From the IMG/VR virus record IMGVR_UViG_3300037296_000014, positions 1 to 43,437 of that record: a DNA stretch of 43,437 nucleotides; one strand, 5' to 3'. Shown here piece after piece: positions 1 through 43,437 of the stretch. The translations under genes were made by a program, and so were the position numbers. Within the stretch, counting starts at the first letter, position 1; each line of letters starts with the position of its first letter. This stretch comes from a virus. The notes under the pieces are model-generated. The model searched no databases. It saw only the letters and a list, made by a program, of their open reading frames with translations, and had not been told where the DNA came from.

Positions 1-127
1 GACGCAGTTCCAGCTAGAGGATAAGACGTGGCCCGAACTTGGCAAATGGCTAGGGCTGTCGATCAATAAGCACTGGTTCCTGTGGACCGCCACGGCGCTG
101 TCGTTCGCAGCCTACCCGGAAGCGAAG
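1..127. repeat. Left copy of 127-bp exact terminal repeat (assembly join)
   Basis: These 127 bases are identical to the last 127 bases of the window. The terminase reading frame continues correctly from the right copy into the left copy. The simplest reading is an assembly overlap that marks a circular or circularly permuted genome, not a biological terminal repeat. Confidence 0.95.
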
Positions 128-1165
128 CGCAAGAACTACCGTGCGACAGCGGCCACCGTGTCGGAAACAAACACCGAAGCGTTCGCAGGTCTGCACAACG
201 AAGGCCGCACCGTTGCGGTTATCTTTGACGAAGCGTCCGGCGTGTACCCTAAGATTTGGGAAGTCGCTGACGGCGCACTGACAGACGGCGAAGCGTTCTT
301 CTTTGGCTTCGGGAACCCGACCAAACCTGACGGCGAGTTCGCGGACTGTTTCGACAAGCACGCGCATATGTATCGCACCCGAAACGTGGACAGCCGCGAA
401 GTCAGCTTCACGAACAAGAACGCCCTAGCCGACATCATCCGCAAGTACGGCGAAGACAGCGACGAAGCTAAGGTGCGTGTGCGCGGCATGTTCCCGTCTC
501 AAGCGTTCAACGGCTTTATCAGCGCAGAGGGCGTAGACGACGCCATGGCGCGCGAAGACCACGCCGACCCCGGCGCGGGTCTTATCATGGCAATCGACGT
601 TGCGCGATACGGCAACGACCGCAGCGTCATACGTTTCCGTCAAGGCCGGGACGCACGCAGCATCCCGCCGCTGACCTTCAAGGGCTTGTCCACCGTCAAG
701 CTGGCCGAAATTGCCGCGCAAGAGATAAACGCCAAACGGCCAGACGCCGTAGTTATCGAAAGTACGGGACCGGGCGCGGGCGTTATCGACATCTTGCGAG
801 ACAAAGGCTACCGCATCCACGAGGTGCACCCCGGCAGCGCCGCGATTAACCACGCGATCTACGTAAACAAGCGCGCCGAGTATTGGGCCGCGATGCGGGA
901 TTGGATATACGACGTAGGCGTGCTGCCGATGAACGACGGACTGCGCCGCGAACTTATCACGATCATGTACAGCATGGACCGACACGAACAGCGGACGCAG
1001 CTTGAAGCGAAAGAGGCGATGAAGAAACGCGGCTTGCCTTCGCCGGACGAAGCGGATACGTTGGCGCTAACTTTCGCCATTACAATCCCGCGCCGCGACC
1101 GTAACAACATTCGGGCCGCACACCGGGGCAGCCGAGCGATCATGCAAGACGACCCGTTAGCTTAA
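1..1165 (+). CDS. terL: Terminase large subunit, C-terminal part (gene continues from 42949 across the join)
   Basis: This is the DNA-packaging motor that translocates the genome into the prohead and cuts it. The reading frame is open from base 2 and joins the start at 42949, giving a 508-residue protein. In full-protein numbering the Walker B motif VAVIFDEAS lies at about 192-200, with D197 and E198. The RNase H-like nuclease domain begins with MAIDVARYGNDRS, where D320 and D327 are the likely metal ligands, and E374 lies in VVIESTGPGAG. The Walker A loop is in the other part. The next gene starts 10 bases downstream. The only split is the window boundary. Length and motif order are normal for phage large terminases. 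Confidence 0.95.
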   Translation, partial: TQFQLEDKTWPELGKWLGLSINKHWFLWTATALSFAAYPEAKRKNYRATAATVSETNTEAFAGLHNEGRTVAVIFDEASGVYPKIWEVADGALTDGEAFFFGFGNPTKPDGEFADCFDKHAHMYRTRNVDSREVSFTNKNALADIIRKYGEDSDEAKVRVRGMFPSQAFNGFISAEGVDDAMAREDHADPGAGLIMAIDVARYGNDRSVIRFRQGRDARSIPPLTFKGLSTVKLAEIAAQEINAKRPDAVVIESTGPGAGVIDILRDKGYRIHEVHPGSAAINHAIYVNKRAEYWAAMRDWIYDVGVLPMNDGLRRELITIMYSMDRHEQRTQLEAKEAMKKRGLPSPDEADTLALTFAITIPRRDRNNIRAAHRGSRAIMQDDPLA

Positions 1166-1175
1166 GGAACATGCC

Positions 1176-1388
1176 GTGGTTAGCACACCTAAAATGCCGG
1201 ACGTGAAATATCCAGACCCACTTCCGCCGCCTCCCGAACGGTCAGACGAGGCTACGGCCAATCTGGCAGAGGAACAGCGGCGCTTCCGCAAGGGCACGGG
1301 CCGGGCTTCCACAATGCTATCAGGTGCGGATGGGGCTGGCCCTGCGTCTTCCGCCGTGCGCTTCCTAGGCGGGGCTTCGAGGACTTAA
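1176..1388 (+). CDS. Small conserved linker protein between terminase and portal
   Basis: This 70-residue protein has a proline-rich N-terminus (PDPLPPPPERSD) followed by RKGTGRASTMLSGADG. Short proteins with a proline run and an RGRASTIL-like motif are common between terminase and portal genes in tailed phages. Their function is not established, though the position suggests head assembly. The GTG at 1176 is chosen because AAGGA lies at 1164-1168. An ATG at 1171 is in another frame. The gene ends 1 base before the portal start, so the two are probably translated together. Confidence 0.75.
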   Translation: MVSTPKMPDVKYPDPLPPPPERSDEATANLAEEQRRFRKGTGRASTMLSGADGAGPASSAVRFLGGASRT

Positions 1389-1389
1389 C

Positions 1390-3060
1390 ATGCCAAAGCC
1401 AGACCCTAGTGCCGTGATCCGGCTGTACGAGGAAGCCAAGAGCCTGCGCCAGCCCCACGAGGCGGATTGGCGCACGGCAGCGGCCCACTGCCTGCCCATG
1501 CACTACGCGTCGTGGCAGACGGACGGCCCGGCCAACTACAACGGCATGTCTACGACCCGCCGCATTTCCTATGACACGACAGGCGCGCGCAGCCTTGAAA
1601 AGTACGTGTCGATCTTGGAAAGGCTGGCCACTCCGGCAGGTCAGCGCTGGCATACGCTAACGGCGTCGGACCCGGCGCTGCGCAGCAAGCGGCGCGTAAA
1701 GGCGTACTTTGACGAACTGACGACAGTGCTGTTCAAGTATCGGAACAATCCCGCCGCAGGTTTCCGCATCGCCACGAGCGAAACGTACGGCGCGCTAGGC
1801 GTATACGGAAACGGCCCTGTGTTCATCGGCGCGCGTAAGCCGTCCATGCTGCACCGCGCTGCGGGCATTAAGTACGTGGCATGTTCGATGCGGGACGTGT
1901 TCTTTTTGACCGACGACGAAGGCAACGTAAACGTAGTGTTCCGCCGTCTGTTCCTAAACATTCGCCAGTTCAAGACGCGCTTTCCCGGCGAAGACATGCC
2001 GACGATGATGAAAATGGAAGCGTCTAAGCCGACGCCAAACGAACGCCGATACTTCGAGTTCGTCCACTACGTCAGCGTGCGCGACGAAGACACGTACGAC
2101 CCGTCAGCGCTGGACAGTCGCCGCCACCCTATCTGCGGCCTGTACCTGTGCATCGAATCGAAAGAGTACGTAGCCGACGAACACGGCTACCAATCTATGC
2201 CGTACAAGATACCGCGCGTCACCACAGTGTCCGGCGACGCTTACGGATACAGCCCGGCAGTGCGCGCGCTTGCGTCTTTGGGCGGCGCGTCCACGATGAA
2301 GAAAACGAACCTTAAGCAAGGTAACAAAGCGGTGGACCCCGTGTTGCTGGCGCACGACGACAACGTGATGAACGGCGAAGTCGATATGCGTCCCGGCGCG
2401 GTGAACTACGGCGGCGTCAACCGCGAAGGGCGCGCGCTTATCCAAGCGCTGCCGTCTGGCAATTTCCAGATTGGCGAAATCCTTTTGCAAGACGAACGCA
2501 AGGATACGGAAGACAGCTTCTTTGTAACGCTGTTCGAGATTTTGGAAAACCGCCCGGAAATGACGGCCACCGAAGTCATGGAACACATTGCAAACAAAGC
2601 CGCGTTGCTGTCGCCGACGATGGGCCGCTTGCAGACCGAACTGCTAGGGCCGACGATTGACCGTGAAATAGACGTGCTGGCCGAGTTGGGCAAGCTGCCC
2701 GAAATGCCGCCAGAACTAATCGAAGCCGAAGGCGAGTTCGAAACGGTATACACGTCGCCAATGGCAAAGAGCCTAAACGCCGAAGGCGTAAGCGGCTTTA
2801 TGCGATCCGTGGAAATGTCGCTAGGCATTGCGAACGCCACGGGCGACGCGTCGTCACTGGACCATTACGACTTTGACGTGGCCACGCCGGAAATCGCCGA
2901 CATCATGGCAGTGCCCGTGCGGTGGATGAAAGACGAAAAGTCTATTGAGAAAGCGCGTGAAGCGCGGGCGGCGCAGCAACAGCAACAGGAAATGATGAAG
3001 AACGCAGGCGGGCTTGCGTCTGCCGCGAAGACTGTAACTGAAATGGGCGCGCCAGAATGA
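1390..3060 (+). CDS. Portal / head-to-tail connector protein
   Basis: This 556-residue protein forms the ring at the capsid vertex through which DNA enters and leaves and to which the tail binds. The N-terminal part (LYEEAKSLRQPHEADWR, then a segment around LERLATPAGQRWHTL) matches the T7-type head-tail connector family, and the length is typical. It ends in a glutamine-rich helix (AAQQQQQEMMKN), a usual feature of portal C-termini. It sits in the conserved place after terminase and before scaffold and capsid genes. Its stop overlaps the next start by 4 bases (ATGA), which implies translational coupling. Confidence 0.93.
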   Translation: MPKPDPSAVIRLYEEAKSLRQPHEADWRTAAAHCLPMHYASWQTDGPANYNGMSTTRRISYDTTGARSLEKYVSILERLATPAGQRWHTLTASDPALRSKRRVKAYFDELTTVLFKYRNNPAAGFRIATSETYGALGVYGNGPVFIGARKPSMLHRAAGIKYVACSMRDVFFLTDDEGNVNVVFRRLFLNIRQFKTRFPGEDMPTMMKMEASKPTPNERRYFEFVHYVSVRDEDTYDPSALDSRRHPICGLYLCIESKEYVADEHGYQSMPYKIPRVTTVSGDAYGYSPAVRALASLGGASTMKKTNLKQGNKAVDPVLLAHDDNVMNGEVDMRPGAVNYGGVNREGRALIQALPSGNFQIGEILLQDERKDTEDSFFVTLFEILENRPEMTATEVMEHIANKAALLSPTMGRLQTELLGPTIDREIDVLAELGKLPEMPPELIEAEGEFETVYTSPMAKSLNAEGVSGFMRSVEMSLGIANATGDASSLDHYDFDVATPEIADIMAVPVRWMKDEKSIEKAREARAAQQQQQEMMKNAGGLASAAKTVTEMGAPE

Positions 3061-3404
3061 CCGACTTTATCGAAGGCGATCCGTTCGATCCCGTAGTGGC
3101 GCAGATGATCGAAGACAAGTCACACGAGCGCACGGCCACGGAACAGCAAGCCGTGCACGCCATGATGCAGCGTAGCAAGTCGGCGTATAAGCGCGTGTTC
3201 GAGACGGGCAACGCCAATCCAGACGACGTAGAATTTGTGATGAAAGACTTAATGTTTTTCGCCAGATCGGACGAACATTACTTTTCTGACGCACGAGTAC
3301 AGGACGTAATGGCCGGACGTAAGCAGATGCTACAGCGCATCTTTGAGTACACGTCTATCGACGTGGACACGCTGTACCGAAAGTACGTAACGCAGCAAGC
3401 ATAG
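3057..3404 (+). CDS. Bbp19-like head protein
   Basis: This 115-residue protein has the core YKRVFETGNANPDDVEFVM followed by a phenylalanine-rich segment and a helix around AGRKQMLQRIFEY. The pattern resembles the family named after Bordetella phage BPP-1 gp19, small proteins encoded beside the portal in many podoviruses. Their exact role is unclear, and a head or head-completion role is inferred from position. The start ATG overlaps the portal stop. The ATG is preferred because the coupling is tight and no better start lies downstream. Confidence 0.7.
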   Translation: MTDFIEGDPFDPVVAQMIEDKSHERTATEQQAVHAMMQRSKSAYKRVFETGNANPDDVEFVMKDLMFFARSDEHYFSDARVQDVMAGRKQMLQRIFEYTSIDVDTLYRKYVTQQA

Positions 3405-3414
3405 GATAAATGCA

Positions 3415-4323
3415 ATGTTTAAGAAGATCGGCCACCGATACATTTCCTTCGACGCAGCCAATGAAGGCACGCCGGGCGGCAATGACGGCGCACACCCGGT
3501 CGCAGCGCCATGGCAAGGCGCAGAGGGTGTATGGAAGTTAGGCGAAGGTGACGCGGCGCAGCCGTGGTATTCGACTATCCCGGAGGAAGCGGCGCGGCAG
3601 CACGTCGAAGCCAAAGGCTATACGAACCCCGCCGAACTGGCGTTGGCAAACTACAACCTGACTAAGCTACAGCGGGGCGACCCGTCTGTTATCGCAGTGC
3701 CCGGCACCGACGCGACGCCGGAACAGATGAACGACTTTTACGGCAAGCTGGGCCGTCCGTCCGAAGCGTCCGGCTATGAGTTCACCTTCGCTGACGATGT
3801 GAAGGTTGACGACAAGATGCTTGAGTTTGGCCGCAGCACCTTTCACGAGGCGGGCCTTACGCCGCAGCAAGCGCAGATCGTTGCGAACAAGTGGAACGAA
3901 TTTGCAACGCAGACAGGCACGGGCGCGCAAGAGGCGACGCGGCAGCAGAACGAAGCCGACATGACGGCACTCGAAACGCGTTGGGGCAAAGACTTGGACG
4001 CAAACAAGGCCGCAGGTAAGCGCGTCGTGGATGCGCTAGGACTGCCCGCAGACCTTATGGACCGCGTAGAGGGCGGCATCGGCGGCGCTGCGTTGGTGGA
4101 AATGCTGGCGATGATCGGGCGCAAGTCTGACGAAGGCGGGCTGTTGAAGCCGGGCGACAACGTGGACCCGACCAATCCGGCCACCATGAACGCCGGGCAG
4201 GCGCAAGCCGAAATCACGAAGCTAAACGGCGATGCTACGTTCCAAGCTGCGTACACAGACGCGAAGCATCCCGGCCACAAAGACGCCATGGACCGCATGG
4301 TCAAGCTGTACAGCCGCGTCTAA
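3415..4323 (+). CDS. Probable scaffolding protein
   Basis: This 302-residue acidic, helix-rich, cysteine-free protein lies immediately upstream of the major capsid gene, the standard position of the scaffold. The central part (LGRPSEASGYEFTFADD, then LTPQQAQIVANKWNEF) looks like the scaffold proteins of T7-like and related podoviruses, and the C-terminal helix carries basic residues (DAMDRMVKLYSRV) of the kind that often contact capsid protein. I see no protease motif. Two hairpins follow the stop before the capsid gene. The call rests on position, composition and partial similarity, so a capsid-internal protein remains possible. Confidence 0.75.
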   Translation: MFKKIGHRYISFDAANEGTPGGNDGAHPVAAPWQGAEGVWKLGEGDAAQPWYSTIPEEAARQHVEAKGYTNPAELALANYNLTKLQRGDPSVIAVPGTDATPEQMNDFYGKLGRPSEASGYEFTFADDVKVDDKMLEFGRSTFHEAGLTPQQAQIVANKWNEFATQTGTGAQEATRQQNEADMTALETRWGKDLDANKAAGKRVVDALGLPADLMDRVEGGIGGAALVEMLAMIGRKSDEGGLLKPGDNVDPTNPATMNAGQAQAEITKLNGDATFQAAYTDAKHPGHKDAMDRMVKLYSRV

Positions 4324-4388
4324 GGCGCTTGACGGCAGCGCGAAGCGCCGCTAGAACTTGAAGGGCGACAGGGCAACCTGCCGCCCTT
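4324..4388 (+). promoter_or_regulatory. Two tandem hairpins between scaffold and capsid genes
   Basis: The first stem is GGCGCTT (4324-4330) with AAGCGCC (4343-4349). The second pairs AAGGGCG (4361-4367) and CAGG (4369-4372) with CCTG (4377-4380) and CGCCCTT (4382-4388) around a GCAA tetraloop, with one A-C mismatch. No long T run follows, so a partial terminator, an RNA-processing site or an mRNA stabiliser ahead of the capsid message are all possible. The segment between the hairpins and the capsid start is AT-rich (TATAAAATAAGG) and could hold a promoter. Confidence 0.65.
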
Positions 4389-4455
4389 TGTCTATAAAAT
4401 AAGGGCCGCTTTTTGCGCACACCCCTTGCTGGAACTTTAACCCTAGGGGGAAACC

Positions 4456-5391
4456 ATGTCGGAAACTATTGCAACATATAGCGTACCGGAACATCACGTT
4501 AAGATGTACACCGCGAACGTGCAGAACGCGCTGACCAAAGAGGGCGGCTTGCTGTCCATGTACGTGTCGAACGGCGCGTACTCCGGCGAAAAAGCGCAGG
4601 TCGTCAACTTCCTTGGCCCTGTCGAATTTGTCGAACGTGACACGCCTTACGGCGACACGAAGCTGACCGAAGTCGAACACAGCCAACGCTGGATCAACGG
4701 CACTGAATATGACTGCGCCATTCTGATTGACCGCCTTGACACGCTCAAGATGATCTACGACCCGACTTCGCCATACGTCGAACGGATGCGCGAAGGCGCG
4801 GCCCGCAAGATGGACGAAATCGTGATGTCGAAGTTCTTCGCCACCGCGAAGACTGGCAAAGACGGCACCGTGAATACGGACTTCCCGGCACGCGACGTGA
4901 TCGCGCACGGCGGCACCCGCATGTCGGTGGCCAAGCTGCGCGCGGCCCGCAAGCTGTTGAAGAAGCGCCACGTCAATCTGCGGTCGGCCATGCCGTACAT
5001 CGCTGTCACGGCGGAACAAACCGACGACTTGCTGGGCGAAGTCGCCGTGGGTTCGTCCGACTACAACGCAGTCAAGCCGCTTGTAGACGGCGAAGTGTCG
5101 CGCTTCATGGGCTTCACGTTCGTGCCTTACGAAGACAACGGCGTATCTACTGGCGGCAAGGGCATTCCTACGTCGTCCGTGGCCGGGCCTGCGACTATCC
5201 GTAACTGCCCTGTCTGGGTGCAGGACGGTATGCACTTAGGTCAGTGGGACGGGCTGTCTATCGTTATCAGCCCGCGCCCTGACAAGAACAACATCAAGCA
5301 GGCGCACGCGACGTTCACCGCTGGCGCTACCCGCCTTGAAGAAGGCAAGGTACTGCAACTGCAATGTGTCGAAACTGGCGTACCTAGCTAA
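4456..5391 (+). CDS. Major capsid protein
   Basis: This 311-residue protein builds the icosahedral shell. It begins with a short N-arm (SETIATYSVPEHHVKMYTAN) and has EYDCAILIDRLDTLKMIYDP in the middle and GDGLSI-like strand elements near the end. The pattern and length fit the HK97-fold family of podovirus capsid proteins annotated as Phage_capsid_2. AGGGGG ends 5 bases before the ATG and supports this start. It follows the scaffold gene and a pair of hairpins, suggesting separately tuned high expression. I see no frameshift motif near the end that would make a T7-like 10B variant. Confidence 0.92.
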   Translation: MSETIATYSVPEHHVKMYTANVQNALTKEGGLLSMYVSNGAYSGEKAQVVNFLGPVEFVERDTPYGDTKLTEVEHSQRWINGTEYDCAILIDRLDTLKMIYDPTSPYVERMREGAARKMDEIVMSKFFATAKTGKDGTVNTDFPARDVIAHGGTRMSVAKLRAARKLLKKRHVNLRSAMPYIAVTAEQTDDLLGEVAVGSSDYNAVKPLVDGEVSRFMGFTFVPYEDNGVSTGGKGIPTSSVAGPATIRNCPVWVQDGMHLGQWDGLSIVISPRPDKNNIKQAHATFTAGATRLEEGKVLQLQCVETGVPS

Positions 5392-5405
5392 GACGACATG
5401 ACGAC

Positions 5406-5430
5406 AGCGCGGGCGCTTCCCGCCCGCGCT
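5406..5430 (+). promoter_or_regulatory. Strong GC hairpin after the capsid gene
   Basis: AGCGCGGGCG (5406-5415) pairs with CGCCCGCGCT (5421-5430) around a 5-base loop, giving a perfect 10-bp stem. No T run follows. It probably protects the 3' end of the capsid message or weakly attenuates downstream transcription. The next gene has its own Shine-Dalgarno GGAGG just before 5456. Confidence 0.7.
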
Positions 5431-5455
5431 TACACCGCCGAATGGAGGCAACCCA

Positions 5456-5935
5456 ATGGCACATTCCGAAACTGGTAAGACTATCAACGCCGACGCCTTG
5501 AAAGAGGACGCACGGCGCTACCCCGTGGACGACCACGGCAAGCTGCGTATGCAGTATTTCAAAGTCACAGCGCTGACTGCCGCGCTGTCGGCGAACGACA
5601 CCATTGCGCTGTTCTGGCTTCCGCCCGGTCGCAAGCGCATCCTGCCTAACCTGTCGCGCGTTTCGCACTCTGCGTTCGGCGCAGGTCGTTCGCTTGACAT
5701 TGGCCACGACGCCTATATGAAGCGGCCAGCGGGCAACGACGCCGAAGCGATTGACGTGGACGCGTTCATCGACGGCAAAGACGTTGCAACCGCCGCAAAC
5801 GCTGCGGTGTTTAGCACAGAACTAAAGTTCGACATGTACTCGTTGAATGAAGTTCTGGTATATGCAACGGTACTTGGCGGCACCATGCCCGTCGGCGCGA
5901 CACTCGAAGGTTACATGGCGTACCTGTACGAGTAA
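5456..5935 (+). CDS. Post-capsid structural protein (possible capsid decoration or head protein)
   Basis: This 159-residue protein has no motif I can name. It is rich in alanine, aspartate and small beta-prone segments (ALSANDTIALFWLPPGRKR, then VLVYATVLGGTMPVG), consistent with a compact beta fold. Genes of this size often follow the capsid gene and encode cement or head-completion proteins. GGAGG about 7 bases upstream of the ATG fixes the start. A structural role is inferred from position only. Confidence 0.65.
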   Translation: MAHSETGKTINADALKEDARRYPVDDHGKLRMQYFKVTALTAALSANDTIALFWLPPGRKRILPNLSRVSHSAFGAGRSLDIGHDAYMKRPAGNDAEAIDVDAFIDGKDVATAANAAVFSTELKFDMYSLNEVLVYATVLGGTMPVGATLEGYMAYLYE

Positions 5936-5953
5936 CATAAAAAGGGGCGAACC

Positions 5954-6523
5954 ATGTTTTCACAAAAGCAGATCGTAAACAACGGGCTGTCTAAACTTGG
6001 TTCGTCCCGCGTGTCGCGGCTAGACCCGCCTTCGACTTCGCTAGAAAAGTTCGTGTCCGAAGGCTATAACCAGTGGAAGCAAACCGAACTGGCGAAGCGC
6101 CGTTGGGTTTTCGCCACAGAAGACGACTACGAACTTACGCGCGTGCCGCACGTAGCGAAGAACGGTTCGAAGCCGTACAAGTTCGCAATCCCCGCAGACA
6201 ACGTAAGACTAGTGCGCTTGAGCCGCACAGAGTGGAAACAGCGCGGGCAATTTGTATTCAGCGACTACGAAGAACTATACGTAACCTACGTGCGTAACGT
6301 CGCCGAAGCGCTATTCGATCCGCTGTTCTGCGAAGTGCTTTCCTGCCGCGTGGCCGTGGAATGCGCGGAGTACGTCACGCAATCGAACACGAAGAACGCA
6401 GAGGCTTCGGCAAAGTACGACGACGCAGTTCGCGCGGCAGGCCAAGTGAACGCCTTCATCATTGGCGCGGAAGACTTGAGCGCGGACGACAACGATTACC
6501 CCTTCATCACTGGCCGAGGTTAA
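5954..6523 (+). CDS. Tail tubular protein A-like adaptor (T7 gp11-like)
   Basis: This 189-residue protein is expected to form the ring linking portal and nozzle. The N-terminus (QIVNNGLSKLGSSRVSRLD) and the mid-region (LYNQ-like helix, KRRWVFATEDDYEL, then KPYKFAIPADNVRLVRL) match the T7 gp11 type tail tube family, in which such proteins open with LN.GL..IG and have a conserved W near residue 45. GGGG precedes the ATG at 5954. It is directly followed by the nozzle gene, as in T7. Confidence 0.88.
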   Translation: MFSQKQIVNNGLSKLGSSRVSRLDPPSTSLEKFVSEGYNQWKQTELAKRRWVFATEDDYELTRVPHVAKNGSKPYKFAIPADNVRLVRLSRTEWKQRGQFVFSDYEELYVTYVRNVAEALFDPLFCEVLSCRVAVECAEYVTQSNTKNAEASAKYDDAVRAAGQVNAFIIGAEDLSADDNDYPFITGRG

Positions 6524-6526
6524 GTC

Positions 6527-9310
6527 ATGCCCAAAGCGTCACCTATGTTTCGCTCGTTCAACGCGGGCGAATTTTCGAGACTGCTTGACGGGCGAGTAGA
6601 CCTAGAGCGCGCGGCGTCTTCGGCCCGGTCCATGCACAACTACATCGCCGCGCCTCAAGGCCCGGCTATCGGCAGGTCTGGCACCGCCTACGTAGCGAAT
6701 GCGCGTTCGCAGGACGGCGCGGCGGCGTTGCTGTCGTTCGTGTTTTCAGAGGAACAAGCGCTTACGCTAGAGTTCAGCGGCGAACGCATCCGCTTTCTTG
6801 ACGACAACGGGCTGCAAATCTACGACGCAGTGGACGGGACGGTAACGTCTGGCGCAGGCGCGACAGTTACGTTCACGTCCGCGACGCTTGGCGCTAACGT
6901 AGGCGACGAGGTGTTCGTAAGCGGCTTCGAAAACGAAGCTAACATTAACGGAACTGTAGCAGAGATTACGGCGAAGTCCGGCACGACCTATACGCTTTCA
7001 GGTTTCGTAGACTGGCCTTCCGGCGCTTTCGACGCAGCGCGCGTGTACCACGTTCCGTGCACGTACAGTGCAGAGGCTTTGGCTACGCTTCGCGGCGTGC
7101 AGTCTGTTGACGTTCTGTACCTACTGACCCGGAGTTCGCGCCCGTTGAAGCTGTCGCGGTACGACGCTTACGACTGGCGCTTAGAGCCTGTTAGCTTTCT
7201 TAGCGGGCCGTTCATGGACGACACGGCCAACGGCACGAAGTTGAAGCCTTTGAGTACGGGCAACGCCGTGCCGAACCTGTTGACTAACATAAGCGCGAAC
7301 GGCGTTGCGGTCGGCGACACTAACCGACCTAGCATATCCGGCACGCGCGCCGACCCTATAGATTTTCTAGGCCGCGACATCACGTACGCGCTGCCTAACA
7401 GCGACTACTACTTGGCGTTCGACGGGAACCCCGACACACATTGGGGCAGCGCTACGCGGCAGAAAGGCATCATTCAGTACACATCGCCGGAACCTTTCGC
7501 GTGCGACGGATATACGATCTATATGGCGAAAGAGAACCAAGACACGTCGTATTCCGCAGAGGATTACGCGCCGTCTTCGTTCCGCTTCCAAGGATACAAC
7601 GGCACGTCTTGGGTGGACTTGGATCAACAGGACGAATACGTGCTGTACGAAGGCGGCAAGTCCGTGTTCTTCGAATTGGACAACACCGTAGTGTACGACG
7701 CCTACCGGCTGCGCATAACGAAGCTAGTACGCAACGGGCTTATAGAAGCGCGCGTGGGCTTGTTGACCATGCGGAAGGTGGGCGGCAATATCGTAACGCT
7801 AAACGCGTCCAGCACCGTAGGCATCAACGGAGACGCCGGGTTCAAGTCCACGGACCTTGGCCGCTTACTTAGAGCCAAGGGCACCGACAAGGCTTGGCGG
7901 TCTTGCGAGATAATCGACGTAGTTACTAGCACGTCCGTGCGCGTTCGCGTGCTTGGCGAACCATTTATCAACACACGCAACCTGCTAGAGTGGCGGCTAG
8001 GATATTGGTCGGATACAACGGGCTGGCCCGCCACGGGGCTGTTCTTTGAAGACAGGCTTTGGCTGTTCGGCGCAGACGAGTTTCCCGACATGTTCGCGGC
8101 GTCCGTGTCGCTGGATTACGAAGTGTTCGAACAGACGGATACGTTCGGCGAAGTACTGGACGACAGCGCTATCGTGCGCCGCCTAAATTCGCGGAAGCTG
8201 GCGCGTATTCAGTGGGCGGTGGCCGACACGAAAGGCTTGCTAATCGGTACTGGCGCGGAAGAATACGTGCTGTCTTCGCCTAGCGGCGACGTGTTCACCG
8301 CGCGCAATATGAAGGCGCGGCCCGCTACGCGGCGCGGCAGCGTGAACGCCGAGCCTGCGGCGGTTGACAATCAGGTCGTTTATATCCAGCGCGGCGGCAG
8401 ATCGTTGCGCGAACTGGAATTTGTGTACGAGACTGACGGGTACAAAAGCCCTTCCATATCGCAGCTTACGTCGCACCTTGGCGCGATACCGTTCGTTGAA
8501 ATGGAGTACGCCGCAGAGCCGCACACGCTTATCTGGGTCCGCCGTCAAGACGGCAGTATGGTGGCCGTCACGTATAACAAGGACGAAAACGTAGTGGGCT
8601 GGCACCGTCACGATTTGTCAGGCGGCGTCGTAGAGAACATCGCCGTAACGCCTTCGTCCGGCAAGTTGAACGACACGCTGTGGATGCAAATGCGCCGCAC
8701 GATAAACGGCCAAGAAAAGCGGTACATCGAACGCTTAATGCCGTTTTGGGACTTCGGCGACAAAGTGGAAGACGCGCATTACGTAGACAGCGGCTTGCGG
8801 TATAAGGGCGAACCCACGAGCGTAGTGTACGGACTTGGCCACCTAGAGGGCGAAGAACTGTACGGGCTGTCGGATGCGCTACCTATCGGCCCGCTTACTG
8901 TAGTTGACGGCGCGGTCACGTTGGCGTTCCCCGGAAGCAACATTGTGCTAGGTCTGGGCTTTGACGCAGAAGTCATACTGCCGCGCCTAGAAGCGGGCGC
9001 AGAGGACGGCACGTCACAAGGCAAAACCAAGAGGGTGAACAACACCGTAGCTATGCTTTGGGACAGCTACGGCGGCGAAATCGGCGTGTACAACGCGCAG
9101 GAGAAAGCCGTCATATACGAGCCAGTGCCGTACCCCGGAGACAACGCAGAGTTTGAAAGCGTGGAACTGTTCACGGGCATAACCGAGCCTATCCAGCCTG
9201 CGCCGGGATACGACCAAGAGGGCATCTTAGCGTTCCGCCGCCCTAAGTCGTCGCCGCTTCCGTTCAACGTCGTCGCGCTTATGCCGCAGCTAAACACGCA
9301 AGACCGATGA
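6527..9310 (+). CDS. Tail nozzle protein (tail tubular protein B-like) with discoidin-like insertion
   Basis: This 927-residue protein probably forms the tail nozzle. The N-terminus (FNAGEFSRLLDGRVDLER, then HNYIAAPQGPAIGRSGTAYV) is the signature start of podovirus nozzle proteins, which open with an FNGGE..P.l.gRvDl motif. Residues about 272-416 look like an inserted F5/8 type C (discoidin) domain: AFDGNPDTHWGSATR is followed by APSSFRFQGYNGTSWVDL and a final strand YDAYRLRITKLV, the order seen in sugar-binding discoidin folds. The rest (GTGAEEYVLSSPSGDVFT, then RRGSVNAEPAAVDNQVVYIQ) returns to the nozzle pattern. The gene starts 4 bases after the adaptor stop and overlaps the next gene by 4 bases. 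Confidence 0.88.
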   Translation: MPKASPMFRSFNAGEFSRLLDGRVDLERAASSARSMHNYIAAPQGPAIGRSGTAYVANARSQDGAAALLSFVFSEEQALTLEFSGERIRFLDDNGLQIYDAVDGTVTSGAGATVTFTSATLGANVGDEVFVSGFENEANINGTVAEITAKSGTTYTLSGFVDWPSGAFDAARVYHVPCTYSAEALATLRGVQSVDVLYLLTRSSRPLKLSRYDAYDWRLEPVSFLSGPFMDDTANGTKLKPLSTGNAVPNLLTNISANGVAVGDTNRPSISGTRADPIDFLGRDITYALPNSDYYLAFDGNPDTHWGSATRQKGIIQYTSPEPFACDGYTIYMAKENQDTSYSAEDYAPSSFRFQGYNGTSWVDLDQQDEYVLYEGGKSVFFELDNTVVYDAYRLRITKLVRNGLIEARVGLLTMRKVGGNIVTLNASSTVGINGDAGFKSTDLGRLLRAKGTDKAWRSCEIIDVVTSTSVRVRVLGEPFINTRNLLEWRLGYWSDTTGWPATGLFFEDRLWLFGADEFPDMFAASVSLDYEVFEQTDTFGEVLDDSAIVRRLNSRKLARIQWAVADTKGLLIGTGAEEYVLSSPSGDVFTARNMKARPATRRGSVNAEPAAVDNQVVYIQRGGRSLRELEFVYETDGYKSPSISQLTSHLGAIPFVEMEYAAEPHTLIWVRRQDGSMVAVTYNKDENVVGWHRHDLSGGVVENIAVTPSSGKLNDTLWMQMRRTINGQEKRYIERLMPFWDFGDKVEDAHYVDSGLRYKGEPTSVVYGLGHLEGEELYGLSDALPIGPLTVVDGAVTLAFPGSNIVLGLGFDAEVILPRLEAGAEDGTSQGKTKRVNNTVAMLWDSYGGEIGVYNAQEKAVIYEPVPYPGDNAEFESVELFTGITEPIQPAPGYDQEGILAFRRPKSSPLPFNVVALMPQLNTQDR

Positions 9311-9744
9311 TTGAGTACGCCCCGTTCCGTGCCGGGCATCTGACCACGCTGCGCGCGCAGCCTGCGCAGGCCCGCGAGTGGGCTACGCTGGTGGCGTCTG
9401 GCGGGGCTGCGTCTCTTGAGCCGCACACGGCACTGTCCGCATGGGACGGGACGCGTTGCATAGGCTGCGCGGGGCTTATCCCGATACGCCCGCACAGGGC
9501 CGTGGCGTGGACGATCCTAGGCGAAGACGCAGGGCCGCACCTGCTGACGTTGGCGCGAAAGATACGACGCGTGCTGCGCTTAAGCCCGTATCTGCGTGTG
9601 GAACTGACCGTGGCCGAGGGCTTCGAAAATGGGCATAGATTTGCAGCTGCGATAGGTGCTAAGTTAGAAACGCCGGAACCTATGATTGGTTACGGATACA
9701 ACGGCGGCGCAGAATACATGTACGCCATAGTAAAGGATAAGTGA
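9307..9744 (+). CDS. T7 gp13-like (GNAT-fold-like) virion-associated protein
   Basis: This 145-residue protein resembles the DUF2833 / T7 gp13 family. It shows an early FRAGHL helix, a beta pair GTRCIGCAGLIPIRP, a tryptophan-containing strand, an amphipathic helix LLTLARKIRRVLRL, and FENGHRFAAAIGAKLE in place of the typical .H.RFLK.iGA.f motif. These proteins have an acetyltransferase-like fold, but enzymatic activity has not been assumed here. In T7, gp13 is needed for virion assembly. The ATG overlaps the nozzle stop, and the next gene starts 1 base after its stop. Confidence 0.8.
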   Translation: MIEYAPFRAGHLTTLRAQPAQAREWATLVASGGAASLEPHTALSAWDGTRCIGCAGLIPIRPHRAVAWTILGEDAGPHLLTLARKIRRVLRLSPYLRVELTVAEGFENGHRFAAAIGAKLETPEPMIGYGYNGGAEYMYAIVKDK

Positions 9745-9745
9745 C

Positions 9746-10249
9746 GTGGCAGACCCCCTTACGTTAATAACCCTAGCGTCGGGCGCAATATCTGCCGTCG
9801 GCGCTATATCCGCAGGTAACGCCGCAAGCGCGTCGTCGTACTACAACGCGGAACTATCGGAACGCGACGCCTATGTTTCCGAACAGAACATTAAGACGAA
9901 CAACGCACTTACTCGCATCGACGTTGACGCAAAGCGCCGGGACGACAAGCGTATGCTGTCGTCCATCCGCGCGTCGTACGGCGCTAGCGGCTTGTCGCTG
10001 GCCGGGTCGCCGCTAGACGTTTTAGCAGATACGTCTATGGACATGGCGTTCGATCAACGTCAAATGACTTACGAAGGCGAAGTGCGCGGGCGCGAAGGCG
10101 CGTTGCAAACTCTAGGCGCGCAAGAAAGCGCCGTGCTTAACAAGGCGGAAGGTTCGTCGGCCAAGACTGCGGGCTACATAAACGCAGCAGGCGCAGCCGT
10201 AGGCGCGTACGGCACGAACCTTTCACGTAAACCGACAAGGACAGGATAA
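9746..10249 (+). CDS. Internal virion protein B-like (T7 gp14 position)
   Basis: This 167-residue protein begins with a hydrophobic, glycine/alanine-rich segment (LITLASGAISAVGAISAG, residues 6-23), then a coiled-coil-like middle (LSERDAYVSEQNIKTNNAL) and a glycine-rich SIRASYGASGLSLAGSPLD. Small proteins of this build at this position are ejection proteins that enter the host envelope at infection. The GTG at 9746 is used because AAAGGA lies 8 bases upstream. It ends 1 base before the next ATG. Confidence 0.75.
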   Translation: MADPLTLITLASGAISAVGAISAGNAASASSYYNAELSERDAYVSEQNIKTNNALTRIDVDAKRRDDKRMLSSIRASYGASGLSLAGSPLDVLADTSMDMAFDQRQMTYEGEVRGREGALQTLGAQESAVLNKAEGSSAKTAGYINAAGAAVGAYGTNLSRKPTRTG

Positions 10250-10250
10250 C

Positions 10251-13136
10251 ATGGGCCGCATTCCAGTATACCAAAGTCAAACGTCTGCGCGATCTGCCCG
10301 GACAAGCGGCAGCATTTCATCGCAGCGTGCGTCGGCTTCGGCCTTCGGCGGCGACATCGCGCAGGCGGTCGGCGGCTTCGGCAACGCGCTGGACAGCGTA
10401 GGCGCTGGCATGTATCGCGCTTCGGAGATAAAAGCCGCGCAGGCTGAAAAGACGCGCAACGAAAACGTAGCCAATCGGGTAGCGTCCGCAGACTTTACGC
10501 GCACCGAACTCGAAATGCGCAACACAGTGAACGCGGACGCGGACGGCTATCAGGACGCCACGCTTTCTGCCTACGACGATTGGGTGGATACTCAAGCGGA
10601 AGCAATCGAAGACGACGCAGAGCGCACAGAGTTCCGGCAGCGCATGACTACGCAGCGCAACGCGGTGTCTTCCCGCGCCGCCACGTACGAACTTGGCACC
10701 GCAGCCGAGAACAGCAAGAACCAAGCGAACGTCGCGCTTACCGCGCTTGATAACAAAATTCGCCTAAACCCGACCGACTACGATACGATCATTGGGCAGG
10801 GCTTAGACGTTATCGCGTCGCGCGAAGACCTTCCCGCCACCGTGCGCGAAGCCATGGCCGTGTCGTGGCGCGAAGGCACTGCGCTGTCACGCTTCGAAGG
10901 TATGCTGGAAAGCGCCAAGACGGTAGAAGACGTGCGCGCCGTGCAAGAGGCGCTTAACGGCAATGACGACCGCGATTGGTCTGCGGAACTTTCTGGCGCG
11001 GGACTTGAGCGCGTGAAGTCGCTGGCGTCCAGTGCGTCTACGTCCATTCAGACGCAAGCCGACGCCGCAGCGCGCGCAGCTATCGACACGCTAGAAGGCC
11101 GCGCAGCCGACATCACGGCCACCATATCGCGCGAAGAACTGGCGGCGGTGCAGGGCGTTGTGGAACAGTCCGGCAATCCCGTGACGCAAGCGCGCCTTGC
11201 CCGGATCGTCCGGGATCAAGACATCATCGCGCAATCGCGTCGTCTTACGCCGGAACAGCAGCGCAATAACATCGAAGTCAATTACAACAGCCCGTCGCTG
11301 CCGCGCCGCGTGAACGCTGCGGTGTCCGCTGCGGCGTCAAAGTTCGGCATCCCGGCGTCGTACCTTGCGTCCACGGCGACGCGCGAATACGGCATGTACC
11401 TGACGACAGGCGACGGCGAAGACAGTATCGACTACGGCAAAGGCAACGCCGAGGGCGCGTCGTCCGCCACGGGCATCGGGCAGTTCATTGATATGACTTG
11501 GCTGGGCCTTGTCAAAAACCCAAGCATCGCCGCGCAGATGGGCGTGGACGTTTCGGGCATGTCGGACGCGCAGATGCTAGAACTGCGCAAAGACCCGGAA
11601 ATCGCCATGATGGGCGTAGCCGCGCTGGCAAAGCAGAGTAGCGACATGATACGGCGCGTCACTGGCCGCGACGCCACGGACGCCGAAATGTACATGGCGC
11701 ACTTTATGGGCGGCAGCGGCGCGACGCGTCTGCTAAAGATGCTGACCGTGAACCCGGACGTGGAAGCCGCAGGCATGTTCCCGGCGCAGGCCGAAGCGAA
11801 CCCGACCGTGTATTACAATAAGGACGGCAGCGCGCGCAGCGTGCGCGAAGTCTATCAGGAACTAGGGCGCAAGCACGGACAGGACGCGGGCAGCGAAACG
11901 TACGTAGAGTACGGCGACCGCCAGACGCGGCAGGACGTACTTGACGACACGGAACGCCAGCTAGAAAACGACCCTATGTCCTTTTCGCAGCAAGTGGGCA
12001 ACGTGCCGCCGTCCGACGTGTTCGGCGAAGGCGGCATGGCGCAGCGCGGCGAAGACGCACGGCGCGTGGCAGACTACTACAACATTCCGCAGTCCGACAT
12101 GAAGCCGTTCACCGAAGACGAAGCGGCGTCAATCGGTCGGCAGTTCAAAGACGGCAGCGCAGACGACGTGCTGGCCGTGCTGTCCAGCATTCAGCAAATG
12201 GGCGGTCCCATGGCGCGGGCCGCTATGACGCAGATCGGGGCTACGGACGACGTGTACGCGTACGCGGGCGGGATGCAGCTTGAAACCGGGCAAGGGTCCG
12301 TGGCGTCTGAAATTGTGCGCGGTCAAAAGCGTATCGAAGAAAACCCGGCAATCGAAAATGACATTGGCGCTACCCGTTCTGAAATGCAGACCGCATTCAG
12401 CAACTACGTGGGCGCGGGCCTTATGGACGTTGCGCCGTCGCAGCGGCAGGCGATCATGTCGGCAGCGCAAGCCCACTACGTAGAGACGACGACAGCGCGC
12501 GGAGGTGCTGGCAGGTTCGACGCGGGCGCTTTCGAGAACAGCATTCAAGCCGTGATGGGCGGGAAGCAAGGCGCGCCCGCTATCGACAAGGTGAACGGGC
12601 AACAGACCGTACTGCCGCGCGGCGTGACCGGGCGCGAAATGGAACTGGCGTTTGAGAACATGACCGTGGCCGATTGGGCTACCATGTCCGACAACGGCAA
12701 GCCGCCGCTGTACGCAGACGGCGACATGGCTGACCCGCGCGAACTGGCGGACGACGCGATGCTTAGTTCTATCGGTGGCGGCAAGTACCGCGTAATGACA
12801 TCGGACGGCGGCTTTCTAATCACGGGCGACGTTGCGGCCAACGGCAGGCTAGAGGCTTACATCTTTTCGCCGACCGCAGAGCGTATCAAGTCCTTGAACA
12901 GCGAAGCGCAGACCGCACGCGAAACGCGCGACGACCGCGTTACGGGCGAAATGCGCGAAGCGGCAGGCGTGGACGCAGACCCGGCAGTGCGCGGCAACAC
13001 GCAAGCGGCAGACATCGCAGCAGCGCGCGAAGACGGCAACCTGTCCACTGACGAGATACTTGCGCTTACTAATAAGTACGGCAATATGTGGGCGTACAAC
13101 GAAGACGGTAGCTTAATCACGGGGGCAGGGGAGTGA
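10251..13136 (+). CDS. Large internal virion protein with lytic transglycosylase domain
   Basis: This 961-residue protein has an alanine/serine-rich, coiled-coil N-terminal third followed by an SLT-type lysozyme fold at about residues 350-520. E379 in STATREYG is the likely catalytic acid, followed by SSATGIGQFIDMTWL (the usual GxxQF..TW block) and MYMAHFMGGSGATRLL (the conserved A..fGg.ga helix). Such proteins are ejected with the DNA and open the peptidoglycan. The C-terminal third is acidic and lacks recognisable motifs. The stop overlaps the next start (GTGA). Confidence 0.88.
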   Translation: MGRIPVYQSQTSARSARTSGSISSQRASASAFGGDIAQAVGGFGNALDSVGAGMYRASEIKAAQAEKTRNENVANRVASADFTRTELEMRNTVNADADGYQDATLSAYDDWVDTQAEAIEDDAERTEFRQRMTTQRNAVSSRAATYELGTAAENSKNQANVALTALDNKIRLNPTDYDTIIGQGLDVIASREDLPATVREAMAVSWREGTALSRFEGMLESAKTVEDVRAVQEALNGNDDRDWSAELSGAGLERVKSLASSASTSIQTQADAAARAAIDTLEGRAADITATISREELAAVQGVVEQSGNPVTQARLARIVRDQDIIAQSRRLTPEQQRNNIEVNYNSPSLPRRVNAAVSAAASKFGIPASYLASTATREYGMYLTTGDGEDSIDYGKGNAEGASSATGIGQFIDMTWLGLVKNPSIAAQMGVDVSGMSDAQMLELRKDPEIAMMGVAALAKQSSDMIRRVTGRDATDAEMYMAHFMGGSGATRLLKMLTVNPDVEAAGMFPAQAEANPTVYYNKDGSARSVREVYQELGRKHGQDAGSETYVEYGDRQTRQDVLDDTERQLENDPMSFSQQVGNVPPSDVFGEGGMAQRGEDARRVADYYNIPQSDMKPFTEDEAASIGRQFKDGSADDVLAVLSSIQQMGGPMARAAMTQIGATDDVYAYAGGMQLETGQGSVASEIVRGQKRIEENPAIENDIGATRSEMQTAFSNYVGAGLMDVAPSQRQAIMSAAQAHYVETTTARGGAGRFDAGAFENSIQAVMGGKQGAPAIDKVNGQQTVLPRGVTGREMELAFENMTVADWATMSDNGKPPLYADGDMADPRELADDAMLSSIGGGKYRVMTSDGGFLITGDVAANGRLEAYIFSPTAERIKSLNSEAQTARETRDDRVTGEMREAAGVDADPAVRGNTQAADIAAAREDGNLSTDEILALTNKYGNMWAYNEDGSLITGAGE

Positions 13137-15160
13137 CGTTCTTTAGCGAAGCGAATGAAGACAGCCGCACCGTAACGCCTGACAGCGTATCGACGGGGCC
13201 GCTTGTCGGGTTCTTTGAAAGTTTCGAAACGTCTGTGAACACGCAGATGCGCACGAGCGCGCAATTCGGCATCGAATACTTTATGCAAGACTTGGACTGG
13301 AAACAGACTAAGGCGATGATGGACGCGGGCGTAGAGGACGCGCCGCAGCTTATCCTTGGCCTTGAAGACCGCAAGCCCGGCGAGGGCGCAGTGTCCGTCG
13401 CGCAGTACCTACGCAAAGACAGCGGGTACTATGAAGACTTCGTGCCCGAACGGTCAGGCGCGTACCTAGACGTGGCGAAGCGGTATTCGGGGCGAGAGAT
13501 AAGCCCGGAGTTTGAAGAACGCTTGCAAGCGTACGACGCGCGCATTCTGGCAATCCGTAAGGATCGTCCCGACTTGCCGCTTATGTCGTCGCGCGAAATG
13601 TTCGACAACGTACGGCAGAGCGCGCAGGACGTAGAGCGCAAGGCCGCGACAGATCGCCGTTCGTGGGGCGGTACTGCGGGCAACTTCCTAGGCGGCGCAG
13701 CCGCGTCGCTGCATCCCGGCACCGACCCGCTAAACTTCTATTCGGCAGGCGTCGGCGGCGCGGGCAAGACAGCCTTTCAGCGCATCCTTGTGCAAGGCGG
13801 CGTGCAGGGCGGCGTGGAAGCGATTAACCAGATTACGGGCGTGCAAGAGGAACGCGATTTGCTGGGCCTGTCTACGGGCTTCGCGGACGCCGCAGGGCGC
13901 GTCGGCATGGCTGCGGTAGGCGGCGCTGCGTTCCAAGGCGCGGGCGAGGGGCTGCGGGCCGGGTTTCGGGCGCTGCGTCGCCCTGCCGCGCCGGATGCAG
14001 CGCCAGACCCGTTGCGGGAACTGGCCGCAGATCGCCAGCCGTCCGCGCGTCCTGACCCGGCGAACTTGAAAGAGGAAGCGCAGGCCGCACGGCTAGAGCA
14101 AGACGGGCGTAGCTACATCGACATGATTGCGGACGAAATGCCGCTGTCCGGCCTGCGTGCGGGCCGTCAGCGCGACATCATGGACTTTGCCGACATGACC
14201 CGGCAGCTAGAGGAATGGGACGGGCCGTCGCCTGCCGCAGCGGGTCCGCGCACGCAGAACGTCGCCATGCCCGGCGAAGCGCCTAAAGTCGTCGTGGACG
14301 TGTCGCGGGCTGTGGACGGCAACGCCCGGTATCAGGCTGCGAAACAGGCAGACCCGGTAGCCATGACGAAGTACGACAAGCTAGTGGATCGGGCTAACAC
14401 GTTCCGGCGTTGGCTGGCCGAGTTGTCCGACGGGCAGGACGCGGACGTGGCGCGTACGCTTGACGCGATCACTAAGCGTGAAGCTGACTTGCAGTCACGA
14501 CTGCGCGCGGCGAAGGGCAAAGGCCCAAAGGCCAAGATACGGCAGGAATTGCGCGATGCAGTTACCGACCGCGAACAAGTACTTAAGCTGTCAGGTGCGC
14601 GCGAAACGGCGCAAGTCGCGCAGGTGCGCCGGGACTTGGCTAAGAACGACGAAGCGATGCGCGATCTAGCGCCAGTCGTCAGCCGCGCATACGCCCGCGC
14701 AGACGGAAAGTGGGGCGACGACGTTGCCGAAATGGACGCGGTGTTTGACGCGTACCGTTCCGGGCGTGCCGAACCCGACATGCCGCCTAGCGGCGTGCCG
14801 GACGTGGACGTGCTGATGTCCTTAGTGGATCGCGCGCCCGTCCTGCGGGCTGCGGATCGCGTAGAGCCGGGGGCCACGTCGGCAATCACGGCGCAGCGTG
14901 TCATAGCTGAAAACGCCAAGGTACTAGACGAAGCCCTTGCCACGTACCGCAGTCAGATCGGCGGGCTGTTAGGCGATGCGGACGGCGGCAAGCTGACAAT
15001 CCAAGGGCGCGAATATGAGTTCGACATCGACGCAGACAAGATGTACATTCCGCATGAAGACGGGGTGGGTGGCCGCGAAGTCACGATACGCGAGTACCTT
15101 ACCGAAGCCAAAAAGTCCGAAGACGAATTAGAGGCAGTATCAACATGTTCAATGCGGTAA
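13133..15160 (+). CDS. Internal virion (ejection) protein
   Basis: This 675-residue protein has no enzymatic motif that I recognise. The N-terminus (LVGFFESFETSVNTQMRTSA) resembles the start of large podovirus ejection proteins. A glycine/alanine-rich stretch at about residues 180-270 (GTAGNFLGGAAASLHPGTDP onwards) could insert into membrane. A charged coiled-coil region follows at about 420-540. The GTG start overlaps the previous stop by 4 bases. The gene lies between the transglycosylase and another ejection protein, corresponding in position to T7 gp15/gp16. Confidence 0.75.
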   Translation: MTFFSEANEDSRTVTPDSVSTGPLVGFFESFETSVNTQMRTSAQFGIEYFMQDLDWKQTKAMMDAGVEDAPQLILGLEDRKPGEGAVSVAQYLRKDSGYYEDFVPERSGAYLDVAKRYSGREISPEFEERLQAYDARILAIRKDRPDLPLMSSREMFDNVRQSAQDVERKAATDRRSWGGTAGNFLGGAAASLHPGTDPLNFYSAGVGGAGKTAFQRILVQGGVQGGVEAINQITGVQEERDLLGLSTGFADAAGRVGMAAVGGAAFQGAGEGLRAGFRALRRPAAPDAAPDPLRELAADRQPSARPDPANLKEEAQAARLEQDGRSYIDMIADEMPLSGLRAGRQRDIMDFADMTRQLEEWDGPSPAAAGPRTQNVAMPGEAPKVVVDVSRAVDGNARYQAAKQADPVAMTKYDKLVDRANTFRRWLAELSDGQDADVARTLDAITKREADLQSRLRAAKGKGPKAKIRQELRDAVTDREQVLKLSGARETAQVAQVRRDLAKNDEAMRDLAPVVSRAYARADGKWGDDVAEMDAVFDAYRSGRAEPDMPPSGVPDVDVLMSLVDRAPVLRAADRVEPGATSAITAQRVIAENAKVLDEALATYRSQIGGLLGDADGGKLTIQGREYEFDIDADKMYIPHEDGVGGREVTIREYLTEAKKSEDELEAVSTCSMR

Positions 15161-17676
15161 GTTTCACACAGTGCATTCAAGACAACCTCAAAGACAGGGG
15201 CTTTGGTCACAAGCGCATTAAGGAAATTACGGACGACTTCACGGCGCGCGCAAAGGGCTACGAAGCGCAGGGCAAAGACGCAGGCGCGTCGGCACTTATG
15301 GCGCAGCGCGACGTGTTTGACTACATGTCCGAAGCCGCGCTTGAACGCGCAAAGCGCAGCGCAAAGATGATCGGCTTACAGGCTGACAACATTGCGCGCA
15401 TCCGGCAGGGCATCGACGCGCCTGTGTCAAAGTTCGTAATGGACGGCAAGAAAGGATCGCGCGGCACAGCCGTTGCGCGGGCTGCGGTATCGCTTATCGA
15501 AGACGACCCGCGCTTTAACGGCATGTCATACAGTGGAACGAAGGAAACCGTACGAGGACAATTATATGCGCTATTCGGCGACACGCTCGAAACAATCGGT
15601 AAGGGCATTATGGGCCGTCAAAAAGGCAAAGCGCATATGCCGAACATCGTACGCGAAATATCGGGCGAAGCTACGGGCGACGCTTCGGCCAAGGCAGTAG
15701 CAGATGCGTGGAACCAGATACAGAACCTAGCTGTCGATATGTTCAACGAAGCTGGCGGGTCAATGAAGCGCTTAGACCGCTACCTGCCGCAATCGCAGAA
15801 CAGCGTGCGCATGACGAAGGCAGGCAAACGCAAGTGGGTAGCCGACCACGTAGACAATGTGGACTGGAACAAGACCCGCTGGCCTGACGGCACGCCAATT
15901 CCCGCAGACAAGCGCGTCGCCGTACTGGAAAACGTGTTCGACACGCTGACGACAGACGGCGCGACTAAGATCGACGTGACTGCGTTTCGCGGCAGCAGCG
16001 GCGGCGTGGGCAACACAATGGACCGCCACCGCTTCCTGCACTACAAAAACTCGCAAGCGTGGCTGGACGTGCACGAAGCGTACGGCGACGGCAACGTGTT
16101 CGAAACGCTGGTGCGTCACATAGAGGAAATGTCGCACAAGATCGCAACGGTAGAGACGTTCGGGCCTAATCCCGAAATGACCAAGATGAACATTATGTCC
16201 ATCGTGCGCAGCGAAGCCGCGAAGGGCGGGGCGGAAGCCTTGGCACACGCGGACGCTGTGATGAAAAACAAGTTCGATCCAATGTTCGAAACAGTGATGC
16301 GCGAAAACCCGATGGACCCGCACAGCACGTTCGGCAATCTGGTGACAGGCACCGCTAACGTGCTGACCGCAGCGCAGCTAGGCAGTGCGTCGTTCCTAGC
16401 CATACCCGGCGACTTCATGCAGACAGCCGCAGTGCGCGCGCTGACGACGGGGCGTAAGGGCATCTTTGACGGAGTGGGCACGTACCTTAAGACTATGATC
16501 GCGGACCCTAAAGGAATGCGAAGCATGGCCACGCAGTCCGGTTTCATCATGGACGAAGTTGTCATGGCGACGTACGCGCAATCCCGCTTCACGGGCGTAT
16601 CGACTGTCGGCCCTGCGGCCACGCGCCAGCTTGCCGAAGCCACCATGCGCCTGTCGCTTATGTCGGGCCACACGCGCGCCGCACGCTGGACTGTGCAGTC
16701 AGAGTACATGGGCATGATGCACCGGGCGCGCGGCAAGTCGTTTCAAGACGCAGAGTTTTCCAGCGTCATGCAACGGTACGGCATCTTGCCCGATGAATGG
16801 GACGCGCTTCGCGGCGCAGTGCAGCCGTGGACGCCGCGCAAAGGCGCGGAGTTCATGCGACCTATCGACATTCTCAAGACAGACCTTCCGAACAAGCAGG
16901 CGTTGTACCGCAAGTTCCAAGGCATGATCTACGACGAAGCGCGCAAGATGGTGCCGGAAGCGACAGTAGAAGGTGCGGTGTCGCTGCGATCCACGACACG
17001 GCCAGACACGCTGGTGGGTTCGCTTATGTATTCGTTCAGCATGTACAAGAACTTCCCCATATCGTTTATGATGATCTACGGACGGCTAGGCTTAACGTCG
17101 CCGAGCATCAAAGGGCGGCTTGGCTTTTACGCAGGGCTGGGCGCAGGCATGACTATGGTGGGCGCGCTTGGCACACAGATGCGCGAAATATCCAAGGGGC
17201 GCGATCCACTGCCGATGGACAATGCTGCGTTCATGGGCAAGGCATTCCTGTCGGGCGGCGCGCTGTCAATCTGGGGCGACTTCCTGTTCGCTGGCGTAAA
17301 CGAGTACGGGCGCGGACCTGCCGAAAGCGTGGCCGGGCCGCTTGTCAGCTTCATGGGCGACACGACAGACCTTGTGCTGGGCGACGCCTTCCAATTCGCA
17401 GAAACCGTGGGCAGCTTGTCAGATAAGGATTTTGAAAGTACAACAGCGGCTAAGTCCGTTGAATGGGCGAAGCGATACATGCCGGGAACTTCTATCTGGT
17501 GGGCGCGTCTTGCACTCGAACGGCAAGTGTTTGACCGCCTACAGGAATTGGCAGACCCTAGCGCGTATCAAAAGCAACAGCGGAAAGTCAGCAATCGCCA
17601 GCGCGATTACGGGCAAGGACATTGGTGGGCACCGGGCGATACTTCGCCGGATCGCGCGCCGAACTTCGGAGGATAA
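15145..17676 (+). CDS. Large internal virion (ejection) protein
   Basis: This 843-residue protein is helix-rich. It begins MFNAVSFTQCIQDNLKDRGF and carries amphipathic segments in its C-terminal half, including a glycine-rich hydrophobic run (GRLGFYAGLGAGMTMVGALG, about residues 650-670) and LSGGALSIWGDFLFAGVNEY. It fits the large channel-forming ejection proteins encoded between gp15-like and fibre genes in T7-type phages. The ATG overlaps the end of the previous gene by 16 bases, with GAGGCAG upstream. No catalytic motif is visible. Confidence 0.78.
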   Translation: MFNAVSFTQCIQDNLKDRGFGHKRIKEITDDFTARAKGYEAQGKDAGASALMAQRDVFDYMSEAALERAKRSAKMIGLQADNIARIRQGIDAPVSKFVMDGKKGSRGTAVARAAVSLIEDDPRFNGMSYSGTKETVRGQLYALFGDTLETIGKGIMGRQKGKAHMPNIVREISGEATGDASAKAVADAWNQIQNLAVDMFNEAGGSMKRLDRYLPQSQNSVRMTKAGKRKWVADHVDNVDWNKTRWPDGTPIPADKRVAVLENVFDTLTTDGATKIDVTAFRGSSGGVGNTMDRHRFLHYKNSQAWLDVHEAYGDGNVFETLVRHIEEMSHKIATVETFGPNPEMTKMNIMSIVRSEAAKGGAEALAHADAVMKNKFDPMFETVMRENPMDPHSTFGNLVTGTANVLTAAQLGSASFLAIPGDFMQTAAVRALTTGRKGIFDGVGTYLKTMIADPKGMRSMATQSGFIMDEVVMATYAQSRFTGVSTVGPAATRQLAEATMRLSLMSGHTRAARWTVQSEYMGMMHRARGKSFQDAEFSSVMQRYGILPDEWDALRGAVQPWTPRKGAEFMRPIDILKTDLPNKQALYRKFQGMIYDEARKMVPEATVEGAVSLRSTTRPDTLVGSLMYSFSMYKNFPISFMMIYGRLGLTSPSIKGRLGFYAGLGAGMTMVGALGTQMREISKGRDPLPMDNAAFMGKAFLSGGALSIWGDFLFAGVNEYGRGPAESVAGPLVSFMGDTTDLVLGDAFQFAETVGSLSDKDFESTTAAKSVEWAKRYMPGTSIWWARLALERQVFDRLQELADPSAYQKQQRKVSNRQRDYGQGHWWAPGDTSPDRAPNFGG

Positions 17677-17682
17677 CGCGAC

Positions 17683-18387
17683 ATGGTGGTTTCGGTAAAC
17701 TTAGTAGCGCGCGAATATCTAAGCGTAGCAGCAGGCGTACCGACCGCCGTGGACATTCCGGCGTTCAACGCGACAGACATAAGCGTATACTACGGCCCGC
17801 TAGACGAATTAGCATCGACGCCGCTGCACTACGAAATCGAAATGGAAGACGACTTCCAGACGTTCACTATTACGCCCACGGAGTTCCTGCTAGAAAAGAT
17901 AACCGAATGGGAAGTCGCCGGGTTCGCGGACGCTAACCGAATTGTGGTGCGGCGCGAACTGGCGTTGCTGACGGAAGCCACCCCGGCAGGCGTGCGCAAC
18001 ACAGACTTTACGTCCCGCGAAATGGACCGGATCGCAATGCGCGATCAACAGCTTGCGGACGAATTGCTGCGCAGCATCAAGCTATCCAAAGCGACAGCAG
18101 CACCCTATCCAGACTTGACGATACGCAGCGTGCCCGAAGCGCCGGGCGGGCAAGTCGTTACGTGGCGTGCGGGCGGAGGCTTCGACTTCGGGCCTACAGC
18201 AGCCGAATTACTGGCGGCAGCAGACGGCGTAGCGCTGGCCGCAGATGTCATAGAAAGACTAGACGAATTTAACACTATGTACGATACGGATTATGCTGGT
18301 ATATACCTAGCGATAACTGGCGGGGTGCCGCCCATAGATGATGATGGACCAGTGCCAGACTTCACGGCCATTTACAGAGGGGAATAA
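17683..18387 (+). CDS. Tail fibre anchor protein with T7 gp17-like N-terminal domain
   Basis: In this 234-residue protein, residues 1 to about 145 follow the T7 tail-fibre N-terminal pattern: a beta-rich start, IEMEDDFQTFTITPTEFLL, RIVVRRELALLTEATP, then DFTSREMDRIAMRDQQLADE. That domain attaches fibres to the tail adaptor/nozzle junction. After it there is a short linker and a C-terminal tail, but no shaft or receptor-binding tip, so the protein probably anchors separate fibre or spike proteins encoded next. GGAGGATAA before 17683 supplies a strong Shine-Dalgarno. Confidence 0.88.
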   Translation: MVVSVNLVAREYLSVAAGVPTAVDIPAFNATDISVYYGPLDELASTPLHYEIEMEDDFQTFTITPTEFLLEKITEWEVAGFADANRIVVRRELALLTEATPAGVRNTDFTSREMDRIAMRDQQLADELLRSIKLSKATAAPYPDLTIRSVPEAPGGQVVTWRAGGGFDFGPTAAELLAAADGVALAADVIERLDEFNTMYDTDYAGIYLAITGGVPPIDDDGPVPDFTAIYRGE

Positions 18388-18389
18388 AC

Positions 18390-19094
18390 ATGAGTTTGGT
18401 TACAGTTCTTAGTACCGCGTTCGCGGCGATTGGCGTAGACACTAAGGCGCTATTTTCGCGGCTTGGCATCGCGGAAACAAAGCTGTCAGGCATCGAAGCG
18501 GGCGCTACGGCAGACCAGACCGCAGCGGAAATTACGGCGCTGTACGAGGGCACGTCAGGCGTCAACCGCTACACGTCCACAGAGAAAACAAAACTCGCAG
18601 GCATCGAAGCGGGCGCTAAGGCGGACCAGACGGCACCGGAAATCGTCTCTCTGTACGAAGGTACATCAGGCGTCAACCGCTACACCACGCCCGACAAGAC
18701 GAAGGTGGGCTACCTGACCGTAACGCAAGTCACGGACCTAGACGCTATCCGCACCGCGATCAACGAAATTGGCACGTCGCCGATGTCGCTCAAGGGCGAA
18801 TGGAGTGCAGCCGCCGCGTTCCCGTCCGGCGCAAAGATCGGGTGGACCTACATTGTAAGCGTCGCAGGGACGCGTGACGGCATCGACTTCGAAGTGGGCG
18901 ACTTGCTTATCGCTACAAAGAACGCGCCTTCCGCAACCGTATACGCGGCGAACTGGTACAAGCAGGACGGTTCCGACCGCGTTATCTCTGTCAATGGCCG
19001 CAACGGGGCTGTTGTCGGACTGCAAGAGGCGTCGCTAGTGGGGGATACCGCACGTTCGTTTGTCTCTGACTACACGACTGCGCGTGACGCATGA
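18390..19094 (+). CDS. Tail fibre protein with two KL-GIEAGA repeats
   Basis: This 234-residue protein has two tandem 37-residue repeats (18480-18701) of the type KLSGIEAGATADQTAAEI followed by YEGTSGVNRYT. KLaGIEaGAtaDQT motifs are widespread in phage fibres and form triple-stranded shafts. The C-terminus VISVNGRNGAVVGLQ is another common fibre motif. The N-terminal segment (STAFAAIGVDTKALFSRLG) resembles the start of the tailspike that follows, so the two may dock in the same way. It starts 2 bases after the anchor gene and overlaps the tailspike start by 4 bases. Confidence 0.82.
   Translation: MSLVTVLSTAFAAIGVDTKALFSRLGIAETKLSGIEAGATADQTAAEITALYEGTSGVNRYTSTEKTKLAGIEAGAKADQTAPEIVSLYEGTSGVNRYTTPDKTKVGYLTVTQVTDLDAIRTAINEIGTSPMSLKGEWSAAAAFPSGAKIGWTYIVSVAGTRDGIDFEVGDLLIATKNAPSATVYAANWYKQDGSDRVISVNGRNGAVVGLQEASLVGDTARSFVSDYTTARDA
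18480..18701 (+). repeat. Two tandem 111-bp in-frame coding repeats in a fibre gene
   Basis: Each unit is 111 bases, or 37 codons: 18480-18590 and 18591-18701. They encode near-identical segments beginning KLSGIEAGATADQT and KLAGIEAGAKADQT and ending NRYT plus five variable residues. Codon differences show the duplication is not recent. Such repeats can expand or contract by recombination and change shaft length. Confidence 0.9.
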
Positions 19095-21151
19095 GTTTAC
19101 GTGAGCGCATAACAGAGTTCGCACAGGCGGTAGCGTACGACGTACGCACCTTGCTGTTTCGGTTCAATGCGCTTGAGGTCCACGTAAGTGACTTCGGCGC
19201 AGTGCCGGGCGGCGTGGTGGACGATAGCGACGCTATCGAAGCCGCCATTGCCGAAGTCCAGAACACAGCGTCAGGCAAGCGCAAGGTGCTGCGCTTCGGC
19301 CCGTCGCACCGCATCACAAGGTCCATAGACTTCACGAACACGGGCGGCGTGCGGTACGAGGTGCGCGGCGGTGACAACATCGACGCCACGCAGATCATCG
19401 TGGACTACAACGGGTACGGCACCGGGGCCAAGGTTGGCGCAGCGTTTCAGTTCGGGAACCCGGCATCGCCTGCGTATCAGACTGCCGTGGGCATCAATGG
19501 CTTTCTGTTTAAGCGCGGTCCTAACTGTGATCGCCCGCCTATCGGTATTCAAGCTGCGTCAATGGCGCAGTCGCGCGTCAAGAACATCACGTTTGGCGGG
19601 TGGGACAACATCACGCTTAGTCTGTTGACGCCGCAGAACGTGCGCATGGACACCTTCACTACGTTCGGGGGCGGCTATACGTTCCCGCCGCGCGATGCGT
19701 CCGGCGTGACCGTCACGCAGAGTGGCAACGTACTTAGCGCATCGTCGTCCATTTTCAGCAACACGGACGACCCCGGCAGGACCGTGGCCATTTGGGGCAC
19801 GAGTGGCAGCAGCTATCGCCGAAAGGCCAAGATCGTTAGCTACACGTCGCTGCAAACGGTCGTGGTGGATGATGTCGTTAATGACGCAACGCCGCGTCGT
19901 ATCATCTTTGGGTCGCCCGGCGTGTCCACTAACGCAGGCGGGTTCAACCTGACCGCAGACTATCCTTGCTTCACGCCCGAACACAAAGGTCTTGTGGTGT
20001 ACATCAAGGGCGCTGGCGTGAACGGCGGACTGCACCGGGCCGTGTTGACTACGTACACAAACAGCAGCGTGTTCACCATATCGCCCGCTGCGGTGACTGC
20101 GGTAAGCAAGGCCGAGTTCTGCGTACCTGCCGTTGAAATCTATTCAGACCCGGACTTTGGTAACGGCGCGTCTGACGTGCAGATCACAAAGCTGCAAATC
20201 GAAGGCCACAAGGGCGTCGGCCTTTGCGTGTACGACGTGGACATTCTGCATATCCAAGGCAAGATACACGCAGAGCAAACAATCACAAACCCGCAAGACG
20301 CATCCTTGGCCGCGTTCTGGGCCGACCGCTGGGCGGGTTCGTTCGTCGGCGACTTCGACGGGCAGTACGTTGGCGAAAGCCGTTCATACGTCACGAACCT
20401 AACCAAGTCACTGCATATCCCGTCGCTGCACAGTCGCATCGCGTATAACGACACCATGATGCTAGTGGGTCCGTACTTCCCCGAATACGAAGGCGCTATG
20501 GTGGTGTTCGGGAACCTTGCGTTTAGCGGCGGATCAAGCACAGAAACTATCGGCAGCGGATTGCTGCGCGAAACCAGTCCGGGCTACGGCTACACGATAC
20601 ACGGAGTTGTGACGCAAGCCGAGTACGACAAGACGTTGGCTTACCTTACGCGCCAAGTCACGGCCACGGACGACGGCGACTTGAACGCGAAGTCGATCAA
20701 GCTGACAGCCAGCGACCCGTTTAAATATTACAAGGAAGCAACGTCGTTCACGGTTGAAGTAAGCGACGCAGCTACTGGCGGCAATCTGGCAAGCGGTACG
20801 TTCGACGGAACGTACAGCCTTATCGGCAATCGTATGCGCGTCACTATGCGCCTGCTTAACATCAACACGGCGGGCATGACTGCGGGTAACACGCTCTATA
20901 TACGCGGTATGCCGCACGGCATCAAAGGCGGTACGGCCAACTTTGCGCTAGGTAACGTGCGCATGAACAGCGTGGCGTCCACGGAGTTAATGACGCACCC
21001 GTTCATGGACGACGGCGACAAGTTCATAACGCTGTATGAGACGCGTGACGGCGCTACGTCTGTCACGATTAAGGTGGCCGACTTGACAAGTGGCAGTGCG
21101 TCTATGTGGCTCGACATATCGTACGACGCCAGCGACGCGAACTTGCCGTAA
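19091..21151 (+). CDS. Tailspike with pectate-lyase-type beta-helix
   Basis: In this 686-residue protein a short N-terminal helix (LRERITEFAQAVAYDVRTLL) that may dock to the neighbouring fibre or anchor is followed by VSDFGAVPGGVVDDSDAIEA. That is the usual opening of right-handed beta-helix spikes (Pectate_lyase_3 family), here at about residues 33-52. The middle has repeating short beta strands, and the C-terminal 150 residues are a beta-rich tip. Such spikes bind and often cleave surface polysaccharide. I cannot assign catalytic residues. The ATG overlaps the fibre stop (ATGA). Confidence 0.85.
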   Translation: MSLRERITEFAQAVAYDVRTLLFRFNALEVHVSDFGAVPGGVVDDSDAIEAAIAEVQNTASGKRKVLRFGPSHRITRSIDFTNTGGVRYEVRGGDNIDATQIIVDYNGYGTGAKVGAAFQFGNPASPAYQTAVGINGFLFKRGPNCDRPPIGIQAASMAQSRVKNITFGGWDNITLSLLTPQNVRMDTFTTFGGGYTFPPRDASGVTVTQSGNVLSASSSIFSNTDDPGRTVAIWGTSGSSYRRKAKIVSYTSLQTVVVDDVVNDATPRRIIFGSPGVSTNAGGFNLTADYPCFTPEHKGLVVYIKGAGVNGGLHRAVLTTYTNSSVFTISPAAVTAVSKAEFCVPAVEIYSDPDFGNGASDVQITKLQIEGHKGVGLCVYDVDILHIQGKIHAEQTITNPQDASLAAFWADRWAGSFVGDFDGQYVGESRSYVTNLTKSLHIPSLHSRIAYNDTMMLVGPYFPEYEGAMVVFGNLAFSGGSSTETIGSGLLRETSPGYGYTIHGVVTQAEYDKTLAYLTRQVTATDDGDLNAKSIKLTASDPFKYYKEATSFTVEVSDAATGGNLASGTFDGTYSLIGNRMRVTMRLLNINTAGMTAGNTLYIRGMPHGIKGGTANFALGNVRMNSVASTELMTHPFMDDGDKFITLYETRDGATSVTIKVADLTSGSASMWLDISYDASDANLP

Positions 21152-21384
21152 TGGAAGGCGCGCTTACAAACGTCAGCAACGAAGGACTTTTAGGCTCGTT
21201 GCTGGCGCTTGCCATTTTGGCCATTATCGCCTTGTTCTGGCAGAACCAAGCGTTGCACAAGATTGCGCGGGAAGACGCCAAGGCTCGCGCGGATACCGAC
21301 CGAAAAGACCTTGAGCGGATGCTAGATGCAGTTCACGCATTGCGCGGTGCGACAGACGTGCTAAGTCGGAGGGCAGACAGGTGA
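21151..21384 (+). CDS. Small single-span membrane protein of the lysis region
   Basis: This 77-residue protein has a hydrophobic segment at about residues 13-30 (LLGSLLALAILAIIALFW) followed by a charged helix (KIAREDAKARADTDRKDLER). The ATG at 21151 shares one base with the tailspike stop (TAATG). An in-frame upstream start at 21106 would lie inside the tailspike gene and is less likely. The topology (N-terminal span plus soluble coiled coil) would suit a holin-associated protein, an antiholin or an i-spanin-like protein. A separate spanin pair is encoded downstream. Confidence 0.75.
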   Translation: MEGALTNVSNEGLLGSLLALAILAIIALFWQNQALHKIAREDAKARADTDRKDLERMLDAVHALRGATDVLSRRADR

Positions 21385-21551
21385 GGTGGCCGGATATGAC
21401 AAAGTGGTTTAAGCCCCGTGCAAATCAAGACGCGGAGGCTGCAAAGCGCGACTTGGAACTCGTGCGTGGGTTGTTGACGGCGGAAGTTGAAGGCATTAGG
21501 CATAAAGTCAACCTAATAAACGCACGTCAGGATACCGCCCATGTCGATTAA
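21381..21551 (+). CDS. Short coupled protein in the lysis region
   Basis: This 56-residue protein is predicted from a GTG at 21381 that overlaps the previous stop (GTGA), with GGAGG at 21367-21371 at a good distance. An in-frame ATG at 21396 with GAGGTGG upstream would give 51 residues. The product is a charged helix (AEAAKRDLELVRGLLTAEVE) without a membrane span. Its stop overlaps the next gene by 11 bases. I recognise no family. The tight fit between neighbours and two good ribosome-binding sites support it as real. Confidence 0.6.
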   Translation: MRWPDMTKWFKPRANQDAEAAKRDLELVRGLLTAEVEGIRHKVNLINARQDTAHVD

Positions 21552-21927
21552 CTTTGTGTCAGCGGTGGGCGTAGTGTTCGCTTTCTGGTTCGTCGGTCTT
21601 GCGTTTTGGAAACTACTGCCCGCGCTGTTCACGCCGTTCGCTTCGCATATGATGCGCGGCGTTATGATTGTGTCATGCGTGCTTATCGCGCGCCTTGGCT
21701 ATTGGGACATCATGCCAGTGGCGTTGCAAGGAAATTGGGACACGCTGCGCGATACGCTGGGCGGTAAGAACTTTTCCGCAGTGTTCAATGTCCCGCTGTA
21801 CGTGGCCGCGTATCAGTTCCTTAAGGCGCGCTGGTATCTAATCCCGGACGACGAACGCCATATGTGGACGTGGTACAACTCGTACCGCCACCCCGAACGG
21901 CACTGCGCAATCAAATGGAGAAAGTGA
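21541..21927 (+). CDS. Small membrane protein, possible holin-like component
   Basis: This 128-residue protein has hydrophobic segments at about residues 5-26 (FVSAVGVVFAFWFVGLAFW) and 38-54 (MRGVMIVSCVLIARLGYW), and a weaker one near 83-93. The tail is basic and aromatic (WTWYNSYRHPERHCAIKWRK). No family name is certain. Position directly ahead of the endolysin suggests a role in lysis, but a small holin lies after the endolysin too. CAGGA stands 8 bases before the ATG. Confidence 0.7.
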   Translation: MSINFVSAVGVVFAFWFVGLAFWKLLPALFTPFASHMMRGVMIVSCVLIARLGYWDIMPVALQGNWDTLRDTLGGKNFSAVFNVPLYVAAYQFLKARWYLIPDDERHMWTWYNSYRHPERHCAIKWRK

Positions 21928-21928
21928 C

Positions 21929-22546
21929 ATGGACACGTACGACCCCCTACTGCAATTCATAGGCCAGCATGAAAGCCGCAACGATCCTAATGCGATCTGG
22001 GGCGGCATCAAACGTGCTGACTATCCTGACAAACCGCTTACGGCCATGACGGTCGGGGCGGTTCTTGCGTGGCAAGATAGCATCGACTTCAAGTACATGT
22101 CGGAAGCGTCCGGCCAATGGCAGATCATGGAAGACACGCTGCGCGACCTCGTGAAGCAAGGCCACGCGAAGTTGACGGACATGTACGACTACAACACGCA
22201 ACGCAAGCTGGCTGTCGCGCTGTTGAAGCGTCGCGGCCTTAACGAGTACATGGCAGGCGTGTACACCGCAGAAAAGTTTGCGAACCTTGTCGCGCGCGAA
22301 TGGGCGTCCATGCCCTTAGTGTCCGGCCCGAACATCGGCAAAAGCTACTACGCTGGCGACGGCTTGAACAAGTCCGGCACGTCGCACACTGCGTTCCTTG
22401 CTGCCGTCAAGGCTATCCGGCCTGCCGGGGCTGCGGCGTCCGCGCCCTACGTGCCGGGCGGCGTGACCGAATTGCCGCTTAAGCCCGTTGGCTTGGCCGC
22501 GCTGTTCGCAGCGATCACTGCAATCTTTGCGGGGTTCAAGTCGTGA
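21929..22546 (+). CDS. Endolysin, lysozyme-like, with C-terminal membrane segment
   Basis: This 205-residue protein probably cleaves the glycan strands of peptidoglycan. Its start (LLQFIGQHESRNDPNAIWGG) carries H14 and E15 in the position of the catalytic acid of lysozyme-like phage muramidases. LTAMTVGAVLAWQDSID and SEASGQWQIMEDTLRDLV follow, matching the T..vG.vl..Q and saaGryQi...TL blocks. A hydrophobic C-terminal segment at about 187-203 (VGLAALFAAITAIFAGF) is unusual for a simple endolysin and could anchor it in the inner membrane before holin action. The start codon is at 21929, 1 base after the preceding stop. Confidence 0.88.
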   Translation: MDTYDPLLQFIGQHESRNDPNAIWGGIKRADYPDKPLTAMTVGAVLAWQDSIDFKYMSEASGQWQIMEDTLRDLVKQGHAKLTDMYDYNTQRKLAVALLKRRGLNEYMAGVYTAEKFANLVAREWASMPLVSGPNIGKSYYAGDGLNKSGTSHTAFLAAVKAIRPAGAAASAPYVPGGVTELPLKPVGLAALFAAITAIFAGFKS

Positions 22547-22752
22547 AGCTGGTACAGGACTGGCGCAGCGCACCCAAGTGGTTCTCTATGCAGGCCGTCG
22601 CCTTGCTGGCTGTCGTGCAGGGCGCGTGGCTGGCGGTGCCTGAAGACGTGAAGACGCCCGGCATGGCAGAGTGGGTGGCGGGCGCTACGTTCGCCCTGGC
22701 ACTTGCTGCCGGGGTGGGGCGCGTCGTAGACCAAGCGCTGCCGAAGCGATGA
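22543..22752 (+). CDS. Holin
   Basis: This 69-residue protein starts MKLVQDWRSAPKWFSMQA and has two hydrophobic segments (AVALLAVVQGAWLAV at about 18-32 and VAGATFALALAAGVGRVV at about 45-62) with a short hydrophilic loop. The KLv.DWR...W.S.....L start is typical of small phage holins of the DUF7940 type. The GTG overlaps the endolysin stop (GTGA), and its stop overlaps the next gene (ATGA), so endolysin, holin and spanins form one coupled cassette. Confidence 0.82.
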   Translation: MKLVQDWRSAPKWFSMQAVALLAVVQGAWLAVPEDVKTPGMAEWVAGATFALALAAGVGRVVDQALPKR

Positions 22753-22925
22753 AAACGCTTATCCTGCTAATCTGGATCACGGCGGTAGGCATCATGGGCT
22801 TTATGCTCTGGGAACAGCGTAAAGCCGCCACGATCCACGACACGTTCGAAAGGGCACAAGATGCGGACGTTAGCCATGGCGATCCTGACGACGACCTTAA
22901 CTGGCTGCGCAATCGCAGTCAGTGA
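22749..22925 (+). CDS. i-spanin-like protein (Rz-like)
   Basis: This 58-residue protein has an N-terminal membrane span (LILLIWITAVGIMGFMLW, residues 4-21) followed by a charged periplasmic tail (RKAATIHDTFERAQDADVSH). The o-spanin gene begins inside it in another frame, the classic Rz/Rz1 arrangement. At 58 residues it is short for an i-spanin. The ATG overlaps the holin stop. A downstream-shortened or atypical spanin partner is the best reading, and other small inner-membrane roles are possible. Confidence 0.65.
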   Translation: MKTLILLIWITAVGIMGFMLWEQRKAATIHDTFERAQDADVSHGDPDDDLNWLRNRSQ

Positions 22926-23061
22926 CGAAGCCTTAACAACGATAATGACGCCGCTTGTGGATGCGCACGCGGCGTCTCTTGCTGCCGAAGACGTGGCCGA
23001 CATGCGCCGAACGGGGCGCGATCTAATCGCCACGTTCGACGCCGCGACCGGGGCGCGCTAG
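22861..23061 (+). CDS. o-spanin lipoprotein (Rz1-like)
   Basis: This 66-residue protein has a lipoprotein signal peptide: MRTLAMAILTTTLTGC with the lipobox LTGC and lipidated C16. The mature 51-residue protein would sit in the outer membrane facing the periplasm. It starts inside the i-spanin-like gene in another frame and overlaps it by 65 bases. Together they should fuse inner and outer membranes at the end of lysis. It supports a Gram-negative host. Its stop shares a CTAG with the stop of the convergent gene. Confidence 0.8.
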   Translation: MRTLAMAILTTTLTGCAIAVSDEALTTIMTPLVDAHAASLAAEDVADMRRTGRDLIATFDAATGAR

Positions 23062-23498
23062 GACGGCGGCGCGCAGTCTGTAGCCACGTCAAATACAGGT
23101 ATACCTAGGAAGTGCGCAATGCGAAGCGCTTGCCCCGTGCCGCCACCCCCGCCGCCGTCCGGCGTCCAGCACACCACAAAATCGACAGGGCGCGACAGTT
23201 CCGCGCCGAGTAGTATAAGCGTATTCCTTGCGTGCAGCCTGCGGGCGTAAGCGCTGCACCTAGGCCATGCCGGGTGAAAGGCTTCTGCCCAATCAAATGC
23301 CGCTGCAGGTATCGGATCGTTTGCAGAGAACGACGTAAAGGCCGGATACGCGCCGCGTTCAAAAGCCCTGTCCGCCCCTTTCGCGCCGCCCGACCGTAGG
23401 TGCCAGCCCTTACCCGCGACGTGCGCCGCGTAACCTTCCATCCAAAGAAGCACGGGCGCTGGCGTTTCGCGCGACCCTATGCCCGCGTACGTTGTCAC
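23058..23498 (-). CDS. SLOG / DprA-like nucleotide-binding protein
   Basis: This 146-residue protein opens with MTTYAGIGSRETP and has LRSGGAKGADRAFERGAY, the nucleotide-binding loop typical of the SLOG superfamily (DprA/LOG-like). HARNTLILLGAELSRPVD and a later GGTGQALRIAHFLGIPVF follow, where a G-T-..A...A..-gIPv block completes the Rossmann-like fold. Phage members of this family are common, but their function is mostly unknown. Binding of nucleotides or nucleotide-derived signals is inferred. It is the last gene of the leftward arm; its start overlaps the end of the primase-helicase gene (ATGA). Confidence 0.82.
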   Translation of the reverse strand: MTTYAGIGSRETPAPVLLWMEGYAAHVAGKGWHLRSGGAKGADRAFERGAYPAFTSFSANDPIPAAAFDWAEAFHPAWPRCSAYARRLHARNTLILLGAELSRPVDFVVCWTPDGGGGGGTGQALRIAHFLGIPVFDVATDCAPPS

Positions 23499-25507
23499 GA
23501 CATCACGATAACGAGCGATGCGCGTGCGCCTTCGCCGTCACGCTTTGCGTGCAAGGTCTTGCCCCTAATTTCAACAGCAGTAGCGAACATGCCTTCGACG
23601 CGCTTCTTAACGTCGGCGTCTGTCTTGTTCGCGTACAGCGGTTCTTCCGTTTTCAGCACGGCCACGGCTTGACTAATCGTCATAGTCGATTGGGCGTTGG
23701 CTTCTAGCGTGGCGAATAGCAATTCGGCGATGCGCACGCGGATGCTAGTCGTGTTCTTTTTCAGTTCGGCATGGCGCAGCACGCCGACAATATCGCCGCT
23801 TGGTATCTTGCAGCCCTCTTTGCGGAACCACGTCGCTTGATCGGACGCCAGCGCTACGTTCATCTTAGCATCGTCAAGACGAACCCACGACTGGCGTTCA
23901 CTGTCTTGCAGCCCGTAGTCTTCGCAGTCCTGCGCGGACGCATTCATAAGCGTGTAGCCGATGCGGGACTTATAGATGATGCCAGACGCGCCGCGCGAAA
24001 TGTCCATGTTACCTACGCGGTCTTCCTGCCGCGAACTGCCCGCCTTCGTCGTGTGGTGCAGCACTAAGCTGGCGACGTTGGCCGCGCGGGATACCATCTG
24101 GATCGTCCGCATCACGGCGTTCATGGACGGGTTGTCGCCTTCGTCCACGTCGTGAATGTCCACAAGCGGATCGTATACGATAAGCCCCACGTCAGGATCG
24201 GACGCAATGTCTATCAGTCCGTTGATAACCACGTCGTTAGGGACCGGGATGCGGCCCGCTGCCGTGACTAGCTTTAGGTCCACGTCTGCCGAAGACAACA
24301 GCATTATGTTTTGCTTAACGTCCGCATACTTCAATCCGTACATGTCGCACACGGCGTACAGTCTGCGCGATTGTTCCGCCACGTCGTCTTCGCCGTTGTA
24401 CACAATCGACTTGCACGTAAGGTGCGTCTTGTAAGGGCCGAAGTCCCGACCGACTGCAAGGTGAGCTGCGACGGCCAGTGACAGGGACGACTTGCCCGCG
24501 CTGCCCGGCGCTAGAAGCAACGTCGTTTCGTGAAGCATCATAAATCGGTCAATCATCCACGGGCGGGGCGGAATGCGCATAGGGTCCAGCGCGTTGCCGA
24601 AGCCCCCGCCGACTACGCCCGTGGCCGCGCTGTCCGTGACCGCAGCGAAGGGGGAAGGGGGCGGGGCTACCTCTACGCCACGGAACAGGACGGACGGGTC
24701 TAGCCGCCCCATATCCGCCGTGCCGTACTGCCCTGCGTTTTCCACCTTGCCGCGCAGTTCGTCTAGATCCCATGGCGGCTGACACCGGGGGTTCCAATGC
24801 TCTGCCAGCAGGTTGAAAGCCGTATCCTCTGACAGCGCTAATTCGCGCACCAGACGCGCTGCCGTGACGAAGGTAGTCTCGTCGCCGCGCTGCCCTTCGA
24901 CGGCCACTGGCGCGGATTGCAGGAAGCGGGTGGCGGCTTCGATAGACGCGGCACTGTCCAGCGCTTCCGAATTAGTGCGGTCGTGCTTTTCGTGCGGCGC
25001 GCGCAGGCGTTCCGATACGCAGACGGGCACCCATTCCATGGCCCGGTCCACGACGACGCGGTATTCGCCCGCCTCTTGCTTACCTTCGACGTGATCTGTG
25101 ATCGAACCCGGCGCGACGACGAAGCCGTTATGCGACCGAATGTCCACGTCCGCAGCGATAGATACGTTAGCGCTGTCGGGTCCGTTGTAGTAGCAATGGT
25201 ATCCACCGGACGGCGTTTGCACCACGAGCGTTTCGTAGTTTCCGCCCATCTGCATATATTGATTGTGGCCGTCCTTGCCGCGCTTAACGTCCACGTCCAC
25301 TACAACGAAGTCGTTGCACTTAGCGCCTACGTTATAGTCAAGCTGCGTGCGCAGTACCGGGTCAGTCCACATACGGCGGATAGTGTCGGCGTCCGTCGTA
25401 GCCATGGACGGCCAGTCGTCGTACAGTGGCGTCTTACCACGGGCCGCAAGGGGAAATACAGGGAAGCCACGAGCCGCCCACGCGAGTGCGTGTTCTAACA
25501 TTCCCAT
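23495..25507 (-). CDS. Bifunctional primase-polymerase / RecA-like helicase
   Basis: This 670-residue protein combines two activities. The N-terminal Prim-Pol domain (residues 1-170) begins GFPVFPLAARGKTPL and has the DxD pair D71/D73 in VVVDVDVKRGKDG and H104 in GGYHCYYNG. The C-terminal RecA-like ATPase (about 310-640) has Walker A APGSAGKSS (333-341), Walker B GLIVYDPL with D446, and LVLHHTTKAGSSRQED as the sensor region. Such proteins prime and unwind at phage replication forks. It is encoded next to a DNA-binding winged-helix protein and the DNA polymerase. The ATG at 25507 follows the upstream stop by 1 base. Confidence 0.9.
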   Translation of the reverse strand: MGMLEHALAWAARGFPVFPLAARGKTPLYDDWPSMATTDADTIRRMWTDPVLRTQLDYNVGAKCNDFVVVDVDVKRGKDGHNQYMQMGGNYETLVVQTPSGGYHCYYNGPDSANVSIAADVDIRSHNGFVVAPGSITDHVEGKQEAGEYRVVVDRAMEWVPVCVSERLRAPHEKHDRTNSEALDSAASIEAATRFLQSAPVAVEGQRGDETTFVTAARLVRELALSEDTAFNLLAEHWNPRCQPPWDLDELRGKVENAGQYGTADMGRLDPSVLFRGVEVAPPPSPFAAVTDSAATGVVGGGFGNALDPMRIPPRPWMIDRFMMLHETTLLLAPGSAGKSSLSLAVAAHLAVGRDFGPYKTHLTCKSIVYNGEDDVAEQSRRLYAVCDMYGLKYADVKQNIMLLSSADVDLKLVTAAGRIPVPNDVVINGLIDIASDPDVGLIVYDPLVDIHDVDEGDNPSMNAVMRTIQMVSRAANVASLVLHHTTKAGSSRQEDRVGNMDISRGASGIIYKSRIGYTLMNASAQDCEDYGLQDSERQSWVRLDDAKMNVALASDQATWFRKEGCKIPSGDIVGVLRHAELKKNTTSIRVRIAELLFATLEANAQSTMTISQAVAVLKTEEPLYANKTDADVKKRVEGMFATAVEIRGKTLHAKRDGEGARASLVIVMS

Positions 25508-25508
25508 A

Positions 25509-25784
25509 TCAGTTAGCTTTCGTGCTTAACCTGTACGTCTGCTTAAGCTGGCCGGGGCGCACGACTTGCCCGTCTGGTAGCTTCTTATTGATGCGCGATA
25601 TAAACGCGCCAAGCCGTTGCTGCATTATGCGGGGTTCTACGCTTAGTAGCAGCTTGCCGTTCACAATGCGGTGTACGTTCACGGAGTGCGCAGCTTCGTA
25701 CAGTTTATAAATCGCTACGTCTTCGCCGGGCGTTTGATTGAGCATTGAAAATACTCGCATCTGTGTCGCTGATAAATTCTTCAT
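25509..25784 (-). CDS. Small winged-helix-like DNA-binding protein
   Basis: In this 91-residue protein the layout MKNLSATQMRVFSMLNQTPG, IYKLYEAA, then MQQRLGAFISRINKKL and a final strand pair (VVRPGQLKQTYRLS) looks like a winged helix with a recognition helix around residues 53-66. It sits between the polymerase and primase-helicase genes, so it may assist replication or regulate the operon. TAAGG lies before the ATG at 25784. The fold assignment is by eye. Confidence 0.65.
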   Translation of the reverse strand: MKNLSATQMRVFSMLNQTPGEDVAIYKLYEAAHSVNVHRIVNGKLLLSVEPRIMQQRLGAFISRINKKLPDGQVVRPGQLKQTYRLSTKAN

Positions 25785-25792
25785 GGTCGCCC

Positions 25793-27970
25793 TTACTTTA
25801 CGTAGCGTTTATCTTTCCAAGCGCCCACGCTTAGTGGCAGGCCCGCGTATACGTCGTCTTTCTCTGACATGATCGCTGCGAACTTGTCCGCCGTGTGGTA
25901 GTTACTATGTTTATCAACCTCTGACAACAGTTCATCGTGCACCGACAGGCAAATAGGAAAGCCGAGGGCTTCCAGCCTAAACATGGCGTCCACCATGACA
26001 TCGCGCGCCGTGCCGGACACAATGTTTTCACACTGCAAGCCGCCATACAGGGACGACTTAGCCCACTGGCGCGTCACGCTGTTGACAGACCAGTACGTGA
26101 CCTTGCGACGGATGCGTGTACGAGTTTCGCCCGTAGCTTTATCTACGTATTCCACGACCTCTTGCACAACTTCGGGCGACGCGTAAGACAGCATCCGGCC
26201 CGAAGGCAAGGCGCACCATAACATGCGACCGTCCGAATAGAAGTACACAAGACGCGTGTGTTCCGGGTGCACGACGTTGCCCGGCGCGGCCACCGCTTCT
26301 ACTGCGGCGTCCTGATAGTTCCACCACGACTGTACGATAGCGGGGTTCGCGGCGCGCCAGTTGTCCACTAGGATTTTAAGCGCGGTCCACTCTCTTTCGA
26401 ATAGCTGATACTTGTTCACGCCGGGCGCGTGGTAGCCAAGGGCGGTGCGGTCCCATTGTTCCGCTGACGTGGCCGCTTCGACAGGGCTGGACAGATCGAA
26501 CGGGTTGACGCCGTACGTTGCGCCCATCGCCATGTACGCACCGATGCTGCCTTGATAGCCAAGCGCCAGTTCTTGCACCTTGCCAATCTGCCGCTGCGGC
26601 CCTTTGCCGATTGTGTTCACGTCCACGCCGAACGATCTTGCGTACGCCAGCTTATACAAGTCCGGCCCTGTGCCGTCGTCGTACGCTTGGAACGCTTGCA
26701 GCTTCCACGTTTCGCCCGCTAACCACGCGTTGCCGCGTCCTTCAATGTTTGAAAAGTCGCCGCCGACGAACATCTTTCCTTCCGCCGCAACGATCATAGA
26801 CCGCAGCGCTTGCGACAGCAGTTCCATAGGTTCAAGCGGGCCGTACACAGCTTCTAAGTGTTCGTATATTTCCGCGATGGTAAGGTTCGATGCGAACAAC
26901 TCGTGCAGCCAAGCGATGCGGCCTTGCAGTGCTTCGTCGTCCGGGTCTACGCGGCGGAAGTTCTGCGGCTGCACTAGTCGGCCAGCCCATCTGCCTGTAC
27001 CTGCGCCGTGGTAGTTTAGCAAGCCGCGAATACGGTCGTCCGCGTTCACGCACTTCTGCATGGCGCGATACTTGGCCGTGCTGGTTTTCCATGACGCTTG
27101 CCGCAGCTTGATTACTTGCAGCGCGGTGTCGTCGTACGCAGTCTGCGCCATGAACACCACGTCGTCAATCTCGCCCTTTGCAAGAGACGTGCATTCAACG
27201 CCGCGCGCGTTAAGCCATACGATAATCTTTGCGTCATTGCTGCACTTAGGCACGGCGCGGTCTGTGATGTCGCGCATAACCTTGTCGTTTTGTTTCTTCG
27301 TGTAGTCCACTAGCTGCGCTGCGCGTTCAACTATAGGCATGTCAAAGCGCACGCCGCGTTCGTTAATGACTTGATCCAGTTCCCATACGCGGCGCTCTTT
27401 GTCGGACAGCGGCGGTATCAATGCGTCGATAGCGCTTTCTGCCATGATGTCCGTGCCGCAGTATTCCATCACGCGGTCTACGTCTGCGGGATCGTCCCAC
27501 CACGTAATGCTGCCGTCAGCTTCGAACTTGCGCGGGCGCATCAGCTTCCGCATCACAGCGTTGCCGACCATATCTTTTTGCACGTCAGCGGACAGCGCGA
27601 TAGCCAAGCGCTCTAGCGCCTGCGGGTGCGATATGGCAGCGGCGCGCGACATCGTGCAGTCTTGCTGTTCAATCGTCATAGGTGGCCAGTGCGGACAGAT
27701 ACGCGTGCGTATGACCCAATTCCATATCGTGCGCTCGAACGCTGCGTTATGAATTGTCACTGTGCCGCCGCTGGCGACGTGTGCGAGTAGCGCGACCGGA
27801 TCGGGATAGCCCGGTCGCCACTGATACCAAGGCCCGTCTTCGCCGAAGCGATATGCGAAACCCCACGGCCATGTCGTCGGGTCTTCGGCGTACCGATACA
27901 CGCCCGACTTGATTAAGTCCGTGGCACTTCGCGTCTCGAAGTCAAGATGAACCTTGATACCTTGCAACAT
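25793..27970 (-). CDS. DNA polymerase, family A, with 3'-5' exonuclease
   Basis: This is the replicative polymerase, 725 residues from the ATG at 27970. The exonuclease domain begins HLDFETRSATDL (D10, E12) with HNAAFERTIW as the second motif. The polymerase domain has GTGRWAGRLVQPQNF, motif A FVGGDFSNIEGR (D405), the O-helix-like KVQELALGYQGS and motif C LSVHDELLSE (D679). No 5'-3' exonuclease domain is present. An in-frame GTG at 27991 inside the upstream gene would add 7 residues but lacks a ribosome-binding site. The ATG lies 2 bases after the upstream stop. Confidence 0.94.
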   Translation of the reverse strand: MLQGIKVHLDFETRSATDLIKSGVYRYAEDPTTWPWGFAYRFGEDGPWYQWRPGYPDPVALLAHVASGGTVTIHNAAFERTIWNWVIRTRICPHWPPMTIEQQDCTMSRAAAISHPQALERLAIALSADVQKDMVGNAVMRKLMRPRKFEADGSITWWDDPADVDRVMEYCGTDIMAESAIDALIPPLSDKERRVWELDQVINERGVRFDMPIVERAAQLVDYTKKQNDKVMRDITDRAVPKCSNDAKIIVWLNARGVECTSLAKGEIDDVVFMAQTAYDDTALQVIKLRQASWKTSTAKYRAMQKCVNADDRIRGLLNYHGAGTGRWAGRLVQPQNFRRVDPDDEALQGRIAWLHELFASNLTIAEIYEHLEAVYGPLEPMELLSQALRSMIVAAEGKMFVGGDFSNIEGRGNAWLAGETWKLQAFQAYDDGTGPDLYKLAYARSFGVDVNTIGKGPQRQIGKVQELALGYQGSIGAYMAMGATYGVNPFDLSSPVEAATSAEQWDRTALGYHAPGVNKYQLFEREWTALKILVDNWRAANPAIVQSWWNYQDAAVEAVAAPGNVVHPEHTRLVYFYSDGRMLWCALPSGRMLSYASPEVVQEVVEYVDKATGETRTRIRRKVTYWSVNSVTRQWAKSSLYGGLQCENIVSGTARDVMVDAMFRLEALGFPICLSVHDELLSEVDKHSNYHTADKFAAIMSEKDDVYAGLPLSVGAWKDKRYVK

Positions 27971-27972
27971 GC

Positions 27973-28590
27973 TTACAGGTCGTCCGTCCACGGCGCGAGC
28001 GCAGGGGCGGGCGTCACAGCCCCGTAGTTGTGCAGCGCGGGCTGTACGGGTTTCGGCAGGCTTTCGGCGCGCGCTTGGAACTCGTTAGTGTCGGGCGCAT
28101 TTTCCGTGCAATATGTCGCGCCCGGCATCATGGGCGGCAAGCGTCCGCCGACATGCGTGCGTGACGGATGCGCCAGCTTCGCCAGTTCTTGCGACATCTG
28201 TTGATACAGCGCCGCGTGCTTGCGGTGCGCTTCGGCTTCCGCGTTCATAGCTGCGTACATTCCGACAGCGTTGGTCTGTACCTGCGCGCGCGCGGTGGCG
28301 GCATCCTTGGCCGCAGTGCGCAACGCGGCTTCGAGTACGTCTAGTGTTTCGTTGTTCATCGTATCGTCCTTTTTGAAATAGTGTTTCATCATTTCCCACG
28401 CCATTGCGCGCGAAACCGATTGCGGCGCAGCCCTTCCCGGACCTTGTGCGGCCCCGGCTTCGAGTTCTGCGGCGCTTAGTTCTAGCAGCCTAACGTCGAA
28501 GCCGTTGCGCGTGGGCGTCCGCAAACACACGACGGTTTTGTCGCCGCCGTGTGTTGCGGAGTCCACGCCCATAAAGAAAGGTGCTTTCAT
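27973..28590 (-). CDS. Unknown protein between SSB and polymerase genes
   Basis: I do not recognise this 205-residue protein. The N-terminus (FMGVDSATHGGDKTVVCL) looks like the first strand of an RNase H-like fold, where D followed by G-GG-KT is common, but the later conserved acidic residues are not evident. The middle is a long alanine-rich helix (residues about 85-145) and the C-terminus is proline-rich. The start overlaps the SSB stop (ATGA), and polymerase follows after 2 bases, so a replication-linked role is likely. Confidence 0.7.
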   Translation of the reverse strand: MKAPFFMGVDSATHGGDKTVVCLRTPTRNGFDVRLLELSAAELEAGAAQGPGRAAPQSVSRAMAWEMMKHYFKKDDTMNNETLDVLEAALRTAAKDAATARAQVQTNAVGMYAAMNAEAEAHRKHAALYQQMSQELAKLAHPSRTHVGGRLPPMMPGATYCTENAPDTNEFQARAESLPKPVQPALHNYGAVTPAPALAPWTDDL

Positions 28591-29495
28591 CAGCCCATCA
28601 AATCGTCGTATTCGCCCCAGCTATCATAGCCAGCAGGGACAGGGCCGCGTGGATCGGACGACCCGCCCGCAGGCGGTGCCGCAGCAGGTTGGCCGGGCAT
28701 CTGGTATTGGCCAGCGCCGGGTGCGCCTGTCGGGGGCGCGGCGTACGTACCGCCAGCGGGCGCGCCCGGCATCGCGCCAGTGCCCGGAGGCGCACCGTTC
28801 GGTGGCGGGCTGTTCGCGCCTGCGTTCTGCAAGTGCCCGGCCTGTACGGGTGGCGGGGCAATCGCGCCCTTGGCCGCACCGAACGTCTTGTTAGGGTCTG
28901 GCGCACCGCCGCCGAACTTCGTATCGTCACCGATAAGCATGACGCTTTGCAGGCCGAAGCCGACGCCTTTCTTGCGCGGGTCTTTGTACGCGTAGCTGTT
29001 CAAAGCGCAGATCGCCCAGACGCCGGGATACACTTTGGACGGGTCCACGACAGGGTTCCCGCGCGCGTCGATAACAGGCGGTTTGAACTTGCTGGTACAC
29101 GTCATAAACACAGCGCCCGGCGTGAAGCCGCCGAACTTTAGCTTTTCAGCTTGGTCGCGGAACGGGGAGTGAAGGCCATGGTATTGCTGCGTCGCGCCGT
29201 CGTAGTGTGATGCGAACTCTGCGGCGCACACTTTGTAGTATTCTTCGTACATGATGGAAAAGTCTGCGGTCGGCGGGAACAGCAGCGCTGCGCCGTACTT
29301 CGGGTTTTCCATCTGCGGCGTCGGCTTCGGCAGTTCGAACAGCGTATCGAACGCAAGCCGTACAGGCCCGGTCAGAATGTCGCCAGTGCGTTCGCCTGTC
29401 TTTTCGTCCAGCACGTAGCTGATAGGGACTTGCTGCATAGTTTGCGTGATCCACGCGTCGCCGACAATACTGTCGCGCAGTAGGGTAGTAGACAT
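28590..29495 (-). CDS. Single-strand DNA-binding protein, DUF2815 family
   Basis: This 301-residue protein has an N-terminal OB-fold-like domain (about 1-190), including PVRLAFDTLFELPKP, MENPKYGAALLFPPTAD and YPGVWAICALNSYAYKD, which match the DUF2815 family of phage SSB-like proteins. A long linker rich in G, A and P (about 205-285) leads to an acidic tip DSWGEYDDLMG, a layout like bacterial SSB tails that recruit partners. TAAGAGGT before the ATG is an excellent ribosome-binding site. It is encoded between the DUF2800 nuclease and the polymerase. Confidence 0.88.
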   Translation of the reverse strand: MSTTLLRDSIVGDAWITQTMQQVPISYVLDEKTGERTGDILTGPVRLAFDTLFELPKPTPQMENPKYGAALLFPPTADFSIMYEEYYKVCAAEFASHYDGATQQYHGLHSPFRDQAEKLKFGGFTPGAVFMTCTSKFKPPVIDARGNPVVDPSKVYPGVWAICALNSYAYKDPRKKGVGFGLQSVMLIGDDTKFGGGAPDPNKTFGAAKGAIAPPPVQAGHLQNAGANSPPPNGAPPGTGAMPGAPAGGTYAAPPTGAPGAGQYQMPGQPAAAPPAGGSSDPRGPVPAGYDSWGEYDDLMG

Positions 29496-29507
29496 TTTCT
29501 GTACCTC

Positions 29508-29547
29508 TTAGGTGCTGTTAGGTGTTGTTAGGTGTTGTTAGGTGGTG
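29508..29547. repeat. Four tandem copies of a 10-bp unit TTAGGTGNTG
   Basis: Units start at 29508, 29518, 29528 and 29538 (the last is slightly diverged, TTAGGTGGTG). On the coding (minus) strand this is repeated CAACACCTAA, so each unit offers a TAA. The first unit in transcription order encodes the end of the nuclease gene and the rest form the spacer before the SSB Shine-Dalgarno. Confidence 0.85.
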
Positions 29548-30889
29548 GCGCTATCAGACCCGCGCCTATATTTCCGAAACTTTTCTGTGCTTTATTTGCG
29601 GCGGGTCTACTGTCGTCTTCGTCCACGAGCGTCAACTTGCCCGAAGATTGCTTTAGCGTCAAGAACGCAAACGCATGTTTGCCTTGCATCGCCGCTTGTT
29701 TCTTTCGCCCGCGTCCGACGCGTCGCTTGTAGGCTTCAACTACAAGTGGTTCCGCCATTGTGATCGGGACGATACTATGTCTGTACAGCTTCTTAAGCGC
29801 CGGATACTTGTTCAACACGGCTTCGAGTTCATCCACCGCTTTGTCCGCGTCGCCTTCGCCAATCATCGCGGCCAACTTACGCAATACTTCGTGGTCGTCG
29901 CCGTAATACTTGCGCTGCGCTATCGCCTCTACCAACTTCGCGCCCGGCACGGCGTGGCCGTCTTGCGCAAGTTGCTGGCACCGGGCGTCGCAATCGTCAA
30001 GCCACTTGCGCAGCGTCTTGCCGTGAAAGCGGATCATGCCGAGCCGTTCCATGTCCAGCAAGTGCGGCGGCGTCAACTTTGTAGACGACACGTCCGTGAT
30101 GCTGCGGAACGCAGACGACGCCACGCCTAGCGCTTTGCTTTCCCGCGCAGGGCAGAAAGGCGACGCGTCACAGAAGCGGCACTGTTCTTCGCCGGGCGTA
30201 AGAGGCGCGCCGCCCGCTTCAGCTTCGGCGATCACTTCGTCGTACTCTGTAATGTACTCCCACGCGTCGTACGGCGTGCACTCGTGTTCGCGTATTGGGC
30301 CTTCCTCGTGAAAGGCGCGGGGCTGAATGATCGCCAGCACAAGATGGTCCACCGACGCCGGGTCCACCACTGCGTCGTCTTCGTACAGAAAGCCTGCGGC
30401 GTACTGCATAGGCTGCGGGTTATCCTTGGCCGACTTGGCCACGCCTGCGCCGTGTTTGTAATCAATGACGAACAGCGTGCGGATCGACGAGATATGCACC
30501 GCGACATCGCAGTACCCGCCCGCAGCGCCCGGCAGGCTGGCCACTGGCGGATCGACAAAGCGTTCGGTGTACAGAACTGCGTCCGGGTATTCGTCCAGCA
30601 AGTCGTACACGTAGTCCAGCATCATCTGGATTGCCGAATAGAAGTTGTTCTTGCCGTCGTCTAGGTCTTCAAAGAATAATGTCGTCCAGTTTTCGTGGGC
30701 TTCGCGTGCGTCGCGTACGCCGTTCACTAGGGCGGCTTCCACTACGTCGTGCGCCTTTCGCCCTTCAATAGCGTAGATGCTGTCGGGCGATTTAGGAACG
30801 CGCGCAAGTAGTTCCGTGCTGCCGCGACAGTTAATGACGCGTTCGGCAGACGACGGGCTGTACTTACGGTGCGCGCGTTCCTGTGTCAT
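29528..30889 (-). CDS. PD-(D/E)XK nuclease, DUF2800 family (Cas4/RecB-like)
   Basis: This 453-residue protein runs from the ATG at 30889. Upstream in-frame starts exist (30955) but would lie within the preceding gene. The N-terminus (YSPSSAERVINCRGS) and AIEGRKAHDVVE are characteristic of DUF2800. The nuclease core has GGYCDVAVH (D128) and FVIDYKHG (D143, K145). A cysteine group CRFCDASPFCPA resembles the metal-binding cluster of Cas4/AddB-type nucleases. The family is almost always encoded with DUF2815 SSB and a family A polymerase, as here, and probably processes DNA ends during replication or recombination. Confidence 0.9.
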   Translation of the reverse strand: MTQERAHRKYSPSSAERVINCRGSTELLARVPKSPDSIYAIEGRKAHDVVEAALVNGVRDAREAHENWTTLFFEDLDDGKNNFYSAIQMMLDYVYDLLDEYPDAVLYTERFVDPPVASLPGAAGGYCDVAVHISSIRTLFVIDYKHGAGVAKSAKDNPQPMQYAAGFLYEDDAVVDPASVDHLVLAIIQPRAFHEEGPIREHECTPYDAWEYITEYDEVIAEAEAGGAPLTPGEEQCRFCDASPFCPARESKALGVASSAFRSITDVSSTKLTPPHLLDMERLGMIRFHGKTLRKWLDDCDARCQQLAQDGHAVPGAKLVEAIAQRKYYGDDHEVLRKLAAMIGEGDADKAVDELEAVLNKYPALKKLYRHSIVPITMAEPLVVEAYKRRVGRGRKKQAAMQGKHAFAFLTLKQSSGKLTLVDEDDSRPAANKAQKSFGNIGAGLIAPPPNNT

Positions 30890-30890
30890 A

Positions 30891-31238
30891 TCAGACAGCC
30901 ATTGCTGCGATAACGACACTGCGCGACGCGTCAGGCACGTCGCCTGCCTTGGCAAAGCCGAGTTCGGTCAGCTTGGCTTTAGCCGCCTTCGGGCCGTGCG
31001 CTGTGGCGTAGGCTTGGACAGCCGCGCCGAGTTCAGCAGCCGTAGCCGTGGCCGCAGGGGCCGGGGCGGGCGCAGGGGCGGGCGCGCCGGGTGCAGGTGC
31101 CGGGGCGGGTGCAGGCGCGCCGGGTGCAGGTGCCGGGACAGGCGCGGTCGTGGCGGCAGGCGCAGGCGCGGCAGAGCCGAACAGGTTTGCGACCATTGCG
31201 CAGTCAGCGGGGTTGCTGGGATCAAATTCGATTTTCAT
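30891..31238 (-). CDS. Small protein with proline-alanine repeat linker
   Basis: This 115-residue protein has a short N-terminal segment (MKIEFDPSNPADCAMVANLF), then a proline-alanine tract of about 40 residues made of PAPAPGAPAPAPAPAPG-type repeats, and then a compact C-terminal part (ELGAAVQAYATAHGPKAAKA and KLTELGFAKA). The layout suggests two small domains joined by a flexible linker. No family is certain. The DNA of the linker (about 31065-31140) is itself repetitive and GC-rich. AGAGGAACC precedes the ATG at 31238. The stop lies 1 base before the nuclease start. Confidence 0.75.
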   Translation of the reverse strand: MKIEFDPSNPADCAMVANLFGSAAPAPAATTAPVPAPAPGAPAPAPAPAPGAPAPAPAPAPAATATAAELGAAVQAYATAHGPKAAKAKLTELGFAKAGDVPDASRSVVIAAMAV

Positions 31239-31292
31239 GGGGGTGGTTCCTCTGGTTATGCGTAACTTGTTTAACGCGGGTTTGATGCGCCG

Positions 31293-32642
31293 TCAAGCGG
31301 GCGCGGCGGACATAGAGTGCCCTTCGATTGCGGCGATACTTGCCGTCTTATCGGCGACGATACGGTTTACCGCAACGTCGAACGAATTGGCCAGCGTAAT
31401 GAAACGCCCTTGCACTGCGTGCTTTTGTCCATAGCGGTGTACGCGCTTCAACGCCTGTGCGTTACCTGCGGGCGACCAGTCGCTTTCAAGAATGTCGATG
31501 TCGTTTCCTTCGATCAACGTCAAGCCCGTGCCGCCCTTCTTAATGTTTAGGATCGTGCCGTGGCAGTTCGGGTCCGTCTGGTGCGCGTGAATGGCCGCTT
31601 CCGCGTCGCGGTCTGTCGATCCACCATACACAACGCCGAAGTTATAGCCATACTTTTTCATGGCGCGTTGGACGTATAGCAGCGGTTCGGTGTGCCAGCA
31701 AAAGATAACGCGCTTGCCTGCGCCTGCGTCCATTTCGGACTTAAGCAATTCGACGTACGGCACCGCCTTCGCCTTACCTAGCAGTCGGCGCAGCACAGCG
31801 ATGTACGCGGCGTCCAAGTTTTCAATGCGGCCCTCTTGGATCGCTTCGATGATTGACTTTTCAAGGTTCGGGTACGCTTCCATCGCCTTTTGCAAGTCAA
31901 TCGTTTTGCCTTCTAGCAGCATTTCCGTAAGGTGGATCGGCGGAAGCTGCATACCTACGTCTTGATGCGTGCGCCGGATGCTGTTGTTATAGATCAAGCC
32001 TTGCAACGCAGGCAGCATGTCGTCTTTAGGGAAGTGCCGCGTACTGTACGATCCCACGCGCTTTTCAAAGAAGTACCCGGTAAACTCTGCGGGCGTCATG
32101 TCGATTGCTTTAGAGAAACGCAGGAACGTGTAGATGTCCATTGGATCGTTCGCCATAGGCGTGCCAGTGACGTGCCAAGCGCGCTCTGCCCACGCTAACA
32201 TGCCGTCTTGGCCACTGGCTTCGAAACCTAGCAAGGCGCGCGTGCGTCCTGCTTCTACGTTCTTCAAGTAGTGCGCTTCGTCAAACGCAAGAAAGTCAAT
32301 AAACTCTCCGTCGCGTATGAATTGCGGCGTCCACTTCGTCGCCTGCTCGTACGACGTAACCAGAATGTCAAAACGACCGCGCGACCACGCGATATAGTCA
32401 TGTATGTTGCGCCCTTTGCAGATGCGGTGTTCAACTTTGGAAAACTTGCGAAACTCTTTTATCCAGTTTTCGCGCAACATCGCAGGGCACACCACGATAC
32501 CTCGGCGTGCGCCCGCTTTGTCGATAGCGCCGATTGTGGTGGCCGTCTTGCCGATACCCATTTCGTCGTGCAACCCGAAGCGGTCACGATTGTACATGAT
32601 GTCGGAAGCGGTGTCTTGGTACGGGAATAAATCGAATGTCAC
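31293..32642 (-). CDS. SNF2-type DEAH helicase
   Basis: In this 449-residue superfamily 2 ATPase, FPYQDTASDIM is the Q-motif-like start, DEMGIGKTATT (26-36) is Walker A, VVCPAMLRENWIKEF is motif Ia, and AFDEAHYLKN has the DEAH box at 121-124. The C-terminal RecA domain ends with VHRYGQKHAVQGRFITL (motif VI). Small SNF2-like helicases of this type are usual in the DUF2800/DUF2815/polymerase module and probably remodel replication intermediates. The GTG at 32642 is used, with AAGGA just upstream. Confidence 0.92.
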   Translation of the reverse strand: MTFDLFPYQDTASDIMYNRDRFGLHDEMGIGKTATTIGAIDKAGARRGIVVCPAMLRENWIKEFRKFSKVEHRICKGRNIHDYIAWSRGRFDILVTSYEQATKWTPQFIRDGEFIDFLAFDEAHYLKNVEAGRTRALLGFEASGQDGMLAWAERAWHVTGTPMANDPMDIYTFLRFSKAIDMTPAEFTGYFFEKRVGSYSTRHFPKDDMLPALQGLIYNNSIRRTHQDVGMQLPPIHLTEMLLEGKTIDLQKAMEAYPNLEKSIIEAIQEGRIENLDAAYIAVLRRLLGKAKAVPYVELLKSEMDAGAGKRVIFCWHTEPLLYVQRAMKKYGYNFGVVYGGSTDRDAEAAIHAHQTDPNCHGTILNIKKGGTGLTLIEGNDIDILESDWSPAGNAQALKRVHRYGQKHAVQGRFITLANSFDVAVNRIVADKTASIAAIEGHSMSAAPA

Positions 32643-32651
32643 TGCGCGTCC

Positions 32652-33224
32652 TTAAAATTGTAGTTCTTTTAACTCAAGTTCTAGCGCGTCGTGTTCCCAT
32701 CCGCCTGTGTTGTTAAAGTCGATAGATACGCTGTGTTTAAGATACGTACCTATGTCGTTCGTCCAGTCGTATTCGGGGCGATGCACACGTACTAGTAACA
32801 CATTGGGCGCGCCGAACAAGCCCACCGCCGCGTCTAATTCCGTTTGAAAGCGAATATCTGGCACTAGCAAGCGCCCGTACCCGCGAAACGTGTTCGCTTC
32901 TTTCGCCCACAGCTTCGCAAAGTAGTCGTCGCCGAACGTGTCGCGCGCGTAATTGCCGTAGTCGATATACACTTCGCGCGGCGTGCGGCCTGCTAGTACG
33001 TCTTGCGGTTCGTCCTTGTGTTCCTCAAAGTACGCCATGGCGCGCCAGAACCCGCCGAACGCCTTGCCAATCGTCGTGAAGCTGACAGCGGTTCGTATCG
33101 CCGCGTCTTTCATAGGCGTGGCGACGCGCGCCACCTTGGCGCTAGGGGATCGCTCTAGCGTCTCTGCGCACAAGTAGTCTTTGCCGACAGATCGCGGCCC
33201 GTTGAACAGAATGCACTTAGTCAT
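32652..33224 (-). CDS. Deoxynucleoside monophosphate kinase
   Basis: In this 190-residue protein, MTKCILFNGPRSVGKDYLC contains the P-loop G-P-R-S-V-G-K-D (9-16), which matches phage dNMP kinases of the T4 gp1-related group. TPREVYIDYGNYARDTFGDD and LLVPDIRFQTEL are typical of that family. It would turn dNMPs from degraded host DNA into dNDPs. The start overlaps the previous gene's stop by 4 bases (ATGA). Confidence 0.88.
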   Translation of the reverse strand: MTKCILFNGPRSVGKDYLCAETLERSPSAKVARVATPMKDAAIRTAVSFTTIGKAFGGFWRAMAYFEEHKDEPQDVLAGRTPREVYIDYGNYARDTFGDDYFAKLWAKEANTFRGYGRLLVPDIRFQTELDAAVGLFGAPNVLLVRVHRPEYDWTNDIGTYLKHSVSIDFNNTGGWEHDALELELKELQF

Positions 33225-33436
33225 TTCGCTGGCCTAATCGCTTTAGATGCGGCCAAGTTCAAGCACGCGCCAAGCCGATAGTCCAGCTTGTCTTCGAAGT
33301 CTTCGCGTTGATCCACGGCGACTTCGCTAAGTTTCGTAGCCTGATACAGCGCCAGTAGCTTTGCCGCTGCGTTTTCTGGCGCATACAGCGTCGTGTCGTA
33401 CTGCGCCAGCTTTGCCGGTACGTCTTCCCAAGCCAT
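33221..33436 (-). CDS. Small unknown protein between resolvase and kinase
   Basis: This 71-residue protein runs from the ATG at 33436, which follows the resolvase stop by 1 base. A longer reading from 33535 would lie inside the resolvase gene. It is helical and mildly acidic (MAWEDVPAKLAQYDTTLY, then VAVDQREDFEDKLDYRLGAC). I recognise no family. The coupling on both sides supports expression with the replication module. Confidence 0.7.
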   Translation of the reverse strand: MAWEDVPAKLAQYDTTLYAPENAAAKLLALYQATKLSEVAVDQREDFEDKLDYRLGACLNLAASKAIRPAK

Positions 33437-33437
33437 G

Positions 33438-34016
33438 TTAAGCCCCTGTGTCCGCGTTGGCGTATGCCAATCGCATTTCAACGTCGCCGCCTGCGTTAAG
33501 CGTCGATAAGATATGATCGCCGCCGAACTTGGCAATCATCGCAGCTTCCGCGCGGTCTAGTATCTTACCCCCGCGCGGCCCTCTGAATTGGTCACGGTCT
33601 TCGGGAAAGAGTTCGTCCGCCCGCGCCATGATTGCGCTGTCGTCCGCCTTGCCCTTGCCGGGTACGTTTAGAACTTGCTTCCAAGTCTGCGGCGGGACCG
33701 TTTCGATAACGATACCGCTATAGAACGCAGCCATGTAGCACACGCCGACAGCGTAGCCAAACTGAAAGCCTGCGCTTGCACTTTGGCCAGTCCGTCCGCC
33801 CACGGCTTCCATAACGATAAGGCTTACGCCCATCAGTTCGAACGTGTCCATCAGGTCGGCAATCGCAAGGGCGTCGATACGTTTGCGCTTGCGCTTGCCG
33901 ACCGCTTGGAACCAGTGCGGCATGTCCCGTACTTCGCCGCAAAGCCTGCGCGTTGTCGTGTCGTACACGGCAAGCGCGCCGCCCGCGCCGGGATCAATGC
34001 CTAACACTAGGGTCAT
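33438..34016 (-). CDS. RuvC-like Holliday-junction resolvase
   Basis: This 192-residue protein has the RNase H-like fold of RuvC. LGIDPGAGGALAVYD carries the first catalytic aspartate (D8), LIVMEAVGGRTGQSASAGFQ has E70, and LDRAEAAMIAKFG has D154 and E157. Phage enzymes of this group resolve branched DNA before packaging. The ATG at 34016 overlaps the previous stop (ATGA) and is preferred over 34034. Confidence 0.9.
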   Translation of the reverse strand: MTLVLGIDPGAGGALAVYDTTTRRLCGEVRDMPHWFQAVGKRKRKRIDALAIADLMDTFELMGVSLIVMEAVGGRTGQSASAGFQFGYAVGVCYMAAFYSGIVIETVPPQTWKQVLNVPGKGKADDSAIMARADELFPEDRDQFRGPRGGKILDRAEAAMIAKFGGDHILSTLNAGGDVEMRLAYANADTGA

Positions 34017-34339
34017 TCCACAGCCCATCCGCATTCTGGCGCGTCACTGTCTTCTATGATGTCTAGATCATTGAAGCGCCACTTGCCGTTTAGACGGTAC
34101 AAGTTAAGGCTTTGCGCCACTGCGTCGCGGTGCAAGTCGCACAGAGTGCGCGGGTTTATGCGCAGCTTAGTGGGCAAAGTCGGCACGACGCCTGCGTACT
34201 GCACGTCGGGTTCGTCGCGCGACGGCTCTGTAGGATTAGAAAGCATAACGCTAAACGCCTTGGCGGCGCGATGTCTGTATTCGTCGTACTCTCTTTTCGA
34301 AACGCGCAGCGCGTGCACGATGTCTTTGCGCACTGACAT
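34013..34339 (-). CDS. Unknown early protein
   Basis: This 108-residue protein has no recognised motif. It begins MSVRKDIVHALRVSKREYDE, then a helical segment, a proline-containing stretch and a C-terminal beta-like part (LYRLNGKWRFNDLDII). Cysteines are too few for a metal site. It overlaps the neighbour upstream (TAATG) and the resolvase downstream (ATGA), so it is translated with them. Confidence 0.65.
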   Translation of the reverse strand: MSVRKDIVHALRVSKREYDEYRHRAAKAFSVMLSNPTEPSRDEPDVQYAGVVPTLPTKLRINPRTLCDLHRDAVAQSLNLYRLNGKWRFNDLDIIEDSDAPECGWAVE

Positions 34340-34524
34340 TACGCCACCCGCACCTTTGTGGTGCCGAAGCCTTTCGAAAGGCTCAAACGCACTGGCAGCT
34401 TGTTTGTGCGACGCGCGATATGGCGGCGCTTCTGGTGGGACAGGCCGTCAGACACTTCGAGTTGATCGAAGTCAAAGAACTTAACGGTGCCTTTGCGGCG
34501 CGTAGCTGTTGTAGTATGTTCCAT
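34339..34524 (-). CDS. Small basic unknown protein
   Basis: This 61-residue protein is strongly basic (ATRRKGTVKFFDFDQLEV, then HQKRRHIARRTNKLPVRL), suggesting a nucleic-acid contact. The start ATG at 34524 has AAGGATAAATACC upstream, close to the AGGATAGAAACC leader used by three genes at 37.3-38.0 kb. Its stop overlaps the next start. Function unknown. Confidence 0.65.
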   Translation of the reverse strand: MEHTTTATRRKGTVKFFDFDQLEVSDGLSHQKRRHIARRTNKLPVRLSLSKGFGTTKVRVA

Positions 34525-34535
34525 GGTATTTATCC

Positions 34536-34865
34536 TTAGTTTAAGAGACGTTTAACCTCGTCTGGAAGTTCCGCCATAATGCGGTCGTGGTCAATCGTAC
34601 GTTCATCGCCCATCACAACTTCGCTGATAATGACGTGGACGTAGTGGTATCCGGGCGCTTCCTTGGCCAAGTCGTGATCGCGCTTGTACTCTGCGTACAC
34701 GACTTTCGTAGGCACCTTGAAGCGCTCGGAAATTGTCTGCGCTGCGGCGTCGATACCGTCGCGCAATGAGGCGGGCCAATCGTCGTACGGCACGTCCATA
34801 GGGCCGTCTATACTGGCGTCCATTTCCCAAGTGCGGGGCGCAAGCGTTAGTCTAATATCATCCAC
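34536..34865 (-). CDS. Unknown acidic early protein
   Basis: This 109-residue acidic protein (MDDIRLTLAPRTWEMDASID; PDEVKRLLN at the end) has no recognised family. A GTG at 34865 with AGGAAGG about 9 bases upstream serves as start and overlaps the preceding gene by 8 bases. The mixed alpha/beta character (VYAEYKRDHDL, YHYVHVIISEVVM) suggests a small folded domain. Confidence 0.65.
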   Translation of the reverse strand: MDDIRLTLAPRTWEMDASIDGPMDVPYDDWPASLRDGIDAAAQTISERFKVPTKVVYAEYKRDHDLAKEAPGYHYVHVIISEVVMGDERTIDHDRIMAELPDEVKRLLN

Positions 34866-35190
34866 GGGGTGAAGCCTTCCTATCTCTGCCGCGCATCATT
34901 GCTACGCGTACGGTGCGCGCTTCGCGGTCTTTCGCAAGCGTCTTGTCTAGTTCGCTACGGATCGCCAGTAGCAAGCCTAGCTTTTTGTTCACGTAGTCGC
35001 TGACTTTCCACCACGTTTCGTCGCGGTCAAGTTCGACTAGCATATGCCTGTTGTCTAATAGGGGTTCCAAGTCTGCGTACGGAACCCCTGCGTTTGCGGC
35101 CAGCATCCGGGGCGGTTCGTCCAGCGCCTTACAGATGCGCCATAAGAAACTATCGCTTGCCTTTGGCGGGCTTCCCGTTCGTCGGGGCAT
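34858..35190 (-). CDS. Unknown protein with possible helix-turn-helix
   Basis: This 110-residue protein runs from the ATG at 35190, chosen over a GTG at 35199 because GGAGAG lies 8 bases upstream of the ATG. SFLWRICKALDEPPRMLAAN and AGVPYADLEPLL resemble a helix-turn-helix, followed by a second helical part (YVNKKLGLLLAIRSEL) and a basic tail. It could bind DNA, but the similarity is by eye. The gene overlaps the small zinc-ribbon-like gene by 41 bases. Confidence 0.65.
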   Translation of the reverse strand: MPRRTGSPPKASDSFLWRICKALDEPPRMLAANAGVPYADLEPLLDNRHMLVELDRDETWWKVSDYVNKKLGLLLAIRSELDKTLAKDREARTVRVAMMRGRDRKASPRG

Positions 35191-35302
35191 TGCGTTCACT
35201 CTCCGGCTTGCAGGCTGGCGGCTCTGGATCGTTCATATCCCAAACCAGACCGCAGGCCGCGCAGTTCATTTGATCGCTGTACTGGATCGCCTTGCAGGTC
35301 AT
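35150..35302 (-). CDS. Small zinc-ribbon-like protein
   Basis: This 50-residue protein has MNCAACGLVWDMND followed by PEPPACK, plus an earlier C3, giving a C...C-x2-C...C arrangement that could bind one zinc. Short proteins with CxxCgl.WD.nD..PP.C are common in phage early regions and their function is unknown. The ATG at 35302 overlaps the upstream stop (TAATG). The gene is short but its fit between neighbours and cysteine spacing make it convincing. Confidence 0.75.
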   Translation of the reverse strand: MTCKAIQYSDQMNCAACGLVWDMNDPEPPACKPESERNAPTNGKPAKGKR

Positions 35303-36390
35303 TACGCGACCTCTACAACGTCCGTGCCGTCAAGCGCCGCAAGGGCTTCGGCCAGCAGGTTAGCGCGCTTCACGATTTCATCGCGCACAAGGGCGTATTG
35401 GTCGCCGTCAGGGCTGAAAGGCGTCTTGCCCTTGATGTAGTTCGTGTACGTGCTGCGCGATACGCCCAACGCCTCTGCCATGGCCGTGTCGCCTGCGCCG
35501 CAGGACTTCAAGTTGTCCAGCACGATTGGATCGGTCGCGCCTTCCGCCACTTCGGCTGCGGCTGTGGCTTTTTCTTTCTTCGCGGCAGCAGTCGTCGCCC
35601 GGCCAGAAGGCTCTTTGTGTGCAGCCACCAGTTCAAGAATGTCAGACGGCGCGTCGTCCATCGCCATTGCGGCAATCTGCAATGCGGTCACGTCGCCTTC
35701 GTCCAGACCGATGCGCGATGCGGCGGACTGCGTAAGAATGTCGTCGTCGTCTTCAATGATCGTTTCGATGTCTTCGTACACTGCGACTTGATCGAAGCCT
35801 TTACCGACGTGTGCCGATACCTTTGCGATCACTGCGCCGATGTCTGTATCTGCCATTGGTTTTTCTCCTGTATGTGCGTCCAACGCCTCTTGCACCAGAT
35901 CGCGTGTAATGCCCGCGCTTGCCAAGATTTGACTAGGCGTCTTATCAAGCGTTAGCTGTTTGAATACTTCTTTCGCAGCGGACAAAGCGAACTTGTCGAT
36001 ACGCGTGCGGTCGTCGTCTGTTGAAAGCCACAGTTCGGTGTCGATTGTGTTCTTTCCAAGCCAATCGGCAGACAGGTTCGCTTCGTATTCTTCCAACGCA
36101 GCTTCCACAGCGTCGTCTAGGCCGCTTTCGTATTCGCTGCGCTCGTGACTGCCTTCGTCGCCCTCTGCGATGTCGGCGTATTCGCCATTGTTAATCTCGT
36201 ACATGGCCACGGCGTCCAGCACTGCCAGATTGATCGACTTGGCCAGCCCTTCGGTGAACGCCTTCGTCGTGGTGGCGTTCACAACGGTAAGCGCTTCCTC
36301 AATCGTGTGCGGCTTCCTTGGGTTCAGCTTGGGCGATGCGAACGCGGTGGCGATCACGTCAGCGGTGTCGATATGGTCTTGCAGGTACAT
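35302..36390 (-). CDS. Helix-turn-helix protein, possibly made as two products from one frame
   Basis: This 362-residue protein is acidic in its N-terminal half (EGDEGSHERSEYESGLDDAV). The C-terminus has a Cro/C1-type helix-turn-helix (CGAGDTAMAEALGVSRSTYT, then NYIKGKTPF). The ATG at 36390 is chosen because AGAGGA lies 8 bases upstream; an ATG at 36399 sits directly on that motif. A strong in-frame internal start at 35856 would yield a separate 184-residue C-terminal protein including the helix-turn-helix. A regulatory role is likely but unproved. The gene follows a 12-bp inverted repeat. Confidence 0.8.
   Translation of the reverse strand: MYLQDHIDTADVIATAFASPKLNPRKPHTIEEALTVVNATTTKAFTEGLAKSINLAVLDAVAMYEINNGEYADIAEGDEGSHERSEYESGLDDAVEAALEEYEANLSADWLGKNTIDTELWLSTDDDRTRIDKFALSAAKEVFKQLTLDKTPSQILASAGITRDLVQEALDAHTGEKPMADTDIGAVIAKVSAHVGKGFDQVAVYEDIETIIEDDDDILTQSAASRIGLDEGDVTALQIAAMAMDDAPSDILELVAAHKEPSGRATTAAAKKEKATAAAEVAEGATDPIVLDNLKSCGAGDTAMAEALGVSRSTYTNYIKGKTPFSPDGDQYALVRDEIVKRANLLAEALAALDGTDVVEVA
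35854..35869 (-). promoter_or_regulatory. Internal ribosome-binding site and in-frame ATG
   Basis: On the minus strand AGGAG (35869-35865) is followed after 8 bases by ATG (35856-35854), in frame with the surrounding gene. The codons around it (ACA GGA GAA AAA CCA ATG) are AT-rich compared with their neighbours. This would start a 184-residue product beginning MADTDIGAVIAKV. Confidence 0.7.
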
Positions 36391-36414
36391 GGCTTTCATC
36401 CTCTGTGCTTTGTA

Positions 36415-36455
36415 ATGCCCTGACGACGGGGAGGGTGGGAGGATCGTCAGGGCAT
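36415..36455 (-). promoter_or_regulatory. 12-bp perfect inverted repeat just upstream of the HTH gene
   Basis: ATGCCCTGACGA (36415-36426) pairs with TCGTCAGGGCAT (36444-36455) around a 17-base loop that is pyrimidine-rich on the transcribed minus strand. The loop contains ATCCTC, complementary to GAGGAT in the Shine-Dalgarno of the following gene. No T run follows, so a regulatory stem or operator is more likely than a simple terminator. Confidence 0.75.
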
Positions 36456-36468
36456 CCGCAAAGCGCAG

Positions 36469-36822
36469 TTAGGCAGTTTTGGCCGCTTGCGCTTTCTCTA
36501 GCTTCACACGCCAGACGCGAACACCACGGCCCAGCGTGTCGTCGTTCACGGTGCGAATTGCGAAGTCGTAGCCGTCATTCTTCGCCTTGAAACGGCGGAT
36601 CGCGCCGGACATGCGATTGGTCAGGCTGCGTGCGGTTTCTTTGAACATCTTGTCACGTTCGCCTGCGTCGGTGACGGTGGCCGGAACGGTGACAGGCTCA
36701 AGAAACGACGCGCCTTCGGGCATTGCGGACAGCTTGTCGGCGGTTTCGGACGAACGCGCGCCGCGTGTCGCTTCCGGGATATTCAAACCTTTGTCGAAGT
36801 CGAACTTTGCTTTAGTGGCCAT
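36469..36822 (-). CDS. Unknown early protein
   Basis: This 117-residue protein begins MATKAKFDFDKGLNIPEATR and has a basic helix (SLTNRMSGAIRRFKAKNDGY) followed by strands (DFAIRTVNDDTLGRGVRVWR). The end resembles a small nucleic-acid-binding fold, but I recognise no family. AGGAG eight bases before the ATG at 36822 is a strong ribosome-binding site. The stop lies 14 bases before a large inverted repeat. Confidence 0.75.
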   Translation of the reverse strand: MATKAKFDFDKGLNIPEATRGARSSETADKLSAMPEGASFLEPVTVPATVTDAGERDKMFKETARSLTNRMSGAIRRFKAKNDGYDFAIRTVNDDTLGRGVRVWRVKLEKAQAAKTA

Positions 36823-36894
36823 GGTTATTCTCCTAAATGGCGTGGTAATGTCGTGGTCGTATACGTAGCGGCGTGCGATAGGGTCGTCAAGTCG

Positions 36895-37026
36895 CTATGT
36901 GAAAAGTTTGTACAGCCCGAACCACGCGAACGCGCCGAACGCCGCTGCGGCAGTTAGCATACGATAAGAGGCGGCGGGGTTTTTCTGCCGCGCGATGTCG
37001 TCTTGAATGTCGTCGCTAGTAAGCAT
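36895..37026 (-). CDS. Tiny single-span membrane protein
   Basis: This 43-residue protein has a charged N-terminus (MLTSDDIQDDIARQKNPAAS) and a hydrophobic helix (TAAAAFGAFAWFGLYKLF, residues 25-42). TAGAGG lies 8-9 bases before the ATG at 37026. It would sit in the inner membrane. Such short proteins in phage early regions may act on host membrane functions, but nothing specific is visible. Confidence 0.6.
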   Translation of the reverse strand: MLTSDDIQDDIARQKNPAASYRMLTAAAAFGAFAWFGLYKLFT

Positions 37027-37082
37027 GTCGTAAGCCTCTACATTGCGTTCGTGTATTACGTAAACTTGTTAGCGGACAAAGT

Positions 37083-37115
37083 AAAGCCCCCGTCACGCTA
37101 GGCAACGAGGGCTTT
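37083..37115. terminator. Terminator-like hairpin
   Basis: AAAGCCC (37083-37089) pairs with GGGCTTT (37109-37115); CGT and ACG extend the stem after one mismatch. The A/T ends of the stem suit termination on either strand, but a long T run is absent. It divides the small early genes into two groups. A weak promoter-like sequence (TTGTCC and TAATAC on the minus strand) lies downstream of it. Confidence 0.5.
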
Positions 37116-37136
37116 AAGGCCGCAATGGTTTCTGTC

Positions 37137-37307
37137 CTATTCGACGTAGCCGCACACCTCCATTTCCGGGGCACACGGCGTCAACACGCTTGTGCCGACT
37201 AGAAGCCCCCAGCCCATTGCGAACAGCAGCAGGCATGCCGCTATGTCGCTGGCCCATTCGCTAATCCGTACGCCGTCATTCATCCGCTTTGATTGTCTCG
37301 TATACAT
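37137..37307 (-). CDS. Small membrane protein
   Basis: This 56-residue protein runs from the ATG at 37307, preceded by TAGGATAGAAACC, a leader shared with the genes starting at 37688 and 37971. A hydrophobic segment DIAACLLLFAMGWGLLVGTS lies at about residues 19-38, with two cysteines near the C-terminus (CAPEMEVCGYVE). A longer reading from 37361 lacks this leader. Function unknown. Confidence 0.65.
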   Translation of the reverse strand: MYTRQSKRMNDGVRISEWASDIAACLLLFAMGWGLLVGTSVLTPCAPEMEVCGYVE

Positions 37308-37317
37308 GGTTTCTATC

Positions 37318-37428
37318 CTAAAAGTCGCCGCAGATCGCAGCTGTTGCATTCCAGATTGCAAGGGCGATCTGTGCCGCCCCTGCGTCGCTTGCGTATTGGT
37401 GCAGATCGAACAGCGCCGTACAGATCAT
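37318..37428 (-). CDS. Very short coupled ORF
   Basis: This 36-residue ORF has an ATG that overlaps the upstream stop (ATGA at 37428-37425). The product is MICTALFDLHQYASDAGAAQ followed by IALAIWNATAAICGDF. It is short, but the coupled start, the gap it fills and normal codon use support expression. No family recognised. Confidence 0.5.
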   Translation of the reverse strand: MICTALFDLHQYASDAGAAQIALAIWNATAAICGDF

Positions 37429-37688
37429 GCCGTAATCGCTGCGTTGATCGCGCGGGCTGCGCGGCGGTTGAAAACGTCAACGCGGCCTTCTGCAAACGAT
37501 ATGCAGCCTACGCCGACGAACCCGAACGCCTTAGAGGCTTCATGCGCGCGATGGTATACGCGCGACTGGCGGTGCGCCAGTCGAAAGCCCGCATCGTTAT
37601 TCGCCCACGCTGGGAACAGTGCGCCAATCGCTTCGGCGTGGCTTAGTCGGCGCATCATCGCCGCGTTAATGTCACTCAAGGTGGCCAT
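37425..37688 (-). CDS. Unknown small early protein
   Basis: This 87-residue protein runs from the ATG at 37688 with the TAGGATAGAAACC leader. It is helical and basic (MATLSDINAAMMRRLSHAEA; then LAHRQSRVYHRAHEASKA; ending VFNRRAARAINAAITA). I recognise no family. The same leader is used by the genes on either side, so they are probably expressed to similar levels. Confidence 0.68.
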   Translation of the reverse strand: MATLSDINAAMMRRLSHAEAIGALFPAWANNDAGFRLAHRQSRVYHRAHEASKAFGFVGVGCISFAEGRVDVFNRRAARAINAAITA

Positions 37689-37698
37689 GGTTTCTATC

Positions 37699-37971
37699 CT
37701 ATTTTTGCGCCAGTTCAAAGGCGGCAATGATTACGGCTGCGTCTTCTTTGCGCACTGCGTGCGCGGCGCGGTCTGACTTGTCAAAGAGGTAGACCGCCCA
37801 GCTACGCGCGCCGATTGTCTGTTTGCGAATTGCGCCGCCGTCATTAGCCGAACACACTGCAAGCGCGCGGCGCAGCAATTCGCTTTCATTCTTTAACCCT
37901 GCTACTGTTTCGTCAAACTTGATCGTGCTGGCTACGATAACTTGCGCGCGGATTTGCTTTTGGTTTCCCAT
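37699..37971 (-). CDS. Unknown small early protein
   Basis: This 90-residue protein has helical segments (NESELLRRALAVCSAN and EDAAVIIAAFELAQK) and a strand (ARSWAVYLFDKSD). It has the AGGATAGAAACC leader before the ATG at 37971. No family recognised. A TGCAGCG/CGCTGCA hairpin lies about 40 bases upstream. Confidence 0.7.
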   Translation of the reverse strand: MGNQKQIRAQVIVASTIKFDETVAGLKNESELLRRALAVCSANDGGAIRKQTIGARSWAVYLFDKSDRAAHAVRKEDAAVIIAAFELAQK

Positions 37972-38010
37972 GGTTTCTATCCTCTTTGCCGGGCGAAAAG
38001 TGCCCTATGA

Positions 38011-38030
38011 TGCAGCGCCGAAACGCTGCA
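38011..38030 (-). repeat. Diverged copy of the TGCAGCG hairpin module
   Basis: TGCAGCG (38011-38017) pairs with CGCTGCA (38024-38030). On the transcribed strand the loop is TTTCGG, close to a UUCG tetraloop. The hairpin is followed by TCATAGGGC, like TCATGGGGC in the three better-conserved copies. The downstream leader is of the other type (AGGATAGAAACC). Confidence 0.7.
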
Positions 38031-38057
38031 CTTTAGGTCAATCTTGCGTCGTGTCGC

Positions 38058-38276
38058 TTAGTCGTCCTGCATACTACATATGGTGCGTACGCGTTGGATT
38101 TCCCATGCACTACCCGTCGCGGCGTGAATGCCTATAATGCCTGCGTCCGTCGTCATTTCATCGCAAGGCACGCGGTAAAACCACTTCATTTCGTACACGC
38201 CTTGCGCGCCTGCGGGCCTGCATTCCGCCTCTACGTCGTACAGTTTCGGTGCAGTGTTTTGTGTCGCTTGTGTCAT
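38058..38276 (-). CDS. Unknown small early protein
   Basis: This 72-residue protein (MTQATQNTAPKLYDVEAECR, then VYEMKWFYRVPCDE, ending WEIQRVRTICSMQDD) has a beta-rich look with three cysteines. No family recognised. It starts 10 bases after the previous stop, with a GAGGG upstream. Confidence 0.65.
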   Translation of the reverse strand: MTQATQNTAPKLYDVEAECRPAGAQGVYEMKWFYRVPCDEMTTDAGIIGIHAATGSAWEIQRVRTICSMQDD

Positions 38277-38286
38277 GTCTTCGCCC

Positions 38287-38505
38287 TCAATACGTTGCTG
38301 TGGAATGATTAACGCGGCGGGTTTTTCCGCCCTCTACTTCGCGCGCCGCAGTATGGAAGCAATCCACGCGGCCCCCTGCATAGGCGCGCGTTTTGATTGT
38401 CTCCATATCCGCGCGGGATACGCGTACGCCGTCCACATAGAAACGCGCCTCCATACCCCCGCCAATGTGTTCCGCAAGGCTGTGGCTGTGCTTAAAGTTC
38501 CGCAT
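38287..38505 (-). CDS. Unknown small early protein
   Basis: This 72-residue protein (MRNFKHSHSLAEHIGGGMEA, then RFYVDGVRVSRADMETI) has no recognised family. The start has the conserved AATTGGAGAGATACA leader with the hairpin module upstream. Conserved leader copies before this and three neighbouring genes support the start. Confidence 0.68.
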   Translation of the reverse strand: MRNFKHSHSLAEHIGGGMEARFYVDGVRVSRADMETIKTRAYAGGRVDCFHTAAREVEGGKTRRVNHSTATY

Positions 38506-38579
38506 TGTATCTCTCCAATTAGGTTAGAGGCATAATCGCCCCATGATGCAGCGCCGCAGCGCTGCACTAGGGAAGGTTA
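38503..38579 (-). repeat. Leader-hairpin repeat, copy 1
   Basis: This copy runs from the TAA of the upstream gene to the ATG of the next. It contains TAACCTTCCCTAG, the hairpin TGCAGCGC-TGCG-GCGCTGCA (38547-38566), TCATGGGGCGATTATGCC, TCTAACCTAATTGG and the ribosome-binding site GGAGAG. It is nearly identical to the copies at 39066 and 39719. Confidence 0.93.
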
Positions 38580-39068
38580 GGCGTCTAGGGCTGCGCGCAT
38601 TGCGCCGTCTCGTGACTTGGCCCGGACATATACAACGCCCTCTGCGCCCTTGCCCTTGGCCCATACGGCCCATACCGGGCCTTCGCTGGCGCTTGTGCCC
38701 CAATACGCCCCGCCTGCGTCATACTCTCCAGCAGGCCCGGACGCGGCCAGCGCGGCCAAGTCTTCAAAGCCTGGGTTGCGGGATACGCGGCCCATCGGCG
38801 CGCCGTAGCGGCTCGACAGTTTAGGCCAAGGTGTAAAACGTGATGTCTTAACCTTAACCTTGGCCGCGACTGGCCAGCGTACGTTAGCGCCGTATGTATT
38901 TTGCAGGTTACTATATCCGCGCTTGTCGCCTTTCGTCTCAAGGCGTCCGTAGATGTCGCCCGTACCTTCGGACCAGTCCGATATTTTGAACACTTCCCAC
39001 GCGTTGCGCGCGCCGTGGAACACTTCTACCGTATCGCCTGCGCCTATGCTGCGGCCCATGAATTGCAT
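38577..39068 (-). CDS. Unknown early protein
   Basis: This 163-residue protein begins MQFMGRSIGAGDTVEVFHGA and has many glycine and aromatic residues (AWEVFKISDWSEGTGDIYGR; VWAVWAKGKGAEGVVYVRA). It probably forms a beta-rich fold, perhaps with SH3-like character at the start. No family recognised. Both the start and the stop lie within copies of the leader-hairpin repeat. Confidence 0.7.
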   Translation of the reverse strand: MQFMGRSIGAGDTVEVFHGARNAWEVFKISDWSEGTGDIYGRLETKGDKRGYSNLQNTYGANVRWPVAAKVKVKTSRFTPWPKLSSRYGAPMGRVSRNPGFEDLAALAASGPAGEYDAGGAYWGTSASEGPVWAVWAKGKGAEGVVYVRAKSRDGAMRAALDA

Positions 39069-39142
39069 TGTATCTCTCCAATTAGGTTAGAGGCATAATC
39101 GCCCCATGATGCAGCGCTGCGGCGCTGCACTAGGGAAGGTTA
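39066..39142 (-). repeat. Leader-hairpin repeat, copy 2 (inverted tetraloop)
   Basis: This is the same module as copy 1, but the hairpin (39110-39129) has the tetraloop CGCA on the transcribed strand instead of TGCG. The stem TGCAGCGC/GCGCTGCA is unchanged. The two differences are exactly what an inversion of the loop would give. The flanks are otherwise identical to copy 1. Confidence 0.92.
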
Positions 39143-39721
39143 AGCGGTAAGCGCGGCCCATATCTTTGCGCTTGTTTCGTCTGACAGGATGCGCGCATTT
39201 GTTAGACGTACAACGGGCATATTTGCAGCGCCTAAAGACAGGTGCCCTTCAAGGCGCGCCGACAGTTCGCCGTCGTGTTTTGTGTACATGATGAAAGACG
39301 CGCGGCCTAAGTTGTCTACGTCGTGCACCTTCGCGCCGCGCTGCACTTTCTTAAAGTTCGCAATCTGTGCAGTTAGTGCGATCTTGTCTAAGTTGCGTTG
39401 CGTTTCTTGCGCCAGAACTTCGCGCACCATTGGCAGCACGTCATTCAGCAACTTCGCGCGGATAACCTTGGCCGCAGCGGATGCGCCGCGCGACACGTTC
39501 ACGCCGCAGTCAGTCGCAAATGTCTTACGTTCACCGCGTACCGCCTCTGCACTTAGGCTGTACCGCGCGACAGGCTTAGACAGGTCTGCAAATAGATTAA
39601 TGCCGGGTTCAATTTCGAAACCGAAGGCCCAATGGTGGCGCGCGTAACGCGGGTCTACTGTCGCGCCGAACTGTGCGGCCAGTTCTTTGCCGAATGCTTG
39701 TGTTTGCTCAAGTTGTGCCAT
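39140..39721 (-). CDS. Unknown early protein
   Basis: This 193-residue protein runs from the ATG at 39721. It is mixed alpha/beta (WAFGFEIEPGINLFADLSKP; AAAKVIRAKLLNDVLPMVRE; ASFIMYTKHDGELSARLEG). I recognise no family and see no catalytic motif. Its leader has GGAGATATACGAC before the ATG, a small variant of the other copies. Confidence 0.7.
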   Translation of the reverse strand: MAQLEQTQAFGKELAAQFGATVDPRYARHHWAFGFEIEPGINLFADLSKPVARYSLSAEAVRGERKTFATDCGVNVSRGASAAAKVIRAKLLNDVLPMVREVLAQETQRNLDKIALTAQIANFKKVQRGAKVHDVDNLGRASFIMYTKHDGELSARLEGHLSLGAANMPVVRLTNARILSDETSAKIWAALTA

Positions 39722-39797
39722 GTCGTATATCTCCAATTAGGTTAGAGGCATAATCGCCCCATGATGCAGCGCCGCAGCGCTGCACTAGGGAAGGTTA
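39719..39797 (-). repeat. Leader-hairpin repeat, copy 3
   Basis: This copy contains the hairpin TGCAGCGC-TGCG-GCGCTGCA on the transcribed strand (39765-39784) and the same flanks as copy 1, up to CTAATTGGAGATATACGACATG where the last bases differ. It links the stop of the gene at 39795 to the start at 39721. Confidence 0.92.
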
Positions 39798-40019
39798 GGC
39801 GGTCGCGTACGTCCCGGCTTGCCCTGCACTCCATACGCCGCGCGCCAGTATCTCGTACTCTCTTTCTGTTACGGGATAGCCACGGCCTAGGCGGTCAATC
39901 CGTTCTGCGTCCACAAGGCAGGCTAGGCTGTCGCGCATCGGGTCGCCGTGAAAGTAAGCGCTAAACTTAGAAGCGCGGCCCGGTATCGTGATTTTGTGAA
40001 AGTAGTGTGTCGCGTTCAT
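39795..40019 (-). CDS. Unknown small early protein
   Basis: This 74-residue protein begins MNATHYFHKITIPGRASKFS and ends GVWSAGQAGTYATA. The middle is AYFHGDPMRDSLACLVDAER. No family recognised. The ATG at 40019 has the conserved AATTGGAGAGATACA leader but no hairpin in this copy. Confidence 0.68.
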   Translation of the reverse strand: MNATHYFHKITIPGRASKFSAYFHGDPMRDSLACLVDAERIDRLGRGYPVTEREYEILARGVWSAGQAGTYATA

Positions 40020-40048
40020 TGTATCTCTCCAATTAGGTTAAAAGGTTA
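40017..40048 (-). repeat. Leader repeat lacking the hairpin (copy 0)
   Basis: From TAA to ATG it reads TAACCTTTTAACCTAATTGG then AGAGATACAATG. Compared with copies 1-3 it lacks the segment between the two TAACCT sequences, that is, the hairpin and TCATGGGGCGATTATGCC. It is therefore either the ancestral leader or the product of a deletion between the direct repeats. Confidence 0.85.
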
Positions 40049-40609
40049 TCCGCGTCCGTACGACATCAAGTTGGCAAGCGCGAAGGGCACGCGGCCACAG
40101 TCCACGACCGGCAACGCCTTGGCGATGTCGTGCAAGTCGTTACGCTTGTACGCGTCACGGACGTGCTGCACCGCTGCGGCCATGGCTTCGGCTTTCGTGT
40201 CTTCTAGTGCAATGGTGCGAGTGTGCTTGAAGGTGTGCGTATTAGGCAAGCCTTCGCAATCGCCCTCGAAGACGTAAGCCACTGCGGTGAACGTAACGCC
40301 AGCGCGACGGGACACTGAATAGCTAACGCGTATTTCACGACCGCCTGCGGCCTTGAACGCGGCGTCATGCGCTGCGGCGTCTTCGCGTGCCTTAGTGTAC
40401 TGCATGAACACTTTGCGCGCCTTGGCGAATGACCCACCGTCGCGGATGATGTCGTGCGCGGCGTCAAAGTCTAGTTCATGGCCGCACAGTACCATTGTTT
40501 TACAGCCCATGACTTGCAGCGCCTTAACTTCGCGGCGCGCTTCATTCTCAAGGCTGCACACTTGATCCAAACCATCTTCGGTAAACACGCCGTAAACTAC
40601 GCTTTTCAT
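40046..40609 (-). CDS. Unknown early protein
   Basis: This 187-residue protein runs from the ATG at 40609 (a longer reading from 40657 lacks a leader). It shows VYGVFTEDGLDQVCSLENEA, a helix ARREVKALQVMGCKTMVLCG, charged helices and a strand pair (GVTFTAVAYVFEGDCEGL). No family recognised. ATTGGAGATACAAA before the ATG is a relative of the shared leader. Confidence 0.7.
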   Translation of the reverse strand: MKSVVYGVFTEDGLDQVCSLENEARREVKALQVMGCKTMVLCGHELDFDAAHDIIRDGGSFAKARKVFMQYTKAREDAAAHDAAFKAAGGREIRVSYSVSRRAGVTFTAVAYVFEGDCEGLPNTHTFKHTRTIALEDTKAEAMAAAVQHVRDAYKRNDLHDIAKALPVVDCGRVPFALANLMSYGRG

Positions 40610-40637
40610 TTTGTATCTCCAATCAACCGAAACACAC

Positions 40638-40647
40638 AAGCGCGCTT
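40638..40647. promoter_or_regulatory. Palindrome AAGCGCGCTT downstream of a promoter-like sequence
   Basis: AAGCGCGCTT is a perfect 10-bp palindrome flanked by CAC and CGTG, which nearly extend it. It lies between a possible promoter (40657-40685) and the gene starting at 40609. A repressor or processing site is possible. No second copy was seen nearby. Confidence 0.4.
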
Positions 40648-40656
40648 CGTGTACCA

Positions 40657-40685
40657 CAATTAGGCGTCGTTCGTATGGCTGTCAA
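40657..40685 (-). promoter_or_regulatory. Possible early promoter with perfect -35
   Basis: The minus strand has TTGACA (40685-40680), a 17-base spacer, then TAATTG (40662-40657). The -35 matches the sigma-70 consensus exactly; the -10 is poor. It would begin transcription for genes from 40609 leftward. Confidence 0.35.
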
Positions 40686-41047
40686 TACCCCTTAAGAACT
40701 CTATTGTGTTCGCGGTCTTCGTCTATGTCGTCACCGTATACGTGTGTAACTGCGTCAAACACGTCAAACACTAGCGCCCCGCCTAGATACACGTTGCGCC
40801 CATTGTACGTGATGTAGAACCGTCCGTCATACCGCACGCGGCGCGTATTGTACGTACCGCCTAACCGGATTGGCTCGACTAACTCTATGACGACATCGCA
40901 CCAACCCTGACCCGCAGCCTTGTTCGTCATGATAGAACCCAATGGCCACCCCATAACCGCCACAACGTGCTGCGCGTACAGTATACCCGGCATAGCCAAT
41001 GTATCGCGCCTACTGCGTCGCGTTAGTTTTGGTTTATCGGTCTTCAT
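40682..41047 (-). CDS. Unknown early protein, first gene of the leftward arm
   Basis: This 121-residue protein has a basic N-terminus (MKTDKPKLTRRSRRDTLAMP), then GILYAQHVVAVMGWPLGS and a beta-rich, acidic C-terminal half (GRFYITYNGRNVYLGGALVF; YGDDIDEDREHNRVLKGY). No family recognised. It lies next to the control region and probably is among the earliest genes expressed. TAGGA lies about 9 bases before the ATG. Confidence 0.75.
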   Translation of the reverse strand: MKTDKPKLTRRSRRDTLAMPGILYAQHVVAVMGWPLGSIMTNKAAGQGWCDVVIELVEPIRLGGTYNTRRVRYDGRFYITYNGRNVYLGGALVFDVFDAVTHVYGDDIDEDREHNRVLKGY

Positions 41048-41065
41048 GGCGTATCGTCCTATAAA

Positions 41066-41094
41066 TAGAGGCTTAAGGGGTCTTATCCCCTCTA
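41066..41094. promoter_or_regulatory. Hairpin in the early leader
   Basis: AGGGG (41076-41080) pairs with CCCCT (41087-41091) around TCTTAT. TAGAGG (41066-41071) can alternatively pair with CCTCTA (41089-41094). The structure lies 20-50 bases upstream of the first early gene and may stabilise the 5' end of its message. Confidence 0.55.
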
Positions 41095-41196
41095 TACCCT
41101 AAATACACGATATGTCTAAGCGGTTGTTAGTGTGCCTGCGTCCGGTAGGCGCAGTAACACAACGGCCCTTTGACATTACGTCCCGATAGGCTGTGC

Positions 41197-41232
41197 GTAC
41201 GCAGAGTGCGTATCGTACGCAGAGTGTGCAAG
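41197..41232. repeat. Tandem 18-bp repeat in the control region
   Basis: Two units, 41197-41214 and 41215-41232, share GTACGCAGAGTG and then diverge. The motif is related to the palindromes at 41689-41792 by its GTACGCA and GTGCG parts. Two tandem sites of this kind suit a DNA-binding protein acting on early transcription or replication. Confidence 0.75.
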
Positions 41233-41460
41233 TGAACTGATTGTACAGTCAGTACCGGATTGAACGTAAAGGACGATGGGTCAGCAACGCAAAGGACACA
41301 ACGCTCACCCCTCGTGCGATGCGCGCAAGATACACAGAGTGCGCAACGTGCTGCACTGCACAGTGTGCAATCCTGCCCTAGACCGTGGCCATTCAGCACA
41401 ACGTGCAACACTACATCTTGTGGTTTGCGCTCGATACGCACGAGGCGAAAACCTAAGCCA

Positions 41461-41511
41461 TTGATAACGTTGTGTTTCTTTTACGGATAATAGGTAATAT
41501 GTTAAATAGGA
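41461..41511. promoter_or_regulatory. AT-rich island with promoter-like sequences
   Basis: This short AT-rich stretch in GC-rich DNA has TTGATA (41461-41466) and GATAAT (41486-41491) on the plus strand with a long 19-base spacer, and TAATAT at 41495-41500. The minus strand also has a possible -10 (TATTAC). It may be a promoter, a DNA-unwinding element, or both. Confidence 0.4.
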
Positions 41512-41530
41512 AAGGCTGCAAGGCGTCTGT

Positions 41531-41598
41531 GGCGCGCGCGCGTACGTACAGGCAGGCGCGCGCGCGAAGGGAGGGGGGGTAAGGCGGGGGTAGGGGGG
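41531..41598. other. Z-DNA-prone alternating tract followed by G-quadruplex-type tract
   Basis: GCGCGCGCGCGTACGTAC (about 41532-41549) is a perfect alternation of purine and pyrimidine, and a second CG run lies at 41555-41566. The following G runs at 41569-41571, 41573-41579, 41586-41590 and 41593-41598 meet the four-run rule for a G-quadruplex on the plus strand. Both kinds of sequence are rare at this density elsewhere in the window. Confidence 0.75.
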
Positions 41599-41662
41599 CG
41601 ATGTGACTTTCCGCTTGATACCCCGCAAAGGCCGATACGCCAGCGTGTTCTGTAAAAATTAC

Positions 41663-41792
41663 AAAACGCACAACGCGTAATGCACAAAACGCACAGTGTG
41701 TATCGAAACGCGGAAAACGCACTGTGCGTAAGACAAGGACGGCTTGTCACAGTGTCCACCCACTAATCGCCCACGGCTACGCACAGTGCGCA
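41663..41792. repeat. Palindromic ACGCAC repeats (iteron or operator cluster)
   Basis: AAAACGCAC occurs at 41663, 41686 and 41714. ACGCACTGTGCGT (41717-41729) is a perfect palindrome, ACGCACAGTGTGT lies at 41689-41701 and TACGCACAGTGCGCA at 41778-41792. Related forms occur at 41197-41232, 41333-41350 and 41353-41370. The spacing (23, 28, about 60 bases) is not helically regular. A dimeric DNA-binding protein is the natural reading. Confidence 0.8.
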
Positions 41793-41877
41793 ATTTCCAA
41801 ACCGCGTGCTGCGCATATTGACTATTACGCTCGGATACCGGAGGGTGGCCGGGTAGTCAGTAAAGGAGGCGACAGCC

Positions 41878-42348
41878 ATGGCGACTAAAGATGAACTGCA
41901 AAAAGAGAACAACGAACTGAAAGGCCGCATTGCCGAGTTGGAAGCGGCGGGCGGCAGCGTTGCGTCCGACGTAGTGGCGGGTACGGATAGCGAAGGTGAA
42001 GCGCTGGAAGTCGGGTTCTTGTACCTGATGTCTGACGCCGGGCTTGTGCTGATGGAAGACTGCTATGCGGCGGAAGGCGAATACGTGACGCTTACCGAAG
42101 ACGGCAACGTGCACGGCTTCAAGTTCGAACGCGAAGCCTCGTATACGTACGGCGACGAAGGCTTGGAAAAGCTGGAAGGCGTGGATACGTCGGCCAAGGA
42201 TCGGCGCATCGAAGAACTGGTGCTGGACGTGACCCGTTTGGAAATCGAACGCAACGATGCGCGCGGGGCTGCGGAAAAGATGCGCGGGCAGCTTCGAGAC
42301 GCCGGGGCGCTGCACGGAAGTGTTGACGCGTTGAAAGCGCCGTACTAA
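41878..42348 (+). CDS. Coiled-coil protein in its own transcription unit
   Basis: This 156-residue acidic protein has coiled-coil ends (TKDELQKENNELKGRIAELE at the start; RRIEELVLDVTRLEIERNDA near the end) around a beta-rich middle (LYLMSDAGLVLMEDCYAAEG; YVTLTEDGNVHGFKFEREAS). No family recognised. GGAGG sits 8 bases before the ATG, and a strong terminator follows. It is the only plus-strand gene between the control region and the large terminase, so it may be an early or regulatory gene; this is inferred from position. Confidence 0.78.
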   Translation: MATKDELQKENNELKGRIAELEAAGGSVASDVVAGTDSEGEALEVGFLYLMSDAGLVLMEDCYAAEGEYVTLTEDGNVHGFKFEREASYTYGDEGLEKLEGVDTSAKDRRIEELVLDVTRLEIERNDARGAAEKMRGQLRDAGALHGSVDALKAPY

Positions 42349-42394
42349 GAGGGACTGCGCATATCGCGCACCCCTGTCGAAAAACTGCTCAACT

Positions 42395-42428
42395 AGGCCG
42401 CGCCTCCCACGGTGCGGCCTTTCTTTTT
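42395..42428 (+). terminator. Intrinsic terminator after the 41878 gene
   Basis: AGGCCGC (42395-42401) pairs with GCGGCCT (42414-42420), followed by TTCTTTTT. Stem and T run are in the right order for plus-strand termination. The T run overlaps the stop of the terminase small subunit on the other strand. Confidence 0.85.
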
Positions 42429-42906
42429 AGCTTAAGAGTTCGCGCAGGATCGCGTCGTCTTCCGACATCGCCACCGGGTTCAATTCAATAGCGTCGATCA
42501 CGTCGTGCGACACGGCGCTACGATTGCGGGCGGCGTCCAGCGCCGTAGTGATAGCGATGTCCATTGTGATGTTCGTATCCACAGTGACACGTTCGCCGTA
42601 GTCTTTAGGACGACGCTTGCCGAGCACCCACTTAATGTTGTCGGAAATAACCTTGGCCATTTTGGGATCGGACTGCCCGTGCACCTTGTGGTTATCAATG
42701 TTTACGAGCGCGTCGGCCATGGCGTCGTAACTTTGCTGTTCCGCTTCCACGAACAGTTCGGTTAGCTTCGCGTCTTCGGCGACGTAGCGCTTGAAGGTTT
42801 CGACAGGCACGTTAGCTTCGAGGCACGACTGCGATAGCGTGTTACCTTGACCTAGGACGCCGATAGCGTATAGGACTGCGGGGTAATAGTCATACGGTAG
42901 AGACAT
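42427..42906 (-). CDS. terS: Terminase small subunit
   Basis: This 159-residue protein recognises the packaging site and regulates the large subunit. The N-terminal helices (YPAVLYAIGVLGQGNTLSQS, then CLEANVPVETFKRYV) form the DNA-binding part, the middle (TELFVEAEQQSYDAMADALV) is the oligomerisation helix, and IKWVLGKRRPKDYGERV is the conserved W....PK.YG element of phage small terminases. AAGGA lies 8 bases before the ATG. It is on the minus strand, divergent from the large subunit with only 42 bases between the starts, which is unusual. Confidence 0.88.
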   Translation of the reverse strand: MSLPYDYYPAVLYAIGVLGQGNTLSQSCLEANVPVETFKRYVAEDAKLTELFVEAEQQSYDAMADALVNIDNHKVHGQSDPKMAKVISDNIKWVLGKRRPKDYGERVTVDTNITMDIAITTALDAARNRSAVSHDVIDAIELNPVAMSEDDAILRELLS

Positions 42907-42930
42907 GATTGTGTTCCTTGTTTCGCCGCC

Positions 42931-42959
42931 AGTATACGCAGGGATAGCATGGCAGGCAA
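42931..42959 (-). promoter_or_regulatory. Sigma-70-like promoter for the terminase small subunit
   Basis: The minus strand has TTGCCT (42959-42954), a 17-base spacer and TATACT (42936-42931). The elements overlap the first codons and the ribosome-binding site of the large terminase gene, so the two genes cannot easily be expressed at once from the same template. Confidence 0.5.
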
Positions 42960-43437
42960 CATAAGCGTAGCGAAGGAAAAGGAACTAGCCGAGTTCATCG
43001 CGGGTTTCTACGACGACCCGTACGGCTTCGTGCTGGCGGCGTTCCCATGGGGCGAAGCGACGTTGCCGGACGGCGGGTTCAATCCACTGGCCGACAAGAA
43101 AGGCCCGGAACAGTGGCAGCGCGAAGAACTCGAAGCGCTTGGCGAACACATCAAAAAGAACATGCTACTGACCGACCTAGGGCTGGACATGGAAGTGTAC
43201 CGCCTAGCGCTGGCGTCCGGCCACGGCATCGGCAAGTCTGCGTTCGTGGCGTGGATCATCCTATTCCTGATGTCCACACGGACAGACACGCGCATGGCTG
43301 TGACGGCTTCGACGCAGTTCCAGCTAGAGGATAAGACGTGGCCCGAACTTGGCAAATGGCTAGGGCTGTCGATCAATAAGCACTGGTTCCTGTGGACCGC
43401 CACGGCGCTGTCGTTCGCAGCCTACCCGGAAGCGAAG
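42949..43437 (+). CDS. terL: Terminase large subunit, N-terminal part (continues at base 1 of the window)
   Basis: These are the first 163 codons of the 508-residue packaging ATPase/nuclease. Walker A is ASGHGIGKSAF (G91-S97, K96), and the adenine-binding region precedes it. GGGA lies just before the ATG at 42949. The frame passes through the 127-base repeat and continues at base 2 of the window, where Walker B and the nuclease domain are found. It is truncated only by the window end. Confidence 0.95.
   Translation, partial: MAGNISVAKEKELAEFIAGFYDDPYGFVLAAFPWGEATLPDGGFNPLADKKGPEQWQREELEALGEHIKKNMLLTDLGLDMEVYRLALASGHGIGKSAFVAWIILFLMSTRTDTRMAVTASTQFQLEDKTWPELGKWLGLSINKHWFLWTATALSFAAYPEAK
43311..43437. 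repeat. Right copy of 127-bp exact terminal repeat (assembly join)
   Basis: These bases are identical to 1-127. They lie inside the large terminase gene, so the repeat is explained by circular overlap and not by a packaged terminal repeat. Confidence 0.95.

Follow-up and report, generated by a model that had tools for sequence, protein, structure and literature searches.

We show that the early genes of a podovirus are separated by a family of two-part RNA hairpins, and that the same architecture recurs in the early-gene gaps of related phages. These hairpins share the fold of the RNase III sites of phage T7. We consider it likely that they are T7-type RNase III processing signals, which would cut polycistronic early mRNA. 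The window analyzed here is the whole 43,437-nt viral record IMGVR_UViG_3300037296_000014 from IMG/VR.

Results

The window encodes a podovirus. Its gene products include a T7-type head-tail adaptor, a major head protein of the HTVC010P kind and tail proteins, together with a replication and packaging set (DNA polymerase, primase/helicase, Gp2.5-like SSB, Holliday-junction resolvase, and terminase). No phage RNA polymerase, large RNA polymerase included, was found among the ORFs scanned in the window. An exact 127-bp repeat at the ends (1-127 and 43311-43437) marks the record as an assembly with either circular closure or terminal redundancy. A tail-fibre-like gene holds a 111-bp tandem duplication (18475-18696, 80% identical).

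The early region occupies the minus strand from about 41.0 to 35.3 kb. It consists of small genes almost without family matches, and we infer that it is early from gene size and position. At 35302-36399 it encodes a conserved 365-aa protein with a weak C-terminal Xre/HTH_3-like match; several relatives have this protein, which was absent from every cultured phage record searched. The roughly 770 bp between the two transcription directions (41100-41870) apparently lack a clear gene and are rich in ACGCACAGTGTG/CGCACAACG-like words, making this a possible origin or early promoter region.

Three gaps in the early region carry nearly the same sequence. Genes A (39795-40019; 74 aa), B (39140-39721; 193 aa), C (38577-39068; 163 aa), and D (38287-38505; 72 aa) follow one another from right to left on the minus strand. 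The stop-to-start modules between them, A>B (39722-39794), B>C (39069-39139), and C>D (38506-38576), are each 71-73 nt long. Direct-repeat and self-searches recovered minus-strand copies at 38503-38580 (the query), 39066-39142 (97%), and 39725-39798 (99%), with an identity of 97-99% over the matched 74-78 nt and 93-97% across the whole gap. The near-identical repeat that the sequence-only reading had described at three gene junctions is thus real, although the unit it quoted lacked TC before TAACCTAATTGG and overlooked that copy A>B ends in GGAGATATACGACATG.

The genes that flank the modules are not copies of one another: compared among themselves, proteins A, B, C, and D show no convincing similarity. 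Gene A has no family match, and gene B, used as bait, drew no relative from the viral contigs. The C-terminal half of gene C is 63% identical to a gene in the related locus L066, and gene D has a relative in L077 at 44%.

Hairpin and ribosome-site motifs combine freely in the window, where the start motifs are TAACCTAATTGGAGAGATACA and AGGATAGAAACC. A 24-nt partial copy upstream of gene A (40017-40040, minus strand) comprises the ribosome-site part only (TAACCTAATTGGAGAGATACAATG), without the hairpin. A second start-associated sequence, AGGATAGAAACCATG, lies at 37969-37983 on the minus strand with a diverged hairpin in front of it. In the form (T)AGGATAGAAACCATG, it precedes at least three small genes (starts 37971, 37688, and 37308) and is degenerate near 37130.

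Each module contains a two-part hairpin. In every unit, a tetraloop caps a 9-bp stem, an internal loop of 2x2 or 2x3 follows, and an imperfect lower stem brings the total to 18-25 bp. Below the 9-bp stem there is a CCC/GGGG pairing, and the upstream stop codon UAA pairs with UUA. All four hairpins are on the minus strand. Hairpin 1, between genes A and B (39748-39800; upper stem-loop 39764-39785), has a UGCG loop, helices of 9, 4, 1, 3, and 2 bp outward, and internal loops of (2,3), (1,1), and (1,1), the general form in the window. Hairpin 2, between B and C (39093-39145; upper stem-loop 39109-39130), has a CGCA loop, and hairpin 3, between C and D (38525-38587; upper stem-loop 38546-38567), a UGCG loop. 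The diverged hairpin 4, upstream of gene F (37990-38051; upper stem-loop 38010-38031), has a UUCG loop and was also matched in the self-search (31 nt, 90%, 38002-38032).

The sequence-only reading had recognized the upper stems, including the diverged one that it placed at 38011-38030, which is present with a TTCG tetraloop. It missed the lower stem in the flanks and the minus strand, and it left the loop as a variable N4, where two copies read TGCG and the middle one reads CGCA. Hairpin 2 (39109-39130) carries in its loop the reverse complement, letter for letter, of the TGCG of its sister copies, as if its tip had been inverted during replication. A slightly longer fold of hairpin 2 has an alternative in which the lower stem is unpaired, and the lower stem is weaker in the three near-identical window copies than in relatives. 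The early region also holds an uninterrupted 15-bp hairpin (37080-37120; TAAAGCCC...GGGCTTTA), which is near-symmetrical, unlike the two-part hairpins, and looks like a bidirectional terminator.

A strict structural rule finds these hairpins and nothing else in the window. The rule, set after the hairpins had been seen, demands a tetraloop, an upper stem of 9-11 bp, a first internal loop of 2x2 or 2x3, then a 1x1 mismatch, and at least 17 bp. It returns exactly the four hairpins on the minus strand, none on the plus strand, and none in 14 shuffled window strands, which excludes chance for the strict structure. A loose grammar gave 13 matches on the two window strands versus 8 and 11 on two shuffled strands. 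Since the loose form is not above chance across this GC-rich genome, the strict rule carries the argument. Applied to the T7 genome, the same rule matches only three sites, which from their positions we take to be R0.3, R1, and R1.1, and none on the other strand.

The architecture is widespread among related phages. About 15 related phage contigs carry it in their early-gene gaps, with stem sequences that are mostly different. An exact-module scan of viral contigs found no copy, and neither did a DNA search with the 78-nt unit in 27 capsid-related records. Sequence search alone therefore misses this hairpin family. A repeat finder showed that L050, L053, L055, L058, and L059 each have their own repeated intergenic hairpin unit, unrelated in sequence, in the equivalent early region, while in L056 it detected start motifs only. 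A profile of the 365-aa early protein led to 16 loci; several were new, and the nearest relatives, L065-L068, are among them. Two contigs share the window's upper stem, TGCAGCGYTNCGGCGCTGCATCA: L081 and L082, the latter being the L068 contig.

The pooled early regions contain 72 gaps of 50-100 nt; a strong hairpin is present in 37 of these, where dinucleotide shuffles predict 4.5. The upper stem mostly begins 6-15 nt past the stop codon and finishes 25-43 nt before the next start; genes in relatives were called by a simple script, and some gap ends are approximate. Hairpin gaps of this kind are few in L071 and L077, and many other gaps in hairpin-bearing operons are shorter than 20 nt or overlapping. 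The distant cultured phages HTVC010P, BUCT708, and DC33 gave no strict-grammar matches, and a J-protein search of bacterial genomes returned no relatives. The record of Limnohabitans phage DC33 (L085; PQ492659) is filed as Inoviridae, yet it holds a 39-kb genome with a podovirus-type portal; the label is probably wrong.

Base pairing is conserved while stem sequences vary. Thirteen distinct hairpins share the pattern A-G, 8 bp, loop, 8 bp, U-C-A, compared with two in a reversed-sequence control. Of 40 hairpins, 35 have the two-part form, compared with 11.7 when the flanks are shuffled; in 31 of the 35, the final base of the stop codon falls within the hairpin. The lower-stem score is 18.4, versus 9.6 (sd 4.3) with swapped 3' flanks. 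In ten hairpins from relatives, a 19-pair structure has 92.6% of its cells paired and both-side changes at 16 of the 19 pairs; none of 500 shuffles reaches the observed value, and slid versions give 29-43%. A18, G19, U41, C42, and A43 are invariant in these ten hairpins and the stems vary. The set was chosen by AG...UCA, so the invariance of those letters is descriptive, and the pairing above and below them is the independent result.

A covariance model built from relatives only, with the window left out (model R1), recovers all four window hairpins. It matches the diverged hairpin 4 at full length (E 1.9e-10); for hairpins 1-3, the matches cover the upper parts (5.6e-5, 5.6e-5, and 0.0046). 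In Rfam, no family reached its gathering score.

The structure is polarized to the mRNA strand. Read in mRNA sense, the outermost upper-stem pair is G.U in all ten of the relatives' hairpins, and the tetraloops are of UNCG or GNRA type in 12 cases and of a complementary type in one, the middle copy of the window. Folds are also more stable in sense than in antisense (-28.1 versus -26.8 kcal/mol, p 0.03). The locus L068 alone carries five different stems, with pairing kept. This variation of stems even within one locus, together with the strand bias of the G.U pairs and UNCG loops, indicates an RNA structure rather than a sequence-specific DNA site, and we reject a sequence-specific DNA-binding palindrome on these grounds.

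Copies are alike within genomes and unlike between them. Gap identity within a genome is 86-100% in the window, L072, L079, and partly L078. Between phages, close pairs apart, the mean gap identity is 0.58, equal to that of a global alignment of unrelated gaps. This contrast points to duplication or homogenization within each genome, and we attribute the near-identity of the window copies to duplication or gene conversion. The sequence-only reading had regarded unrelated spacers in related phages, combined with no effect in RNA-seq, as a sign that the repeat was only a recent duplication. The spacers are indeed largely unrelated in sequence, but the same structure is present in them, including upstream of the L066 homologue of gene C. 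In front of that homologue (1524-1796), the model matches a hairpin at 1445-1502 whose stem differs, showing that the element is retained as its sequence changes. Pure recent duplication thus does not explain the hairpin element. Homogenization by duplication or conversion possibly helps the exchange of early genes.

Discussion

The window hairpins resemble T7 RNase III sites in position and fold. Processing of T7 early mRNA is a textbook case. Five RNase III cuts are made in this mRNA (PMC4858673), and an internal loop is part of the R1.1 site, which separates gene 1.0 from gene 1.1 (PMC6121014). Like R0.3, R0.5, R1, R1.1, and R1.3, the window modules are intercistronic and lie in an early operon of small genes; the T7 gaps at R0.5 and R1 are 62-70 nt long, and the modules 71-73 nt. 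In our folds, T7 R1 has a UGCG loop, helices of 9, 5, and 4 bp, and internal loops of (2,3) and (1,1), beginning 2 nt beyond the end of gene 0.7, and R0.3 has a GCAA loop, helices of 9, 1, 5, and 3 bp, and internal loops of (2,3), (1,1), and (1,1). T7 R0.3 and R1 thus share with the window hairpins a 9-10-bp upper stem, a (2,3) internal loop, 1x1 mismatches, and a length of about 18 bp. T7 sites and window hairpins also have the GCAA/UGCG tetraloop type and the lack of a U-run in common. The window family combines intercistronic position, an imperfect hairpin of about two turns, and compensatory change in RNA pairing, as expected of T7-type sites.

There are also differences. The early genes of the window show no relation to those of T7, and a phage RNA polymerase was not among the scanned ORFs. 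The internal loop keeps A-G/U-C-A in the window's close relatives, whereas T7 has CUCAAGG/CCUUUAUGA. T7 sites resemble one another within the genome, as the window's do, at 65-80% over 45 nt, but the window copies are near-identical, ribosome site included, with the stop codon usually within the lower stem. Model R1 found no match in the T7 early region. Kinship with the T7 sites is therefore unsupported, and the resemblance is architectural only. A literature search for this hairpin type in other podoviruses returned nothing relevant.

Other repeated intergenic elements of phages share some of these features. The PeSL cassettes of T4-type phages reportedly join an early promoter to a terminator stem-loop and have been proposed to help shuffle small genes. 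The window modules are likewise repeated intergenic stem-loop units, but they lack both a sigma-70-like promoter and a U-run. T4 is also said to have CUUCGG hairpins between its cistrons. These are UNCG-capped and lie between phage genes, as ours do; the window unit differs in being two-part, with an internal loop and a lower stem. In cluster K mycobacteriophages, SAS/ESAS elements consist of a repeated start-associated sequence, about half with an inverted repeat upstream, and the consensus differs between subclusters (PMC3203893). The window family similarly has a repeated start-associated sequence at gene starts with a hairpin upstream. The consensus GGGATAGGAGCCC was not found at the window starts, which carry the two motifs given above. 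The ESAS authors saw little support for RNA hairpins and preferred DNA-binding sites (PMC3203893), whereas RNA pairing is strongly supported in the window family.

The T7 comparison suggests how the modules may work. Transcription of the early region by host RNA polymerase would yield a polycistronic mRNA, co-transcription being suggested by gene order. In each 70-85-nt gap, the RNA folds into an imperfect two-part hairpin with a GC-rich 9-bp upper stem, a tetraloop of mostly UNCG type, and a lower stem with single mismatches that takes in the upstream stop codon. If T7 R1.1 is a guide, host RNase III, the candidate enzyme, would then make a single cut in the 3' strand of the internal loop; the predicted cut points are at about 38543-38546, 39106-39109, and 39761-39764. 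After cutting, the upstream mRNA would carry a stable hairpin at its 3' end, and the downstream gene would have a short leader, about 40 nt long, in which the Shine-Dalgarno site is free; an effect on expression is presumed. As a matter of speculation, a terminating ribosome could hold off cutting, since the stop codon sits in the lower stem. We think it unlikely that the whole of a more elaborate scheme holds, in which a structured RNA couples translation termination to cutting across the lineage, the ribosome at the stop melts the site, A-G/U-C-A positions the cut or brings in a factor, and every phage homogenizes the version that it carries.

The sequence-only reading had proposed a common function such as RNA processing or protein binding. 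RNA processing is now the best supported, given the sense-strand structure and the T7 RNase III architecture, and a DNA-binding palindrome is disfavored. Other RNA roles could nonetheless select a similar hairpin. The modules might act uncut, as insulators that block ribosome sliding or gene coupling and as shields against 3' exonucleases, without RNase III. The upper stem does sit just outside the terminating and initiating ribosomes, and UNCG caps are very stable. A plain stem would do for this purpose, however, and three features of T7 RNase III sites would go unexplained, namely a conserved internal loop, a 1x1 mismatch, and a lower stem of such length; we find this role rather unlikely. 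Alternatively, an RNA-binding protein of the phage or its host might recognize the internal loop A-G ... U-C-A in an otherwise variable helix, or the hairpin might be an antitermination RNA that acts in cis and is recognized in this way. Either role would fit the invariance of the five internal-loop letters in the ten relatives' hairpins, which is due in part to how that set was selected. L059, L072, L078, and L079 have other internal-loop letters within the same architecture and no candidate RNA-binding protein was identified, making these roles improbable.

The hairpin could also be incidental, the identical modules serving as PeSL-like borders that let small early genes shuffle by recombination. 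Genes between the modules are mostly without relatives, and modules of one genome are nearly the same (93-100% in the window, L072, and L079), whereas those of different genomes are mostly unrelated. Homology alone would not conserve a structure across phages with different stems, though, and the module has no promoter of the kind that PeSLs reportedly have. We regard this as very unlikely to be the main role; cassette exchange may be a by-product alongside RNase III processing. Both a PeSL-like promoter and a hairpin promoter for an N4 virion RNA polymerase were rejected, as the modules contain no sigma-70-like site (the only promoter type scanned for) and the scanned ORFs no large RNA polymerase. 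Finally, a GC-rich stem after a stop codon might recall a weak or T-less intrinsic terminator that attenuates transcription between early genes. The sequence-only reading had already argued against a normal terminator for want of a T run, and this holds across 40 hairpins, which average 2.0 T per 8 nt. With no U-run directly after the stem, an intrinsic terminator was rejected; terminator prediction called none on the minus strand at the modules, and the uninterrupted 15-bp stems in these genomes look more terminator-like. Attenuation is thus extremely unlikely.

RNase III processing, the reading we favor, has wider implications. The presence of T7 architecture in podoviruses with a non-T7-like early region, and in which a phage RNA polymerase was not found, suggests that RNase III segmentation of early mRNA is more widespread than the T7 case, or has arisen repeatedly. 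The lineage supplies dozens of natural stem variants, which would be useful for learning the requirements of RNase III sites. It also provides a clear case of a regulatory RNA that is near-identical inside each genome and completely changed between genomes, and it yields a structural criterion by which operon breaks can be annotated where the early genes are unknown.
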